64,000 bases of DNA from Roseicella frigidaeris (GTDB lineage Bacteria; Pseudomonadota; Alphaproteobacteria; Acetobacterales; Acetobacteraceae): the NCBI RefSeq assembly GCF_003258945.1, contig NZ_QLIX01000014.1:62001-126000 (forward strand), read 5' to 3'. Below the pieces are notes generated by a model that was not told the origin of the DNA, made no database searches, and worked only from the letters and a program-made list of their open reading frames with translations. Both the position numbers and the translations under genes were made by a program. Below, piece by piece: positions 1-64,000 of the stretch. The first letter of the stretch is position 1. Every line of letters starts with the position of its first letter.

Positions 1-1407
1 TGGGCCGGGGCGCTGCTGCTCGCCCTGCTGCCGCGGGAGCGGCCGGCGGCGCTCGCCAACATCGCCGTCTCGGCGGCGAGCCTCGGCCTCGCGCTGTTCC
101 TGCTCCGGCATCCGGGCGGCGTCGAGGGCTGGACGCATGTCGATGCGCTGAACCTGCCGCTGGTCCTGCTCTCCTTCGTCATCGGGCTCACCACCGCCAT
201 CTTCTCGCTCGGCGCGGTCGGGGCGGAGCGGTTCGATGCGCTGCGGCTGCGCGCCTACCATGTCGCCTTCCAGGTCTTCATGGGCGCGCAGGCCCTGGCG
301 CTGCTCGCCGACAACATGGGCGTTATGTGGGTGGCGATCGAGATCGCGACGCTCGCCAGCGTGCTCATCGTCGCGGTGCACGGCACGCCGGCGGCGATCG
401 AGGCGGCCTGGAAGCTGTTCATCCTCTGCGGCGTCGGCATCGCCCTCGCGCTCTTCGGCACCATCATCCTCTATCTCGCGGCGCAGCCCTTCGTCGGGCA
501 CGGCGATTCCGGCCTGTCCTGGACGGTGCTGCACGGGCTCGCCGAGCGCTGCGACCCCGGCGTGCTGAACCTCGCCTTTGTCTTCCTCCTCGTCGGCTAC
601 GGCACCAAGGCCGGGCTGGTGCCGCTGCATTCCTGGCTGCCGGATGCCGAGGCGGAGGGGCCGATCGCCATCTCCGCCGTGCTGTCGGGCCTGCTGCTGA
701 ACGCGGCGCTGCATGCGGTGATCCGCGCCAAGGCGGTCGTCGGGGTGCATCCCGGCGCGGTGTCGCCGGGGCCCTTCCTTATCGCCTTCGGCCTCGCCTC
801 GCTGCTGCTCGCGGCCTTCACCCTGTGGCGGCGGCGCGACGCGCGGCGCTTCTTCGCCTGGTCGAGCATCGAGCATATGGGCCTCGCTGCCTTCGCCTTC
901 GGGCTCGGCGGGCCCACCGCCAACCTCGCCGGGCTGCTGCACATGCTCGGCCATTCGCTCTGCAAATCCGCCGTCTTCTTCGGCGTCGGCCATGCGGCGC
1001 AGCTCAAGGGATCGCAGAAGACCGCGGCGATCGGCGGCCTCGCCGCCAGCCATCCCGGCCTCGGCTGGGGGCTGGCGCTGGCCATCGGCGCCGTCGCCGG
1101 CCTGCCGCCCTTCGCGCTCTTCGCCAGCGAATTTCTCATCGTCTCCGACGCCGCCGCCTCGCGCTGGTGGCTGATCCTGCCGCTCGGCCTCGGCCTGCTG
1201 ACGGCGGCGGCGGCCAAGCTGCAGATATTGCAGGCGCTCTGCCTCGGCGAGCCGACGCCGGATGCGGCGACGGCGCCGCCGGGCTGGACGGGGCGCACCA
1301 CGCTCGGCCCGATCTGGGCGCATCTCGGCCTCGCCCTGCTGCTCGGCTTTGCCCTGCCGGCGCCCTTCGCCGCCCTGCTCGCCGCCGCGGCGAGGATCCC
1401 GGGATGA
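1..1407 (+). CDS. Proton-translocating membrane subunit, HyfF/NuoL-M-like (5' partial)
   Basis: The frame is open from the first base, so the gene starts before the window; 468 residues remain. The protein is almost entirely hydrophobic helices. It carries the proton-antiporter core segment, including GTKAGLVPLHSWLPDAEAEG and the following helix, shared by complex I subunits NuoL/M/N and hydrogenase-4 subunits HyfB/D/F. Such subunits form the ion channel of the membrane arm. The stop overlaps the next start (ATGA at 1404-1407), and the following genes encode large- and small-subunit homologues, so this is the end of a hydrogenase-4/complex I-type operon. HyfF-like is the best fit by position and size; other antiporter-like subunits are possible because the 5' end is missing. 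Confidence 0.85.
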   Translation, partial: WAGALLLALLPRERPAALANIAVSAASLGLALFLLRHPGGVEGWTHVDALNLPLVLLSFVIGLTTAIFSLGAVGAERFDALRLRAYHVAFQVFMGAQALALLADNMGVMWVAIEIATLASVLIVAVHGTPAAIEAAWKLFILCGVGIALALFGTIILYLAAQPFVGHGDSGLSWTVLHGLAERCDPGVLNLAFVFLLVGYGTKAGLVPLHSWLPDAEAEGPIAISAVLSGLLLNAALHAVIRAKAVVGVHPGAVSPGPFLIAFGLASLLLAAFTLWRRRDARRFFAWSSIEHMGLAAFAFGLGGPTANLAGLLHMLGHSLCKSAVFFGVGHAAQLKGSQKTAAIGGLAASHPGLGWGLALAIGAVAGLPPFALFASEFLIVSDAAASRWWLILPLGLGLLTAAAAKLQILQALCLGEPTPDAATAPPGWTGRTTLGPIWAHLGLALLLGFALPAPFAALLAAAARIPG

Positions 1408-2912
1408 GCGCCGTCGAGATCATCCGCCGCGGCGCGCCGCAGGAGTGCCGTCCCTGGCCGCGCTTCCTGCTGACCCGGCCGCAATGGGGCGCCATGGCCG
1501 AGGCCCTGGCCGCCGCGCCGGAACCGGCGCTGCTGGCGCTCTGGGCCGAGCCAGGCATGGTGCATGCCGGCTTCTGGCTGGCGGGGGAGGGGGCGATGCT
1601 GCTCGCCTCCTGCCCGGCCGCCGATGGCCGCTTCCCCGCGCTCTCGCCCGCCCGGCCGGGCGCCGTGCGCTTCGAGCGCATGCTGCACGATCTCTGGGGG
1701 CATGTCGCCGAGGGGGCGGTCGATCTCCGCCCCTGGCTGGACCATGGCCGCTGGCCCGTCACGGCGCCGCTCGCGCCGCGGCCGGAGGCGAATGCCGCGC
1801 CGGTGCCGCAGCCGGAATTCCTTGGCGTCGAGGGCGAGGGGGTGCACCAGATCCCGGTCGGGCCGGTGCATGCCGGCATCATCGAGCCGGGGCATTTCCG
1901 CTTCCATGTCCAGGGCGAGACCGTCGCGCGGCTCGAGGAGCGGCTCGGCTATGTCCATAAGGGGCTGATCGGCCTGATGCTGGGCAAGCCGCCGGCGGCG
2001 GCGGCGCGGCTCGTCGCGCGGCTCTCCGGCGACAGCACCGTCGCGCATGGCTGGGCCTTCGCGCGGGCGGTGGAGGCGGCGCTCGGCGTCACGCCGCCGC
2101 CGCGCGCCATCGCGCTGCGCGGCGTGATGGCGGAGCTGGAGCGCATCCACAACCACCTGAACGACTGGGGCTTCGTCTGCAACGACGCCGCCTTCGCCTG
2201 GCCGCATGCGCAATGCGGCGTGCTGCGCGAGGGGGTGTTGCGCGCCATTGCCGCGGCTTTCGGTCATCGGCTGATGATGGACCGGGTGGTGCCGGGCGGC
2301 GTGGCCGAGGATCTCGCGCCCGGCGGCGCGGAGGCGATCCTCGCCGCCCTCGCGCTGGTGGAGGCGGCGATCCCCGGCCTGGTCGCGGTGTATGACGGCC
2401 ATGCCAGCCTGCAGGACCGGGTGGTCGGCACCGGCATCCTGCCGGCGCCGCTGGCCGCCCGCTTCGCGGCCGGCGGCTATGTCGGCCGCGCCGCGGGCCG
2501 CGGCTTCGATGCCCGCACCGCCGCGCCCTATGCGCCCTATGACGCGCTGCCGCCCGAGGTGCCGGTGCGCGAGCAGGGCGATGTCGATGCGCGGGTGCGC
2601 ATCCGCGTCGCCGAGCTCGGTGAATCCCTGCGGCTGGTGCGCGCCTGGCTGGGCGACCTGCCGGCGGGCGAGCTGACCACGGCGCTGCCGCGCCGCGCCG
2701 GCGAGGGGATCGGGCTGGTCGAGGGCTTCCGGGGCGAGTGCCTGCACTGGGTGGCGCTCGACGGGGCCGGGCTGCTGCGCGCCGCCTTCCCGCGCGACCC
2801 GTCCTGGCTGCAATGGCCGCTGCTGGAGGCGGCGATCGAGGGCAACATCGTCGCCGACTTCCCGCTCTGCAACAAGAGTTTCAACTGCTCCTACAGCGGA
2901 GTGGACCTGTGA
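1404..2912 (+). CDS. Hydrogenase-4 large-subunit homologue (HyfG/HycE, NuoCD-like) without the first Ni-cysteine pair
   Basis: This 502-residue protein joins a NuoC-like N-terminal part (about 1-135) to a NuoD/NiFe large-subunit part. The ATG at 1404 overlaps the upstream stop. Group 4 hydrogenases bind nickel through an R-x-C-G-x-C-x3-H motif. Here residues 206-215 read RLSGDSTVAH, with serines at 208 and 211. The C-terminal motif is also altered: it ends LCNKSFNCSYSGVDL, with cysteines at 489 and 495 rather than a CxxC pair. The family therefore looks like the energy-converting-hydrogenase-related (Ehr) group, which keeps the complex I-like architecture but should not make H2. The electron donor and acceptor cannot be read from the sequence; formate, ferredoxin or quinone are guesses. 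Confidence 0.85.
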   Translation: MSAVEIIRRGAPQECRPWPRFLLTRPQWGAMAEALAAAPEPALLALWAEPGMVHAGFWLAGEGAMLLASCPAADGRFPALSPARPGAVRFERMLHDLWGHVAEGAVDLRPWLDHGRWPVTAPLAPRPEANAAPVPQPEFLGVEGEGVHQIPVGPVHAGIIEPGHFRFHVQGETVARLEERLGYVHKGLIGLMLGKPPAAAARLVARLSGDSTVAHGWAFARAVEAALGVTPPPRAIALRGVMAELERIHNHLNDWGFVCNDAAFAWPHAQCGVLREGVLRAIAAAFGHRLMMDRVVPGGVAEDLAPGGAEAILAALALVEAAIPGLVAVYDGHASLQDRVVGTGILPAPLAARFAAGGYVGRAAGRGFDARTAAPYAPYDALPPEVPVREQGDVDARVRIRVAELGESLRLVRAWLGDLPAGELTTALPRRAGEGIGLVEGFRGECLHWVALDGAGLLRAAFPRDPSWLQWPLLEAAIEGNIVADFPLCNKSFNCSYSGVDL

Positions 2913-3310
2913 CCGTCACCTTCTCTCCGCCCGTGCCGGTGCTGCGCATCTTCGACGAGGCGAAGGCGCGGGAGTTCTATGTCGGCTTCCTCGGCATGAG
3001 CTGGGACTGGGAGCATCGCTTCGCGCCGGACCTGCCGCTCTATGCCCAGGTCTCGCGCGGCGCGCTGGTGCTGCATCTCAGCGAGCATCACGGCGATGCC
3101 TGCCCGGGCGCGGCATTGCGCATCCATGTGTCGGGCGAGGGCGGGCTGGAGGCGCTGCACGCGGCGCTGGCAGCGGCCCGCTACCGCCATGCGCGGCCGG
3201 GGATCGAATCCAAGCCCTGGGGCGAGCATGCGTTCAGCGTGACCGATCCCTTCGGCAACCGGCTGACCTTCCATGCGCCGTCGCCGCCCGCCGCGGAGGA
3301 CGGCGCATGA
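2909..3310 (+). CDS. VOC-superfamily protein (glyoxalase/bleomycin-resistance fold)
   Basis: A 133-residue protein read from GTG at 2909, which overlaps the preceding stop (2910-2912); its own stop overlaps the next ATG (3307). The pattern is that of the vicinal-oxygen-chelate fold: VPVLRIFDEAKAREFYVGFLG at the start, a mid-chain LVLHLSEHHGD strand, and a C-terminal VTDPFGNRLTFH segment typical of bleomycin-resistance-like members. Both overlaps place it firmly inside the hydrogenase-like operon, which is unusual for this family. VOC proteins may bind small ligands or act as enzymes. Whether this one is an assembly factor, a protective binding protein or an enzyme cannot be told. Confidence 0.85.
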   Translation: MTVTFSPPVPVLRIFDEAKAREFYVGFLGMSWDWEHRFAPDLPLYAQVSRGALVLHLSEHHGDACPGAALRIHVSGEGGLEALHAALAAARYRHARPGIESKPWGEHAFSVTDPFGNRLTFHAPSPPAAEDGA

Positions 3311-3843
3311 CGCTCTGGCCGCGCCTCGCCCGCAACCTGGCCCGTCGGCCGTTGACCGATCCGCCGCCCACCGTCTCGTCCGAGGTCGTGCAGGCGCTGG
3401 CCCAGCGGCTTGAGGAGAGTGCCCAGACGCGGCTCGGCCGCAGCCTGGCGATCCGCCAGGTGGATGCCGGAAGCTGCAATGCCTGCGAGCTGGAGATCAA
3501 CGCCCTCGGCAATGTCCTCTACGACCTGGAGCGCTTCGGGCTGCGTTTCGTCGCCTCGCCCCGCCATGCCGATGTGCTGCTGGTGACCGGGCCGCTGAGC
3601 CGCAACATGAAGGAGGCGCTGCTGCGCACCCGCGCCTGCACGCCCGATCCCTGCTGGGTGGTGGCGGTCGGCGACTGCGCGGTGGATGGCGGCCTGTTCA
3701 AGGACAGCTATGCGGTGGAGGGCGGCGTCGCCGCGGCCCTGCCGGTGGATCTGATCATCCCTGGCTGCCCGCCGACCCCGACGCGCCTGCTGGAGGGCTT
3801 GCTGGCCCTTCTGGAGGCGCAGGGCCCGCCATCGCGCAGCTAA
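3307..3843 (+). CDS. NuoB/HyfI-like [4Fe-4S] small subunit
   Basis: This 178-residue protein belongs to the NuoB/HycG/HyfI family, the subunit carrying the proximal [4Fe-4S] cluster (N2 in complex I) next to the large subunit. The ligand set is visible: GSCNACELEINAL near residue 57-69, VGDCAVDGG near 120, and PGCPPTP near 151. The N-terminal 50 residues resemble the extension of HyfI-type proteins. Its start overlaps the VOC gene by four bases and it ends the operon; a hairpin follows at once. Together with the two upstream membrane/large-subunit genes it supports a membrane-bound redox complex of the group 4 hydrogenase/complex I type. Confidence 0.9.
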   Translation: MTLWPRLARNLARRPLTDPPPTVSSEVVQALAQRLEESAQTRLGRSLAIRQVDAGSCNACELEINALGNVLYDLERFGLRFVASPRHADVLLVTGPLSRNMKEALLRTRACTPDPCWVVAVGDCAVDGGLFKDSYAVEGGVAAALPVDLIIPGCPPTPTRLLEGLLALLEAQGPPSRS

Positions 3844-3846
3844 AAA

Positions 3847-3880
3847 AACGGGCCGGCCGGACGAATCCAGCCGGCCCGTT
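3847..3880. terminator. Hairpin downstream of the hydrogenase-like operon
   Basis: Perfect 11-bp inverted repeat AACGGGCCGGC / GCCGGCCCGTT with a 12-base loop, four bases after the stop at 3843. The run of seven A lies on the left side, so a U tract would follow only for minus-strand transcripts. For the plus-strand operon it is a GC hairpin without a U tail. Confidence 0.6.
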
Positions 3881-4392
3881 GGCGGCCCGGAGGCCACCAG
3901 TCTGGCGACGGCTTGCCGGGAAATAGCCGCCGCCGAACGCCGTCCGTCCGAACCCCGAGGGGCTTCAGGACGACATGCGCAAGATCGCCCAACCCGTCTC
4001 AACGGGAGATGTGAGGCTGCTTACAATCGAGCAATGCGTCCCGCGGGCCCGTCCCGCCAGGGGCCTCGCCATGGCGGCCGGCTGCGGGCGCGGCGGCCCG
4101 GATGGCGCGGCAGCGCGGGCGGCGAGGGGTCCGGCCCATGGCCGGCCCTGCCACCGGCCGGTCCGACCTTCTCCGCCGGGGCCGCGCCTGGTCGGTCCAG
4201 CTCCAGAGCCGGGACCGTAAGGGCGAAACAGGGCGCGACAGACCTTCTGCTGTTCAGGATGTTACAACTCATCGTTGTGAACACGAACTGTATTGCCAGC
4301 ATAAGGTGTCCAGGCCGTTATGAACGAAACAAAACGGGAGAGCCCGCCTGGCCCATCGGGGGGCAGTGGGGCTTACCGCTCGGGGTGACGTT
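3881..4392. other. Non-coding region before the GH16 gene
   Basis: No convincing gene: the short open frames here have neither a good ribosome site nor protein-like composition. The first 340 bases are GC-rich. About 4205-4350 is clearly richer in A+T than its surroundings and probably holds the promoter of the glycanase gene, but no clear -35/-10 pair could be picked. Confidence 0.5.
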
Positions 4393-7380
4393 ATGGCGGA
4401 CGCCAATATCAGCGTGGCTGACGCGGCTCTTCTGACGGCCTTGGCCTTGCCGCGGACCGGGACGCCGACGCAGTGGATCATCGGCGGGCAGGAGGCGCTC
4501 CTCGTCACCGGAAGCCCGGCCGATGACGGGCTGGCCGGGCCCGACACCGGCGCCCGCCTCACGCTCGAGGGCGGCGCCGGCGACGACACCTATCAGGTCG
4601 GCAACCACTATGACTTCGTCCATGAGGTGGTCGATGAGGGAATCGATACGGTCATTTCAACGGCCGATGCCTTCACGCTGCCGGAGGCTGTCGAGAACCT
4701 GATCGTCCAGGCCGATCGCGGCTATGGCGGCGGCAACGAGCTCAACAACCGGATCGAGGGCGGGGACTACGCGCAGATCCTGAACGGCGGCGGCGGCACC
4801 GACCTGCTGACGGGCGGCGGCGGCGCCGATGTCTTCCAGCTCCTGGCCGGCGGCGGCTGGGACGTGATCACCGATTTCGAGACCGGCACCGACCGCCTGC
4901 ACCTTGCCGCCTTCGACGGCTTCGCCACCGCTGCGGCCGTCCTCGCCGCCCTGCGGCAGAACGGCGAGACCGTGGAGCTCGATCTCGGCGGCGGGCAGGG
5001 CATCACCTTCCTGAACCGGAGCGTCGCCGACTTCTCCGCAGGCGACTTCCTGCTGCCGGCCGATCCGGTCGCGATGACGCTCACCTTCGCCGAGGAATTC
5101 GATAGCTTCGTCTGGTCGGTGGATGGCAGCGAAGGCTGGCGGACCACCTATACCGGCGGCGACAGGGCCTATCCGGGCAACGGCGACAAGCAGTATTTCA
5201 CCGACGCCACGCTCGGCCAGTCGCCCTTCCGCCTCGAGGACGGCGCCCTCGTCATCACCGCCTCGCCCGGCGAGAATGCGCTGGACCTCCCCTATAATTC
5301 CGGGCTGATCACCAGCCAGGGATCCTTCAGCCAGCTCTACGGGTATTTCGAGGCGCGGATCGACATCCCGGATGGCACGGGCTGGTGGCCCGCCTTCTGG
5401 ATGCTGCCGGCGACCGGCGGCTGGCCGCCGGAGCTCGATATCCTGGAGAGCTTCGGCACCGGGGACCCGACCGCCCAGGTCACCGCCCATACCAGCAACG
5501 GCGCGACGCGCAGCTCGGTCAGCATCCCGGTCGCCTTCCCGGACATCGCCTCGGGCTACCACACCTATGCGGTGAGCTGGCTGCCGGACGAGATCCGCTG
5601 GTATATCGACGGCGTCGAGGTGGCCAGCACCCTGACGCCTGCGGACATGCAGGTCCCGATGTACATGCTGCTCAACCTCGCCGTCAGCGATGCGACGGCG
5701 GCGGCCGGGGCCAGCGCCGACATGTCCATCGACTATGTCCGGGCCTATTCCTACTCGGCCGAGACCATCGCCGCGCATGTCGATACCAGCGACACGCTGG
5801 TCAGCGCGGTGAGCGCCGTGCTGCCGGATGGCCTGCACACGCTGATGCTGACCGGAACCGGGACGCTGACCGGCACCGGCAATGCGCTCGACAACCGGCT
5901 GGTGGCGAAGGCGGGGCACGCGGCGCTGTTCGGGCTGGCCGGCGACGACTACCTCATCGGCAGCACCGGCGACGACACCCTCGATGGCGGCCTCGGCAAG
6001 GACCGGATGCTGGGCGGCCTGGGCGATGACAGCTATGTCGTCGACAACCTCAGCGACCGGGTGGTCGAGCTGGCCGGGCAGGGCACCGATACGGTCAGCA
6101 GCTCGATCGGCTACACGTTGGGCGCCAATCTCGAGAACCTGGTGCTGACGGGCAGCGCGGCGCTTGGCGGCGCCGGCAACGAGCTGGCGAACCGGATCAC
6201 CGCCAATGCCGCCGGATCGCGCCTCTACGGCTATGGCGGCGAGGACACGCTGGTCGGCGGCGCGGGCAACGACCAGCTCGATGGCGGCAGCGGCGTCGAT
6301 CTGATGATCGGCGGGTTCGGCGACGATACCTATTTCGTCGACGATGCGCGCGACGTGGTGATCGAGCTCGCCAATCAGGGCGGCGATCTCGTCCGCAGCG
6401 CCATCACCTACACGCTGGGCGCCAATCTGGAGAAGCTCATCCTCACCGGCACCGCCGATCTCGACGGCACCGGCAACGAGCTGGCCAACCGCATCTTCGG
6501 CAATGCCGGCGCCAACCGCCTCGATGGCGGCGCCGGCGACGATTATCTCGATGGCGGCGCGGGCGACGACACCATGACCGGAGGCACCGGCAACGACACC
6601 TATATCGTCGATGCCCTCGGCGACCGGGTGGTCGAGCTGGCCGGGCAGGGCACCGACACGGTGAGCAGCTCGATCGGCTACACGCTGGGCGCCAATCTCG
6701 AGAACCTGGTGCTGACCGGCACGGCGGTGATCGGCGGCGCCGGCAACGAGCTGGCGAACCGCCTCACCGCCAATGCCGCCGGCTCGCGCCTCTACGGCTA
6801 TGGCGGCAACGACACGCTGGTCGGCGGCGCGGGCAGCGACCAGCTCGATGGCGGCAGCGGCGCCGATACCATGAGCGGCGGTGCCGGGGATGACAGCTAC
6901 ACCGTCGACGATGCGCGCGACCTGGTGGTCGAGCTTGCCGACCAGGGCATGGATGTCGTCCGCAGCAGCATCAGCTACACGCTGGGCGCCAATCTGGAGA
7001 AGCTCATCCTCACCGGCACCGCCAATCTCGACGGCACCGGCAATGCGCTGGCCAACCGCATCTTCGGCAATGCCGGCGCCAATCGCCTCGATGGCGGCGC
7101 CGGGGATGACTGGATCGAGGGCGGGGCGGGCAGCGACACCCTGACCGGCGGCGCGGGGGCCGATCTCTTCGTCCTGGCCCCCGGCTGCGGCAATGTCGTG
7201 GTCACCGATTTCGGCGCCGGCGCCGACCGGCTGGTGCTCTCGGCCTTCCATGCCGAACTGCCCGGGATGAGCGTGACCCAGGCCGGCGCGAACACCGTGC
7301 TGCATTTCGCGGCGGGCGAATCGATCACCCTGCTCGGCGTCGCCTCGGTCACGCTCTGGGGCGACTACGTCCTGGCCTGA
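4393..7380 (+). CDS. Secreted GH16 beta-glycanase with RTX-type calcium-binding repeats
   Basis: A 995-residue protein from ATG 4393, chosen because a GGGGTG ribosome site lies just upstream; GTG at 4366 is an alternative. Residues 55-225 and 490-995 hold glycine/aspartate-rich repeats (GGAGDDT, LDGGAGDD, GGTGND) of the hemolysin-type Ca-binding class. Residues about 228-465 form a glycoside hydrolase 16 domain with the catalytic motif ELDILE (E347, D349, E352) after the strand GTGWWPAFWMLPATGG. The architecture matches rhizobial ExsH/PlyA-type glycanases, which trim extracellular polysaccharide and leave the cell by type I secretion. There is no N-terminal signal peptide, consistent with that route. 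No type I exporter genes are in the window. The substrate is not determined. Confidence 0.9.
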   Translation: MADANISVADAALLTALALPRTGTPTQWIIGGQEALLVTGSPADDGLAGPDTGARLTLEGGAGDDTYQVGNHYDFVHEVVDEGIDTVISTADAFTLPEAVENLIVQADRGYGGGNELNNRIEGGDYAQILNGGGGTDLLTGGGGADVFQLLAGGGWDVITDFETGTDRLHLAAFDGFATAAAVLAALRQNGETVELDLGGGQGITFLNRSVADFSAGDFLLPADPVAMTLTFAEEFDSFVWSVDGSEGWRTTYTGGDRAYPGNGDKQYFTDATLGQSPFRLEDGALVITASPGENALDLPYNSGLITSQGSFSQLYGYFEARIDIPDGTGWWPAFWMLPATGGWPPELDILESFGTGDPTAQVTAHTSNGATRSSVSIPVAFPDIASGYHTYAVSWLPDEIRWYIDGVEVASTLTPADMQVPMYMLLNLAVSDATAAAGASADMSIDYVRAYSYSAETIAAHVDTSDTLVSAVSAVLPDGLHTLMLTGTGTLTGTGNALDNRLVAKAGHAALFGLAGDDYLIGSTGDDTLDGGLGKDRMLGGLGDDSYVVDNLSDRVVELAGQGTDTVSSSIGYTLGANLENLVLTGSAALGGAGNELANRITANAAGSRLYGYGGEDTLVGGAGNDQLDGGSGVDLMIGGFGDDTYFVDDARDVVIELANQGGDLVRSAITYTLGANLEKLILTGTADLDGTGNELANRIFGNAGANRLDGGAGDDYLDGGAGDDTMTGGTGNDTYIVDALGDRVVELAGQGTDTVSSSIGYTLGANLENLVLTGTAVIGGAGNELANRLTANAAGSRLYGYGGNDTLVGGAGSDQLDGGSGADTMSGGAGDDSYTVDDARDLVVELADQGMDVVRSSISYTLGANLEKLILTGTANLDGTGNALANRIFGNAGANRLDGGAGDDWIEGGAGSDTLTGGAGADLFVLAPGCGNVVVTDFGAGADRLVLSAFHAELPGMSVTQAGANTVLHFAAGESITLLGVASVTLWGDYVLA
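6022..7155 (+). repeat. Tandem 567-bp in-frame duplication within the GH16/RTX gene
   Basis: Two consecutive units, 6022-6588 and 6589-7155, encode near-identical 189-residue blocks. Each block has one DRVVELAGQGTDTVSSSIGY-type and one D(L/V)V(V/I)ELA(D/N)QG-type segment followed by YTLGANLE(N/K)L. The high DNA similarity suggests a recent duplication or ongoing gene conversion. It may vary in copy number between strains. Confidence 0.85.
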
Positions 7381-7441
7381 TGGCGGGCGCAGGAAGGTGA
7401 AGCCTTCCTGTGCCCAGTAGGAGCCCCCGCGGGGCGGCGGC

Positions 7442-8788
7442 TCACGCCGCCAGCGCCGTCTCCACCGCCTGCGCCACCGCGAGGAGATGGGCATCGCCCA
7501 TCGTCTCGCCGGTGAGCATCAGCCCGACCGGCGCCTCGCCGGGGCGATGGATCGGCAGGCTGATGCTGCAGCGGTCGAGGAAATTGCCGACCGCGGTGTT
7601 GCGCAGCAGAAGGAGGTTGAGGCGGTTGTAGCCCGCCTCCGGCTCGACATCGGCAAGGCTCGGCGGCGCGATCGGGCAGGTCGGCGTCACCAGCGCGTCG
7701 AAGGGGGCGGTGCGGCGGGCGATGGCCGCGATCAGCCGGGCGCGATGGCCCACAAGCTCGATGTAGTCGGCCGCCGACATGCGCTCGCCGCGCCGGATGC
7801 GGGCGAGGATGCGCGGGTCGTAGGCGTTGCCGCGCTCGGCGATCAGCTTGCGGTGCCAGGCCCAGGCCTCGCTGGCGGCGAAGCCGCCGGTCGCGTTCAC
7901 CACCGGCAACTCGGCGAGCTCGGGGATATCGAGCATCTCGATGCGCGCGCCCGCCGTCGCCAGCCGGGCCAGGGCGCGCTGGAAGGCATGGCTGACGGTG
8001 CGGTCCATCTCCTCGGTGAGGAAGGTGCCGCGGGGCAGCGCCAGGCGCAGCCCGGCGACGGGGCGCTGCGGCAGGGGCTGCGGCCGCTCCTCGCCACTGA
8101 TCACCGCATCCAGCAGGGCGCAGCAGGCCACGCTGCGGGCGAGCGGCCCCACCGAATCGAGGCTCGGCGCCAGGGGCAGCACCCCGGCGATGGGCACTCG
8201 CCGCGCCGTCGGCTTGAAGCCGACCACGCCGCACATCGCCGCCGGCACCCGGCAGGAGCCGCCGGTATCCGTGCCGAGGCCGCCGAAGCCCATATGGTCG
8301 GCCGCCGCCACCGCCGCGCCGGCGGAGGAGCCGCCGGGAATATGCCCGGTCGCCCGGTCCCAGGGGCTGAGCGGCGTGCCGTGATGCGGGTTCACGCCGA
8401 GGCCGGAGAAGGCGAACTCCGTCATGTTGGTGCGGCCGATCACCACGAAGCCCAGGCGCCGCAGCCGCGCGACCGCCGGCGCATCCGCCGCGGCCGGCGG
8501 CGCGTCCCGCAGCACGGCGGAGCCGGCGGGGGTGGGGTGGCCCGCCTCGTCGAACAGGTCCTTCACCGTGACCGGGATGCCGGCCCAGGGGCTCGGGGCG
8601 CGGCCGGCATGGCGCAGCGCGTCGAGGGCGCGCGCCTCGGCGCGGGCGGCCTCGGCATGCACGGCGGTGAAGGCGCGCTTTCCCTCGCCTGACGGATCGG
8701 CGATGCGGTTGAGCGCGGCATCGACCAGGCTGGCGGCGGAGAGGCGGCCGCTGGCAAGGGCGGCGGCGGCGTCGGCGATGTGCTGCAT
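7442..8788 (-). CDS. Amidase-signature family hydrolase
   Basis: A 448-residue protein with the amidase signature: catalytic lysine in VTVKDLFDEAG, the serine-rich loop GGSSAGAAVAAA and the nucleophile region GLGTDTGGSCRVPAA. These give the Ser-cis-Ser-Lys triad of the family, which hydrolyses amide bonds in varied small molecules. Similar proteins are often labelled allophanate-hydrolase-like or aryl-acylamidase-like, and the sequence does not allow a choice. It lies convergent to the RTX gene and separate from the GntR operon upstream. Substrate unknown. Confidence 0.85.
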   Translation of the reverse strand: MQHIADAAAALASGRLSAASLVDAALNRIADPSGEGKRAFTAVHAEAARAEARALDALRHAGRAPSPWAGIPVTVKDLFDEAGHPTPAGSAVLRDAPPAAADAPAVARLRRLGFVVIGRTNMTEFAFSGLGVNPHHGTPLSPWDRATGHIPGGSSAGAAVAAADHMGFGGLGTDTGGSCRVPAAMCGVVGFKPTARRVPIAGVLPLAPSLDSVGPLARSVACCALLDAVISGEERPQPLPQRPVAGLRLALPRGTFLTEEMDRTVSHAFQRALARLATAGARIEMLDIPELAELPVVNATGGFAASEAWAWHRKLIAERGNAYDPRILARIRRGERMSAADYIELVGHRARLIAAIARRTAPFDALVTPTCPIAPPSLADVEPEAGYNRLNLLLLRNTAVGNFLDRCSISLPIHRPGEAPVGLMLTGETMGDAHLLAVAQAVETALAA

Positions 8789-8855
8789 GGGCGGATGCTG
8801 GCGCCGCCGCGCCAGGCCGGCAAGCCGGCACGCCCCTGGCGGTTCCGGCGGCGGG

Positions 8856-8999
8856 TCAGCGCTCCGCTTGGTTGTCGTTGATGGGGGGGTACTGCCGGAT
8901 CTGGTCGAGGGCGACGGGGAACATCACCACGCCGAACATCCAGCCCTCCCACAGGATGAAGCCGTCCTCTCCATCCATCTCGTCCATATCCTCGGCCAT
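8856..8999 (-). CDS. Small acidic hypothetical protein (47 aa)
   Basis: An unlisted short frame: ATG at 8999 preceded by GGAGG at a four-base spacing, running to TGA at 8856. It encodes a strongly acidic N-terminus (MAEDMDEMDGEDG), a short hydrophobic aromatic stretch (FILWEGWMFGVVMFPVAL) and a polar tail. The good ribosome site and protein-like composition favour a real gene. Its function is not recognised. It sits between the amidase and the divergently transcribed GntR regulator. Confidence 0.45.
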   Translation of the reverse strand: MAEDMDEMDGEDGFILWEGWMFGVVMFPVALDQIRQYPPINDNQAER

Positions 9000-9079
9000 G
9001 GTGGCCTCCACTCTGCCCCAGCGGCTTTAGCCAATCCCGGACACAGGGGTTTCGCACGACGGCGTGGGTTTCTTCACAT

Positions 9080-9100
9080 CCTGCCATCTGCTATGGCAGA
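9080..9100. promoter_or_regulatory. Palindromic operator at the GntR regulator gene
   Basis: Perfect inverted repeat CTGCCAT-N5-ATGGCAG (9081-9099) immediately before, or overlapping, the start of the GntR gene. It matches 17 of 21 positions with the palindrome at 10789-10809 before the TRAP operon. FadR/VanR-type GntR proteins bind such short spaced palindromes, so autoregulation is likely. Confidence 0.7.
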
Positions 9101-9104
9101 GGCC

Positions 9105-9845
9105 ATGAGCGCCGCCGCACCGCATCCGGTCGAAAGGCTGGCCGAGGAGGACACGCTCTCGCTCGCCGAGCGCGCCTATCGCCGGCTGCGCGACGCCATC
9201 GTCCAGGGAACCCTCGCCTCCGGCAGCCGCGTCTCCGAGCGCAGCCTGGCGCAGGCGCTGGGCATCTCCGCCCAGCCGGTGCGGGAGGCGCTGCGGCGCC
9301 TCGAACAGGACGGCATGGTCATCACCCTGCCCCGCCGCGGCACCGTGGTCGCCGAGTTCGGCCCGGCGCGGCAGGCCGAGATGGGACGGATTCGCGCCGC
9401 GCTGGAGGGCGCCGCGGCGGCGCTGGCGGCGGAGCGCGCGGATGCCGCGGCACTGGCCGCGCTGGCGACCCAGCTGGCGGCGATGCGGGCGGCGACCGAG
9501 GCCGGGCGGCCGGAGCGCGTCTCGGAGGCGAATGAGCGGTTCCACGCCCTGATCCATGCGGCAACGGACAACGTCTTCCTCATCCGCTCCCTCGCCGCGC
9601 TGCGTGCCTATGACCATTTCGGGCGCGTCCGTGCCCTGAACGCCACGCCCGAGGAATTGCCGCGGGCGCTCGCCGAGCATGCCGGCATCCTCGCCGCCCT
9701 GCAGGCGCGCGATCCCGAGACGGCCGAGGCGCGCATGCGGGCGCATGTCCTGCGCTCGCTCGAGGTCGGCGGATTGCTGCCGCACGGCCTGAAGACCCAA
9801 GGCCTGAAGACCCCAGGCCCGAAGACGAGGACGCCGCCCGTATGA
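9105..9845 (+). CDS. GntR-family transcriptional regulator (FadR/FCD subfamily)
   Basis: A 246-residue regulator from ATG 9105; ATG 9093 is possible but lies inside the operator palindrome. The N-terminal winged helix runs through AYRRLRDAIVQGTLASGSRV, SERSLAQALGISAQPVREAL and a wing ending in RRGTVV. It is followed by an all-helical ligand domain of FCD type with the metal-site histidines (ERFHALIHAATDN, AEHAGILAAL, MRAHVLRSL). The stop overlaps the start of the DapA-like gene, so the two are cotranscribed. The C-terminus carries three 15-bp in-frame repeats (9786-9830; GLKTQ/GLKTP/GPKTR). It probably controls this gene pair and the TRAP operon through the two palindromes, with a carboxylic-acid effector. 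Confidence 0.9.
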   Translation: MSAAAPHPVERLAEEDTLSLAERAYRRLRDAIVQGTLASGSRVSERSLAQALGISAQPVREALRRLEQDGMVITLPRRGTVVAEFGPARQAEMGRIRAALEGAAAALAAERADAAALAALATQLAAMRAATEAGRPERVSEANERFHALIHAATDNVFLIRSLAALRAYDHFGRVRALNATPEELPRALAEHAGILAALQARDPETAEARMRAHVLRSLEVGGLLPHGLKTQGLKTPGPKTRTPPV

Positions 9846-10765
9846 CCCTCCCGCCCGACCGGCTGCGCGCCGCGCTGACCGGCATCTCCGGCATCCTCGT
9901 CACGCCGATGGATGCCGAGGACCGCCTCGCGCCGGCCCGCCTCGCGCCCATCATCGCCCGCGCCGCGGCCGCCGGCGTCGATGCGCTGACGATCAACGGC
10001 AATACCGGCGAGTTCTACGGCCTCAGCTATGCCGAGGCGGAGCGGATGCAGGCCGAGGTGCCGGCGCTGGTCGGCCGCCGGGCCGCGGTGGTCGCCGGGG
10101 TCGGCCGCAGCCTCGGCGAGGCCTGCGCCCTGGCGCGGCGCGCCCGGGCCGATGGCGCCGACGCCGTCATGGTGCACCAGCCGCCCGATCCCTTCGTCGC
10201 GCCGCGCGGCGTCGTCGCCTATGTCGCGACGATCGCCGAGGCGGCCGGTCTGCCGGTCGTGCTCTATCTTCGCAACGATGGCCTCGGCCTGCCGGCGATC
10301 GAGGCGCTGACGCGGATCCCGGGCGTGGTCGGGGTGAAATGGGCGACGCCGAACCTCATGGTGCTGGCGCAGGCGATCCGCCGCGCCGGGCCGGAGGTGT
10401 CCTTCATCTGCGGCCTCGCCGAGCCCTGGGCGCCGCCGATGACCGCGCTCGGCGCGCAGGGCTTCACCTCGGGCCTGATCAACCTGCTGCCGGAGCGGTC
10501 CGTCGCCATCCTGGCCGCCTTGCGCAAGGGCGATTTCGCCGCGGCCAATGCCGGGATCGCCGCCATCCAGGGCTTCGAGGCGCTGCGGGCGGAGGAGCAG
10601 AACGGCGCCAATGTCGCCGTGGTGAAGGCGGCGCTCGCCCTCTCCGGCATCGATGTCGGGGCGGCGCGGCCGCCGGCGGCCTGGCCGCTGCCGCCCGGCT
10701 CGGCGGCCGCCTTGCGCGACCTCCTGGCCGGCTGGGGCCTGCTCCGGCGCGACGCCGCCGCATGA
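9842..10765 (+). CDS. Dihydrodipicolinate synthase/N-acetylneuraminate lyase family protein
   Basis: A 307-residue TIM-barrel aldolase of the DapA/NanA family. The N-terminal GISGILVTPMD strand, the pyruvate-binding INGNTGEFYGLS motif (family consensus GTTGE) and the Schiff-base lysine in PGVVGVKWAT are present. The usual YN.P tyrosine motif appears as VVLYLRNDGL. It overlaps the GntR regulator by four bases and precedes a TRAP transporter, so it more likely acts in breakdown of an imported sugar acid or keto acid than in lysine synthesis. The substrate is unknown. Confidence 0.85.
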   Translation: MTLPPDRLRAALTGISGILVTPMDAEDRLAPARLAPIIARAAAAGVDALTINGNTGEFYGLSYAEAERMQAEVPALVGRRAAVVAGVGRSLGEACALARRARADGADAVMVHQPPDPFVAPRGVVAYVATIAEAAGLPVVLYLRNDGLGLPAIEALTRIPGVVGVKWATPNLMVLAQAIRRAGPEVSFICGLAEPWAPPMTALGAQGFTSGLINLLPERSVAILAALRKGDFAAANAGIAAIQGFEALRAEEQNGANVAVVKAALALSGIDVGAARPPAAWPLPPGSAAALRDLLAGWGLLRRDAAA

Positions 10766-10788
10766 CGTGAATGCCTGTTTCGAAAGGC

Positions 10789-10809
10789 TCTGCTATCTGA
10801 TATAGCAGA
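10789..10809. promoter_or_regulatory. Palindromic operator upstream of the TRAP operon
   Basis: Perfect 8-bp inverted repeat TCTGCTAT-N5-ATAGCAGA, ending 53 bases before the ATG of the TRAP binding protein. It is the second copy of the sequence found at 9080-9100, with the same half-sites (CTGCYAT/ATRGCAG) and the same five-base spacer. This links the TRAP genes to the GntR regulator upstream. Confidence 0.75.
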
Positions 10810-10862
10810 TGCTCGGATCCGGCGTGGCGGAAGACCATCCCGGCCGAGGAGGAAAAGGTCCG

Positions 10863-11858
10863 ATGACGATCACCGCATCCCGCCGGGCCCTGCTCGGCGC
10901 CGCGCTCGCCACCCCGTTGGCCGCGCCCTTCCTGGCCAACCGCGCCGCGGCGGCCGGCATCACGCTCCGCGCCGCCGACATCCACCCCGATGGCTATCCC
11001 ACCATCGAGGGCGTCAAGCTGATGGGCCGGCTGGTGGAGGAGCGCACCGAGGGGCGCATCAAGATCCAGATGTTCCATTCCCGCCAGCTCGGCGAGGAGA
11101 AGGACACGCTGGAGCAGACCCGCTTCGGCGTCATCGACTTCACCCGCGTCAACACCGCGCCGCTGAACAACCTGGTCCCCGCCACGCTGGTGGTGGGCCT
11201 GCCCTTCCTGTTCCGCGACACCGCCCATATGCAGGCGGTGATGGACGGGCCGATCGGCGAGGATATCGGCAAGGACACCGCCTCGCACGGGCTGGTGACG
11301 CTCGCCTACTACGACAGCGGCGCGCGCTGCTTCTACACCAGGCCCCGCGCGGTGGCCGAGCCGGAGGCGCTGAAGGGGCTGAAGGTCCGCGTGCAGCAGA
11401 GCGACATGTGGGTGGCGCTGATGCGCGCCTTCGGCGCCAACGCCACGCCGCTGCCCTTCGGCGAGGTCTATTCCGCCATCCAGACCGGCGTGGTGGACGG
11501 CGCCGAGAACAACGTGCCCACCTACTACACCTCCCGCCATTTCGAGGTGGCGAAGTACTACACCAAGACCGAGCACAGCCTCTCGCCCGAGATCCTGGCG
11601 ATGAGCAAGCGCAGCTACGACAAGCTGGCGAAGCCCGACCAGGAGATCATCCGCCAGGCCGCGAAGGAGAGCGTGCCGCATATGCGCAAGCTCTGGGTGG
11701 CGATGGAGGAGGAGGCGCTGGCCAAGGTGGTCGCCGGCGGCGCGCAGATCGTCGAGGCGGACAAGGCGGCCTATGCCAGGCTGGTGCAGCCGGTCTACGA
11801 CCAGTTCGTCAAGGACGCGAAGCTGAAGGCGCTGGTCGAGCGCATCCGGGCGGCCTGA
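10863..11858 (+). CDS. TRAP transporter substrate-binding protein (DctP family)
   Basis: A 331-residue periplasmic solute receptor. The start ATG 10863 follows a GGAGGAAAAGG ribosome site and gives a signal sequence with twin arginines (SRRALLGAALATPLAAPFLA). The mature part has DctP-family landmarks: GRLVEERTEGRIKIQMF, the LKGLKVRVQQS segment with the arginine that pairs with the substrate carboxylate, and PFGEVYSAIQTGVVDGAENN. Such proteins bind organic acids. It forms a complete tripartite system with the two following permease genes, probably under GntR control through the palindrome upstream. Confidence 0.93.
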   Translation: MTITASRRALLGAALATPLAAPFLANRAAAAGITLRAADIHPDGYPTIEGVKLMGRLVEERTEGRIKIQMFHSRQLGEEKDTLEQTRFGVIDFTRVNTAPLNNLVPATLVVGLPFLFRDTAHMQAVMDGPIGEDIGKDTASHGLVTLAYYDSGARCFYTRPRAVAEPEALKGLKVRVQQSDMWVALMRAFGANATPLPFGEVYSAIQTGVVDGAENNVPTYYTSRHFEVAKYYTKTEHSLSPEILAMSKRSYDKLAKPDQEIIRQAAKESVPHMRKLWVAMEEEALAKVVAGGAQIVEADKAAYARLVQPVYDQFVKDAKLKALVERIRAA

Positions 11859-11863
11859 GCGCC

Positions 11864-12394
11864 ATGCAGGCGCTGCATCGCCGCCTCGGCGGCGCGCTCG
11901 CCCTGGTGGCGCGCGGCGCCATCCTCCTCTCCGGCGTGGCGATGGTGGCCATGGTGCTCATCGTCGCCTGGGGGGTCTTCGGCCGTTTCGTGCTGAACGA
12001 CACGCCGGCCTGGGCCGAGGCCTCGGCGCTGCTGCTGCTCGGCTGGGTGATCCTCGGCGCCGCCGCGGTCGGGGTGCGCGAGGGCTTCCATATGGGCTTC
12101 GACACGCTGCGCGAGGCGCTGCCGGCGCCGGTGGCGCGGCTGTTCCGGGTGCTGTCGGACCTCGCCGTCACCCTCTTCGGCGCGGCGATGGCCTGGTATG
12201 GCGGCGACCTGGCGCTCGAGGTCTGGGACGCGACGCTGCCGACCCTCGGCCTGCCGGGCACGGTGGAATACCTGCCGCTCGCGCTCGGCGGGCTGCTCAT
12301 CGCCCTGTTCGGGCTGGAGCGGCTGCTGGCGCATGCCGTCACCGGCCAGGCACCGGCCGGAATGCCGGAGCACACGATCCTCACCGACGCCTGA
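11864..12394 (+). CDS. TRAP transporter small permease (DctQ family)
   Basis: A 176-residue protein with four predicted transmembrane helices (about 19-40, 48-65, 90-110, 135-155). It carries the family pattern WGVFGRFVLNDTPAWAEASALLLLGWVILGAA, in which the tryptophan-glutamate pair is typical of DctQ. It begins five bases after the binding-protein stop. It partners the large permease downstream in Na+-driven uptake. Confidence 0.92.
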   Translation: MQALHRRLGGALALVARGAILLSGVAMVAMVLIVAWGVFGRFVLNDTPAWAEASALLLLGWVILGAAAVGVREGFHMGFDTLREALPAPVARLFRVLSDLAVTLFGAAMAWYGGDLALEVWDATLPTLGLPGTVEYLPLALGGLLIALFGLERLLAHAVTGQAPAGMPEHTILTDA

Positions 12395-12441
12395 GGCGGC
12401 CCGCCGGGCATCCCGGCCCCGCCAGCCAGAAGGACGCCTCC

Positions 12442-13722
12442 GTGGAACTCACCGTCCTGCTCGGCGGCTTCGCGCTGCTGCTGCTGATCGGCACGCCGGT
12501 CGCCTTCGCGCTCGGCGCCGCGACCCTTGCCACCGTGCTCTACATGGACCTGCCGCCGGTGGTGGTGTTCCAGCAGCTCGCCTCCGGCATGAACGTCTTC
12601 TCCATGCTGGCCATCCCCTTCTTCGTCTTCGCCGGCGACCTGATGCTGCGCGGCCAGATCGCCGACCGGCTGGTGGCGCTGGCGGCGGCGATGGTGGGGC
12701 ATCTGCGCGGCGGGCTGGGGCAGGTGAACATCCTCGCCGCGACGCTGTTCGGCGGCGTCTCCGGCTCGGCGGTCGCCGATGCCAGCGCGGTCGGCGGCGT
12801 CATGATCCCGCAGATGAAGGCGCGCGGCTATGCGCCGGACTATGCGGTGAACATCACGGCGAATGCGGCGCTGATCGACCTGCTGATCCCGCCCAGCCAC
12901 AACATGATTCTCTACGTCATCGCTGCCGGCGGAGCGATCAGCGTCGCCGACCTCTTCACCGCCGGCATCATCCCCGGCCTCGTCATGATGCTGGCGCTGA
13001 TGGTGGTCGCCTGGCTGGTCGCCATCCGCCGCGGCTATCCGCGCGAGGCCTTCCCGGGCTGGGCGGCGCTGCTGCGGCTCGCCATCGGCGCCCTGCCGGG
13101 GCTGATGCTGATCGTCATCATCTTCGCCGGCGTCCGCAGCGGCATCTTCACCGCGACCGAGAGCGCCTGCGTCGCGGTGATCTACGCCCTGCTCGTCACC
13201 CTGCTGGTCTATCGCAGCCTGGGCTGGGAGGGGTTCCGGGAGGCGGTGGGCGGGGCGGTGCGCACCACCGGCATGGTCATGCTCATCATCGGCACGGCGA
13301 CCGCCTTCGGCTGGCTGATGGCGCTGTTGCAGGTGCCGGCGCAGACCGTCGCCGTCATGCGCGGCATCACCGAGGACCCGATCCTCACCCTGCTGCTGAT
13401 CAACGTCATCCTGCTGGTGCTCGGCACCTTCATGGACATGGCGCCGCTGATCATGATCGGCACGCCGATCTTCCTGCCGGTGGTGAAGGCGCTGGGGATG
13501 GACCCGGTGCAGTTCGGCGTGGTGCTGATCGTCAATCTCGGCATCGGGCTGATCACCCCGCCGGTCGGCCCGGCGCTCTTCGTCGCCTGCGCCGTCGGCA
13601 AGGTCTCGATGTGGGATGCGACCAAGACCAGCGGGCCCTTCTACCTCGCCATGCTGGTGGTGCTGGGGCTGGTCACCTACATCCCCGCCCTGTCGCTCTG
13701 GCTGCCCCGGCTCTTCCACTGA
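12442..13722 (+). CDS. TRAP transporter large permease (DctM family)
   Basis: A 426-residue integral membrane protein of the DctM family with about a dozen helices. Diagnostic segments include ATLFGGVSGSAVADASAVGGVMIPQMKARGY, IPPSHNMILYVIAAG and GTFMDMAPLIMIGTPIFLPVVKALGMDPVQFG, plus the C-terminal LGIGLITPPVGPALFVAC. It is the conduction subunit of the preceding system. The 47-base gap after dctQ has no terminator, so the three genes are one transcription unit. Confidence 0.94.
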   Translation: MELTVLLGGFALLLLIGTPVAFALGAATLATVLYMDLPPVVVFQQLASGMNVFSMLAIPFFVFAGDLMLRGQIADRLVALAAAMVGHLRGGLGQVNILAATLFGGVSGSAVADASAVGGVMIPQMKARGYAPDYAVNITANAALIDLLIPPSHNMILYVIAAGGAISVADLFTAGIIPGLVMMLALMVVAWLVAIRRGYPREAFPGWAALLRLAIGALPGLMLIVIIFAGVRSGIFTATESACVAVIYALLVTLLVYRSLGWEGFREAVGGAVRTTGMVMLIIGTATAFGWLMALLQVPAQTVAVMRGITEDPILTLLLINVILLVLGTFMDMAPLIMIGTPIFLPVVKALGMDPVQFGVVLIVNLGIGLITPPVGPALFVACAVGKVSMWDATKTSGPFYLAMLVVLGLVTYIPALSLWLPRLFH

Positions 13723-13733
13723 GATCGAGCGCG

Positions 13734-13824
13734 GGACGGTTGCACCGTCCTGCCCCTCAAGCGCCGGGTGCAACCCTCCGGTTTGCCGGGGCCTTCGCGC
13801 CGTCAGGCGCGCCTGACGGCGCGA
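13734..13824. terminator. Two hairpins after the TRAP operon, one a 30-bp perfect palindrome
   Basis: GGACGGT-tgc-ACCGTCC (13734-13750) lies 11 bases after the dctM stop. It is followed by a perfect 30-bp palindrome at 13795-13824 (arms TCGCGCCGTCAGGCG and its complement). There is no T run. They separate two convergent units, TRAP and MFS, and could serve both directions. Confidence 0.5.
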
Positions 13825-13825
13825 C

Positions 13826-13851
13826 GCGCGGCGCCCATTCGGGCGCTCGGC
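13826..13851 (+). repeat. Dispersed palindromic repeat, copy 1
   Basis: A 26-base unit with the core hairpin GCGCCC-attc-GGGCGC followed by TCGGC. It matches the copy at 48825-48850 in all but one base and the inverted copy at 49498-49524. It behaves like a REP-type intergenic repeat. Confidence 0.6.
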
Positions 13852-13916
13852 CCTGCGGGTCGCAGGTCGGAACCTCGTGCGCTTGCTATGAGCCGCCCGG
13901 GGCGGCCGCGGTCGTC

Positions 13917-15137
13917 TCAGCGCCCCGTCCGCCGCAGCCAGAGATAGCCGAGCGCGCAGACCGCCAGCGCCACCGCGAAGCTCGAGAGCGCCGCGCCGAT
14001 GCCGCCCCAGCGCGCGGCGAGGCCGGAGACCGCCTGCAGCACCGCCGCGCCGCCGAAGAAGGCGACGTTGTTGGCCGAGAGGGCGCGGCCGGTCTGCTCC
14101 GGCGGCACCGCCGCCCGCACCTGGGCGAAGACCAGGATTTGGAAGGAGATGACCAGGCCGAAGACCACCATGACGGCGGCGTCGAAGCCGGCGGGCAGGG
14201 CCGGGACGCCGAGCAGGGCCGAGAGCCAGCCGCCGGGCCCGCCCGCCGGCAGCAGCAGGATCAGCCCGGCGACCGCCAGGTGGCTGCCGGCCAGCAGCAG
14301 CACCGGCCGCCCGACCAGCCGCTGCACCACGCCGGCCAGCGCCGGCCCGATGACGAGGGCGGCCGCCACCAGCAGCAGCACATTGCCCGCCTGCACCCGG
14401 CTGAGCCCCTTCGCCTCCATCAGCCAGGGCCCGCCCCAGAGGCCGCGCACCCCGAGCACGGCGGCGAAGCTGGCGAAGGCGATCACCATCAGCGCCCGCA
14501 GCCGCGGCGAGGCGGCGATCGCCAGGATCTCCCGCGCATCCTGCCAGAGCGAGCGCCGGGCGGAGCGCGGCGGCGGCGCCGGCTGCACGGTGAGCGCGAC
14601 GGCGAGGAAGGCGAGCAGCGCCAGCCCGCCCGAGGCCCAGAAGCCGGCGCGCCAGCCCTGCCATTCCACCAGCAGGGCGAGCGGCGAGGCGCTGAGCAGC
14701 ATGCCGGAATTGCCGAAGGCCTGGATGATGCCGGACCAGAGGGCGAAGCGGTGGCCGTCCATGGCCCGCGCTGCATAGGTCATCGGGCACATCAGCGCGC
14801 CGGAGCAGCCGATGCCGAGCACGCATTGCGCGACCAGCAGGCCGAGCGGCCCGGTGGCGAAGGCGGCGATGGCGCAGCCCAGGGCGCCGATGCCGAGCAG
14901 CACCAGCGCGGTGCGCCGCACCCCCCAGCGGTCGAGCCCGATGCCGACCGGCAGCATGGCCAGCGCGAAGGCGGCCGGGAAGGCGCCGGTCAGCGCCGCC
15001 AGGCTTTCCGGCGTGAGGCCGAGATCGCGCGAGAGCACGTCGGCGGCGATCGCCGGCAGGGTGCGCACGGCGTTGGAGAAGACATGGCCCAGCGTGAGCG
15101 CCAGGATCGGCAGCTCGGGGCCGCGTGGTCGCGGCAC
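13917..15137 (-). CDS. MFS transporter
   Basis: A 406-residue permease with about twelve predicted helices. GTG at 15137 is used as start because AAGGGGG precedes it at proper spacing; the frame upstream is open only as a shadow of the neighbouring gene. The major-facilitator loop after helix 2 appears as GIGLDRWGVRRTALVLLG. It follows the FAD-linked dehydrogenase gene on the same strand by 47 bases and is probably cotranscribed with it. Hence it may import or export a hydroxy acid handled by that enzyme; this is inference from position. Confidence 0.85.
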   Translation of the reverse strand: MPRPRGPELPILALTLGHVFSNAVRTLPAIAADVLSRDLGLTPESLAALTGAFPAAFALAMLPVGIGLDRWGVRRTALVLLGIGALGCAIAAFATGPLGLLVAQCVLGIGCSGALMCPMTYAARAMDGHRFALWSGIIQAFGNSGMLLSASPLALLVEWQGWRAGFWASGGLALLAFLAVALTVQPAPPPRSARRSLWQDAREILAIAASPRLRALMVIAFASFAAVLGVRGLWGGPWLMEAKGLSRVQAGNVLLLVAAALVIGPALAGVVQRLVGRPVLLLAGSHLAVAGLILLLPAGGPGGWLSALLGVPALPAGFDAAVMVVFGLVISFQILVFAQVRAAVPPEQTGRALSANNVAFFGGAAVLQAVSGLAARWGGIGAALSSFAVALAVCALGYLWLRRTGR

Positions 15138-15184
15138 GTTTCCCCCTTGGTCTTGCCTGTGGGCGCGGCCGGGACCGCGCCGCC

Positions 15185-16579
15185 TCAGTTCCGGAACATC
15201 TTGCCCGGGTTGAGGATGCCCTTCGGGTCGAGCGCGGCCTTGACGCTGCGCATCACCGCCAGCGCCTCGGCGCCATGCTCGACCTCGAGGAATTCCCGCT
15301 TGCCGATGCCGACGCCATGCTCGCCCGAGCAGGTGCCGCCGAGCGCGAGGCCGCGGGCGACGATCTTCCGGTCCAGCTCCCAGGCCTTGTCCAGGCCCTG
15401 CGGGTCGTTCGGGTCGAAGAGGATGATCTGGTGGAAATTGCCGTCGCCGACATGGCCGACGATGCAGGTGGTGAAGCCGGCCTCGATCGCATCCTGCTTG
15501 GCGCCGAGGATGGCATCGGCCAGCTTCGAGATCGGCACGCAGACATCGGTGGTGATGCCGCGGAAGCCGGGCTTCAGCGCCATGCCCGCCCAATAGGCGT
15601 CGTGCCGCGCCTGCCAGAGGCGGTTGCGCGTCTCGGTATCCGTCGCCCAGGTGAAGCCCTCGCCGCCGAAATCGGCGGCGATCGCCTGCACCGCCTCGGC
15701 CTGCTCGGCCACCGCGGCGGCGGTGCCGTGGAATTCGAGGAACAGGGTCGGCGTGTTGCGGAAGCCTTCCAGCTTCGAATAGCGGATGCAGGCCTCCATC
15801 TGGTCGGCATCGAGCAGCTCGATGCGGGCGACCGGGATGCCGGACTGCATGGTGACGATGGTGGTGTTCACCGCCGCGGCGAGGTCGGGGAACTGGCAGA
15901 CCGCGGCGCTCATCGCCTCCGGAATGCCGTGCAGGCGCAGCCGGATCCTGGTGATGACGCCGAGCGTGCCCTCCGAGCCGATGAAGAGCCGCGTCAGGTC
16001 GTAGCCATTGGCGCCCTTGCGCGCCCGCCCGCCGGTCTGGATCACCCGCCCATCGGCCAGCACCACCTCGAGGCCGAGGACGTTCTCGCGGATCGTGCCG
16101 TAGCGCACCGCATTGGTGCCCGAGGCCCGCGTCGCGCACATGCCGCCGATGGTGCAGACGCTGCCCGGATCGACCGGGAAGAACATGCCCTGGTCGCGCA
16201 GGAAGTCGTTGAGCTGCTGCCGCGTCACCCCCGGCTCGATCAGGCAGTCCATGTCCTCGGCATTGACCTCCAGCACCCGGGTCATGCGCGAGAGGTCGAG
16301 CGAGATGCCGCGCCGCACCGGGTTGACATGCCCCTCGAGGCTGGTGCCGGCGCCGAAGGCGACGACCGGCACCTCGTGATGGTGGCAGAGGGTGAGGATG
16401 CGGCTCACCTCCTCCGTGCTCTCCACGAAGGCGACGGCGTCGGGCAGGGTCGGCGGGGTCTGGTCCTCGCCGCGGGCATGCTGCTCGCGCACCGCCTGGG
16501 CGGTGGAGAGGCGGTCGCCGAGGAATTCGCGCAGGGCGGCGATGACGGCGTCGACGGGACGGGGAGCGATCGTGTTCAT
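15185..16579 (-). CDS. FAD-linked D-lactate/2-hydroxyacid dehydrogenase (GlcD/LDHD type)
   Basis: A 464-residue flavoprotein of the vanillyl-alcohol-oxidase fold. The N-terminal FAD domain includes VVAFGAGTSLEGHVNP, the PP-loop region VDPGSVCTIGGMCATRASGTNAVRYGT and FIGSEGTLGVIT. The C-terminal substrate domain has the metal/substrate motifs GHVGDGNFH and GTCSGEHGVGIGK. The family includes D-lactate dehydrogenase (cytochrome), glycolate oxidase GlcD and D-2-hydroxyglutarate dehydrogenase; the overall pattern is closest to mitochondrial LDHD. Electrons would go to a cytochrome or quinone. An MFS permease follows in the same direction. Confidence 0.9.
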   Translation of the reverse strand: MNTIAPRPVDAVIAALREFLGDRLSTAQAVREQHARGEDQTPPTLPDAVAFVESTEEVSRILTLCHHHEVPVVAFGAGTSLEGHVNPVRRGISLDLSRMTRVLEVNAEDMDCLIEPGVTRQQLNDFLRDQGMFFPVDPGSVCTIGGMCATRASGTNAVRYGTIRENVLGLEVVLADGRVIQTGGRARKGANGYDLTRLFIGSEGTLGVITRIRLRLHGIPEAMSAAVCQFPDLAAAVNTTIVTMQSGIPVARIELLDADQMEACIRYSKLEGFRNTPTLFLEFHGTAAAVAEQAEAVQAIAADFGGEGFTWATDTETRNRLWQARHDAYWAGMALKPGFRGITTDVCVPISKLADAILGAKQDAIEAGFTTCIVGHVGDGNFHQIILFDPNDPQGLDKAWELDRKIVARGLALGGTCSGEHGVGIGKREFLEVEHGAEALAVMRSVKAALDPKGILNPGKMFRN

Positions 16580-16670
16580 GGCGGTTCCTCGCGCTCGCCC
16601 CCGGGTAGCATGCCGGGCGGGCGCGGGAAATGCCGGCGGGCGCGGCCCGGCCCTGCCGGCCGCGCCGGTC

Positions 16671-17528
16671 TCACCCCTCCCGCGCCAGCGGGCAGGTGAG
16701 GCAATGCGGCCCGCCGCCGCCGGCGGTGAAGAGCGAGAGCGGCGGGTCCAGCACGGTGAGCCCCTCGGCCCGCAGCGCGGCGTTGAGGTCGCGGCTCTCG
16801 GCGGCGGAGATCACCCGGTCCCCGCCCAGGGCGAGGATGTTGCAGCCGAGGCGCATGGTCTCCCGATAGGGGACGGGCAGGCAGCGGATGCCGCGCGCCC
16901 GGAGCCAGTCCGTGAACGCCTCCGGCAGCGCCTCCAGGCAGGCGGCGGCGAGGCCGGGCGCGGCCATGCAGAACAGCACGTCGAGATGCAGGAAATGCTC
17001 GTCGAAGGGCTCGACCCGCACCTCCCAGCCCTCGGCGCGGAGCCAGGCGGCGAGCTGCTCCGCCCCGGCCAGGTCGGTGCGGCCGCCGCTGGCGCCGATC
17101 ACGGCGAGGCCGGGGCGGAGGATATGGACGTCGCCACCCTCCAGGGTGCCGGCCGAGCTCTTGCGCCAGAAGCGGGCGCCCTGCGCCGCGTGCCAGTCCA
17201 GCAGCGGGGCGTATTCGCCGCGGCGCTGCGGCCGCTCGAGCTGGCAGAGCACCGGCCCGCGATGCGTCACCACCACGCTGTCGCGGGTATAGGCCATGTA
17301 GGGCAGATGCGGCTCGGGCGGCAGGCGGTGCACCCGGGCGCCGGCCTGCTCCAGCGCCGCGACCAGCTCGCCATGCTGCGCCTGCAGTCCCTGCGGGTCC
17401 GGCTGCTGCCCGGACGCCAGGGTGCGGCGGACGATCGTGTTGCTCGGGATCCAGCGATAGTGGTCGGGCGGGCAGACCAGCACCTCGGCGAGGCGCCCGG
17501 TCTCCGAGGCGACGGTCCAGCCTGGCAT
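16671..17528 (-). CDS. Dimethylarginine dimethylaminohydrolase (DDAH)-like amidinotransferase-fold hydrolase
   Basis: A 285-residue enzyme from ATG 17528, selected since the 26 codons upstream look non-coding. Family motifs are in order: substrate loop MAYTRDSVVV, GTLEGGDVHIL, the catalytic histidine context DEHFLHLDVLFCM, and the nucleophile cysteine near the C-terminus in GGGGPHCLTCPL. The fold hydrolyses guanidino groups (dimethylarginine to citrulline and dimethylamine, or arginine to citrulline). The exact substrate is not certain. It is a single gene on the minus strand, divergent from the formate dehydrogenase operon. Confidence 0.85.
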   Translation of the reverse strand: MPGWTVASETGRLAEVLVCPPDHYRWIPSNTIVRRTLASGQQPDPQGLQAQHGELVAALEQAGARVHRLPPEPHLPYMAYTRDSVVVTHRGPVLCQLERPQRRGEYAPLLDWHAAQGARFWRKSSAGTLEGGDVHILRPGLAVIGASGGRTDLAGAEQLAAWLRAEGWEVRVEPFDEHFLHLDVLFCMAAPGLAAACLEALPEAFTDWLRARGIRCLPVPYRETMRLGCNILALGGDRVISAAESRDLNAALRAEGLTVLDPPLSLFTAGGGGPHCLTCPLAREG

Positions 17529-17639
17529 GGCGGCAGGGTGCCGGGGCCGGCGCCCCGCGTCCAGCCCGGCGGGCACCCCATCCAGGGCTTCCGGCTGGCG
17601 GTTCACGAACCCGCCATCCCCTCCTAAAGCCGGAAACCG

Positions 17640-17733
17640 GGCCTTCTACCGCTTGCTAATTTGTCCGTGTTACTACGTACGCCGTCGTACGAAGCCAATC
17701 CCAGTGGCAGTGCCCAGGGGCGGGGAAGAACGC
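17640..17733 (+). promoter_or_regulatory. Probable promoter region of the formate dehydrogenase/sel operon
   Basis: The gap between the divergent DDAH and fdnG genes has a conspicuously AT-richer stretch (about 17645-17700). It includes TTGCTAATTTGTCC and an inverted repeat CGTAC-N6-GTACG at 17676-17691. No consensus -35/-10 pair at 17-base spacing was found, so the exact start site is open. Confidence 0.4.
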
Positions 17734-20700
17734 ATGAACGTTGAAGTATCTCGGCGCCGATTCCTGAAGGGCGCGGGAGCCGGGGTGGCCGGCACCTCGC
17801 TGGCCGCCATGGGCTTCGGCGAGGCCGAGGCGGCGGTCGCCGCCCATGTCCGGCCGATGAAGCTGGCCAACACCACCGAGACCCGCAACACCTGTCCCTA
17901 CTGCTCGGTCGCCTGCGGCGTCATCATCTACGCCAAGGGGGATGTCCGGAAAGGGGAACGGGCCGATATCGTCCATATCGAGGGCGATGCCGACCACCCG
18001 ACGAACCTTGGCACTCTCTGCCCGAAGGGCGCGGCGCTGAAGGATTTCGTGCACGCGCCGACGCGGTTGCAATACCCGATGGTACGACGACCCGGATCGG
18101 ACAAGTTCGAGCGCGTCTCCTGGGATGCGGCGCTCGATCGCATCGCGCGGCTGATGAAGGACGACCGCGACGCAAATTTCCTCGCCTCCAACCAGGAGGG
18201 CACGGCGGTGAACCGGTGGACCACCACCGGCATGCTGGCCGCCTCCGCCACCACCAACGAGACCGCCTGGTGCACCTTCAAGGTCGCCAAGGCTCTCGGG
18301 ATCGTCGGCTTCGACAACCAGGCGCGCGTCTGACACGGCCCCACGGTGTCCAGTTTGGGCCCGAGTTTTGGTCGTGGTGCGATGACGAATGCCTGGACCG
18401 ATATCAAGAACACCGACCTCGTCGTCGTCATGGGCGGCAACGCGGCGGAGGCGCATCCCTGTGGCTTCAAATGGGTCACCGAGGCGAAGGCGCATCGCGG
18501 CGCCAGGCTCATCGTGGTCGATCCCCGCTACACCCGCACCGCCTCGGTCGCGGATTTCTACGCGCCCATCCGCCAGGGGAGCGACATCGCCTTCCTGATG
18601 GGCGTGATCCGCTGGTGCATGGAGAACGACAAGGTCCAGTGGGAGTACACCAAGGCCTTCACCAACGCCGCCTACATCGTCAAGGAGGGCTTCGGCTACC
18701 AGGACGGGCTGTTCACCGGCTACGACCCGGAGAAGCGCGACTACGACCGCACGAGCTGGGACTATGAGATCGACGAGGACGGCTATGCCGTCACCGATCC
18801 GACGCTGCAGCACCCGCGCTGCGTCTGGAACCTGCTGAAGCAGCATGTCGATGTCTACACGCCCGAGATGGTGGAGCGGATCTGCGGCACGCCGAAGGAG
18901 AAATTCCTGAAGGTGGCGCAGATGATCGGCGAGTGCTCCTCGCCGACCAAGACCATGACCTCGATGTACGCGCTCGGCTGGACCCAGCACTCGCATGGGG
19001 CGCAGAACATCCGCGGCATGGCGATGCTGCAGCTCATCCTGGGCAATATCGGCGTGCGCGGCGGCGGCATGAATGCGCTGCGCGGGCATTCGAACATCCA
19101 GGGCCTGACCGATCTCGGCCTGATGTCGCATCTCCTCACCGGCTATCTCAACATGCCGACGGAGAAGGAGACGGATTTCGAGACCTACATGAAGTCGCGG
19201 CAGTTCAAGCCGCTGCGGCCGGGCCAGACCAGCTACTGGCAGAACTACCGGAAGTTCATGGTGAGCTTCCAGAAGGCGATGTGGGGCGACGCCGCCACCG
19301 CCGGGAACGACTGGGCCTATGACTACATCCCGAAGCTCGACGTCCCCTCCTACGATGTCCTGCGCATGTTCGAGCTGATGAATGACGGGCGGGTCAACGG
19401 CTATATCTGCCAGGGCTTCAACCCGGTGCTGGCCTTCCCCAACCGGGGCAAGATCGTCGCCGGCCTGTCGAAGCTGAAATTCCTCGTCACCATGGATCCG
19501 CTGGAGACGGAGACCGCCCGGTTCTGGGAGAACCATGGCGAGTTCAACGACGTCGACACGAAGAGCATCCAGACCGAGGTGATCCAGCTGCCCACCACCT
19601 GCTTCGCGGAGGAGGAGGGCTCGCTCACCAATTCCGGGCGCTGGCTGCAGTGGCACTGGGCGGCCGGCACGCCGCCCGGCGAGGCGCAGCACGACACCTG
19701 GATCATGGCGCAGATCTTCCTGCGCATGCGCGAGCTCTACCGCAAGGAGGGTGGCGCCTTCCCGGACCCGATCCTCAACCTGTCCTGGGAGTATCACGAC
19801 CCGACCGAGCCGGAGCCGGAGGAACTGGCGAAGGAGATCAACGGCCGCGCCCTGCGGGACCTGACCGACCCGAACGACCCCTCGAAGGTCCTCGTGCCGG
19901 CCGGCAAGCAGGTGGTGAATTTCTCGCAGCTCCGCGACGATGGCTCCACCATGAGCGGCTGCTGGATCTACTCCGGCTGCTTCAACGAGGCCGGCAACAA
20001 CATGGCCCGGCGGGACAACCACGACCCGGACGAGACCGGCGCCTATCTCGGCTGGACCTTCGCCTGGCCGCTGAACCGGCGCACCCTCTACAACCGCGCC
20101 TCCTGCGACACGCAGGGCCGGCCCTGGGACCCGTCGCGCAAGCTGCTGGAATGGGACGGCGCGAAATGGACCGGCTACGACGTGCCGGATATCGCGCCCA
20201 ACGCAAAGCCGGAGGAGGTCGGGCCCTTCATCATGAACCAGGAGGGCGTGTCGCGGCTCTTCGCCCGCGGCATGATGCGCGACGGGCCCTTCCCGGCGCA
20301 TATGGAGCCCTTCGAATCGCCGGTGCCGAACGTGTTCAACCCGAAGATGCGCGGCAACCCGGTGGCGCGCATCTTCCAGAACGACGTGGCGCAATTCGGC
20401 ACCTCGGAGGAGTTCCCCTATGCCGCGACCTCCTACCGGCTGACCGAGCACTTCCATTACTGGACCAAGCACAACCGGGTGAATGCGGCGCTGCAGCCGG
20501 AATTCTTCGTCGAGCTGTCGGAGGAGCTGGCGGCGGAGAAGGGCATCACGCCCGGCGGCTGGGTGCGGGTGTGGTCGAAGCGCGGCTCGGTGAAGGCCAA
20601 GGCGGTGGTCACCAAGCGCATCCGACCGCTGCACTGCGACGGGCGGGTGGTGCATGTCATCGGCATCCCGCTGCACTGGGGCTTCGTCGGCGCGGCGAAG

Positions 20701-20823
20701 AAGGGCTTCGGGCCGAATTCGCTCTCGCCCTTCGTCGGCGAGGCGAATATCGAGACGCCGGGCTACAAGGCGTTCCTCGTCAATATCGAGCCGAGCACGG
20801 CGCCGGCGGGGGTGGTGGCATGA
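17734..20823 (+). CDS. fdnG: Selenocysteine-containing formate dehydrogenase alpha subunit (membrane-bound, FdnG type)
   Basis: Reading through the in-frame TGA at 18331-18333 as selenocysteine (residue 200) gives 1029 residues, the normal FdnG length. The context [23 protein letters not shown] is the conserved Sec site of this family. The N-terminus has a Tat signal (SRRRFLK, 6-12) and a [4Fe-4S] site (C54, C57, C61, C96). The rest is the bis-molybdopterin-guanine-dinucleotide domain. The enzyme oxidises formate in the periplasm and passes electrons through the beta and gamma subunits to quinone. Start ATG 17734 follows GGGGAAG. It heads the operon and its stop overlaps the beta gene. Annotated without Sec, it would wrongly appear as two genes (17734-18333 and 18346-20823). 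Confidence 0.96.
18331..18363 (+). promoter_or_regulatory. Selenocysteine UGA codon and bacterial SECIS hairpin
   Basis: Counting U of UGA as 1, the RNA folds as GG (15-16), bulged U17, stem GUCCA/UGGGC, apical loop G23-U24-U25, then CC. The bulged U at 17 and the GU at 23-24 are at exactly the positions needed for SelB binding in the E. coli fdhF element. The stem sequence itself differs, so the structure rather than the sequence is conserved. Confidence 0.9.
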
Positions 20824-21803
20824 TCGACAGCCCGCGCACGGCGGTCAGCAACCCGCCGACGCAGTCGATGATCAGCAACCTGGGGCCGGGCGACCTGGTG
20901 CGCCGCTCGGCGACCGAGAGGCTGCCGCCGCCCGAGCGGCAGCTCACGCCGGTCGCCAAGCTGATCGACGTCTCGAAATGCATCGGCTGCAAGGCCTGCC
21001 AGTCGGCCTGCGTGGAGTGGAACGACACCACGCCGGCGATCGGGGAGAATGTAGGCGTCTACACCAACCCGCACGACCTCACCGAGAACATGTTCACCCT
21101 GATGCGCTTCACCGAATGGGTGAACCCGGAGACCGACAACCTCGAATGGCTCATCCGCAAGGATGGCTGCATGCACTGCGCCGATCCGGGCTGCCTCAAG
21201 GCCTGCCCGGCGCCCGGCGCCATCGTGCAGTATTCGAACGGCATCGTCGATTTCATCCACGAGAACTGCATCGGCTGCGGCTACTGCATCAAGGGATGCC
21301 CCTTCAACATCCCCCGCATCTCCAAGACCGACCGCCGCGCCTACAAATGCACCCTCTGCTCGGACCGCGTCGCGGTGGGCCAGGGCCCGGCCTGCGCCAA
21401 GGCCTGCCCGACCCAGGCGATCGTCTTCGGCACCAAGGAGGACATGAAGAAGCACGCCGCCGGCCGCATCGAGGACCTGAAGTCGCGCGGCTACGACAAG
21501 GCCGGGCTGTATGACCCGCCCGGCGTCGGCGGCACGCATGTGATGTACGTGCTGCACCACAACGACAAGCCCGGCATCTATGCCGACCTGCCGGAGAATC
21601 CGCGCATCTCGCCGCTGGTGCAGAGCTGGAAGGGCGTGACCAAGTATATCGGCCTCGCCGCCATGGGGTTGATGGCGGTGGGCAGCGTCGTCCACGGCGT
21701 GTTCGCCCGGCCCAACCGCGTCTCCGAGGAGGAGGAGCGGCACGCCGAGGACCTGGTCGAGGGGCGGCCGGTGCCGCCGCCGCCACCGGGGCAGCCTCGA
21801 TGA
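20820..21803 (+). CDS. fdxH: Formate dehydrogenase beta subunit, four [4Fe-4S] ferredoxin-like
   Basis: A 327-residue iron-sulfur subunit overlapping fdnG by four bases. Four cysteine clusters are visible: [11 protein letters not shown] (about 54-64), [24 protein letters not shown] and CTLCSDRV...CAKAC. Near the C-terminus one membrane helix ([20 protein letters not shown]) anchors it. It wires electrons from the Mo/Se site of the alpha subunit to the haem b subunit. The N-terminal 45 residues are longer than in E. coli FdnH. The tail is rich in proline and glutamate. Confidence 0.95.
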
Positions 21804-22489
21804 GCGACCATGTCGAGGAGATCCAGCCCGGCGACGCGATCGTCCCGGGCAAGCCGGTCACGGTGAACCGCTACGGGCCGCTCGCGCGCCTCAATCACTG
21901 GGTCACGGCCACCAGCCTGATTCTGCTGGCGATCTCGGGCCTGGCCCTGTTCTGGCCGGGCCTGTTCTTCCTCACCGGCCTGTTCGGCGGCGGCCAGAAC
22001 ACGCGCGCCTTCCATCCCTGGATCGGCGTGCTGCTGTTCGTCAGCTTCTTCGTCTTCTTCTTCCAGCTCTGGCGCGCCAACCTGCCCTCCAGGGTCGACA
22101 TCGTCTGGCTGTCGCGCATCCGCGACGTCCTTGGTGGGCATGAGGAGAGGCTGCCCGAGCTCGGCAAATACAACGCTGGCCAGAAATTCATCTTCTGGGC
22201 GATGACCGGGCTGATCCTGCTGCTGATCGTCAGCGGCATCGGCATCTGGGACCAGTATTTCGCCGGCTATTTCTCGATCACGGCCCGTCGCATCGCCGTG
22301 CTCGTCCATTCCATCGCCGCCGTGCTGATCATCTGCGTCTTCATCCTGCACGTCTACGCCGCCATCTGGACGCGCGGCACGCTGCGGGCGATGACGCGCG
22401 GCACGGTCACCGGCGGCTGGGCCTGGCGGCACCACCGCAAATGGCTGCGCGAGCTGGCGGGCCAGCGGAAGACCAGGCCCGCGAAATAA
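21800..22489 (+). CDS. Formate dehydrogenase gamma subunit, cytochrome b556 type
   Basis: A 229-residue membrane protein, overlapping the beta gene by four bases. Four helices carry the histidines expected for two b haems: [27 protein letters not shown], the [20 protein letters not shown] helix, [24 protein letters not shown] and the [26 protein letters not shown] helix. This matches FdnI/FdoI, which passes electrons from the iron-sulfur subunit to menaquinone or ubiquinone. It completes the structural FDH genes. Confidence 0.95.
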
Positions 22490-22530
22490 CGCAACATCCT
22501 GCCGTGGCCGGTCCGGCCCGCCGAGGTGCC

Positions 22531-23448
22531 ATGTCCGCATTCCAAGGCCCGCAGCCCGATCCCGCCGCGATCGGGCGCCTGGCGAAAGCCCCCTTCGCGC
22601 TGCTGCCCGACCCGGCCGCCCTATTCCGGCGGCGCGCCGAGCGCTTCGAGGTGCTGGCGGCGGGGTCCGACCTGGCCCCCTATCTCCGCTTCCTCGCCGG
22701 GCTCTGCGCCCGCCAGCACGCCATTGCCGCCGCCCTGCCGCCGGCCCCGCCGCTCCCCGAGGCCCGGCTCGAGCGTGCCCGGGCCGCCGCCATGCCGCTG
22801 CTCGACCGCCAGGCCATGGCCGATGCGCCGGGTCTGCCGGCGCTGGTCGCGCAGGTGCTGGAGGCGATGGGCGATCTCGCCATGCCGCCGCCGGCGGCCG
22901 AGGCCCTGGCGGCGCTGCGCCTGGCCGAGCCGGCCGAACGGGCGGCGATGTGCCGCAACGTCCTCGCCGATTCCATACCCACCGATGCCCTGCCGGAGCA
23001 TCTCTTCCTCTCCGCGGCGCTGCAGATCGAGGCCGCCCGCCAGGCGGCGGCGCTCGACCCGGCGCGGCTGGTGCCGGTCGGGACGGGGCTCTGCCCGGTC
23101 TGCGGCGGCCCGCCCCTCGCCTCCTGCGTCACCGGCCGGCCGGGCGCCGAGGGCGCGCGCTATGCCGCCTGCGGCTTCTGCGGCACGGACTGGAACGAGG
23201 TGCGCATCAAATGCCTCGCCTGCGGCTCGACCAAGGGCATCGGCTACCGGGCGCCGGAGGACGAGGCGGCGACCATCAAGGCCGAGACCTGCGATGCCTG
23301 CCGGTCCTGGGTGAAGATCCTCTACCAGGACAGGAACCCGGCGCTCGACCCGCTGGCGGATGATGTCGGCAGCCTTGGCCTCGACCTGCTGATGCAGGGC
23401 ACCGAGTATCGCCGCGCCGGCTTCGATCCCTTCCTCATCGGCTATTAG
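22531..23448 (+). CDS. fdhE: Formate dehydrogenase accessory protein FdhE
   Basis: A 305-residue cytoplasmic protein from ATG 22531. The C-terminal half contains the four CxxC metal-binding pairs of FdhE: CPVCGG, CGFCGT, CLACGS and CDACRS, followed by [15 protein letters not shown]. FdhE binds iron and is needed to mature Tat-exported respiratory formate dehydrogenases before export. It lies 41 bases after the cytochrome gene and four bases before selA, inside the same operon. Confidence 0.93.
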
Positions 23449-23452
23449 GGCC

Positions 23453-24850
23453 ATGGTGGAGAAGGCGGCGCTGCGCGCCCTGCCCTCGGTGGACCGCGTC
23501 CTCGGCAGCCCGGCGGCGGCGCCGTTGATCGCGGCGCATGGCCGCGCCGAGGCGACCGCCGCCATCCGCGCCGCGCTGGCCGGGCTGCGCGCCGCGGGCG
23601 GCGCCGAGGCCGCGACCGCCGAGGCCGCGATCCTGGCCGGCGCCGAGGACTGGCTGGCGGCGCGGCAGGCCTCGGGGCTGCGGCCGGTCTTCAACCTCAC
23701 CGGCACGGTGCTGCACACCAATCTCGGCCGCGCCCTGCTGGCCGAGGCGGCGATCGAGGCGGCCACCACCGCCATGCGCGAGGCGATGGCGCTGGAATTC
23801 GACCTCGGCACCGGCCGCCGCGGCGAGCGGGACGAGCATCTGCGCGCGCTCCTCTGCGAGCTGACCGGCGCCGAGGATGCGACGGCGGTCAACAACAACG
23901 CCGCCGCCGTGCTGCTTGCCCTCAACACCCTCGGCGCCGGCCGCGAGGCCGTGGTCTCGCGCGGCGAGCTGATCGAGATCGGCGGCGCCTTCCGCATGCC
24001 GGACATCATGGCGCGCGCCGGCGTCCGGCTGGTCGAGGTCGGCACCACCAACCGCACCCATGCGCGCGACTACGAGGCGGCGCTGGGGCCGGAGACCGGG
24101 CTGATCCTCAAGGTCCACACCTCCAATTACCGGATCGAGGGCTTCACCGCGGCGGTCGGCGGCACCGCCCTCGCCGCCCTCGCCAAACGCGCCGGGGTGC
24201 CGCTGCTGAACGATCTCGGCTCCGGCACGCTGATCGACCTCGCGCGCTACGGGTTGCAGCGCGAGCCGACGGTGCGCGAGGCGGTGGCGGAGGGCGCCGA
24301 TCTCGTCACCTTCTCCGGCGACAAGCTGCTCGGCGGGCCGCAGGCCGGCTTCCTCGTGGGCCGCCGCGACCTGATCGCCGCCATCAACCGCAACCCGATG
24401 AAGCGGGCGCTGCGGCTCGACAAGATCCGCATCGCCGCGCTGGTGGCAACCCTCGGCCTCTACCGCGACCCGGACCGGCTGGCGGCGCGGCTGCCCAGCC
24501 TGCGCCTGCTGACGCGCCCGGCGGCGGAGATCGGCGCCATGGCCGGCCGTCTCGCCCCCGGCCTCGCCGCGCGTCTGCCGCCCGGCTTCGCCGTCGCGCC
24601 CTGCGACTGCCGCAGCCAGATCGGCTCCGGCGCCCTGCCGCTCGAGACCCTGCCGAGTGCCGGGCTGCGGGTGACGGCGCCGCGCGGGCGCGATCTGGAG
24701 GCGCTGGTCGCCGCGCTGCGCGCCCTGCCGCGGCCGGTGATCGGCCGGCTGCAGGATGGGGCGCTGCTGCTCGACCTGCGCTGCCTCGAGGACGAGGCCG
24801 GCTTTGCCGCCAATCTCGCAAGCCTCGCGGTGCCGCATGGGCTGGCTTGA
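23453..24850 (+). CDS. selA: L-seryl-tRNA(Sec) selenium transferase
   Basis: A 465-residue PLP enzyme that converts Ser-tRNA(Sec) to Sec-tRNA(Sec) using selenophosphate. Visible motifs are [32 protein letters not shown], the [12 protein letters not shown] loop and the PLP lysine in [13 protein letters not shown] (K291). Length equals that of E. coli SelA. It starts four bases after fdhE and supplies the charged tRNA for the UGA codon of fdnG in the same operon. Confidence 0.97.
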
Positions 24851-25639
24851 GCGGCTGCGCCGCGTCGCGGCGCCGCGCCGGCCGGCCGAGGACCCGATGG
24901 CGGCGGCGCTCGCCGCCTTCCGCCGCGGCGACCATGCGCAGGCCCTCGCCTTGTGGGAGGCGCCGGCGCGGGCCGGCGATCCGCGCGCCCAGTGCAATAT
25001 CGGCGCCTGCTTCGCCGAGGGGCTCGGCGTGCCGGCGGATGCCGCCCTGGCGCTGCGCTGGCTGACGCCGCCGGCCGAGGCCGGCTACGCGCCGGCGCAG
25101 CGCAACCTCGCCGGGCTGCTGCTGCGCGGCGGGCCGGGGATCGAGACGGATTTCGCCCGCGCCGCCGCGCTCTACCGCCTGGCCGCGGAGGCCGGGGACG
25201 GGCTGGCGCAGGACATGCTGAGCTGGATGCTGCTGGAGGGCGAGGTGATGCCGCCCGATCCCATCGAGGCGCGGCGCTGGGCCGAGGCCGCGGCGGCCCA
25301 GGGCGTCGCCGCCGCCATGACCCGGCTCGGCATGCTGCACCATCATGCCATGGGCGTGCCGCGCGACCCGGCGGCGGCGGTGCGCTGGTGGTGCCAGGCC
25401 GCCGCGCGCGGCGATGCCGATGGCCAGGCCATGCTCGGCGCCGCTCTGCATCTCGGCGCCGGCATCGCGGCGGATCCGGTGGCGGCGCTCGCCTGGCTGC
25501 TGCGGGCCGAGGCGGGCGGCAGCCAGCTCGCCCGGCCCTTCCTCGGCCCCGCCCGCGCGGCGCTCGACGCGGCGGGGCAGGCGGAGGCCGCGGCGTGCGC
25601 GGCGGCGCCGCTGCCCGAGGCAGCGTCGGAGCCGGCGGC

Positions 25640-25643
<4 letters not shown>
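24837..25643 (+). CDS. Sel1-repeat (TPR-like) protein between selA and selB
   Basis: A 268-residue protein from ATG 24837, overlapping the selA end by 14 bases; its own stop overlaps the selB start. It contains about five Sel1-like repeats with the signatures [72 protein letters not shown] and [19 protein letters not shown]. These helical repeats mediate protein contacts. The name Sel1 is unrelated to selenium, but the tight overlaps on both sides imply a role tied to the Sec machinery. No catalytic residues are seen. Confidence 0.88.
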
Positions 25644-27705
<2,062 letters not shown>

Positions 27706-27709
<4 letters not shown>

Positions 27710-28083
27710 GCGCGGCCTGCGAGACCGATTTCGACGATTGGATCACCGCGGGTTTCGCCGCGACCGGTCCCTTCACCCTGCTGATCGTGCTGCTGCGCAT
27801 CACCGAGCACACGGTCGAGCCCCTGCGCGCGGCGCATCTGCATGTGATGGGCGACGAGACCCGCTGGCCAGAGATGGCGGCGCTGCTCGACAAGGCCGGG
27901 GTTGCCTGGTCCGGCGCCGTCTTCTACCGCGCCGGGCGGGAAGGGCTGGTGGAGGATGCGCTCGCCCGGCAGCGCCTGGCGGCCCTGACGCGCCGGCTGC
28001 ACGAGGACCGTTCCCTGGTGGGCGAGGGCGAGTTCTTCAACCGCGACGGCTTGCGGCTGCGGATCGAGGCACGAGACGGCTAG
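27706..28083 (+). CDS. Hypothetical protein linked to selB/selC (125 aa)
   Basis: ATG 27706 overlaps the TGA of the selB read-through frame (ATGA) and begins 14 bases after the end of selC. The ribosome site is weak, so coupling to selB translation is plausible. The protein is soluble, mixed charged, with a hydrophobic segment (GPFTLLIVLLRITEHTVEP) and no cysteine other than C5. No family was recognised. Its stop forms part of the strong terminator that follows, making it the last gene of the fdn-sel operon. A role in selenoprotein synthesis is suggested only by position. Confidence 0.7.
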
Positions 28084-28134
28084 GGCGCTTGCCCTGAACA
28101 CCGGTTCAGGGGAAGCGCCCTAGGCTTTTGTTTT
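28081..28134 (+). terminator. Strong rho-independent terminator closing the fdn-sel operon
   Basis: Stem TAGGGCGCTT (28081-28090) pairs with AAGCGCCCTA (28113-28122), enclosing a second perfect stem CCTGAAC/GTTCAGG. It is followed by CTTTTGTTTT. The stem begins at the TAG stop codon of the preceding gene. Confidence 0.9.
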
Positions 28135-28245
28135 CAGAGCAGATCCGCTCACACAGGTTCGCGGACCATGGTCTGGCTTGTTGTCTGGCCGCGTGATCCA
28201 CGCTTTTCGGTGAGTCCACCTCAGGCGATCACGCTCCAACGACGC

Positions 28246-28575
28246 TCAGCAGCGTTGCGGGGCGCTGGCCGGCGTCGCCAGCGGGTCGAGGCCGCGCGCG
28301 GTCGGCGGCTGCCAGGTCCGCGAGGTGGAGACGGCGCCCTGGGGGTTGGTGCCGATCTGCGAGCCGCCGGTGCCGCCGCTCCAGCCCGTCGAGCCGGCAT
28401 TGCCCGGGGCGGTGCCGTCGCGGCTCTCGCGCGCCGGCGGCGTCGCCGCCTCCGCCTGGGCGCCGGGCGGGCAGCCATCGGCGCGGGCGCCGGAGGGCGT
28501 CGGCTGCTGCGCCAGTCCGGGCGCGGCCCCGGGCAGGCCGATCATCAGGGCGAGGAGGAGGGGTCTGGCCAGCAT
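28246..28575 (-). CDS. Small secreted hypothetical protein (109 aa)
   Basis: ATG 28575 has an AGAGGA ribosome site. A cleavable signal peptide (LARPLLLALMIGLPGAAPGLAQ) precedes a low-complexity Gly/Ser/Thr/Pro-rich chain with GSTGWSGGTGGSQIGTN and a TWQPPTARGLDP segment. There are only two cysteines in the mature part (C34, and C109 at the end). It is the gene following selD on the minus strand. No known domain; it looks like a small periplasmic protein, and a link with selenium or formate use is not shown. Confidence 0.65.
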   Translation of the reverse strand: MLARPLLLALMIGLPGAAPGLAQQPTPSGARADGCPPGAQAEAATPPARESRDGTAPGNAGSTGWSGGTGGSQIGTNPQGAVSTSRTWQPPTARGLDPLATPASAPQRC

Positions 28576-28653
28576 GGAAGCGTCCTCTGCGGCATCGCGG
28601 TCGCGGTCCCAACGCCGCGGCGCCGCCTCCGTCGCCCCGTCATTGCCGGAGCC

Positions 28654-29700
28654 TCATGCCACCCGGATGCGCGCCGGCCCTGCCGCGACGCTGCCGATGC
28701 GCCGCGCCGCGGGATAGCCGGCGGCGGCGATGCGCGCCAGCAGCCCCTCCGCCGCCTCCGCGGCGCAGGCGACGAGCAGGCCGCCCGAGGTCTGCGGATC
28801 GGTGAGCAGGGCCCGCTGCCAGTCCTCGCAGCCCGCCGGCAGGTCGACCGCCTCGCCATAGCTCGCCCAATTGCGCTGCGAGGCGCCGGTCACGAAGCCG
28901 GCCTGGGCCAGCGACGCGGCCCGCGGCAGCAGCGGCACCGCCGCGCCCTCGATGACGAGCGTCGCCCCGGCGCCGCGCGCCATCTCCAGCGCATGGCCGA
29001 GCAGGCCGAAGCCGGTCACGTCGGTCATGCCATGCACCGCCTCCGCCCCCGCCAGCTCGGTGCCGATGCGGTTCAGCAGGGTGGTGGAGCGGAGCAGGTC
29101 GGCATAGTCGTCCGCCGCCAGCGCCCCCCGCTTGATGGCGGCGGAATAGATGCCGACGCCGATCCCCTTGGTCAGGAGCAGCGCATCGCCCGGCCGCGCC
29201 CCGGTGTTGCGGCGGATCTGCGCCGGATGGACGAGCCCGATCACCGCCAGCCCGTAGATCGGCTCGGGCGAATCGATGGAATGCCCGCCGGCGACCGGGA
29301 TGCCCGCCTCGGCGCAGATCGCCGCGCCGCCCGCCAGGATACGGCGGATCACCGCCGGCTCCAGCTTGCCGATCGGCATGCCGAGGATCGCCAGCGCCAT
29401 GATCGGCGTGCCGCCCATGGCGTAGATGTCGGAGATGGCGTTGGTGGCGGCGATGCGGCCGAAATCCTCCGGGTCATCGACCATCGGCATGAAGAAATCC
29501 GTGGTGGCGATCACCGCGAGATCCTCCCGCACCTGCCAGACCGCGGCATCGTCGGCGGTCTCGGCCCCGACCAGGAGCTGGCTGAAGCCCCGCATCGCCG
29601 GCTGGTCGGCCAGCAGGCTCTGCAGCACCGCGGGCGCCAGCTTGCAGCCGCAGCCGCCGCCATGGGCAAGCTCGGTCAGGCGGGGGGGCTGGCTCGACAT
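28654..29700 (-). CDS. selD: Selenide, water dikinase
   Basis: A 348-residue enzyme making selenophosphate from selenide and ATP for SelA. The N-terminal loop GGGCGCK has catalytic C17 and K20 at exactly the E. coli numbering; the catalytic residue is cysteine here, not selenocysteine. Other family motifs are [42 protein letters not shown] and [19 protein letters not shown]. It is on the strand opposite the selAB operon but only about 570 bases beyond its terminator, so all Sec genes are clustered. Confidence 0.97.
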
Positions 29701-29748
29701 GGCGCGCTCCGGTCCAGGGGGTTCGTCTGCATCTGGGCTCTCGGGGCC

Positions 29749-31023
29749 TCAGCCGCCAGCCAGCATCTCGAAGGCGTGGAAGCGCACCGCGCCGTCCGGC
29801 CGAATCTCGGCCAGCCCATCCGCCTCGGCGAAGGGGGTGAGGCGGGCGGAGCCGAAGCGGCGCGGCACCTCCAGCAGCGGCAGGCCCGCCGCCTCGCCCG
29901 CCAGCCGGGCGGGCAGGAATTCGGTGCGCTCCCCGGCCTCCCGGGGCTGCGCCAGACGGGCCGGCTGGCCGAGCAGCGCGGACGGGGCCAGGCCGGCGAT
30001 CCGCTCTACCAGCGGCCGGGCATAGAGCAGCGCCCCGACCAGCGCCGCCACCGGGTTGCCGGCGAGGCCGAGCAGCGGCAGGGCGCCGAGCCGGGCCAGC
30101 AGCAGCGGCTTGCCGGGGCGCTGGGCCAGGGCGAGATGCGCGACATCGCCGCCGAGCGCCCGGATCGCCGGCCCCAGCCGGTCCGCCTCGCTGCCGGCGG
30201 CCGAGCCGGTCGAGACCACGAGGTCGAGGTCGCGCGCCGCCGCCAGGCAGGCGGCCACCGCCGCGTCGTCGTCCCGGGCGATGCCGAGATCCCGCAGCGC
30301 GACGCAGGGATCGGCGAGGATCGCGCGCAGCATCGGGCGGTTGGCATCCGGGATGGTGCCGGCCGGGATGCGGCCATCGGGGCCGATGGCGCCGGGGGGC
30401 AGCAGCTCGCTGCCGGTGGAGAGGATGCCGATCCGCGCCTGCCGCCGCACCACCACCGGCCCGGCGCCGGCGGCCGCGGCCAGGCCGAGGCGCGCCGCGC
30501 CCAGCCGCCGCCCGGCGCGCAGCACCACTGTTCCGGCCGCCGCATCCTCGCCGCGGGGGCGGATATGCTGCCCGGCCGACACCCGGCGGAGCAGCACCAC
30601 CTGCTCCCCCTCCAGCCGGCAGCCCTCCTCGAAGATCACCGCCGCCGTGCCGGGCGGCACCGCGGCGCCGGTCAGCACGCGGGCCGCCTCGCCCGCGGCG
30701 AGCGGCCGGGCATCCGGATGCCCGGGCGGGATCGCGGCGCGGCGGCGGAGCGGGAGGGGCGGCTCCCGGTCCAGCGCCTCGGGGCCGATGGCGAAGCCGT
30801 CCATGGCCGCGGTGTCGAAGGGCGGCATGTCGCGTGCGGCCGGCAGGTCCTCGGCCAGCACCCGTCCTGCCGCCGCCATCAGCGGCAGGGTCTCGTGGCC
30901 CGGGACGGGGGCGGCGAGGGCGAGCACGCGCTCCCGGGCGGCGGCGACGGAGAGGCGGGCGGCGGGCGCCGGGGCGAGGCGGCGCGGGGCCAGCGGCCGG
31001 CCGGCGCCGCCCTCAGCCGGCAT
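29749..31023 (-). CDS. moeA: Molybdopterin molybdenumtransferase
   Basis: A 424-residue MoeA from ATG 31023, overlapping the end of fdsD by 11 bases. Recognisable segments are RDMPPFDTAAMDGFAI, ARVLTGAAVPPGTAAVIF, the MPT-binding IGILSTGSELLPPG and QRPGKPLLLARLG, and LAGNPVAALVGALLYARP. MoeA inserts molybdate into adenylylated molybdopterin, the step before bis-MGD formation needed by both formate dehydrogenases here. Its place at the end of the fds operon couples cofactor supply to enzyme synthesis. The start could alternatively lie upstream, but that region overlaps fdsD. Confidence 0.93.
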   Translation of the reverse strand: MPAEGGAGRPLAPRRLAPAPAARLSVAAARERVLALAAPVPGHETLPLMAAAGRVLAEDLPAARDMPPFDTAAMDGFAIGPEALDREPPLPLRRRAAIPPGHPDARPLAAGEAARVLTGAAVPPGTAAVIFEEGCRLEGEQVVLLRRVSAGQHIRPRGEDAAAGTVVLRAGRRLGAARLGLAAAAGAGPVVVRRQARIGILSTGSELLPPGAIGPDGRIPAGTIPDANRPMLRAILADPCVALRDLGIARDDDAAVAACLAAARDLDLVVSTGSAAGSEADRLGPAIRALGGDVAHLALAQRPGKPLLLARLGALPLLGLAGNPVAALVGALLYARPLVERIAGLAPSALLGQPARLAQPREAGERTEFLPARLAGEAAGLPLLEVPRRFGSARLTPFAEADGLAEIRPDGAVRFHAFEMLAGG

Positions 31024-31297
31024 CGCTCTCCAGCGGCCCGAGCGTCTCGGGTCCCGCCATCTCCCGGTGGATCGGGCTGCCGGCGATGGCGCCGTCCCGC
31101 ATCGCGGCCCGCACCACGGCATCGATGCCCGGCGCGCCGGCGGCGCAGAGACCGGCCAGGGCGCGGCGCATGCCGGGGGTCCAGAAGGCCTGGATATGCT
31201 CGCGCGTCCCGGCCACCGCCTCCGCCTCCGGATAGGGGCGGAAGAAGGTGGCGATCTGGTTGGCCATGCGGATGAGCTTCTCGGGCGTCGCGCTCAT
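31013..31297 (-). CDS. fdsD: Formate dehydrogenase delta subunit
   Basis: A 94-residue protein of the FdsD family: N-terminal LIRMANQIATFFRPYPEAEAV, then IQAFWTPGMRRAL, as in soluble NAD-dependent formate dehydrogenases of Cupriavidus and Rhodobacter. In Rhodobacter FdsABGD this small protein is part of the complex or aids its maturation. It overlaps fdhD by four bases and moeA by 11 bases. Confidence 0.92.
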   Translation of the reverse strand: MSATPEKLIRMANQIATFFRPYPEAEAVAGTREHIQAFWTPGMRRALAGLCAAGAPGIDAVVRAAMRDGAIAGSPIHREMAGPETLGPLESDAG

Positions 31298-32127
31298 GCG
31301 GCGGCGCCTCCGGCCAGCACCCGCTCGGCGCCGTGGAAGGCGGTGACGGCGTCGCGGCGGGCAATGGCGAGCAGGATCATGTCGTGCTGCCGGGCGCGCT
31401 CGAGCGCGAGGGAGGTGGGGGCGGAGATGGCGACGAGGGCACGTGCGCCCATGGCGGCCGCCTTCTCCACCATCTCGAAGGAGCAGCGGCTGGTGACGAT
31501 GACGAAGCCCGGGGCCGCCGGGATGCCGCCGCGCAGCATGGCGCCGGCGAGCTTGTCGAGCGCGTTGTGCCGGCCGACATCCTCGCGCAGCAGCGCCAGC
31601 TCGCCCGCGGCGGTGGCGAAGCCGGCGGCATGCACGCCGCGCGTCGCGTCGCCGAGGGCCTGGCGCGTCTCCAGCGCCGCGAGGGCGCGGCGGAGGGCGG
31701 CGAGGGAGAGCATCGGCGCCGGGCCGGCGGGGGAGGCGGCCTGCGGCAGGTCGTCCAGATCCTCGATGCCGCAGAGGCCGCAGCCGGTGCGCCCGACCAT
31801 GGAGCGGCGCCGGGCCAGATGCGCGTGCAGCCGGGCCGGGACGAGATCGACCTGCAGCCGCAGCCCGCGTTCCTCGGCCGCGACCGAGACGCCGCGGATC
31901 TCGGAGGCCGCGGCGATCACGCCCTCGGTCAGGCTGAAGCCATAGGCGAAATCCTCGAGATCGGCCGGCGTCGCCATCATCACCGCGAAGGGCACGGTGG
32001 CGTAGGTGAGGTTGACCGGCACCTCCTCCGGCACCAGGCGCTGGCCGGGGCTGGGGGCGCCGTCGAAGGGCAGCGTCACCGCCCCGGCCGGGACCGCGCC
32101 CGCCGGAAGGGTGTCACTCAGCGGCAT
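31294..32127 (-). CDS. fdhD: Formate dehydrogenase accessory sulfurtransferase
   Basis: A 277-residue FdhD. The catalytic cysteine pair lies in GRTGCGLCGIEDL (C116, C119), which carries persulfide from IscS to the Mo cofactor. The nucleotide-binding region EDVGRHNALDKLAGAML and the C-terminal SRCSFEMVEKAAAMGA and APTSLALERA stretches are typical. It overlaps the end of fdsA by 14 bases. It probably serves both the Sec and the Cys formate dehydrogenase encoded in this window. Confidence 0.95.
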   Translation of the reverse strand: MPLSDTLPAGAVPAGAVTLPFDGAPSPGQRLVPEEVPVNLTYATVPFAVMMATPADLEDFAYGFSLTEGVIAAASEIRGVSVAAEERGLRLQVDLVPARLHAHLARRRSMVGRTGCGLCGIEDLDDLPQAASPAGPAPMLSLAALRRALAALETRQALGDATRGVHAAGFATAAGELALLREDVGRHNALDKLAGAMLRGGIPAAPGFVIVTSRCSFEMVEKAAAMGARALVAISAPTSLALERARQHDMILLAIARRDAVTAFHGAERVLAGGAAA

Positions 32128-34981
32128 GGGCCGGGGTGGGCGCGGCGCGGCGGGTCAGGGCGGTGTCCTCCTCGAAGAAGCGGGCCTGCCAGTCGGAGGG
32201 CCGGTTGGTCCGCCGCACCTGCACGGCGGTGACCTTGTATTCCGGGCAATTGGTGGCCCAGTCGGAATAGTCGGTCGTGATCACATTGGCCCCGGTCTTG
32301 GCGTGGTGGAAGGTGGTGTAAACCACGCCCGGCTGCACCCGTTCCGTGATCCGCGCCCGCAGGGCGATGTCGCCGGAGCGGCTCTCCACCGCGACCAGGT
32401 CGCCCTCGCGCACCCCGCGCGCCTCGGCATCGAAGGGGTGGATCTCCAGCACGTCCTCCGCATGCCAGCGGCTGTTCTCGGTGCGCCGGGTCTGCGCCCC
32501 GACATTGTACTGCGAGAGGATGCGGCCGGTGGTCAGGATCAGCGGGAAGCGCGGCCCGGTGCGCTCCTCGGTCGGGACGAATTCGGTGATCATGAACTTG
32601 CCCTTGCCGCGGACGAAGCGATCCACATGCATCATCGGCGTGCCCTCGGGCGCATCCGCGTTGCAGGGCCATTGCACCGAGCCAAGGGCCTCGAGCTTCG
32701 CATAGCTGACGCCCGCGAAGCTCGGCGTCAGGGCGGCGATCTCGTCCATGATCTCCGAGGGATGGCCATAGCGCATCGGGTAGCCGAGGGCGTTGGAGAG
32801 CGCCATCGTCACCTCCCAATCGGCCAGGCCGCCCAGCGGTTCCATCACCTTGCGCACGCGGTTGATGCGCCGCTCGGCATTGGTGAAGGTGCCGTCCTTC
32901 TCCAGGAAGGAGGAGCCGGGCAGCAGGACATGCGCGTATTTCGCGGTCTCGTTCAGGAAGATGTCCTGCACGACGAGGCATTCGAGCGCGCGCAGCCCGG
33001 CGGTGACGTGCTGGGTGTCGGGGTCGGACTGGGCGATGTCCTCGCCCTGGACATAGAGGCCCTTGAAGCGGCCCTCCACCGCCTCGTCCAGCATGTTCGG
33101 GATGCGCAGCCCCGGCTCGGCCTCCAGCGTCACGCCCCAGAGCGATTCGAAGGCCTCCCGCGTCGCGTCGTCCGCCACGTGCCGGTAGCCCGGCAGCTCG
33201 TGCGGGAAGGAGCCCATGTCGCAGGAGCCCTGGACGTTGTTCTGCCCGCGCAGGGGATTCACCCCCGTCCCCTCGCGGCCGATATTGCCGGTGGCCATGG
33301 CGAGGTTGGCCATCGCCATCACCATGGTCGAGCCCTGCGAGTGCTCGGTGACGCCGAGGCCGTAATAGATGGCGGCGCGGCCGCCCGTGGCGTAGAGCCG
33401 CGCCGCGGCGCGCAGCTCGCCGGCCGGCACGCCGGTGATCGGCTCGACCGCCTCCGGGGCATGGCGCGGATCGGCGATGAAGCGGGCCCAGACCTCGAAA
33501 TCGCCGAGCTCGCAGCGCTCGCGCACATAGGCCTCGTTCACCAGCCCCTCGGTTACGATGACATGCGCCATGGCATTGACCACGGCGACGTTGCTGCCGG
33601 GGCGGAGTTGCAGGTGGTGCGCGGCGCGGATATGCGGCGAGCGCACCAGGTCGATCCGCCGCGGGTCGATGACGACGAGCTTCGCCCCCGCCCGCAGCCG
33701 CCGCTTCATGCGCGAGCCGAAGACCGGGTGGCCGTCGGTCGGGTTGGCGCCGATGACCAGCACCACATCGGCCTTGTCCACCGAACGGAAATCCTGCGTC
33801 CCGGCCGAGGTGCCGAGCGTCGCCTTCAGCCCGTAGCCGGTGGGCGAGTGGCAGACCCGGGCGCAGGTGTCGACGTTGTTGTTGCCGAAGCCGGCGCGGA
33901 CCAGCTTCTGCACCAGGTAGGTCTCCTCGTTGGTGCAGCGCGAGGAGGTGATGCCGCCGACCGCGTCCCGGCCATGGCGCGCCTGGATGCGGCGGAACTC
34001 CCCGGCGGCATGGGCGATCGCCTCCTCCCAGGAGACCTCGCGCCAGGGATCGGTGATCCGCGCGCGGATCATCGGGCGGGTGATGCGGTCCTTGTGGTGC
34101 GCGTAGCCCCAGGCGAAGCGGCCCTTGACGCAGGAATGCCCCTCATTCGCGCGGCCAGCCTTCCAGGGCACCATGCGGATGACGGTGTCGCCCTGCATCT
34201 CCGCCTTGAAGGAGCAGCCGACGCCGCAATAGGCGCAGGTGGTGACCACCGAATGCTCCGGCTGGCCCTGCTCGATCACCGTGTTCTCGATCAGTGTCGC
34301 GGTCGGGCAGGCCTGCACGCAGGCGCCGCAGGAGACGCAGTCCGAGGCGAAGAAATCGGTGCCGCCGGCGGAGACCCGGCTGTCGAAGCCGCGGCCCTCG
34401 ATGGTGAGGGCGAAGGTGCCCTGCACCTCCTCGCAGGCCCGGACGCAGCGGTTGCAGACGATGCATTTCGCCGGGTCGTAGGTGAAATAGGGGTTGGTCG
34501 TGTCCTTCGGCAGGGCGAGCGGCGAGTCCGGCCGCACATGGTTGGCGCCCTCCTGGCCGTAGCGCACCTCGCGCAGCCCGACCTGGCCGGCGGTGTCCTG
34601 CAGCTCGCAATCGCCGTTGGCGGCGCAGGTGAGGCAGTCGAGCGGGTGGTCGGAGATGTAGAGCTCCATCACCCCGCGCCGCAGCCGGGAGAGCCGCTCG
34701 CCCTGGGTGCGCACCACCATGCCGGCCTCGGCCGGGGTGGTGCAGGAGGCCGGGGTGCCGCGCCGCCCCTCGATCTCGACGAGGCACATGCGGCAGGAGC
34801 CGAAGGGCTCCAGCGAATCCGTGGCGCAGAGCTTCGGGATCTTCGTGCCCAACCGCATCGCCGCCGCCATCACCGAGGTGCCGGCGGGCACGGTGACGGC
34901 CTGGCCGTCGATGGTCAGGGTGACGCTCTCCGCCGCGCTGCGCAGCGGGGTGCCGTAATCGGTCTCGCGGATCAGGCCCAT
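32114..34981 (-). CDS. fdsA: NAD-dependent formate dehydrogenase alpha subunit (Cys type)
   Basis: A 955-residue cytoplasmic subunit. The N-terminus has a [2Fe-2S] site (C52, C63, C66, C80), then a His/Cys [4Fe-4S] site (DHPLDCLTCAANGDC) and two ferredoxin clusters (CIVCNRCVRAC, CVSCGACVQAC). The Mo domain starts at TTCAYCGVGCSFKAE. The metal ligand is Cys377 in CARVCHSPTGYG, where fdnG has selenocysteine. It oxidises formate to CO2 and sends electrons through FdsB/FdsG to NAD+. Ten bases separate it from fdsB, and fdhD overlaps its end. It is the structural core of an operon with six genes. Confidence 0.96.
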   Translation of the reverse strand: MGLIRETDYGTPLRSAAESVTLTIDGQAVTVPAGTSVMAAAMRLGTKIPKLCATDSLEPFGSCRMCLVEIEGRRGTPASCTTPAEAGMVVRTQGERLSRLRRGVMELYISDHPLDCLTCAANGDCELQDTAGQVGLREVRYGQEGANHVRPDSPLALPKDTTNPYFTYDPAKCIVCNRCVRACEEVQGTFALTIEGRGFDSRVSAGGTDFFASDCVSCGACVQACPTATLIENTVIEQGQPEHSVVTTCAYCGVGCSFKAEMQGDTVIRMVPWKAGRANEGHSCVKGRFAWGYAHHKDRITRPMIRARITDPWREVSWEEAIAHAAGEFRRIQARHGRDAVGGITSSRCTNEETYLVQKLVRAGFGNNNVDTCARVCHSPTGYGLKATLGTSAGTQDFRSVDKADVVLVIGANPTDGHPVFGSRMKRRLRAGAKLVVIDPRRIDLVRSPHIRAAHHLQLRPGSNVAVVNAMAHVIVTEGLVNEAYVRERCELGDFEVWARFIADPRHAPEAVEPITGVPAGELRAAARLYATGGRAAIYYGLGVTEHSQGSTMVMAMANLAMATGNIGREGTGVNPLRGQNNVQGSCDMGSFPHELPGYRHVADDATREAFESLWGVTLEAEPGLRIPNMLDEAVEGRFKGLYVQGEDIAQSDPDTQHVTAGLRALECLVVQDIFLNETAKYAHVLLPGSSFLEKDGTFTNAERRINRVRKVMEPLGGLADWEVTMALSNALGYPMRYGHPSEIMDEIAALTPSFAGVSYAKLEALGSVQWPCNADAPEGTPMMHVDRFVRGKGKFMITEFVPTEERTGPRFPLILTTGRILSQYNVGAQTRRTENSRWHAEDVLEIHPFDAEARGVREGDLVAVESRSGDIALRARITERVQPGVVYTTFHHAKTGANVITTDYSDWATNCPEYKVTAVQVRRTNRPSDWQARFFEEDTALTRRAAPTPAHAAE

Positions 34982-34991
34982 CGCCGTCGCC

Positions 34992-36545
34992 TTACTCAGC
35001 CGCCAGCGGCGCGGCGCCGCGGCGGAAATCCTCGGGGAAATGGGTGAGCGCGCTCATTACCGGCAGCGGCGTCAGCCCGCCCATGGCGCAGAGCGAGCCG
35101 TCGCGCATGACCTCGCAGAGATCCTCGACCAAGGCGAGGTTGCGCGCCGGCTGCCGGCCGGCGATCACCCGGTCGATCACCTCGACGCCGCGCACCGCGC
35201 CGATGCGGCAGGGCGTGCATTTGCCGCAGGATTCGGCGGCGCAGAACTCGAAGGCGAAGCGCGCCTGGCGGGCCATGTCCACCGTGTCGTCGAAGACCAC
35301 GATGCCGCCATGGCCGAGCATGCCGCCGGCCCCGGCCAGCGCCTCGTAGTCGAGCGGCAGGTCGAGCAGGCGCTCGGGGAAATAGGCGCCGAGCGGCCCG
35401 CCCACCTGCACCGCGCGCAGCGGCCGGCCGCTCCGCGTGCCGCCGCCGAACTCCTCCACCAGCGCGCGGAGCGTCGGGCCGAAGCCGAGCTCCACCAGCC
35501 CGCCCCGGCGGATGTTGCCGGCGAGCTGGAAGGGCATGGTGCCGCGCGAGCGGCCCATGCCGCATTCGGCATAGGCGGCGGCGCCATGCGCCAGGATCCA
35601 GGGCACGGCGGCGAAGGAGAGCACGTTGTTGATCAGGGTCGGCTGGCCGAACAGCCCGCGCAGCGCCGGGATCGGCGGCTTGGCGCGGACGATGCCGCGC
35701 CGACCCTCCAGGCTCTCCAGCAGCGAGGTTTCCTCGCCGCAGATATAGGCGCCGGCGCCGAGCCGCGCCTCGAGCCGGAATTCCCGGCCGCTGCCGAGCA
35801 CCGAGGCGCCGAGCAGCCCCGCCGCCTCGGCGACCGCGATGGCGGCGTTCAGGCTGCGCCAGGCCAGCGGGTATTCCGAGCGGATATAGACGTAGCCCTG
35901 GGTCGCGCCGGTCGCCAGGCCGGCGATCGCCATCCCCTCGATCAGGGTGAAGGGATCGCCCTCCATCAGCAGGCGGTCGGCGAAGGTGCCGCTATCGCCC
36001 TCATCGGCGTTGCAGACCACGTATTTCTGCGCCGCCTCGGCGGCGCGGACGCTGCGCCACTTGATGCCGGTCGGGAAGCCGGCGCCGCCGCGGCCGCGCA
36101 GGCCGGAGGCGGCGACCGCCTCCACCACCGCCGCGCCGCCGAGGGCGAGCGCCGCCTCCAGCCCGCGCAGCCCGCCCGTGGCGCGGTATTCGTCCAGCGA
36201 GAGCGGGTCGATGAGGCCGCAGCGCGCGAAGGTCAGGCGCTGCTGCCGCGCCAGGAAGGGCATCTCCTCCGGCCGGCCGAGGCGGAGCGGATGCGGCGCC
36301 CCCTGCAGCAGCCCGGCATCGAGCAGCCCTTCCACATCCTCGGGCGCGACCGGGCCATAGGCGATGCGGCCCGCGGGCGTCTCCACCTCCAGCAGCGGCT
36401 CCAGCCAGAGCAGGCCGCGCGAGCCGGTGCGGGTGAGCGTGACCGGCCGGCCGCGGCGCCGGGCCCCCTCGAGCAGCGCGCGGGCGACGGCGCCGGCGCC
36501 GAGCGCCTCGGCGACGCTGTCGCGCGGCAGGAACAGCCGGGTCAT
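34992..36545 (-). CDS. fdsB: NAD-dependent formate dehydrogenase beta subunit (NuoF-like)
   Basis: A 517-residue flavoprotein from ATG 36545, overlapping fdsG by four bases. An N-terminal thioredoxin-like part of about 120 residues precedes the NuoF core: GLRGRGGAGFPTGIKW (NADH site), CNADEGDSGTFADR (FMN site), GAGAYICGEETSLLESLEG and the C-terminal [4Fe-4S] ligands ESCGKCTPCR. It reduces NAD+ with electrons from FdsA. Architecture and length match FdsB of Cupriavidus necator and Rhodobacter. Confidence 0.95.
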   Translation of the reverse strand: MTRLFLPRDSVAEALGAGAVARALLEGARRRGRPVTLTRTGSRGLLWLEPLLEVETPAGRIAYGPVAPEDVEGLLDAGLLQGAPHPLRLGRPEEMPFLARQQRLTFARCGLIDPLSLDEYRATGGLRGLEAALALGGAAVVEAVAASGLRGRGGAGFPTGIKWRSVRAAEAAQKYVVCNADEGDSGTFADRLLMEGDPFTLIEGMAIAGLATGATQGYVYIRSEYPLAWRSLNAAIAVAEAAGLLGASVLGSGREFRLEARLGAGAYICGEETSLLESLEGRRGIVRAKPPIPALRGLFGQPTLINNVLSFAAVPWILAHGAAAYAECGMGRSRGTMPFQLAGNIRRGGLVELGFGPTLRALVEEFGGGTRSGRPLRAVQVGGPLGAYFPERLLDLPLDYEALAGAGGMLGHGGIVVFDDTVDMARQARFAFEFCAAESCGKCTPCRIGAVRGVEVIDRVIAGRQPARNLALVEDLCEVMRDGSLCAMGGLTPLPVMSALTHFPEDFRRGAAPLAAE

Positions 36546-37009
36546 GCCGCCGCCAGCCGCGCCGCGAGGCGGGCGGCGTCGAGCCGCGCCACCGGCTCGC
36601 CATCCACCAGCGCCGCCGGGCCGTTGGCGCAGAGGCCGAGGCAGAAGACCGGCTCCAGCGTCACCTGCCCATCCGCGGTGGTGCCGTGCCAGTCCACGCC
36701 ATAGGCGGCGCGCAGCGCGGCATGCAGCGCATCGGCGCCGACCGCCTGGCAGGCCTCGGCGCGGCAGAGCTTCACCACATGGCGCCCCGCCGGCTCCCGC
36801 CGGAAATCGTGATAAAAGCTGAGGCAGCCATGCACCTCGGCGCGGGAGAGGTTCAGCGCCTCGGCGATGAGGGGCACGGCCTCCTGCGGCACATGGCCGA
36901 AGGCGTCCTGCAGCGCGTGCAGGATGGGCAAGGTCGCCCCCTCGCGGTGCCGATGCGCGGCGATGATCGCCGCGGCGCGCGCGGCATCCCAATCGGTATG
37001 ACCCGGCAC
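36542..37009 (-). CDS. fdsG: NAD-dependent formate dehydrogenase gamma subunit (NuoE-like)
   Basis: A 155-residue [2Fe-2S] protein. Ligands are C82 and C87 (LCRAEACQ) and C123 and C127 (VFCLGLC). The start is GTG 37009, preceded by an excellent GGAAGGAAG site. It contributes an extra cluster to the diaphorase part of the enzyme. It is the first gene of the fdsGBA-fdhD-fdsD-moeA operon. Confidence 0.95.
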   Translation of the reverse strand: MPGHTDWDAARAAAIIAAHRHREGATLPILHALQDAFGHVPQEAVPLIAEALNLSRAEVHGCLSFYHDFRREPAGRHVVKLCRAEACQAVGADALHAALRAAYGVDWHGTTADGQVTLEPVFCLGLCANGPAALVDGEPVARLDAARLAARLAAA

Positions 37010-37122
37010 GTCTTCCTTCCCGGACTCCCTTGCCCTGGATCAGGGACCGGGTCGTGCGGCGGGTCAATCAAGCAGATCGGTCGCCCGACAGGCAGCCATG
37101 GTCGATCGTGCCGCCCCTGGTC
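37010..37122 (-). promoter_or_regulatory. Likely fds promoter/LysR-binding region
   Basis: 113 bases between the LysR gene and fdsG, both on the minus strand. It contains the strong fdsG ribosome site and two TGAT-containing segments. LysR proteins usually bind upstream of the adjacent target operon. No definite T-N11-A palindrome was fixed by eye. Confidence 0.35.
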
Positions 37123-38034
37123 TCAGATCGGCAGCTCCTCGCTGCCGGACAGGCCGAGCGCCGCCTCCCGCGCCTCGGCGACGAAGGCGCTCACCAGCGA
37201 CAGGGCCGGGTCGCGCTGCAAGGCAACGAGGCCGATGGCGTGCGAGACCTCGGGCGCCGTGATCGGGATGGCGCGCAGCGGCTCCGTCAGGCCGAGCAGC
37301 CCGGCCAGCACGGTCGGCAGGATGCTGGCCCAGCGGCCGGTCCGCACATGCGTCATCAGCACGATCATGGAGTTGGATTCGAGCGCCGTCGCCGGCTCCG
37401 TGCCCGCGGCGCGCAGATGCGCGTCGACGATGCGCCGGTTCTGCATGTCCGGCGTCAGCAGGCAGAGCGGGACGCCGGCCGCCTCGGCCCAGGTGACGGA
37501 CTCCCGCCGCCCGAGCGGGGCATCGGCGGCGGTGATCAGCCGGTAGCTCTCGCGGTAGAGCGGCAGGGCGGTCACCCGGCCGAGCGGCTCGTTGTCGAGA
37601 TAGGTCAGGCCGATATCCGCCTCGAGATTGGCCAGCAGGCTGAGGATCTCGGCCGAGGTGGTGGAGCGGACGGTGAAGCGCACCTCCGGATGGCGGGCGC
37701 GGAAGGGCGTGGTCAGCGAGGCGACGACCGGCAGCGCGGTCGGGATCGCGGCGATGCGCAGATGCCCGGCGAGGCCGCGGCTGAGGCGCCGCACCTCCTG
37801 GCGCATCGCCCGCGCGTCGCCGACGATGCGCCGCGCCCATTCCAGCGCCTTCTCGCCCTCGGCGGTGAAGCCCTGGAAGCGGGAGCCGCGCTGCACCAGC
37901 AGCACGCCGAGCCGCTCCTCGAGCTGCTTGATGCCGGCCGAGAGGCTCTGCTGCGTCACCCCGACCACCTCGGCCGCCCGGCCGAAATGCCGTTCCGAGG
38001 CAAGGGCGAGCAGCATTTCCAGCTTTTCGATCAC
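37123..38034 (-). CDS. LysR-type regulator, probable FdsR
   Basis: A 303-residue regulator with an N-terminal helix-turn-helix (EMLLALASERHFGRAAEVVGVTQQSLSAGIKQLEERLG) and a periplasmic-binding-protein-like effector domain beginning GHLRIAAIPTALPVVASL. It is directly upstream of fdsG in the same direction. An equivalent gene, fdsR, controls fds in Cupriavidus necator in response to formate, so the same role is inferred here from position and family. Confidence 0.88.
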   Translation of the reverse strand: MIEKLEMLLALASERHFGRAAEVVGVTQQSLSAGIKQLEERLGVLLVQRGSRFQGFTAEGEKALEWARRIVGDARAMRQEVRRLSRGLAGHLRIAAIPTALPVVASLTTPFRARHPEVRFTVRSTTSAEILSLLANLEADIGLTYLDNEPLGRVTALPLYRESYRLITAADAPLGRRESVTWAEAAGVPLCLLTPDMQNRRIVDAHLRAAGTEPATALESNSMIVLMTHVRTGRWASILPTVLAGLLGLTEPLRAIPITAPEVSHAIGLVALQRDPALSLVSAFVAEAREAALGLSGSEELPI

Positions 38035-38187
38035 GCCGGTTCCTGGCGCGGTCCCGCGCCTTCCCTCCCTGCCGCCGCGCCGAGCTTACCGGCGGGGCGG
38101 CGGCGGCGCCAGGAGCCGCCCGGCTTGTGCCCGGCCCATGGCTGGCCAAGCATGCGGCCCGCCACGGCGAGGAAAGGCCCGGATCGC

Positions 38188-39915
38188 ATGAAGAAGCTGT
38201 TGAACGACCCGCGCGGCGTGGTGCGCGAGATGCTGGAGGGCCAGGTCGATCTCTGCCCCGGCCAGGCGCTGCTCGCGGAGGCCGATGTGGTGGTGCGCGC
38301 CGGCCTCCCGGCGCCCGCCGATCGCCGGGAGGTGGCGGTGCTCTCGGGCGGCGGCAGCGGGCATGAGCCGGCGCATGCGGGCTATGTCGGCGAGGGGATG
38401 CTGCACGCCGCCATCGCCGGCGACGTCTTCACCTCGCCGAGCGTCGATGCCGTGCTGGCCGGCCTCCGCGCCGCCGCCGGGCCGGCGGGCGCGCTGCTGG
38501 TGGTGAAGAACTACACCGGCGACCGGCTGAATTTCGGCCTGGCCGCAGAGTTGGCGCGGGCCGAGGGCATCCCGGCCGAGCTTGTCGTCGTCGCCGATGA
38601 CGTGGCGCTGCGCGACACGGTCGAGCCGGCGCGCCGCCGCGGCATCGCCGGCACGGTGCTGGTGCACAAGGTGGCCGGCGCCGCGGCCGCCGCCGGCCTG
38701 CCGCTCGCGGCCGTGGCGGCGGAGGCGCAGGCCGCGGCGGCGGCGATGGGCAGCATGGGCGTCGCGCTCGGCGCCTGCACGGTGCCGGCGGCCGGGCGGC
38801 CGGGCTTCACCCTGGGGGCGGAGGAGATCGAGCTCGGCCTCGGCATCCATGGCGAGCAGGGCGTGCGGCGCGGCCCGTTGCGGCCGGTCGATGCGCTGGT
38901 CGAGGAGATGCTGGGGGTGATCCTCGCCGATCGCGGCTTCGGCGCCGGCACCCCGGTCGTCCTGCTGGTGAACGGGCTGGGCGGCACCCCGCCGATGGAG
39001 CTGGCGGTCGCGGCCAGGGCGGCGCTGGCAGGGCTGCGCGCCCGCGGCCTCGTGGTCGAGCGCGCCTGGTGCGGCAACCTGCTGACGGCGCTCGAGATGC
39101 CGGGCCTCTCGCTGACGGTGATGCAGGTGGACGCGGCCCGGCTGGCGCGGCTGGATGCGCCGAGCACGGCGCCGGCCTGGCCGGGCCCTGGCCGCATCCC
39201 GCCGCGGCGGCAGGTGGTGGCGGGGGGCGGCGCTCCGGAACGCGCCCCGGAACGCGCGCCGGCCCCGCGCGGCGCGGCGCGGCCGGATGGCGCGGCGGTG
39301 CGGCGGGCGGCGCTGGCCGCGGCGGCGGCGCTGGAGGCGGCGGAGGCGCGGCTGACCGAGCTCGACAGCGCCGCCGGCGACGGCGATCTCGGCCTCAGCA
39401 TGACGCGCGGCGCGGCGGCGATCCGCGCCCTGCCGGACGGCGCCTGGCAGGATGCCCGCAGCGCCCTCGCCGCCATGGGCGAGGCGCTGCGCCGGGCGAT
39501 CGCCGGCAGTTCCGGCCCCTTCTACGCGACGGCCCTGCTGCGCGCCGCGCGCAGCCTGCCGGAGGGCGCGCCGCCGCAGCCCGCCGACTGGGCGCGCGCC
39601 TTCGAGGCCGCGGTGGCGGCGATCGCCGAGCTGGGCGGGGCGAAGCCGGGTGACCGCACCATGCTGGATGCGCTGCAACCGGCGGCCGCCGGCTTCGCCG
39701 CGGCGCTGGCCGGGGGCAGCCCGCCTGCCGTCGCCTGGGTGGCGGCGGTGCGGGCGGCGCGCGAGGGGGCGGCGGCAACCGCCGGGATGCGGCCGCGCCT
39801 TGGCCGCGCCAGCTATCTCGGCGACCGGACGCTCGGCACGCCGGATGCCGGCGCGGCGGCCGCGGTCGTCTGGCTGGAGCAGATCGCGGACGGGCGTGAA
39901 CGCCCGGGAGCGTGA
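38188..39915 (+). CDS. ATP-dependent dihydroxyacetone kinase (fused DhaK-DhaL)
   Basis: A 575-residue fusion. Residues 1-330 are the DhaK domain, with SGGGSGHEPAHAGYVG and the substrate-binding His221 in LGLGIHGEQG. A proline/alanine-rich linker (about 330-370) leads to the DhaL ATP domain with the metal/ADP motif AAGDGDLG (398-402) and KPGDRTMLDAL. Fused proteins of this kind use ATP rather than the phosphotransferase system to phosphorylate dihydroxyacetone or related short sugars (erythrulose, triuloses). It starts in the opposite direction to fdsR and stands alone. Start ATG 38188 has GAGGAAAGG upstream. Confidence 0.92.
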   Translation: MKKLLNDPRGVVREMLEGQVDLCPGQALLAEADVVVRAGLPAPADRREVAVLSGGGSGHEPAHAGYVGEGMLHAAIAGDVFTSPSVDAVLAGLRAAAGPAGALLVVKNYTGDRLNFGLAAELARAEGIPAELVVVADDVALRDTVEPARRRGIAGTVLVHKVAGAAAAAGLPLAAVAAEAQAAAAAMGSMGVALGACTVPAAGRPGFTLGAEEIELGLGIHGEQGVRRGPLRPVDALVEEMLGVILADRGFGAGTPVVLLVNGLGGTPPMELAVAARAALAGLRARGLVVERAWCGNLLTALEMPGLSLTVMQVDAARLARLDAPSTAPAWPGPGRIPPRRQVVAGGGAPERAPERAPAPRGAARPDGAAVRRAALAAAAALEAAEARLTELDSAAGDGDLGLSMTRGAAAIRALPDGAWQDARSALAAMGEALRRAIAGSSGPFYATALLRAARSLPEGAPPQPADWARAFEAAVAAIAELGGAKPGDRTMLDALQPAAAGFAAALAGGSPPAVAWVAAVRAAREGAAATAGMRPRLGRASYLGDRTLGTPDAGAAAAVVWLEQIADGRERPGA

Positions 39916-40279
39916 ATCGGCTCTACGAACACGGAGCGACAGCGGATTGGCGTTCACGTGTGAACGCAATCCGCCGTCGCGGCGCTGGCGGCGGGCTGAG
40001 GGCGGCGCGGCCGGGGCATTTTCCCGGCCGCGCCCTATTGCGGCGCAGCATGATGGGTGAATAAGCTTTGCCCATCGGGCATCCCGGCGCGCGCTCTCAC
40101 GGCGCGGGGCTGCCCCAAGATCCTGATGGCCGTGCCGTCTGTCGCCCCGGGGCTTCGCCGCCCCGTGGGGACCAGCCATGGCCGAGGGATCGGCACGTCG
40201 CCGCCGGCACCTCCCGCGGATGGCGCGCCCGGAGGCGCCGGCAGCATCCACACGGCCCCACCCGCCGCCGGGGGCTGCC
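39916..40279. other. Intergenic region with two large hairpins
   Basis: No gene was found. A bulged hairpin at 39942-39974 (GCGGATT/AATCCGC around GCGTTCAC/GTGAACGC) and a 12-bp perfect stem at 40004-40034 (GGCGCGGCCGGG, loop GCATTTT) probably end the kinase transcript, although neither has a U tail. The remaining 240 bases hold the leader of the binding-protein gene and nothing recognisable. Confidence 0.55.
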
Positions 40280-41881
40280 ATGGAGCGTCGTCATTTCACC
40301 GCGGGCCTTGCCGCCCTGCCCTTCGCCGGGGCGCTGCCGCGCCGCGCCCAGGCCGCCGAGAAGGTGCTGCGCGTGGCGATGACCGCCGCCGACATCCCCT
40401 CCACCACCGGCCAGCCGAACCAGGGCGCCGAGGGCATCCGCTTCATGGGCATCACCGCCTATGACGCGCTGACCGCCTGGGACCTGTCGCGGGGCGACAT
40501 CAAGGCGCGGCTCCGCCCGGGCCTCGCCGAGCGCTGGGAGACCGACCCCGCCGACCGCACCCGCTGGACCTTCCATCTGCGCCGGGGCGTCACCTTCCAC
40601 GACGGCTCGGAATTCGACGCCGCGGCGGTGGTCTGGAACCTCGACAAGGTGATGAACAAGGCGGCGCCGCAATTCGATTCCGCGCAGGCGGCGCAGGCCG
40701 CCACCTTCGTCGCGCCCATCGCCAGCTACCGCGCCGTGGATGGCTCGACGGTCGAGATCGTGACCCGGGAGCCGAACGCGACCCTGCCCTACAAGCTGGT
40801 CTCGGTCTTCATGTCCTCGCCGGCACGCTGGCGCGAGCTCGGTGGAAGCTGGGAGCGCTTCGCCCTCAACCCCTCCGGCACCGGCCCGTGGAAGGTGGAG
40901 AAGGTGGCGCCGCGCGAGCGGGTGGAATTCTCCCGCAACGCCAAATACTGGGAGGCCGCCCGCATCCCGCGCTGCGACCGCATGGTGATCCAGCCGATGC
41001 CGGATGCGCTGACCCGCGCCGCGGCGCTGCTCGCCGGCCAGGTGGACTGGGTGGAGGCGCCCTCGCCGGACATCATCCCGCGGCTGCGCCAGGCGGGGAT
41101 GCAGATCGTCACCAACCCCTACCCGCATGTCTGGCCCTATCTGCTGAGCTGCCTGCCGGACAGCCCGTTCAAGGATGTCCGCGTCCGCCAGGCGATCAAT
41201 CTCGGCATCGACCGCGAGGGGCTGGTCGCGCTGCTCGGTGGCACCGCCATGGCGGCGACCGGCGTCGTCCCGCCGAACGATCCCTGGTTCGGCACGCCGC
41301 GCTTCCAGGCGCGGCACGACCCGCGCGAGGCGAAGCGCCTGCTGCAGGCCGCCGGCTACGGGCCGCGCAACCCCTGCAACGCCACGATGCTGATCTCGAC
41401 CAGCGGCTCCGGCCAGATGCAGCCCCTGCCGATGAACGAGGCGATCAAGCAGGGGCTGGAGGAGGTGGGCATCAACCTCCGCTTCGAGGTGCTGGAATGG
41501 GAGGCGCTGCGCGGCCGTCGCCGGTCCGGCGCCGCGGCACCGGAGAATCGCGGCATGCACGGGCTGAACAACTCCCTCGGCTCGGCCGAGCCCTCCTCGA
41601 TCATCGATGCCATCTGGTCGAAGCGGGCGCCGCCGGTCGGGCTGAACTGGGGCTGGTTCAACGACCCGCAGATGGACGCGCTGGCGGCCCGCTGCGAGGT
41701 CGAATTCGACCCGGAGCGGCAGGACATGCTGCTGGCCGAGCTGCATGCCGGCTTCGTCGACCAGGCGCTCTGGGCCTTCATCGTGCACGACCTGAACCCG
41801 CGCGCCCTGGGGCCGCGGCTCAGGGGCTTCGTGCAGGCGCAGAGCTGGTCGCAGGACCTCACCACGGTGGACATCGCCTGA
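40280..41881 (+). CDS. Peptide/opine-type ABC transporter substrate-binding protein (SBP family 5)
   Basis: A 533-residue periplasmic binding protein of the DppA/OppA class. ATG 40280 gives an export signal (MERRHFTAGLAALPFAGALPRRAQA, Tat-like RRHF). Family landmarks are AYDALTAWD, LRRGVTFHDGSEFDAAAVVWNLDKV, GTGPWKVEKVAPRERVEFSRNAKYW and FKDVRVRQAINLGIDREGLV. The stop overlaps the next amidase start, so import and amide hydrolysis are linked. Permease and ATPase genes are absent nearby, so the receptor must use components encoded elsewhere. Ligand unknown. Confidence 0.9.
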   Translation: MERRHFTAGLAALPFAGALPRRAQAAEKVLRVAMTAADIPSTTGQPNQGAEGIRFMGITAYDALTAWDLSRGDIKARLRPGLAERWETDPADRTRWTFHLRRGVTFHDGSEFDAAAVVWNLDKVMNKAAPQFDSAQAAQAATFVAPIASYRAVDGSTVEIVTREPNATLPYKLVSVFMSSPARWRELGGSWERFALNPSGTGPWKVEKVAPRERVEFSRNAKYWEAARIPRCDRMVIQPMPDALTRAAALLAGQVDWVEAPSPDIIPRLRQAGMQIVTNPYPHVWPYLLSCLPDSPFKDVRVRQAINLGIDREGLVALLGGTAMAATGVVPPNDPWFGTPRFQARHDPREAKRLLQAAGYGPRNPCNATMLISTSGSGQMQPLPMNEAIKQGLEEVGINLRFEVLEWEALRGRRRSGAAAPENRGMHGLNNSLGSAEPSSIIDAIWSKRAPPVGLNWGWFNDPQMDALAARCEVEFDPERQDMLLAELHAGFVDQALWAFIVHDLNPRALGPRLRGFVQAQSWSQDLTTVDIA

Positions 41882-43242
41882 TGCAGCCGCATGCGCTCAC
41901 CGCCGCCGAGGCGGCTTCCCTGATCCGCGACCGCCGCCTCTCGGCCGAGGAGCTGACCCGCTCCTGCCTCGACCGCATCGCGGCGCGCGAGGCGCTGATC
42001 CGCGCCTGGCTGTTCCTCGACCCCGATCTCGCCCTGCGGCGGGCGCGGGAGGCCGACAAGCGGCAGGCGGCGGGGCTGCCGCTCGGGCCGCTGCACGGCT
42101 TGCCGCTCGGCGTGAAGGACGTGATCGACACCGCCGACATGCCGACGACGCAGAACTCGGCGATCTATGCCGGGGCGCAGATCGGCCGCGACGCCGCCTG
42201 CGTCGCCGTGGCGCGGGCGGCCGGCGCGCTCATCCTCGGCAAGACGGATACGGTGGAGTTCGCCGCCGGCGGGCGGAAGGCGCTGACCCGCAACCCCTTC
42301 AACCCCGCGCATACGCCGGGCGGCTCCTCCTCCGGCTCCGGCGCCGCGGTGGGCGACTTCATGGTGCCGCTCGGCTTCGGCACCCAGACCGCGGGCAGCC
42401 ATATCCGCCCCGCCTCCTTCAACAACCTCTATGCGCTGAAGCCGAGCTGGAGCCTGGTCAGCCGCGAGGGGTTGCGGATGTCGGCCATCTCGCTCGACAC
42501 GCTCGGCTGGTTCGGCCGCTCGGTCGCGGATCTGGCGCTGGTCGCCGCGGCCTTCCGCCTGCCCGGCCTCGGCGCCCATGGTCTCGGTGCCCATGGTCTC
42601 GGGGCGGGCCCCGCGCCGGGGGTCCGCAGCCTGCGCGTCGGGCTGTGCCGCAGCCCGGTCTGGGAGCGGATCGAGCCGGCCGGCGCGGCGGCGCTGGAGA
42701 CGGCGGCGCGGCGGCTGGAGGCGGCGGGGGCGATCGTCGAGCCGCTCGAGCTGCCGGCGCCCTTCGCCGGGCTGACCGCGGCGCGCGACGTCATCGCCCG
42801 GCATGAGGGCAGCGCCGCCTTCCTGCCGGAATACCTCGCGGCGCATGCGCTGCTGGCGCCCGATATCCGGGCCCGGGTGGAGCTGCGCGAGACCTTCGAT
42901 GCCGCCGGGCTGCTCGCCGCCTATGCGCTGGCCGATGCCTGCCGCCCGGCCTTCGACGCGCTGTTCGGGCCGCGGCTCGACGTGGTGCTGACGCCGGCGG
43001 CGCCGGGCGAGGCGCCGGAGGGGCTGCACACCACCGGCGATTGGATCTTCAACGGCATGTGGACGCTGCTGCACGTCCCCTGCCTCGCCATCCCCTGCAT
43101 CCGCGGGCCGCGCGGCCTGCCGGTCGGCATCCAGCTCGTCGGCCCGCGGCTCGGCGATGCGCGGCTGCTGGCGATCGCCGAGGCCTGCGCGCCGGTGATC
43201 GATGCCGAGCCCGGTTGGGCCCGCGCCACCCTGCTGTCCTGA
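41881..43242 (+). CDS. Amidase-signature family enzyme (first of pair)
   Basis: A 453-residue amidase starting at the last base of the preceding TGA. The lysine is in LGVKDVIDTADMPT and the serine loop is GGSSSGSGAAVGDF. The usual DTGGSIR nucleophile motif reads TQTAGSHIRPAS, a variation on the consensus. A 15-bp triplication (42565-42609) encodes GLGAHGLGAHGLGAG in a surface loop. It resembles AtzE/GatA-like hydrolases of small urea or amide compounds. It is followed by an AtzG-like subunit and another amidase. Substrate unknown. Confidence 0.88.
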   Translation: MQPHALTAAEAASLIRDRRLSAEELTRSCLDRIAAREALIRAWLFLDPDLALRRAREADKRQAAGLPLGPLHGLPLGVKDVIDTADMPTTQNSAIYAGAQIGRDAACVAVARAAGALILGKTDTVEFAAGGRKALTRNPFNPAHTPGGSSSGSGAAVGDFMVPLGFGTQTAGSHIRPASFNNLYALKPSWSLVSREGLRMSAISLDTLGWFGRSVADLALVAAAFRLPGLGAHGLGAHGLGAGPAPGVRSLRVGLCRSPVWERIEPAGAAALETAARRLEAAGAIVEPLELPAPFAGLTAARDVIARHEGSAAFLPEYLAAHALLAPDIRARVELRETFDAAGLLAAYALADACRPAFDALFGPRLDVVLTPAAPGEAPEGLHTTGDWIFNGMWTLLHVPCLAIPCIRGPRGLPVGIQLVGPRLGDARLLAIAEACAPVIDAEPGWARATLLS

Positions 43243-43252
43243 GGAGGAAAGG

Positions 43253-43471
43253 ATGTCCGAGGAGAGAGCGTCCGAGGAGACCACGCCCGAGGCGCTCGCC
43301 GTGCTGGCGCGGCAGGCCGGGCTCGACCAATTGCCCGGGGCCTACCGCGCCGAGCTGCTGGCGGCCTGGCGGCATGTCGAGCGCATGGCCGCCCGCATCC
43401 CGGCGGCCCGGCCCTATGCCGATGAGCCGGCGCATGTCTTCGACCCGACCCGTTTCGGGGCCGAGGGCTGA
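43253..43471 (+). CDS. AtzG-like small amidase subunit (DUF4089 type)
   Basis: A 72-residue protein from ATG 43253, behind a GAGGAGGAAAGG site. The middle part (LARQAGLDQLPGAYRAELLAAWRHVERMAARI) and the end (DEPAHVFDPTRFG) resemble AtzG, a small helical protein that binds and activates the amidase AtzE (1-carboxybiuret hydrolase) in cyanuric-acid breakdown. It sits exactly between two amidase genes, with three bases before the next one. It probably complexes with one or both of them. Confidence 0.75.
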   Translation: MSEERASEETTPEALAVLARQAGLDQLPGAYRAELLAAWRHVERMAARIPAARPYADEPAHVFDPTRFGAEG

Positions 43472-43474
43472 GGC

Positions 43475-44863
43475 ATGACGGCGATGCTGAGCCTCGCCGA
43501 GGCGGCGCGGCGGATCGAGCGCCGCGACCTCTCGCCGGTGGAGCTGCTGGCGGATTGCCTGCGGCGGATCGAGGCGGTGGACGAGCGGCTGTGCAGCTTC
43601 GTCACCCTGACGCGCGAGCGCGCCCTGGCCGAGGCGCGGGCGGCCGAGGCGGCGATCATGGCCGGGGATTACCGCGGCCCGATGCACGGCATCCCCTACA
43701 ACCTGAAGGACATCTTCGAGACGCGGGGCATCCGCACCACGGCGCAGTCGAGGCAGCTCGCCGACCATGTGCCGGCGGCTGATTGCGATGCGCAGGAACG
43801 CCTGCAGGCGGCCGGCGGCGTGCTGCTCGGCAAGGCGGCGACCTGGGAGTTCGCGCATGGCGGCCCGGCCTGGGACGTGCTGTTCCCGCCCTGCCGCAAC
43901 CCCTGGGACCTGACGCGGGACCCGGCCGGCTCCTCCTCCGGCTCCGGCGCCTCGATCGCCGCCGGGCTGGTGCTGGCCAGCATGGGCTCGGACACCGGCG
44001 GCTCCATCCGCGGCCCGGCGGCGGCCAACGGCATCGCCGGGCTGAAGCCGAGCTATGGCCGCGTCAGCCGCCGCGGCGTGCTGCCCAACTGCTTCTCGCA
44101 CGACCATGCCGGGCCGCTGGCCTGGACGGTGGAGGATGTGGCGATCCTGCTCGGCATCACCGCCGGGCATGATCCGCGGGATCCCGGCTCGGCCGACCGG
44201 CCGGTGCCGGATTACCGGGCGGCGCTGACCGGCGATGTCCGCGGCCTGCGCATCGGCGTGCCCTGGCGCTGGATCGAGGAGGACCTGCCCGCCTCGGCGC
44301 CGACCCGGGTGGCGCTGACGGCGGCGCTCGACGTGTTCCGCGGCCTCGGCGCCACGGTGCAGCCGGTCTCGCTGCCGCCGCTGCAGGAGTACGAGGACTG
44401 CAAGAAGATCATCGCCGTCGTCGAGCTCTTCTCGATCCATGCGCGGCAGCTCCGCGAGACGCCCGAGCTGTTCGGGGCGAGCCTGCGCTGGCGCATCATC
44501 GCCGGCGGCTTGGTGCGCGCCGAGACCTATGTCCAGGCCATGCGGCAGCGCAGCCTGCTGGCGCGGCGCATGCAGGCCGCCTTCGCGGAGGTGGACGTGC
44601 TGATGCTGCCGACCGGCGAGCCGGCCCGGCCGCTGCAGCCGGTGCCGCCGGAGACGCTGTTCACCAAGCGCAGCTACACCACCGCCTTCAATGTCGGCGG
44701 CAACCCGGCGCTCGCGCTCTGCATGGGCTTCGATGCCGCGGGCCTGCCCTTCTCGCTGCAGATCGTCGGGCGGCTCTTCGACGAGGCGACGGTGCTGCGG
44801 GCCGGCGATGCCTATGAGCGGGCGACGCCCTGGCGGCAGCGGCGGCCGGCGCTGGTGGCCTGA
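43475..44863 (+). CDS. Amidase-signature family enzyme (second of pair)
   Basis: A 462-residue amidase with a full signature: IPYNLKDIFETRGIRTTAQS (lysine), PAGSSSGSGASIAAGL and MGSDTGGSIRGPAAANG (nucleophile serine). It starts three bases after the AtzG-like gene. It shares only family motifs with the amidases at 41881 and 7442, so it is not a recent duplicate. Probable function: hydrolysis of an imported amide or ureide. Confidence 0.9.
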   Translation: MTAMLSLAEAARRIERRDLSPVELLADCLRRIEAVDERLCSFVTLTRERALAEARAAEAAIMAGDYRGPMHGIPYNLKDIFETRGIRTTAQSRQLADHVPAADCDAQERLQAAGGVLLGKAATWEFAHGGPAWDVLFPPCRNPWDLTRDPAGSSSGSGASIAAGLVLASMGSDTGGSIRGPAAANGIAGLKPSYGRVSRRGVLPNCFSHDHAGPLAWTVEDVAILLGITAGHDPRDPGSADRPVPDYRAALTGDVRGLRIGVPWRWIEEDLPASAPTRVALTAALDVFRGLGATVQPVSLPPLQEYEDCKKIIAVVELFSIHARQLRETPELFGASLRWRIIAGGLVRAETYVQAMRQRSLLARRMQAAFAEVDVLMLPTGEPARPLQPVPPETLFTKRSYTTAFNVGGNPALALCMGFDAAGLPFSLQIVGRLFDEATVLRAGDAYERATPWRQRRPALVA

Positions 44864-44894
44864 GGCCGGGGCCGGCGGGCGATGCGCCGGCCGC

Positions 44895-45182
44895 TCAGCC
44901 GAGCGGCCGCCAGTCGATGGCGAGCGGCTCGCGCGGGGCGAAGCGCTGCAGATGCTCCGCCAGCACCGTCTTGAGCCGTACCAGCGCCGCCGGATCCTCG
45001 GCGGCGATGCGCAGGACCAGGGTCTCGCCGGCCGCCTCCAGGCTGCATCGGCCGCCCTGGAAGGCGATCCGGCCACGCGCCGCTTCGAGGCGGGTCGGCA
45101 GCGCGCGGCCGAAATGCCGGCAGAGCTGGAGCAGGTGGCGGTCCGCCCCGGCGGTCGGCACCCGCGCCTCGGCGCCTGGCAT
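44895..45182 (-). CDS. DUF2218 protein
   Basis: A 95-residue protein in the frame ending at 44895, from ATG 45182. The pattern ARVPTAGADRHLLQLCRHFG, GRIAFQGGRCSLEAAGETLVLRI and LAEHLQRFAPREPLAIDWR is that of DUF2218, often found beside siderophore-interacting flavoprotein reductases and YqjI-like regulators in iron or nickel response. It follows the PadR gene by five bases on the same strand, so it is cotranscribed with it. Molecular role unknown. Confidence 0.85.
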   Translation of the reverse strand: MPGAEARVPTAGADRHLLQLCRHFGRALPTRLEAARGRIAFQGGRCSLEAAGETLVLRIAAEDPAALVRLKTVLAEHLQRFAPREPLAIDWRPLG

Positions 45183-45187
45183 GGGCC

Positions 45188-45778
45188 TCAGCTCCGCTCC
45201 ACCGCCAGGGCGGCGGCGTCGAGCGCGGCGGCGACGGCATCGGCCTGCTCCGGGGTCAGCGGACCGCGGGCGAGGCGCATGCGCAGCGCGAGCTTGAGGT
45301 TCTCCATGGCCCGCAGGATCTGCGGCGCCTGGCCGCCGGCATGCAGGCGGCTGGTCTCGGCCATGCGGGCGAGCAGGGCATCGACCGCCGGCCGGTTGGC
45401 GGCGAGGAAGGCCTCTCCCTCGGCGGTGATGCCGTGCAGCTTCTTCGCGCCGCCTTCGGCGAGGCTGGTGGTGACGTAGCCGAGTTCCTCGAGGAGGGTG
45501 AGCGTCGGGTAGATCACGCCGGGGCTCGGGCTGTAGGCGCCGCCGGCCTGGTCCTCGATCGCCTTGATGAGCTCGTAGCCATGCCGCGGCTTGCGGGCGA
45601 TGAGGTCGAGGATGACGAGGCGCAGGTCGCCATGGGCGAAGAGGCGGCCGAGGCCCGAGCGGCCGCCGCCCCGGCCATGCCGGCCCCGGCCGAAGGGATG
45701 CAGCTCGTGCTCGTGCCGGGCGAAGCGTTGCCGGTGGTCGCCCTGCGGCGGGAAGCGGCGGTGGTGATGGGAATGCAT
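45188..45778 (-). CDS. PadR-family regulator with His-rich N-terminus (YqjI-like)
   Basis: A 196-residue repressor. The first 45 residues are rich in histidine (HSHHH, HRQRFARHEHELHPFGRGRHGR), as in E. coli YqjI, which binds nickel or iron through this tail. The winged helix follows: DLRLVILDLIARKPRHGYELIKAIEDQ, AYSPSPGVIYPTLTLLEELGYV, then a C-terminal dimerisation helix. A palindrome lies 30 bases upstream of its start. Together with DUF2218 this looks like a metal-responsive unit with autoregulation. Confidence 0.88.
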   Translation of the reverse strand: MHSHHHRRFPPQGDHRQRFARHEHELHPFGRGRHGRGGGRSGLGRLFAHGDLRLVILDLIARKPRHGYELIKAIEDQAGGAYSPSPGVIYPTLTLLEELGYVTTSLAEGGAKKLHGITAEGEAFLAANRPAVDALLARMAETSRLHAGGQAPQILRAMENLKLALRMRLARGPLTPEQADAVAAALDAAALAVERS

Positions 45779-45796
45779 GATGTCTTGGTTCCTGTT

Positions 45797-45825
45797 TAAG
45801 ACTGGATTTAGATATATCTAAGACT
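45797..45825. promoter_or_regulatory. AT-rich palindromic operator of the PadR regulator
   Basis: Perfect 14-bp palindrome TTAGATATATCTAA at 45808-45821, strikingly AT-rich for this genome. It is flanked by two direct copies of TAAGACT (45797-45803 and 45819-45825) 22 bases apart. It sits between padR and htpG, in the place expected for a PadR/YqjI-type operator. Confidence 0.65.
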
Positions 45826-45979
45826 AGTCGAAAACAAGCCCTTTTTTGCAGGAGGGGCGGCATCCTGCGCCCGGTCGCCGCCGCCGGCCGCGCTCCGGCG
45901 CCACGGGGCAACCGTTGCAAGCCTCCCGCCGTGCGCACATATCGGCCGCTGCCTGACCGCAACGCATGAGAGGGCTGGA

Positions 45980-47821
<1,842 letters not shown>

Positions 47822-47889
47822 GCCGCGCCGGCTTGCCCGCCCCCTGGCGGAGGCCGCAGTCTCGCGGCTTCCGCAGGGAGGGATGGGCC

Positions 47890-48642
47890 ATGGAGCTCAA
47901 GGGGGCGGTCGCCGTGGTGACGGGCGGCAATGGCGGGCTCGGGCAGCGCATCTGCCATGCCCTGGCGCGCGCGGGGGCGAGCATCGCCGTGGTCTATGCC
48001 GAGAGCCGCGCCGAGGCCGAGGCGGTGGCCGGCGAGCTCGCCGCGCAATACGGCATCGAGGCGGCGGCGCATCGCTGCGATGTCACCGACGAGGCCTCGG
48101 TGGCGGCGCTGGTCGAGGCGGTGATGCGGCGCCATGGCCGCATCGACCTGCTGGTGAACGACGCCGCCTACAACAAATCCGTCCCTTTCGCCGATCTCGA
48201 CGGGCTGACCATCGAGCTCTGGGAGCGGATCATGGCGGTGAACCTCACCGGGCCGATGCGCCTCATCAAGGCGGTGGCGCCGGTGATGAAGGCGCAGGGG
48301 CGGGGGCGGATCGTCAACATCGCCTCCGTCGCCGGGCTCGGGCCGCAGGGCTCCTCCATCGCCTATGCCGTCTCCAAGGCCGGGCTGATTCACCTGACGC
48401 GCTGCATGGCGGTCGCCCTGGCGCCGGAGGTGCTGGTCAATTGCGTGGCGCCGGGGCTGCTGGAGGGCACGCGGGCCACGGCCAATCTCAGCCCGGCGCA
48501 GATCGAGCGCTCCGCCTCGGGCGCCCTGCTGAAGAAGGCCGCCGACAAGGATGATTGCGCCGAGATGGTGGTGACCATGGCGCGCTCGGAGACGATGACC
48601 GGCCAGACGGTGGTGATCGACGCCGGCCGGGTTTTCCATTGA
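47890..48642 (+). CDS. Short-chain dehydrogenase/reductase
   Basis: A 250-residue SDR. The NAD(P) site is VVTGGNGGLGQRIC. The family NNAG motif reads LVNDAAYNKS, the catalytic serine is in IVNIASVAGL and the YxxxK pair is in SIAYAVSKAGLIHLTR. The C-terminal GQTVVIDAGRVFH replaces the usual GG.DGG end. ATG 47890 is used because GGAGGG precedes it. It stands alone after htpG and its oxidoreductase substrate is not evident. Confidence 0.9.
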   Translation: MELKGAVAVVTGGNGGLGQRICHALARAGASIAVVYAESRAEAEAVAGELAAQYGIEAAAHRCDVTDEASVAALVEAVMRRHGRIDLLVNDAAYNKSVPFADLDGLTIELWERIMAVNLTGPMRLIKAVAPVMKAQGRGRIVNIASVAGLGPQGSSIAYAVSKAGLIHLTRCMAVALAPEVLVNCVAPGLLEGTRATANLSPAQIERSASGALLKKAADKDDCAEMVVTMARSETMTGQTVVIDAGRVFH

Positions 48643-48645
48643 TAT

Positions 48646-48878
48646 CCGAGGCCCTCATGCGTGACCGCATGGGGGCCTCGGACCGGTCGAAGGGCCGGAC
48701 CTTTGGCGTGCGGTCCGGTGGGTCGGCCGGGCCGGCTCATACGAACGGCCGTTGATGGTGACCCATCAACGGCCCCTCAGTCGCCGGGCGGTTTGCTCCG
48801 CAAACCTTGGCTACGCGCCACTTGGCGCGGCGCCCGTTCGGGCGCTCGGCATGAATGGGCCATTCATGCCGTTCGTAT
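48646..48878. other. Cluster of nested hairpins between the SDR and UGSC genes
   Basis: At least six hairpins are packed in about 230 bases: 48646-48681 (16 bp, one G-U pair; terminator-like after the SDR gene), 48747-48774 (12-bp arms around TGAC), 48790-48806 (GGTTTGC/GCAAACC), GCGCCA/TGGCGC, the 26-base repeat at 48825-48850, and CGGCATGAATGG/CCATTCATGCCG near 48847-48872. The outer inverted repeat ATACGAACGG (48740-48749) / CCGTTCGTAT (48868-48877) brackets the last part. It contains no gene. Confidence 0.7.
48825..48850 (+). repeat. Dispersed palindromic repeat, copy 2
   Basis: Same 26-base unit as at 13826-13851, with one difference in the loop: GCGCCC-gttc-GGGCGC followed by TCGGC. 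Confidence 0.65.
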
Positions 48879-49444
48879 CAGCCTCGCGCCGTGGCCTCGG
48901 CCCCGGTCCAGACCGCCACCGCCTGGGCCTCGATCTGCCGCACCCGCGCTGCCACCTCCTCGGCGGTGATCGAGCTCACCGGATGGTCGATCACCACCGG
49001 CTGCAGCGCCGGCATGCCGAGCGCGGCGCGGGTCAGCTCCGTCTCGCGGGCGAATTCCGTGGTGATGATGCAGGCGGCGGCGAGGCCGCGTCGCTCCAGC
49101 GCGATGCTGTCGCGGACGCAGCAGGAGCAGCAGGAGCCGCAATCGCCGATGGCGGTGAGCAGGATGTCGCACTCCGTCGCGATGCGCTCGATCAGCTCCG
49201 GCGCCGCATCCTTCGAGAAGCTGTGCTTGACGTAGTAGCTCACCGCGCCGAAGGCGAAGCGCTCGCCCAGCGCCGCGACGGCGCCGCGCAGCAGCTTGTT
49301 GGCGTTCCACTTGCTGTTGTCGAGCACGCCGAGCCGCAGCCCGTCGAGCCGCGGCCGCCGCGGGGCGAGCGGCGTCGCCGCGCTCTCCACCCGCCCGCGC
49401 GGGTCGAAGACGAAGGCCCTGGCGTCATCCACCCGGAGCAGCAT
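48878..49444 (-). CDS. UGSC-family protein, cysteine form
   Basis: A 188-residue protein with the motif AIGDCGSCCSCCVRDS; residues 102-105 are C-G-S-C, where selenoprotein members of the family have Sec-Gly-Ser-Cys. The codon (49141-49139 on the minus strand) is TGC, so this is the Cys homologue. Other conserved parts are LGVLDNSKWNANKLL, YYVKHSFSKDAAPELIERI and ACIITTEFARET. Five cysteines lie within eight residues (102-109), suggesting redox or metal chemistry. Start ATG 49444 has GGAGG upstream. It belongs to one unit with the 370-residue gene and probably the LysR gene. Biochemical role unknown. Confidence 0.8.
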   Translation of the reverse strand: MLLRVDDARAFVFDPRGRVESAATPLAPRRPRLDGLRLGVLDNSKWNANKLLRGAVAALGERFAFGAVSYYVKHSFSKDAAPELIERIATECDILLTAIGDCGSCCSCCVRDSIALERRGLAAACIITTEFARETELTRAALGMPALQPVVIDHPVSSITAEEVAARVRQIEAQAVAVWTGAEATARG

Positions 49445-49497
49445 GGCGTTTCCTCCCTCCTACCAAGCTCACGACGTTCCTAGCTGCGGCCCGCGGG

Positions 49498-49524
49498 GCC
49501 GAGCGCCCGAACGGGCGCCGCGGC
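49498..49524 (-). repeat. Dispersed palindromic repeat, copy 3 (inverted)
   Basis: Reverse complement of the repeat at 48825-48850 over 24 bases (GCGCCC-gttc-GGGCGC core). With copy 2 it flanks the UGSC gene as an inverted pair. Confidence 0.65.
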
Positions 49525-49570
49525 TTATGCCGCGAAGCCAAGCCGCTGGAAGCGGCGCCGGCGTTTGAGG

Positions 49571-49594
49571 GCATTGATGTGGCAACATCAATGC
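49571..49594. terminator. Hairpin between the 370-residue gene and the UGSC gene
   Basis: Perfect 10-bp stem GCATTGATGT/ACATCAATGC around GGCA, nine bases after the stop of the 370-residue gene (minus strand). No U tail. It may attenuate or stabilise the messenger between the two genes. Confidence 0.45.
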
Positions 49595-49603
49595 ACGCCG
49601 ACA

Positions 49604-50716
49604 TCAGATCGCGCAGACGCCGCCGGCGCAGTCCGGCCCCGTCGGCACCGCCGCATCGGCGAAGACCGGCTGCATCACCGGCGTGTTCATATGGCCCCAG
49701 CCGGGGATGAAGGCGGAGAAGCGCCCGGCATCGCCGCCGAGGACGAAGAGATGGATGTTGTCGGGCGAGGGCACGATCGGGATGCGGCTGTCGGGGTCCC
49801 GCTTGTACCATTTCGGCAGGTTGCGGTTGTAGACACGGCCGTAGCGATGGTCGCGGGTGATCAGCCGGAAGGCGTTGCCGCTGTGCATCCAGAGATAGTG
49901 GCGGATGTCGCTGCGGGTCCAGCCATGCCGGGCGATGCTCCGCGCATGCTCGAGCCCGAGCGCCACGGCGCAATGCCCCGACAGCACGGCGTTGTTCGTG
50001 GCGATGGTGCTCATCGCCGAGCACATGGTGTCGAGGATGCCCTCGGGGTCGTTGCACTGATGGTCGGTGACGCTGTGCGGCGCCTCGGCCGCCATGGCGA
50101 AGACCGTGCTCGCCTCCGGCGCCCAGCCCTGCTCGACATGGTAGGGGGCGAAGGGGCTGTCCGCCTCGTTCTCGCAGATGGCGTAGCTGTACTTGGCCGG
50201 GTTGCCGAGCGTGCATTTGTCGAGATCGGGCGGATGCGCCCCGCCGACATTCAGCAGCACCAGCCGGATGGCGCGGCCGATGGTGGCGTTGGCGCGGTTG
50301 CCGGGGCCGAAGGCGCTGGCGCCGCCATTCATGCCGATCTCCCGCGCCACCGGCCCGTTCACGATCACCAGGGGCGCCGCCATATGCGTCGTCGCCTGCA
50401 CGCCGTTCAGGTTGAAGCCGGGGTCCATCAGCGCCCGCAGCGCCGCCCGCAGCACCGGGGCATAGGCGGGCAGGCAGCCGGCCATGACGGCGTTGATGGC
50501 GAGCACCTCGCGCGTCAGCAGCCCCCAGCGCGGCGCCACCTTGCCCTCCACCGCATCGGGCTCGCCGCCGAGCGCATCGACGAAGGCGGCCACCTTCTCG
50601 GGCGTCGGCGGCACCACCGGCAGGCCATCCGTCCAGCCGCGGGCGAAGTAGTATTCGACGAGGTCGGTGCCGGGTGTCACGGCGTGGTGGCCGGCGATCT
50701 CCTCGGTGGCGGACAT
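49604..50716 (-). CDS. Conserved-looking hypothetical protein preceding the UGSC gene (370 aa)
   Basis: ATG 50716 has AAGGGAG upstream; the frame is open further but looks non-coding. The protein is soluble with no signal peptide. Features are an aromatic/proline-rich start (YYFARGWTDGLPVVPPTPEKV), several glycine/asparagine loops (NGGASAFGPGNRANATIG), scattered cysteines and histidines (LDKCTLGNP, CENEADSP, DHQCNDPEG), and a C-terminal GPDCAGGVCAI tail with a CxxxxC pair. No established enzyme family was recognised. Its place between a LysR regulator and UGSC suggests that it works with the UGSC protein. Confidence 0.85.
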   Translation of the reverse strand: MSATEEIAGHHAVTPGTDLVEYYFARGWTDGLPVVPPTPEKVAAFVDALGGEPDAVEGKVAPRWGLLTREVLAINAVMAGCLPAYAPVLRAALRALMDPGFNLNGVQATTHMAAPLVIVNGPVAREIGMNGGASAFGPGNRANATIGRAIRLVLLNVGGAHPPDLDKCTLGNPAKYSYAICENEADSPFAPYHVEQGWAPEASTVFAMAAEAPHSVTDHQCNDPEGILDTMCSAMSTIATNNAVLSGHCAVALGLEHARSIARHGWTRSDIRHYLWMHSGNAFRLITRDHRYGRVYNRNLPKWYKRDPDSRIPIVPSPDNIHLFVLGGDAGRFSAFIPGWGHMNTPVMQPVFADAAVPTGPDCAGGVCAI

Positions 50717-50820
50717 GGCGTCGCTCCCTTGCCCCTGGGCGGGTCCGGCCCGCGGGGCCCTTGCTTCGGGAAGGATGCGCAGCCGCGCCACCTATGCCAA
50801 GCCCGGCATGCTGGCAAAGA

Positions 50821-51756
50821 TTATTCCAGATTTTGCATGGATGCGCCGCCCGGCCAGCCATCCCGCAGCGCGCCCATCAGCCCCGCCGCCGGCGGCGAGG
50901 GAGTCCGGCCCGCCTGCGTCACCAGCCCGACCCGCCGGCTCAGCCCCGGCGGCGCCAGGGGCAGCACGGCGAGGCCCTCGCCGGCCGAACCCGCCACCGC
51001 CGTCGCCGGCACGATGGCGAGTCCCGCCCCGGCGCGGACCAGGCGCAGCATGGTGGCGAATTGCGTCACGGTGAGGCGGGGGCGGAGGGTGAGGCCGGCG
51101 TCGGATGCCGCCGCCTCGATGATGCGGCGGGTGCGGGAGTCCGGGGGGAAGGCGATCAGCCGCTCGCCGGCGAGGGAGGCCAGCGCCACCGGCTCCTCCC
51201 GCCGCGCCAGGGCGTGGCCCGGCGGCGCCACGGCGACGAAATGCGCCTGGCCGAGCGGCTCGGCGACCAGCCCCGGCGGCAGGGCATCGACATAGGTGAG
51301 GCCGAAATCCGCGGCGCCCGCCTGCACCTCGGCCAGCACATGGCCATGCACCCCCTCCCGCACCTGCAGCTCGACCCCGGGCCGGGCGGCGGTCCAGGCG
51401 GCGAGCAGGCCGGGCAGCACGCCGGTCGCGGCCGACATGATGCAGGCCAGCACCACCTGGCCGCGGCTCTCGGCCGCGATCTCGCTGAGGCTGCGGGCGA
51501 GCATGCCGAGCTCGTGCAGCAGCCGCTCGGCGGTGGGCAGGAATTCCCGCCCCGCCGCGGTCAGCCGCACCCGGCGGGTGGTGCGCTCGAACAGGGCGAC
51601 GCCCAGCACATCCTCGACCCGGCGGATGCTGCGGGTCAGCGCCGGCTGCGAGCAGGCGAGGGTGGCGGCGGCGGCAACGAAGCTGCCCTGCTCGGCCAGC
51701 GTCAACACAGCGAGGAGCTGGCGGGCGGAGAGGTCGGGGATGTGCTGCCGGCTCAT
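50821..51756 (-). CDS. LysR-family transcriptional regulator
   Basis: A 311-residue regulator with the LysR helix-turn-helix (QLLAVLTLAEQGSFVAAAATLACSQPALTRSIRRVEDVLG) and effector-binding domain. It reads in the same direction as, and 104 bases before, the 370-residue and UGSC genes, which are its probable targets. Its resemblance to the GbpR/CbbR-like group is only general. Confidence 0.9.
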   Translation of the reverse strand: MSRQHIPDLSARQLLAVLTLAEQGSFVAAAATLACSQPALTRSIRRVEDVLGVALFERTTRRVRLTAAGREFLPTAERLLHELGMLARSLSEIAAESRGQVVLACIMSAATGVLPGLLAAWTAARPGVELQVREGVHGHVLAEVQAGAADFGLTYVDALPPGLVAEPLGQAHFVAVAPPGHALARREEPVALASLAGERLIAFPPDSRTRRIIEAAASDAGLTLRPRLTVTQFATMLRLVRAGAGLAIVPATAVAGSAGEGLAVLPLAPPGLSRRVGLVTQAGRTPSPPAAGLMGALRDGWPGGASMQNLE

Positions 51757-51784
51757 CCTGCGGAGGCTCCGTCCCCCGCCCGGG

Positions 51785-52741
51785 TCACGCCACGCCGTGC
51801 CGGCCCATCTCGAGGAATTTCTCCCGCCGGCGGGCCCGCAGCGTCGCGCCGTCGAAGGCGAGCAGCGGTTCCAGGCTCTCCCAGACCTTGTCGCCCACCG
51901 CCTTCAGCGCCGCCGCCGGGTCGCGCTGCGCGCCGCCCATCGGCTCCGGCACCACGGCATCGACCAGGTTCAGCCGGCGGAGATCCTCGGCGGTCAGCTT
52001 CAGCGCCTCGGCCGCGGCCGGCGCCTGGGCGGCGTCGCGCCAGAGGATGCTGGCGCAGCCCTCCGGCGAGATCACCGAATAGACGCTGTGCTCCAGCATC
52101 AGCACCCGGTCGGCGGCGGCGAGCGCGATGGCGCCGCCGGAGCCGCCCTCGCCGATGATGGTGGCGACGAAGGGCACCGGCGCGTCCAGCCCCGCCTCGA
52201 TCGAGCGGGCGATGGCCTCGGCCTGGCCGCGCGCCTCCGCCTCGATGCCGGGGAAGGCGCCGGCGGTGTCGACGAAGGAGAGGATGGGCAGGCCGAAGCG
52301 GCCGGCCAGCTCCATGATCCGCCGCGCCTTGCGGTAGCCCTCCGGCCGCGCCATGCCGAAATTGTGCTTCACCCGGCTCTCGGTGTCGGCGCCCTTCTCG
52401 GTGCCGAGCACGGCGACGGCGCGGCCGCGGAAGCGGCCGAGGCCGCCCACCACCGCCGCGTCGTCGGCGAAGGCGCGGTCGCCGGCCAGCGGCGTCCATT
52501 CCTCGATATGGGCCCGGATGTAGTCGAGGCATTTCGGCCGGTCCGGGTGGCGGGCGACCAGGGTCTTCTGCCAGGGCGTCAGCTTGGCATAGGTGGTCTT
52601 GAGCAGGGTCTGCGCCTTGTCGCGCAGCTTCGCGACCTCCTCCGCCACGTCGATGCCGCCGGCATCGGTGGTGCGGCGCAGCTCCTCGATCTTGCCCTCG
52701 AGCTCGGCGATCGGCTTCTCGAAATCCAGGAAGTGGCGCAT
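51785..52741 (-). CDS. accA: Acetyl-CoA carboxylase carboxyltransferase subunit alpha
   Basis: A 318-residue protein beginning MRHFLDFEKPIAELEGKIEELR, the usual AccA start (ATG 52741, AGGGA site); a start seven codons upstream is less likely. The carboxyltransferase core includes FSFVDTAGAFPGIEAEARGQAEAIARS-type sequence, GEGGSGGAIAL and EHSVYSVISPEGCASILW. It makes malonyl-CoA for fatty acid synthesis together with AccD, which is not in the window. Confidence 0.96.
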   Translation of the reverse strand: MRHFLDFEKPIAELEGKIEELRRTTDAGGIDVAEEVAKLRDKAQTLLKTTYAKLTPWQKTLVARHPDRPKCLDYIRAHIEEWTPLAGDRAFADDAAVVGGLGRFRGRAVAVLGTEKGADTESRVKHNFGMARPEGYRKARRIMELAGRFGLPILSFVDTAGAFPGIEAEARGQAEAIARSIEAGLDAPVPFVATIIGEGGSGGAIALAAADRVLMLEHSVYSVISPEGCASILWRDAAQAPAAAEALKLTAEDLRRLNLVDAVVPEPMGGAQRDPAAALKAVGDKVWESLEPLLAFDGATLRARRREKFLEMGRHGVA

Positions 52742-52900
52742 CGGGTCCCTGTGGCCCGGCACGGGGCCTGGGCGAATCGCAACGAATCTCCCGCCGCGGC
52801 GCGCGGGCGCCGCAGGACGGGTCCCTCAGGCGCCGGGGTTAGCGGAAAAGCGCCGGAGGCGGAAGCCGCGACCGTCCGGGCCCATGCCGAGCGCCCGGCG

Positions 52901-53842
52901 TCAGGCGTCCGCCGGCGGCGGCGCTTCCCGTCCCCCGGCCAGCGGGTGATGCGCCTCGACCAGCGCCCGCAGCCGCTCCTCCAGCACCTTGGTGTAGATC
53001 TGGGTGGTGGCGATGTCGGCATGGCCGAGCAGGAGCTGCAGGCTGCGCAGGTCGGCGCCGCGCCCGAGCAGGTGGCTGGCGAAGGAATGCCGCAGCACAT
53101 GCGGGCTGACGCGATCCGGGGCGATCCCCGCGGCCAGCGCCGCATCCTTCAGCAGCAGCCCGAGCGCCTGCCGCGTCATATGGCCCGCGGCGGCGCGCGC
53201 CGGGAACATCCAGCGCAGCGCCCTCGCATCCTGGGCGGATTTCCGCCCGGTCGCGGCCAGCGCCTCGCGGGCGGCGAGGGCCGCGTCGCGGGCCCGGGCG
53301 GAGATCGGCACCAGCCGGTCCTTGCCGCCCTTGCCGCGCACCGCGACCAGCGGCGCATCCGGCCGCAGCGCCGCCGCCGGCAGGGCCACCAGCTCGCTCG
53401 CCCGCAGGCCGGAGCAGTAGAGCAGCTCGATCGCCGCCGCCGCCTGCGGCCCGCGATGCCCGGGCAGCGTGGCGGCGCCGGCGAGGAGCGCCTCCACCTC
53501 GGCCTCGGTGATCGCCCGGGGCAGGGCGGCCGGCGTCTTCGGCCCCTCCAGCAGCTCCGTCGGGTCGTCCGGCCGCACCGCCTCGCGGGCCAGGAAGCGG
53601 TAGAATTGCCGGAGCGCCGAGAGCCGCCGGGCGGCGGTGCGCGGCTGCAGGCCGAGATCGGTGAGCCGCCGCAGATAGGCGCGCAGCAGCGGCGTGCCGG
53701 CCGCGACGGGCGGCGTGCCCTCGCGGCCACAGAAGTCGAAGAAATCCCTGAGGTCGGTCTCGTAGGCCGTCCAGGTGTTGCGGGCGGCGCCGCGCTCGGC
53801 CTTGAGCATCTCGAGGAAGGCGTCGAGCAGATGGGCCGCCAT
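52901..53842 (-). CDS. xerD: Site-specific tyrosine recombinase XerD
   Basis: A 313-residue recombinase. An N-terminal SAM-like DNA-binding domain (LDAFLEMLKAERGAARNTWTAYETDL) precedes the catalytic domain with R147 (GLRASEL), K174 region (GKGGKDRLV), H248 and R251 (HVLRHSFASHLL), H274 (LGHADIATT) and nucleophile Y283 (QIYTKV). It resolves chromosome dimers at dif with XerC. The position beside accA and aroK-aroB is common in alphaproteobacteria and favours XerD over XerC. Confidence 0.93.
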   Translation of the reverse strand: MAAHLLDAFLEMLKAERGAARNTWTAYETDLRDFFDFCGREGTPPVAAGTPLLRAYLRRLTDLGLQPRTAARRLSALRQFYRFLAREAVRPDDPTELLEGPKTPAALPRAITEAEVEALLAGAATLPGHRGPQAAAAIELLYCSGLRASELVALPAAALRPDAPLVAVRGKGGKDRLVPISARARDAALAAREALAATGRKSAQDARALRWMFPARAAAGHMTRQALGLLLKDAALAAGIAPDRVSPHVLRHSFASHLLGRGADLRSLQLLLGHADIATTQIYTKVLEERLRALVEAHHPLAGGREAPPPADA

Positions 53843-53866
53843 GCGGTGCCGGACCGGGGACCCGTG

Positions 53867-54013
53867 CTAGCGGGTCTGGAACCGGTCGTTCGGCACCACC
53901 CGCTCGACCGGCTGCGGCGAGACGGCGGGCGGGAAGGCCCCGACCGCCAACAGCCCGGCCACCACCAGGGCCACGAGGATCACGGCGATCAGCAATACGG
54001 GCCGTCGGAACAT
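53867..54013 (-). CDS. Small membrane protein (48 aa)
   Basis: The frame from ATG 54013 encodes one transmembrane helix (PVLLIAVILVALVVAGLLAVGAF) and a short outside tail ending PVERVVPNDRFQTR. The composition is clearly protein-like and the gene is divergent from aroKB. A start at 54070 would add 19 basic residues of shadow-like composition. Function unknown. Confidence 0.7.
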   Translation of the reverse strand: MFRRPVLLIAVILVALVVAGLLAVGAFPPAVSPQPVERVVPNDRFQTR

Positions 54014-54063
54014 TGCGGGCTGGGTCCTCGCGCGAGAGCCGCGGTGTGCTAGCCTTAGGGATC

Positions 54064-55836
54064 GTGTCACGCAACATTGTTAACGCCCGCGCACCATCCG
54101 GCCCCGGTGATCCTGCCTCACCTGGAACCGTTGCGGGCATCGCCCTGGCAACCGAGCTGCTGCAGGCCGAGCCGGCCCTGCCGGCCGGCCCCGCCTGGCT
54201 GCAAGGGCGCAGCATCGTTCTCGTCGGCATGCCGGGCTCGGGCAAGTCCTCGATCGGCCGCCGCCTCGCGCTGCGGCTCGGCCTGCCCTTCCTCGATGCC
54301 GACAGCGAGATCGAGACGGCCGCCGGGCTGCCGATCACCGAAATCTTCGCCCGCTATGGCGAGCCGCATTTCCGCGACGGCGAGCGCCGGGTGATCAGCC
54401 GGCTGCTGGCCGGTCCGCCGGTGGTGCTGGCGACCGGCGGCGGCGCCTTCGCCGATGCCCGCACCCGCGCCGCCATCCGCGGATCGGGCGCCGTCTCGGT
54501 CTGGCTGCGCTGCCGCATGCCGACGCTGCTGCGCCGGGTCGCCGGCCGCGAGCACCGGCCGATGTTCCTCAACGCCGATCCGGCCGAGGTGCTGCAGCGG
54601 CTGATGACCACCCGCCACCCCTTCTATGCCGAGGCCGATCTCGTGATTCCCTGCACCGATGAGAGCCCGGAGAGCACCACGCGACGGGTCCAGGAGGCGA
54701 TCGAGGCCTGGCGCCCGCCCGCCCGCCTGCCGGTGACGCTCGGCGAGCGCAGCTACGATATCCTGGTGGGCGAGGGGCTGCTGGCCCGCGCCGGCGGGCT
54801 GATGGCGCCGGTGCTGCCGGGCCGCCGGGTGGTGGTGGTGACGGACGAGACGGTCGCGCCGCTGCACCTGCCGGTGCTGCGGGCGGGGCTGGAGGAGGCA
54901 GGCTTCGCCATCCTCGCCGAGATCGCCGTGCCGCCCGGCGAGGCGAGCAAGGATTTCGCCTGCCTGCAATCGGTGCTGGAGCGGATGCTGGCGGCGGGGG
55001 CGGACCGGCGGACGGCGGTCGTCGCCCTCGGCGGCGGCGTGGTCGGCGACCTCGCCGGCTTCGCGGCCGCCGTCGCGCTGCGCGGCCTGCCCTTCGTGCA
55101 GGTGCCGACCACGCTGCTGGCCCAGGTGGATTCCAGCGTCGGCGGCAAGACCGGGGTCAACCTCGCGCTGGGCAAGAACCTGGTCGGCGCCTTCCACCAG
55201 CCGCGGCTGGTGATCGCCGACATGGCGACCCTCGCCACCCTGCCGCCGCGGGAGCTGCGCGCGGGCTATGCCGAGGTGGCCAAGCACGGGCTGCTCTCCG
55301 GCGAGACGCTGTGGCGCTGGTGCGAGGGGCATGGCGCGGCGCTGGTGGCGGGGGACGCCGCGGCGCAGGCGCATGCGGTGCTGGAGAGCTGCCGGCTGAA
55401 ATCCGCGGTGGTGGCGAGCGACGAGCGGGAGGAGAGCGCCGAGGGCGGCCGCGCCCTGCTCAATCTCGGCCATACCTTCGGCCATGCGCTGGAGGCCGAG
55501 AGCGGCTATGGCGGCGCGCTGCTGCATGGCGAGGCGGTGGGGGTTGGGCTCGGCCTCGCCGCCGCGCTCTCCGCCCGGCTCGGCCAGTGCAGCCAGGAAT
55601 TGCCCGGCCGCGTCATCTCGCATCTTGAGGCCTGCGGCCTGCCGGCGCGCATCCGCGACCTGCCGCGCCGCTATTCCGCGGCGGCGCTCCTGGGGCGGAT
55701 GCGCAAGGACAAGAAGGTGCGCGACGGCGCGCTGCGCTTCGTGCTGCTGCGCGGGCCGGGCGAGGCCTACACGGCGGGCGAGGTGCCGCCCGCCATGGTC
55801 GAGAGCCTGCTGCGCGACGAGGGCGCCGAGGCCTGA
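54064..55836 (+). CDS. aroKB: Bifunctional shikimate kinase / 3-dehydroquinate synthase
   Basis: A 590-residue fusion from GTG 54064 (AGGGATC just upstream; TTG 54013 is an alternative). Residues about 48-220 are shikimate kinase: Walker A GMPGSGKSSIGRRLALRLG, the D-D/E site LDADSEIET and the GGGAF loop. Residues about 225-585 are 3-dehydroquinate synthase: ALGGGVVGDLAGFAAA, PTTLLAQVDSSVGGKTGVN, AEVAKHGLL and LNLGHTFGHALEA (zinc ligands). Both enzymes act in the shikimate pathway, at steps 2 and 5. In most bacteria they are separate neighbouring genes; the fusion is seen in Acetobacteraceae and relatives. Confidence 0.95.
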   Translation: MSRNIVNARAPSGPGDPASPGTVAGIALATELLQAEPALPAGPAWLQGRSIVLVGMPGSGKSSIGRRLALRLGLPFLDADSEIETAAGLPITEIFARYGEPHFRDGERRVISRLLAGPPVVLATGGGAFADARTRAAIRGSGAVSVWLRCRMPTLLRRVAGREHRPMFLNADPAEVLQRLMTTRHPFYAEADLVIPCTDESPESTTRRVQEAIEAWRPPARLPVTLGERSYDILVGEGLLARAGGLMAPVLPGRRVVVVTDETVAPLHLPVLRAGLEEAGFAILAEIAVPPGEASKDFACLQSVLERMLAAGADRRTAVVALGGGVVGDLAGFAAAVALRGLPFVQVPTTLLAQVDSSVGGKTGVNLALGKNLVGAFHQPRLVIADMATLATLPPRELRAGYAEVAKHGLLSGETLWRWCEGHGAALVAGDAAAQAHAVLESCRLKSAVVASDEREESAEGGRALLNLGHTFGHALEAESGYGGALLHGEAVGVGLGLAAALSARLGQCSQELPGRVISHLEACGLPARIRDLPRRYSAAALLGRMRKDKKVRDGALRFVLLRGPGEAYTAGEVPPAMVESLLRDEGAEA

Positions 55837-55837
55837 T

Positions 55838-55883
55838 GCCGAGCGCAGGACGGTGTAGCCGTCCTGATCGCCGGGCGCTCGGC
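55838..55883. terminator. Nested hairpin between convergent aroKB and binding-protein genes
   Basis: Outer stem GCCGAGCGC (55838-55846) / GCGCTCGGC (55875-55883) around inner stem AGGACGG/CCGTCCT. It lies immediately after the aroKB stop and five bases from the stop of the minus-strand gene, so it can end both transcripts. The inner stem resembles the hairpin after the TRAP operon (13734). Confidence 0.6.
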
Positions 55884-55887
55884 CCCG

Positions 55888-57114
55888 CTACTTCACCAGC
55901 GGGCAGCCGCCCTCCTGCAGCGGCCGGAAGGCCTGCTCGGCGCCGACCGTGCCGACCAGCCGGTAATAGTCCCAGGCGCCGCGGCTCTCCGCCGGCGCCT
56001 TCACCTCGAACAGATGCGCCGGGTGGATCTTGCGGCCGTCGATGCGCAGCGTCCCGGGGCCGAAGGCGTCGTCATCGGTCGGCATCGCCTTCATGCGGGT
56101 CACCACCTCGAGCCCGCTCGCCTTGGCGCGCTCGGCGCCGAGATCGGCGACCGCCTTCAGGTAGTGCAGCACGCCGGAATAGGTGCCGGCCTGCTCCTGG
56201 TTCGGGTAGTTGTTCGGCGTCCGCGGCTTCACCCGCTCGAGGAAGGCGCGGCTGCGGTCGTTGAGGTCCCAGTAGAAGGTCTCGCACACCGTCAGGCCCT
56301 GCGCCTGCTCCAGCCCCATGCCATGGATGTCGGTGATGAACATCGGCGTGCCGACCAGCCGGGCCCGGCGGTTGAGGCCGAACTCCTTGGCCTGCTTGAT
56401 GCAGTTGATCATGTCGGCGCCAGCCATCAGCAGCCCGATCACCTTGGCCCGGCTGGCCTGGGCCTGCACCAGGAAGGAGGAGAAATCCGTGGTGCCGGGG
56501 AAGGGGAAGCGCGCCCCGCCGAGCACCTTGCCGCCGGCGGCGCCGATGGCCCGCGTCAGGTCGCGCTCCATCTGATGGCCGAAGGCGTAGTCGGCGGTGA
56601 CGAAGTACCAGCTCTCGCCGCCGGCCTTCACGGTGGCGGTGCCGACCGAGTTGGCCAGCATCCAGGTATCGGCCACCCAGTGGACGGTGTTCGGGGTGCA
56701 GCGCTCGCCGGTGATGGCGGCGCTGAGCGCGCCGGTATTGACCTGGACCTTGTTCTTCTCCTGCACCAGCCCGGCGACGGCCAGGGCGATGGCGGAGTTG
56801 TTGACCTCGCAGATCATGTCCACGCCGCGCGTGTCGATCCATTGCCGGGCCAGGGCGAGGGCGACATCCGGCTTGTTCTGGTGGTCGCCCTGGATCAGCT
56901 CCACGGCGATGCCGCGCGAGGCCAGGTCGAGATCCATGACCGCCTGCTGCGCGCAGGCGAAGGCGGTGGGGCCGGAGGTGTCGCGGTAGGGGCCGGAGAA
57001 ATCGGCGAGGACGGCGATGCGGATGGCGGCGTCGCGCGGCTGCGCGCGCGCCAGGCGGGCGCCGCCCAGGGAAGCCGCGCCGAGCAGCACGCTGCGGCGT
57101 TCCAGCATCGTCAT
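55888..57114 (-). CDS. Branched-chain amino-acid-type ABC substrate-binding protein
   Basis: A 408-residue periplasmic receptor of the LivJ/Peripla_BP_6 family. It has an N-terminal export signal (LERRSVLLGAASLGGARLARA), then RIAVLADFSGPYRDTSGP, EVNNSAIALAVAGLVQEKNKV and ESWYFVTADYAFGHQMERDL. The pattern FETFYWDLN-like (here CETFYWDLNDRSRAF) is common in receptors for aromatic acids, amides or amino acids. No permease or ATPase genes adjoin it, so it is an orphan receptor. Ligand unknown. Confidence 0.9.
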   Translation of the reverse strand: MTMLERRSVLLGAASLGGARLARAQPRDAAIRIAVLADFSGPYRDTSGPTAFACAQQAVMDLDLASRGIAVELIQGDHQNKPDVALALARQWIDTRGVDMICEVNNSAIALAVAGLVQEKNKVQVNTGALSAAITGERCTPNTVHWVADTWMLANSVGTATVKAGGESWYFVTADYAFGHQMERDLTRAIGAAGGKVLGGARFPFPGTTDFSSFLVQAQASRAKVIGLLMAGADMINCIKQAKEFGLNRRARLVGTPMFITDIHGMGLEQAQGLTVCETFYWDLNDRSRAFLERVKPRTPNNYPNQEQAGTYSGVLHYLKAVADLGAERAKASGLEVVTRMKAMPTDDDAFGPGTLRIDGRKIHPAHLFEVKAPAESRGAWDYYRLVGTVGAEQAFRPLQEGGCPLVK

Positions 57115-57201
57115 GCCGAGTCCTCACCTCTGTGTCGGCGGCCATACAGCCGCTCCCGCGGCGGCTGGCAAGGGAGGGCGGCGCGCCGCGGCCCGGGGCG
57201 G

Positions 57202-58962
57202 TCAGCCCGGCTGCAGCCGCATCCGCAGCGTCACCTGGCGGTCCTCCGAATCGGGGCCTTCCCCGACCACGAGCTCGGCATCGATCTGCCGGGCCAGCGC
57301 GCGGATCACCGTCTCGCCCATCCGGTCGGCGGCGTGGTCGCTCGGCATCAGCCGGCCGCCATCGGCCACCGACACCTCCAGCCGCCCCGCCTCCTGCCTG
57401 GCCTCGAGCCAGATCGGATGCGTGACGCCCGCGGGCCGCTCGCGCCGCAGCGCATCCGTCACCAGTTCGGAGAGGATCAGGGCGAGCGGGATCGCTCGCT
57501 CGGCATCGAGGGCCAGCGCCTCCGGCGCGGCGATGCGGATGTCGCAGCCCGGCTGCTGCACCGAGGCGCCGGCCGCCAGCTCGCGCAGCATGTCGGTGAG
57601 GCGGACGCTGCGCAGGTCGGGGCTGAGCTGCAGCGCCCGGTGCGCCTCCGCCACCGCCTGGACGCGGGCGGTCGCCGCCTCCAGCGCCTCGCGCGCCGCC
57701 GGCTCCGGCATGCGCCCGGATTGCAGCCGCAGCAGGGCGGCGACGAGTTGCAGGCTGTTCTTGATGCGGTGCTCCGCCTCGCGCAGCAGCTGCTCCTGCA
57801 TCGCCAGGGCCTCGCGCAGCCGCGCCTCGGCCTGGTGGCGTTCCTCGACATCGGTGCAGGTGCCGACCCAGTGCCGGATCCGCCCGGCGGCGTCGCGCAC
57901 CGAGGCCGCCCGCACCCGGTGCCAGGGCGCCCCGCCCTCGGCCGTGCGGATGCGCGCATCGGCGTCGTACGCGCCCCCCTCGGCCAGCGCCGCCGCCCAG
58001 CCCGGCGCCAGCCGCGCCGCATCCTCGGGGTGCAGCGCCGCCAGCCAGCCCTCCTCGGCCAGCGCGGCGAGGCCGAGGCCGGTCAGCGCCCGCCAGCGCC
58101 GGTTGACATACTCCACCCGGCCGGCGGCATCGGTCTGCCAGACCAGGTGCGGCATGGCCTCGGCGAGGGTGCGGAACCGGTCCTCGCTGGCACGCAGCGC
58201 CTGCTCGGCCTGCCGCCGCGCCTCGATATCCGCATTGGCGCCGACCCATTCCAGGATCCGGCCCGTCTCGTCGCGCCGCAGCACCGCGCGGGCGGCGCTC
58301 CAGCGCCAGCCGCCATCGGCGCGCCGGAGGCGGTATTCGGCCTCGTAGACCTCGCCGCTCTCGATGGCCTGCAGCCAGCGCGCGGCCGCCTGCGCGCGAT
58401 CCTCGGGATGCACCGCCTCCAGCCAGCTCGGGCCGCCGGCCGTGCCGGGGGCCAGGCCGGTCACCTCGGCCCAGTTCGCATTCTCGAGCAGCGTGCCATC
58501 CGGCGCGGCGATCCAGACGGCGAGCGAGTTGACCTCGACCAGGGTGCGGTAGCGCTCGGCCTGCGCCTCGCGCTCCGTGACGTCGCGCAGCAGCAGCAGC
58601 ACGCCGGCGACCCGGCCGCCACCGGCGCGGATCGCCGAGAGCTCGGCATCCCAGCGGCGGGCCGGCGGCCCGCCGAGCTGGAGCGGGATGGCCTCGGCCC
58701 GCCGCGCCGTGCCGGTGGCCCGCACCTCGTCGAGCATCGTCAGCAGGGCGAGGTCGCGCTCCGGCAAGGTGGCGGCGAGCGGTTGGTCGCGCAGGGCGGC
58801 CTCGGCCCGTCCGGTGGCGGCGAGGAAGGCGCGGTTGGCGTAGCGGAGGAGGTGCGCCGGCCCTTCGAGCACGACCACCGACATCGGCGATTCCTCGGCG
58901 AAGCCGCGGATGCACTCGATATCGGGCAGGCCGGACCGGCATTCCTCGGGCATGGTCCGCAT
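57202..58962 (-). CDS. Multi-PAS sensor histidine kinase (HisKA_2 type) with degraded ATPase domain
   Basis: A 586-residue protein without membrane helices. Three PAS modules (about 20-130, 140-255, 265-385), the last two with PAC-like ends (ILEWVGANADIEARRQAEQ, IRHWVGTCTDVEERHQAEA), lead into the phospho-acceptor motif LLREAEHRIKNSLQLVAALLRLQ. In the ATPase domain the N-box reads ELVTDALRRERP, where the family has ELVTNALKHA, and the DNGxG box reads VADGGRL. It also lacks a clear GLGL box. The ATP site may be poor or absent. It lies alone, with no response regulator beside it. Confidence 0.88.
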   Translation of the reverse strand: MRTMPEECRSGLPDIECIRGFAEESPMSVVVLEGPAHLLRYANRAFLAATGRAEAALRDQPLAATLPERDLALLTMLDEVRATGTARRAEAIPLQLGGPPARRWDAELSAIRAGGGRVAGVLLLLRDVTEREAQAERYRTLVEVNSLAVWIAAPDGTLLENANWAEVTGLAPGTAGGPSWLEAVHPEDRAQAAARWLQAIESGEVYEAEYRLRRADGGWRWSAARAVLRRDETGRILEWVGANADIEARRQAEQALRASEDRFRTLAEAMPHLVWQTDAAGRVEYVNRRWRALTGLGLAALAEEGWLAALHPEDAARLAPGWAAALAEGGAYDADARIRTAEGGAPWHRVRAASVRDAAGRIRHWVGTCTDVEERHQAEARLREALAMQEQLLREAEHRIKNSLQLVAALLRLQSGRMPEPAAREALEAATARVQAVAEAHRALQLSPDLRSVRLTDMLRELAAGASVQQPGCDIRIAAPEALALDAERAIPLALILSELVTDALRRERPAGVTHPIWLEARQEAGRLEVSVADGGRLMPSDHAADRMGETVIRALARQIDAELVVGEGPDSEDRQVTLRMRLQPG

Positions 58963-59194
58963 CCCCCAGGGTTCGGCCTTCGTCAGGGAACCATTAGCCG
59001 CTTGATGCGATGCCGACGACTGGTCGCATGACGAGGTTCATCACACCACAGGGAAACGTGACCGCCCGCCGGGGAAGGGCGGGCGTTCCGGCACCTGCCG
59101 CGCCAGCGCAGGGCTGCTCCACGCCCCGGACCGGTGCCCCGCCGCCCGGTTTTGCGTTAGGCAATCGGTCGAGTGTCCAAGCGGAGCCCCCTGC

Positions 59195-59788
59195 ATGCCC
59201 CTGTCGCCGCCCGCCCCCCGCGAGATGCTGCACCGTCGCGCCATCGACATCCGCGGCTGGCGGCGGGCGGATGGGCTCTTCGACATCGAGGCCTATCTCG
59301 AGGACACCAAATCCTACCCCTTCGAGAACGAGGATCGCGGCACCATCACGCCGGGCGAGCCGCTGCACGGGCTCTGGCTGCGGCTGACGGTGGACGAGGC
59401 GATGGTGATCGTCGCGGCCGAGGCGGCCTCCGACCACACGCCCTACACGGTCTGCCCGGGCGCGGCGCCGAATTTCGCGCGCCTCGCCGGGCTGAAGATC
59501 GGCCCCGGCTTCAACCGCGCCGTGGTCGAGCGGGTCGGCGGCATCCTCGGCTGCACGCATCTGCGCGAGGTGCTGGGGCAGATGGCGACGGTGGTCTTCC
59601 AGACCCTCTACCCGCTGCGGGCCGCGCAGGAGCAGGCGGAGACCGCCCGCATCCTCGCCACCGGCCAGCGCCCGGCGCGGCCGCCCGCCATGGTCGGCAC
59701 CTGCATCGCCTATGCGCCGGACAGCCCGGTGACCCAGGCGCGCTGGCCCTGGCTGCGGCCGCCGGCGACGGACCAGGCGGCGGAATAG
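59195..59788 (+). CDS. DUF2889 protein
   Basis: A 197-residue soluble protein. The pattern MLHRRAIDIRGWRRADGLFDIEAYLEDTKSY, LWLRLTVDEAMVIVAAEAASDHTPY and CPGAAPNF, then GCTHLREVLGQMATVVFQTLYP, is that of DUF2889, a widespread family of unknown function. Conserved aspartate, histidine and cysteine residues hint at enzyme-like or metal-binding character. It stands alone between the kinase and anmK. Confidence 0.85.
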   Translation: MPLSPPAPREMLHRRAIDIRGWRRADGLFDIEAYLEDTKSYPFENEDRGTITPGEPLHGLWLRLTVDEAMVIVAAEAASDHTPYTVCPGAAPNFARLAGLKIGPGFNRAVVERVGGILGCTHLREVLGQMATVVFQTLYPLRAAQEQAETARILATGQRPARPPAMVGTCIAYAPDSPVTQARWPWLRPPATDQAAE

Positions 59789-59904
59789 CAATCCCCGCGA
59801 AGCCGCTGCGCGGCCCCCGGTGCTTCGCTCCGGAGCCGCAGGGCGTCACAGCCTGCCGCGGCAAGGCAGCGCAAGCCCGGCCGGGCCGCGCGGCGGCGAC
59901 CGCC

Positions 59905-61038
59905 TCAGCCCCGGACGATGCGCCCGCCAGCGAGGGGCTGCGGCGCCCCGGTGGTGCCGGGGAAGGTGATCGGCAACCCGTGCCAGCAGCGCGCCGCCAG
60001 CACGCCGAAGGCCTGCGCCTCCAGCGCGTCGCCGTTCCAGCCCACCACCTCGGCGGCCCGCACCGGCTGCTCCAGCGCGCCGGCCAGCGCCCGCATCAGC
60101 GCCGGGTTGCGCCGGCCGCCGCCGGCGACCAGCCATTGCAGCGGCGCCTGCGGGAAGTGCCGGGCCGCGGCGGCGACGCAGACCGCGGCGAAGGCGACCA
60201 GGGTGGCGGCGCCGTCCTCGGGGGAGAGGGCGCCGGCGCCGGCCTCCTTCAGCGCCCGGTCGAAATCCAGCCGGTCGAGGGATTTCGGCGGTGGCGCGGC
60301 GAGATAGGGATGCGCCAGCAGCCGCGCCAGCACCGCCCCGTCCGGCTGGCCGGCGAGGGCGAGCGCCCCGTCGCGGTCGTAGTCGGACTGGGTGTGCCGC
60401 CGGGCCCAGTCGTCCAGCGGGCCATTGGCCGGGCCGGTGTCGAAGGCGAGCAGGCTGCGGTCGCGGCCGATCCAGGTGACGTTGCCGACGCCGCCGAGGT
60501 TGAGCACGGCGAGCGGCTTGGGCAGGGTGGCGGCCAGCGCCGCATGCACCACGGGCACCAGCGGCGCCCCCTGGCCGCCGGCGGCGACATCGGCGCTGCG
60601 GAAATCGAAGGCGACCGGCAGGCCGGCGCGGCGGGCGAGCCAGTCGGCATCCCCCACCTGCCAGGTGCGGCCGGGCGCGGCATCCCCCGGCCGGGCGGGG
60701 CGGTGCAGGATGGTCTGGCCGTGGAAGCCGATGAGGTCGGCATCCTCGCCCAGCAGCCGCAGCGACTCGGCCCGCAGCCGCGCCACCGCCTCGGCATGCC
60801 GTTCGGTCAGGCGGTGGACGCAATCGGCGAGGAAGGGGTCCTCCGGCGCCAGCCCGGGCTCGCCCGGCACGCCGACCGCGAGGTCGAGCAGCCGGCGCAG
60901 GTCGCGCCGCAGCGCCGGCTCGTAGGGCAGGGTGAGCGTCGGGCCGATGCGGCCGATCGCCTCGCCATCCGTCTCGATCCAGGCAGCGTCCACCCCGTCG
61001 AGGGAGGTGCCGCTCATCAGCCCGATGGTTCTAAGCAT
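59905..61038 (-). CDS. anmK: Anhydro-N-acetylmuramic acid kinase
   Basis: A 377-residue sugar kinase starting MLRTIGLMSGTSLDGVDAAWIETDG, the AnmK signature. It also has GFHGQTILHRP, LAVLNLGGVGNVTWIG, LAFDTGPANGPLDD and LVAGGGRRNPALM. The enzyme converts anhydroMurNAc released in cell-wall turnover to MurNAc-6-phosphate for recycling. It is divergent from tyrS, an arrangement common in alphaproteobacteria. Confidence 0.96.
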   Translation of the reverse strand: MLRTIGLMSGTSLDGVDAAWIETDGEAIGRIGPTLTLPYEPALRRDLRRLLDLAVGVPGEPGLAPEDPFLADCVHRLTERHAEAVARLRAESLRLLGEDADLIGFHGQTILHRPARPGDAAPGRTWQVGDADWLARRAGLPVAFDFRSADVAAGGQGAPLVPVVHAALAATLPKPLAVLNLGGVGNVTWIGRDRSLLAFDTGPANGPLDDWARRHTQSDYDRDGALALAGQPDGAVLARLLAHPYLAAPPPKSLDRLDFDRALKEAGAGALSPEDGAATLVAFAAVCVAAAARHFPQAPLQWLVAGGGRRNPALMRALAGALEQPVRAAEVVGWNGDALEAQAFGVLAARCWHGLPITFPGTTGAPQPLAGGRIVRG

Positions 61039-61124
61039 GCCCCCCCTGTGCTACGGGAGCGGCCCCCATGCCAAGGCCAATCTGAAGCGGCCTGGGCCAG
61101 AGCGAGAATCGAGCGGCAGAGACG

Positions 61125-62384
61125 ATGAGCGGCCCCGAGAGCGAGTTCCTCCGCGCCGCGGAGGAGCGTGGCTACATCCACCAGGTCACCGACCGGGCGG
61201 CGCTGGATGCGCGGCTGCGGGCCGGGCCGGTCGCCGCCTATATCGGCTTCGACTGCACGGCGGACAGCCTGCATGTCGGCCATCTCGTCTCCATCATGAT
61301 GCTGCGGCTGTTCCAGCGCAGCGGCCACCGGCCGGTGGTGCTGATCGGCGGCGGCACCACCAAGATCGGCGACCCCTCGGGCAAGGACGAGGCGCGGCAG
61401 CTTCTGACCGAGGCCGGGATCGAGGCCAACAAGGCCGGCATCCGCCGCAGCTTCGACAATTTCCTCCGCTTCGGCGAGGGGGAGCGCGATGCGCTGATGC
61501 TCGACAATGCCGAATGGCTGGACGAGCTGCGCTACATCCCCTTCCTGCGCGAGGTGGGGCGGCATTTCTCGGTCAACCGCATGCTGACCATGGACAGCGT
61601 GCGGCTGCGGCTCGAGCGCGACCAGCCGCTCTCCTTCCTCGAGTTCAACTACATGCTGCTGCAGTCCTACGACTTCCTGGAGCTGCACCGGCGCCATGGC
61701 GTGGCGCTGCAGATGGGCGGCTCCGACCAGTGGGGCAACATCATCATGGGCGCCGACCTGGTGCGGCGCATGGGCGGGGCTGGGGGCGGGGCCGGGGGCG
61801 GCACCGAGGCCTTCGGCCTGACCACGCCGCTGCTCACCACCGCCTCGGGCGCCAAGATGGGCAAGACCGCCGCCGGCGCGGTCTGGCTGAACCCCGACCG
61901 CCTCGCGCCCTATGACTACTGGCAGTTCTGGCGCAACACCGAGGATGGCGACGTGGCGCGCTTCCTCGGCCTCTTCACCGAACTGCCGATGGAGGAGGTG
62001 CGCCGCCTCGGCGCGCTCGGCGGCGCCGAGATCAACGAGGCGAAGAAGGTGCTCGCCACCGAGGCGACGGCGCTGCTGCATGGCCGCGCCGCGGCCGAGG
62101 CGGCGGCGGAGACGGCACGGCTGGCCTTCGAGCAGGGCCAGGCGGCGGCCAGCCTGCCCGGCATCGCCCATGCCCTGCCGGCGCCGGTGATCGACCTGCT
62201 GGCGGCCGCCGGCCTGGTCGCCAGCAAGGGCGAGGCGCGGCGGCTGGTGGCGCAGAACGGCGTGCGGCTGAACGACGCGCCGGTGACCGACCCGCTGCAG
62301 GCGGTGACGGCGGCCGACCTGCGGGACGGCGCGGCCAAGCTGTCGCTCGGGCGCAAGCGGCACGTGCTGGTGCGGCCGGCCTGA
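61125..62384 (+). CDS. tyrS: Tyrosyl-tRNA synthetase
   Basis: A 419-residue class I synthetase. It has the tyrosine pocket and HIGH-like motif ([26 protein letters not shown]), the [11 protein letters not shown] loop and the KMSKS-equivalent [18 protein letters not shown]-terminal S4-like RNA-binding domain follows ([21 protein letters not shown]). Length and motifs match the bacterial TyrRS of E. coli type. Confidence 0.97.
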
Positions 62385-62394
62385 CCGCGCCGCG

Positions 62395-63582
62395 TCAGGC
62401 GCCGCGCCCCTCCCGGCGCAGCGCCACCCAGAAGCCGAGCTGGGCGCAGAGGCTGGCCAGCGTCATCACCAGCGCCGCGGCCAGGGCCGGGTCCGGTCCG
62501 ATCCCGGCCAGCGCGCTGCACAGCGCCCCCACCGCCATCTGGCTGAAGCCGTAGAGGCCGGAGGCCGAGCCGATCACCTTCGGATCGACGCCCACCGCCT
62601 TGGTCAGCGCCGTCGGGCTGGCCATGCCGACGCCGAAGGTGAAGACCAGCATCAGCCCCATCACCACCGGCACGCTGAGCCGGCCGAGCAGCACCGCGCC
62701 GAGCAGCGTCGCCGCGCTCGCCAGGCTGAGCAGGTTGGCGCCGACCATCAGCCCTTCCGCCCGCACCCGCCCGAGCAGCCGGCCGATCAGCAGGTTGCCG
62801 CAAGCCATGCCGAGGATGAGCATCCCGAGATAGAGGCCGACCTCCTCCACCGGCCGGTGCAACTCGGCGACGAAGACGAAGGGGGCGGCGGCGACGAAGG
62901 CGTACATGGAGGTGGTGGCGCAGCCGCCGCCGATGGCGTAGCCGAGGAAGGCGGGCGAGGTGAGCAGCCCGCGCCAGGCCCGCCACAAGGCCCGCGCGCC
63001 GGGCCCGCTGCCGCGCTGGCCGGTCTCCGGCAGCAGCCGCCAGGAGAGCAGCAGGTTGGCGAGGCCGAAGCCGGTGAGCAGCACGAGGATGGCGCGCCAG
63101 CCGAGGGTGGAGGCGAGCAGCCCGCCGATCAGCGGCGCCAGCGCCGGCCCGGTCATCATCATCAGCGTCAGCAGCGCCATGCGCCGCACCACGTCATCCG
63201 CCGTCGCGGTGTCGCGCGCCATGGCGCGGCCGAGCACCAGCCCGGCGCAGCCGCCGAGCGCCTGGAACAGCCGGGCGGCGATCAGCAGCCGCACGCCGGG
63301 GGCGAGCGCCGCGACCAGGCCGCCGAGGGTGAACAGGCCGAGGCCCCAGAGCAGCGTCGGCCGCCGCCCCAGCCGGTCGGAGAGCGGGCCACAGACGAGC
63401 TGCCCGGCGGCGAGGCCGAGGATGTAGAGGCTGATCGTCGCCTGCATGGCGGCGACGCTGGCGCCGAGATCGGCCGCCGCCTCCGGCAGGGCGGGGACGA
63501 ACATGTGCATCGCCATGGTGCCGCTCAGCGTGATGAGGACGAGCAGCCAGAGGGGCGGCTCGCGCCGTCGGGGTTGCGCCAT
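62395..63582 (-). CDS. MFS drug-resistance-type transporter (Bcr/CflA family)
   Basis: A 395-residue permease from ATG 63582 (AGGGAG at six bases upstream); the frame extends upstream but is poor coding sequence there. Twelve helices are predicted. Family marks are MHMFVPALPEAAADLGASVAAMQATIS near the start, the loop GPLSDRLGRRPTLLWGL and, after helix 4, GRAMARDTAT. Bcr/CflA proteins export drugs or sulfonamides; the real substrate is unknown. Confidence 0.9.
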   Translation of the reverse strand: MAQPRRREPPLWLLVLITLSGTMAMHMFVPALPEAAADLGASVAAMQATISLYILGLAAGQLVCGPLSDRLGRRPTLLWGLGLFTLGGLVAALAPGVRLLIAARLFQALGGCAGLVLGRAMARDTATADDVVRRMALLTLMMMTGPALAPLIGGLLASTLGWRAILVLLTGFGLANLLLSWRLLPETGQRGSGPGARALWRAWRGLLTSPAFLGYAIGGGCATTSMYAFVAAAPFVFVAELHRPVEEVGLYLGMLILGMACGNLLIGRLLGRVRAEGLMVGANLLSLASAATLLGAVLLGRLSVPVVMGLMLVFTFGVGMASPTALTKAVGVDPKVIGSASGLYGFSQMAVGALCSALAGIGPDPALAAALVMTLASLCAQLGFWVALRREGRGA

Positions 63583-63887
63583 CGGAACTCCCTGTCGATC
63601 CCCTGCCGCCGCGGCGGACTGGAGACTCCGCTGCCCGGCGCCTGGAGGGGGGCGCGTCCCGGGCATGGGAAACGCCCCGGCGCGCGATGGCAAGGCGTGG
63701 CGGCCGTTGCATCGCGACGCCGCGTTCGAGGCAGGCGCGCCGCGGCGGACCGCGTTCGGATCGACCCATCCGGATGCGGGACGATGCCCGCAAGACAACC
63801 CGCGAGAGCAGGCCGCGCGACCGCGGCCTGCCCCGGAGACGGTCCCGATCGGCTGGACTCACCTGATCGGGTGAAACCGTCCCGGCC
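63583..63887. other. Intergenic region with hairpins
   Basis: No gene seen. It holds a 9-bp stem CAGGCCGCG/CGCGGCCTG (63809-63830) and a compound hairpin at 63838-63881 (GACGGT...ACCGTC enclosing CCCGATC...GATCGGG). The compound hairpin lies seven bases after the stop of the minus-strand serine hydrolase and probably ends its transcript. Confidence 0.5.
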
Positions 63888-64000
63888 TCAGTCGGCGATG
63901 GCGCCGTAGACGAGGGCGTTCACCACGCGCCGGTAGTGCTGGCGGATCAGCCCCGGCGTGCTCGCCATGAACACCACCGCGAGCTCCTCCTTCGGATCGA
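63888..64000 (-). CDS. Serine hydrolase/beta-lactamase family protein, C-terminal end (partial)
   Basis: The window cuts this gene; only the last 36 residues are present (DPKEELAVVFMASTPG, then HYRRVVNALVYGAIAD). This ending, with an LAVVFMA strand and an NALVYGAI helix, is typical of class C beta-lactamase-like serine hydrolases and esterases. The catalytic parts lie outside, so identity rests on the tail alone. Confidence 0.6.
   Translation of the reverse strand, partial: DPKEELAVVFMASTPGLIRQHYRRVVNALVYGAIAD

Follow-up and report, generated by a model that had tools for sequence, protein, structure and literature searches.

The plus-strand gene at 17734-20823 of the window (the whole 64,000-nucleotide stretch of Roseicella frigidaeris DNA that was analysed) is predicted from its sequence to encode the catalytic subunit of an N/O-type formate dehydrogenase, a membrane-bound respiratory enzyme, in which an in-frame UGA would be read as selenocysteine (Sec) by means of a SECIS element. 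We put the probability of this reading at about 97%. Ordinary ORF calling finds two plus-strand ORFs in the same frame, 17527-18333 and 18346-20823, which an earlier note on this DNA had joined through the TGA at 18331-18333; its coordinates, the ARV-U-HGPTV context and the assignment to residue 200 were all right. From the ATG at 17734 to the TGA at 20821-20823, the sole internal stop is TGA 18331-18333 (codon 200), and the frame is otherwise open over 1029 residues before processing. The read-through protein reaches 1413.4 bits against TIGR01553 (formate dehydrogenase-N alpha), for which the cut-off is 814.2, and comparison with its relatives and with E. coli FdnG (PDB 1kqf_A) reveals homology that runs unbroken across the TGA. 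Codon 200 is aligned to residue X of 1kqf_A (ARV-X-HGPTV), which we take to be the metal-binding Sec. FdnG is the best solved relative by sequence (residues 4-1020 similar, 1402 bits); Sec has the same position in both enzymes and the beta and gamma genes follow alpha here too. E. coli FdoG is presumably a further close known system. The earlier note had named the gene fdnG; the window sequence does not separate the N from the O type and does not discriminate fdnG from fdoG.

The start of the gene is likely to be 17734, which gives the protein a putative twin-arginine leader. The N-terminus scores 22.1 bits against the TAT profile PF10518, just below the cut-off of 22.7, and the twin-arginine motif itself is visible. 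A scan of 17500-17760 found no promoter-like site and one terminator-like site (17638-17655; mean of 0.2 in shuffles), which is uninformative.

The signal that would recode this UGA lies within the coding sequence. The Rfam model SECIS_3 (RF01989) matches plus-strand positions 18328-18386 over its full length (element positions 1-59 of 59) and with no notable difference, at 75 bits (gathering score 63) and with an E-value of 7.5e-16; the same model also matches E. coli, which served as a control. At gathering thresholds, SECIS_3 and tRNA-Sec are the only two Rfam matches in the whole window. SelB is known from work on E. coli fdhF to require U17 and G23-U24. The hairpin with a bulged U17 and G23-U24 in its loop that had been described earlier is recovered in the minimum free energy (MFE) fold of 18331-18376 (-19 kcal/mol), where both features are present and the apical loop consists of G23-U24-U25. 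The rules for bacterial SECIS elements given in the available passages of a 2026 review (PMC13188914) are a loop of 3-9 nt with a G in the first two positions, an upper stem of 4-16 bp, a distance of 16-37 nt between UGA and loop, and an MFE of -7.5 or lower. The present element agrees with these published rules, its GUU loop lying 19 nt past the UGA and its energy being -19 kcal/mol; the upper stem has eight pairs around the bulged U17 in the fold and seven in the Rfam structure. The folding energy as such was dropped as proof of a SECIS: its z value is -1.81, and since 10 of 200 dinucleotide shuffles fold equally well or better, it is by itself weak evidence.

Covariation was studied in 40 SECIS sequences (38 distinct), made up of the window and 39 of 80 named loci picked for variety. 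SECIS cells are paired in 92.8% of cases, versus 47.9 and 49.7% when the structure is slid by one column. All cells of the inner helix are paired (100%), and compensatory changes occur at three of its seven pairs. The covariation score is 0.177 versus 0.087 in shuffles, and three of five covariation measures exceed the shuffles, in each case with 0 of 500 shuffles as high, these shuffles ignoring relatedness. The other two measures (pairs changed on both sides and further pair types) fall within the shuffle range (189 and 234 of 500 shuffles reach the observed values). In the outer helix just 87.1% of cells are paired and pair 15-42 fails in 18 of the 38 distinct rows, which leaves firm support for the upper stem only.

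The element appears to stand alone in its genome. No other SECIS_3 match was found in the 5.8 Mb at E 0.001 (150 of 3418 first-look candidates scored), and a model built from the 40 sequences of the window and its 39 relatives (R1) produced one convincing match, this same element (80.5 bits), the next four candidates having E-values of 0.45-8.3 (150 of 8701 candidates scored). PF00384 has 11 matches in this genome, among which only the alpha gene has an internal TGA; both the R1 and the PF00384 searches are blind to selenoproteins with another SECIS or another fold. If UGA were a sense codon throughout the genome instead of a Sec codon, internal TGAs would be expected in many genes; among the 11 PF00384 matches the only one stands at the SECIS site. 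The alpha gene, a Sel1-repeat gene and selB moreover end in TGA codons that overlap the next start, and a dedicated tRNA-Sec is present. With no point in its favour, a genome-wide reassignment of UGA is extremely improbable.

The distribution of the codon was studied in a pool of homologues chosen by their similarity to the alpha enzyme or its family. The pool contains the window, 80 named loci (the best 80 of at least 594 confirmed), 29 of 30 family loci and 58 of 61 listed phylum rows. The window's own copy (L149) was dropped from the family search, as were rows over the cut-off without a locus, and the phylum rows left out were the own copy, one already in the pool (G066) and a partial one (G444). 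The resulting 168 rows reduce to 166 distinct homologues, of which 155 have TGA at the Sec site, seven TGC and four TGT; no other codon occurs. An earlier count over 112 places, repeat fetches included, had given 108 TGA and four TGC, one of the latter belonging to a paralogue of 26% identity. The loop G23-U24 is present in 155/155 TGA rows versus 1/11 Cys rows, and all inner-stem pairs form in 154/155 versus 1/11; the exception among the TGA rows is a distant enzyme of 37% identity (L170), where an inner-stem cell is unpaired. U17 is found in 155/155 TGA rows and 10/11 Cys rows. The alpha enzyme groups with Roseomonas-type bacteria, and its best named match among those listed is Pseudoroseomonas ludipueritiae (89% identity over its best segment). 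A TGA at codon 200 could also arise from a sequencing error or from a nonsense mutation in a decaying gene, a possibility that is formally open for any one assembly and for which nothing was found. The same TGA in 155 of 166 distinct homologues, including that of a same-genus genome (G024), in practice refutes it, and the covarying hairpin directly after the TGA and the otherwise open frame of 1029 residues also speak against it; it is thus very improbable. The claim that a selenoprotein gene is split here by a UGA is borne out, as a prediction, by the TIGR01553 score, the SECIS_3 match and the conservation of the TGA in relatives, and codon 200 is almost certainly read as Sec and not as a stop.

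The presence of the enzyme was also compared with that of tRNA-Sec in 200 sampled genomes of the family. At E 0.001 the tRNA-Sec model has matches in 200/200 family genomes and 14/14 controls, which we think reflects other tRNAs scoring near 50 bits. A line at 60 bits was therefore adopted; it was set after viewing the scores, and 65 genomes lie over it. The alpha enzyme is over its cut-off in 43 of the 200 genomes (own included), 36 of them with one TGA and seven without. A tRNA-Sec of at least 60 bits is present in 35 of the 36 genomes with a TGA enzyme versus one of the seven with an uninterrupted one, a comparison whose Fisher test ignores relatedness; the TGA-enzyme genome lacking such a tRNA (G139) is 72% complete. 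About 14 of the 36 TGA enzymes score just 910-980 bits, which is where a more distant type with TGA also scores. A second, distant type of TGA formate dehydrogenase (approximately 38-41% identity), with a different hairpin sequence, was observed in the same family (L136, L138, L139 and L140). In another genome (G167, whose tRNA-Sec scores 64.9 bits), a Cys enzyme (L163/L137) has a disrupted stem but retains the G-U loop, and it possibly represents a recent change from Sec to Cys.

The four sel genes that the earlier note had placed in the window are all found there by profile matches above the respective cut-offs and, for the tRNA, by ARAGORN and Rfam. The plus strand carries selA, for selenocysteine synthase (23453-24850; TIGR00474, 565.2 bits), selB, for the Sec-specific elongation factor (25640-27709; TIGR00475, 385.6 bits, the match extending to residue 630 of 689), and selC, for tRNA-Sec (27596-27687, or 27595-27691 according to ARAGORN; 79.6 bits against the Rfam tRNA-Sec model). 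On the minus strand, selD encodes selenide water dikinase (28654-29700; NF002098, 494.4 bits). The selC gene lies wholly within the selB frame, so that it encodes a C-terminal extension of SelB, and the selB stop overlaps the start of the next ORF (27706). Among 81 stretches (the window and the 80 named loci, which are the best 80 of at least 594 confirmed, many of the stretches being incomplete), selC is nested in selB in 39, partly overlapping in three and downstream in 14; eight have selB without a tRNA-Sec in the stretch, 15 have no selB motif and two have a tRNA-Sec but no selB motif.

The nesting of selC in selB is a published trait. In the available passages of Mukai 2021 (PMC8124441), it is described for the alphaproteobacterial fdoGHI-selABCD island, where selC is wholly in selB and the stop overlaps the next start, both of which the window shares; the same passages offer the hypothesis that tRNA processing represses SelB. 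They also report highly degenerate remnants in Roseomonas gilardii and R. mucosa, whereas the organism of the window has an intact nested tRNA-Sec. In our data the R. mucosa locus (L003) has no tRNA-Sec within its stretch.

The neighbouring genes complete the region. The iron-sulfur beta subunit (20820-21803, plus strand; TIGR01582, 508.1 bits when scanned from 20835, above cut-off) has a start that overlaps the alpha stop (ATGA), and it is followed on the same strand by the cytochrome b gamma subunit (21800-22489; TIGR01583, 180.4 bits, cut-off 115.85) and by the accessory protein FdhE (22531-23448, start inferred; TIGR01562, 327.9 bits when scanned from 22441, above cut-off). A Sel1-repeat protein is encoded on the plus strand between selA and selB (24756-25643). 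Its listed ORF overlaps selA, leaving the true start uncertain, and its end overlaps the selB start. By position it is probably ORF1 of Mukai 2021, and matches to it occur in 27 of 141 records, a count that includes the window, its own copy and repeat fetches. The start that overlaps the selB stop belongs to a 125-aa protein (27706-28083, plus strand) without a Pfam or NCBIfam match, probably ORF2 of Mukai 2021, again by position, with relatives in 34 of the 141 records, counted in the same way. Its structure model is confident (pLDDT 89.8), and a comparison of this model with the PDB gave no match at E 0.001 or lower, the best being 0.15. Adjoining selD on the minus strand are genes for a MoeA-type molybdopterin molybdotransferase (29749-31122; three Pfam domains above cut-off, the NCBIfam MoeA models matching below theirs) and for FdhD, the sulfurtransferase for formate dehydrogenase (31294-32127). 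The window also contains a Cys formate dehydrogenase alpha paralogue (32114-34981, minus strand; TIGR01591, 937 bits), with an ARV-C-HSPT motif whose Cys aligns with Sec 200, so that formate dehydrogenases of both the Sec and the Cys form are encoded here. We infer that the paralogue is NAD-linked from the adjoining NuoF-like gene, which scores 411.6 bits, below the model cut-off of 558.65.

Established knowledge of the pathway suggests how these components would work together. SelA would make Sec-tRNA using selenophosphate from SelD, and SelB would carry the Sec-tRNA and bind the SECIS loop, so that the UGA would be read as Sec and not as a stop. In the bis-MGD cofactor, Mo would be bound by the selenium of Sec. 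The mature alpha protein would be exported by the Tat pathway, and electrons would flow from formate through alpha to the beta and gamma subunits and then to quinone. Since the SECIS lies in coding sequence, its inner stem may also restrict the protein, so that a change at residue 206 goes with one at residue 209.

SECIS column 22 corresponds to the first position of codon 206, and column 32 to the second position of codon 209. The 22-32 pair is U-G with Ser206/Gly209, the state of the window enzyme, G-C with Ala/Ala, the state of E. coli FdnG (1kqf), and C-G with Pro/Gly. The 155 Sec rows comprise 98 Ala/Ala, 55 Ser/Gly, two Pro/Gly and no Ala/Gly, versus five Ala/Gly, four Ala/Ala and two Ser/Gly in the 11 Cys rows; the difference in Ala/Gly is significant by Fisher's test (p 5e-7, relatedness ignored), and no mismatched 22-32 intermediate exists among the 155 Sec enzymes. 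Pair states were placed on a FastTree phylogeny from which codons 195-215 were excluded, and the best tree requires at least 14 changes of state among the Sec rows. On its starred branches, both bases change together in 11/11 independent pairs (sign test, p 0.001), and at the residue level 206 and 209 change together in 13/13 independent pairs (p 0.0002). In a smaller tree, even if only well-supported branches are counted, the U-G label has to change 10 times and the G-C label 13 times. Cys has about two origins on the larger tree, so that the Cys rows represent few independent events. The most telling of them is L163, although it sits on a long branch and its placement is unsure: this Cys enzyme lies among Sec enzymes and keeps Ser207, with Ala206/Gly209 and a G-G mismatch as the RNA pair. 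These patterns suggest that the SECIS stem probably forces residues 206 and 209 to change only together, and that the link would dissolve, with Ala/Gly appearing, once Sec is replaced by Cys.

Two other causes could couple the residues without repeated selection on the RNA stem, namely protein packing and the swapping of the hairpin as a block by recombination. Residues 206 and 209 are three apart and could touch, the approximately two origins of Cys offer few independent tests, and the absence of Ser207 in 10 of the 11 Cys enzymes could relax the packing. Block transfer, for its part, would move both bases together and mimic independent changes, so that switches could be overcounted. Against packing, Ala206/Gly209 is tolerated in five of the 11 Cys enzymes, including L163 with its Ser207 and G-G mismatch, and the three states of the Sec enzymes are those that give a G-C, U-G or C-G pair. 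Packing or recombination seems an unlikely source of the coupling, and constraint by the RNA stem is the preferred explanation. No report of this coupling was found in the literature searched, consisting mainly of titles and abstract openings with few subscription papers, and the available passages of PMC13188914 hold nothing on it.

The alpha gene is a standard case of the known Sec-formate dehydrogenase and ordinary biology, a routine find in which plain ORF calling has split one more enzyme of this kind. The formate dehydrogenase alpha subunit is the most widely distributed bacterial selenoprotein family, and often the sole one, according to the passages available of the 2026 review (PMC13188914). 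What is new here seems to be one more sequence of a known kind together with a small evolutionary extra at residues 206 and 209. These coupled residues amount to a natural experiment, in which paired amino-acid changes seem to have been imposed repeatedly by an intragenic recoding signal. If the RNA is indeed the cause, protein-only models of the region could mistake an RNA constraint for a protein constraint.
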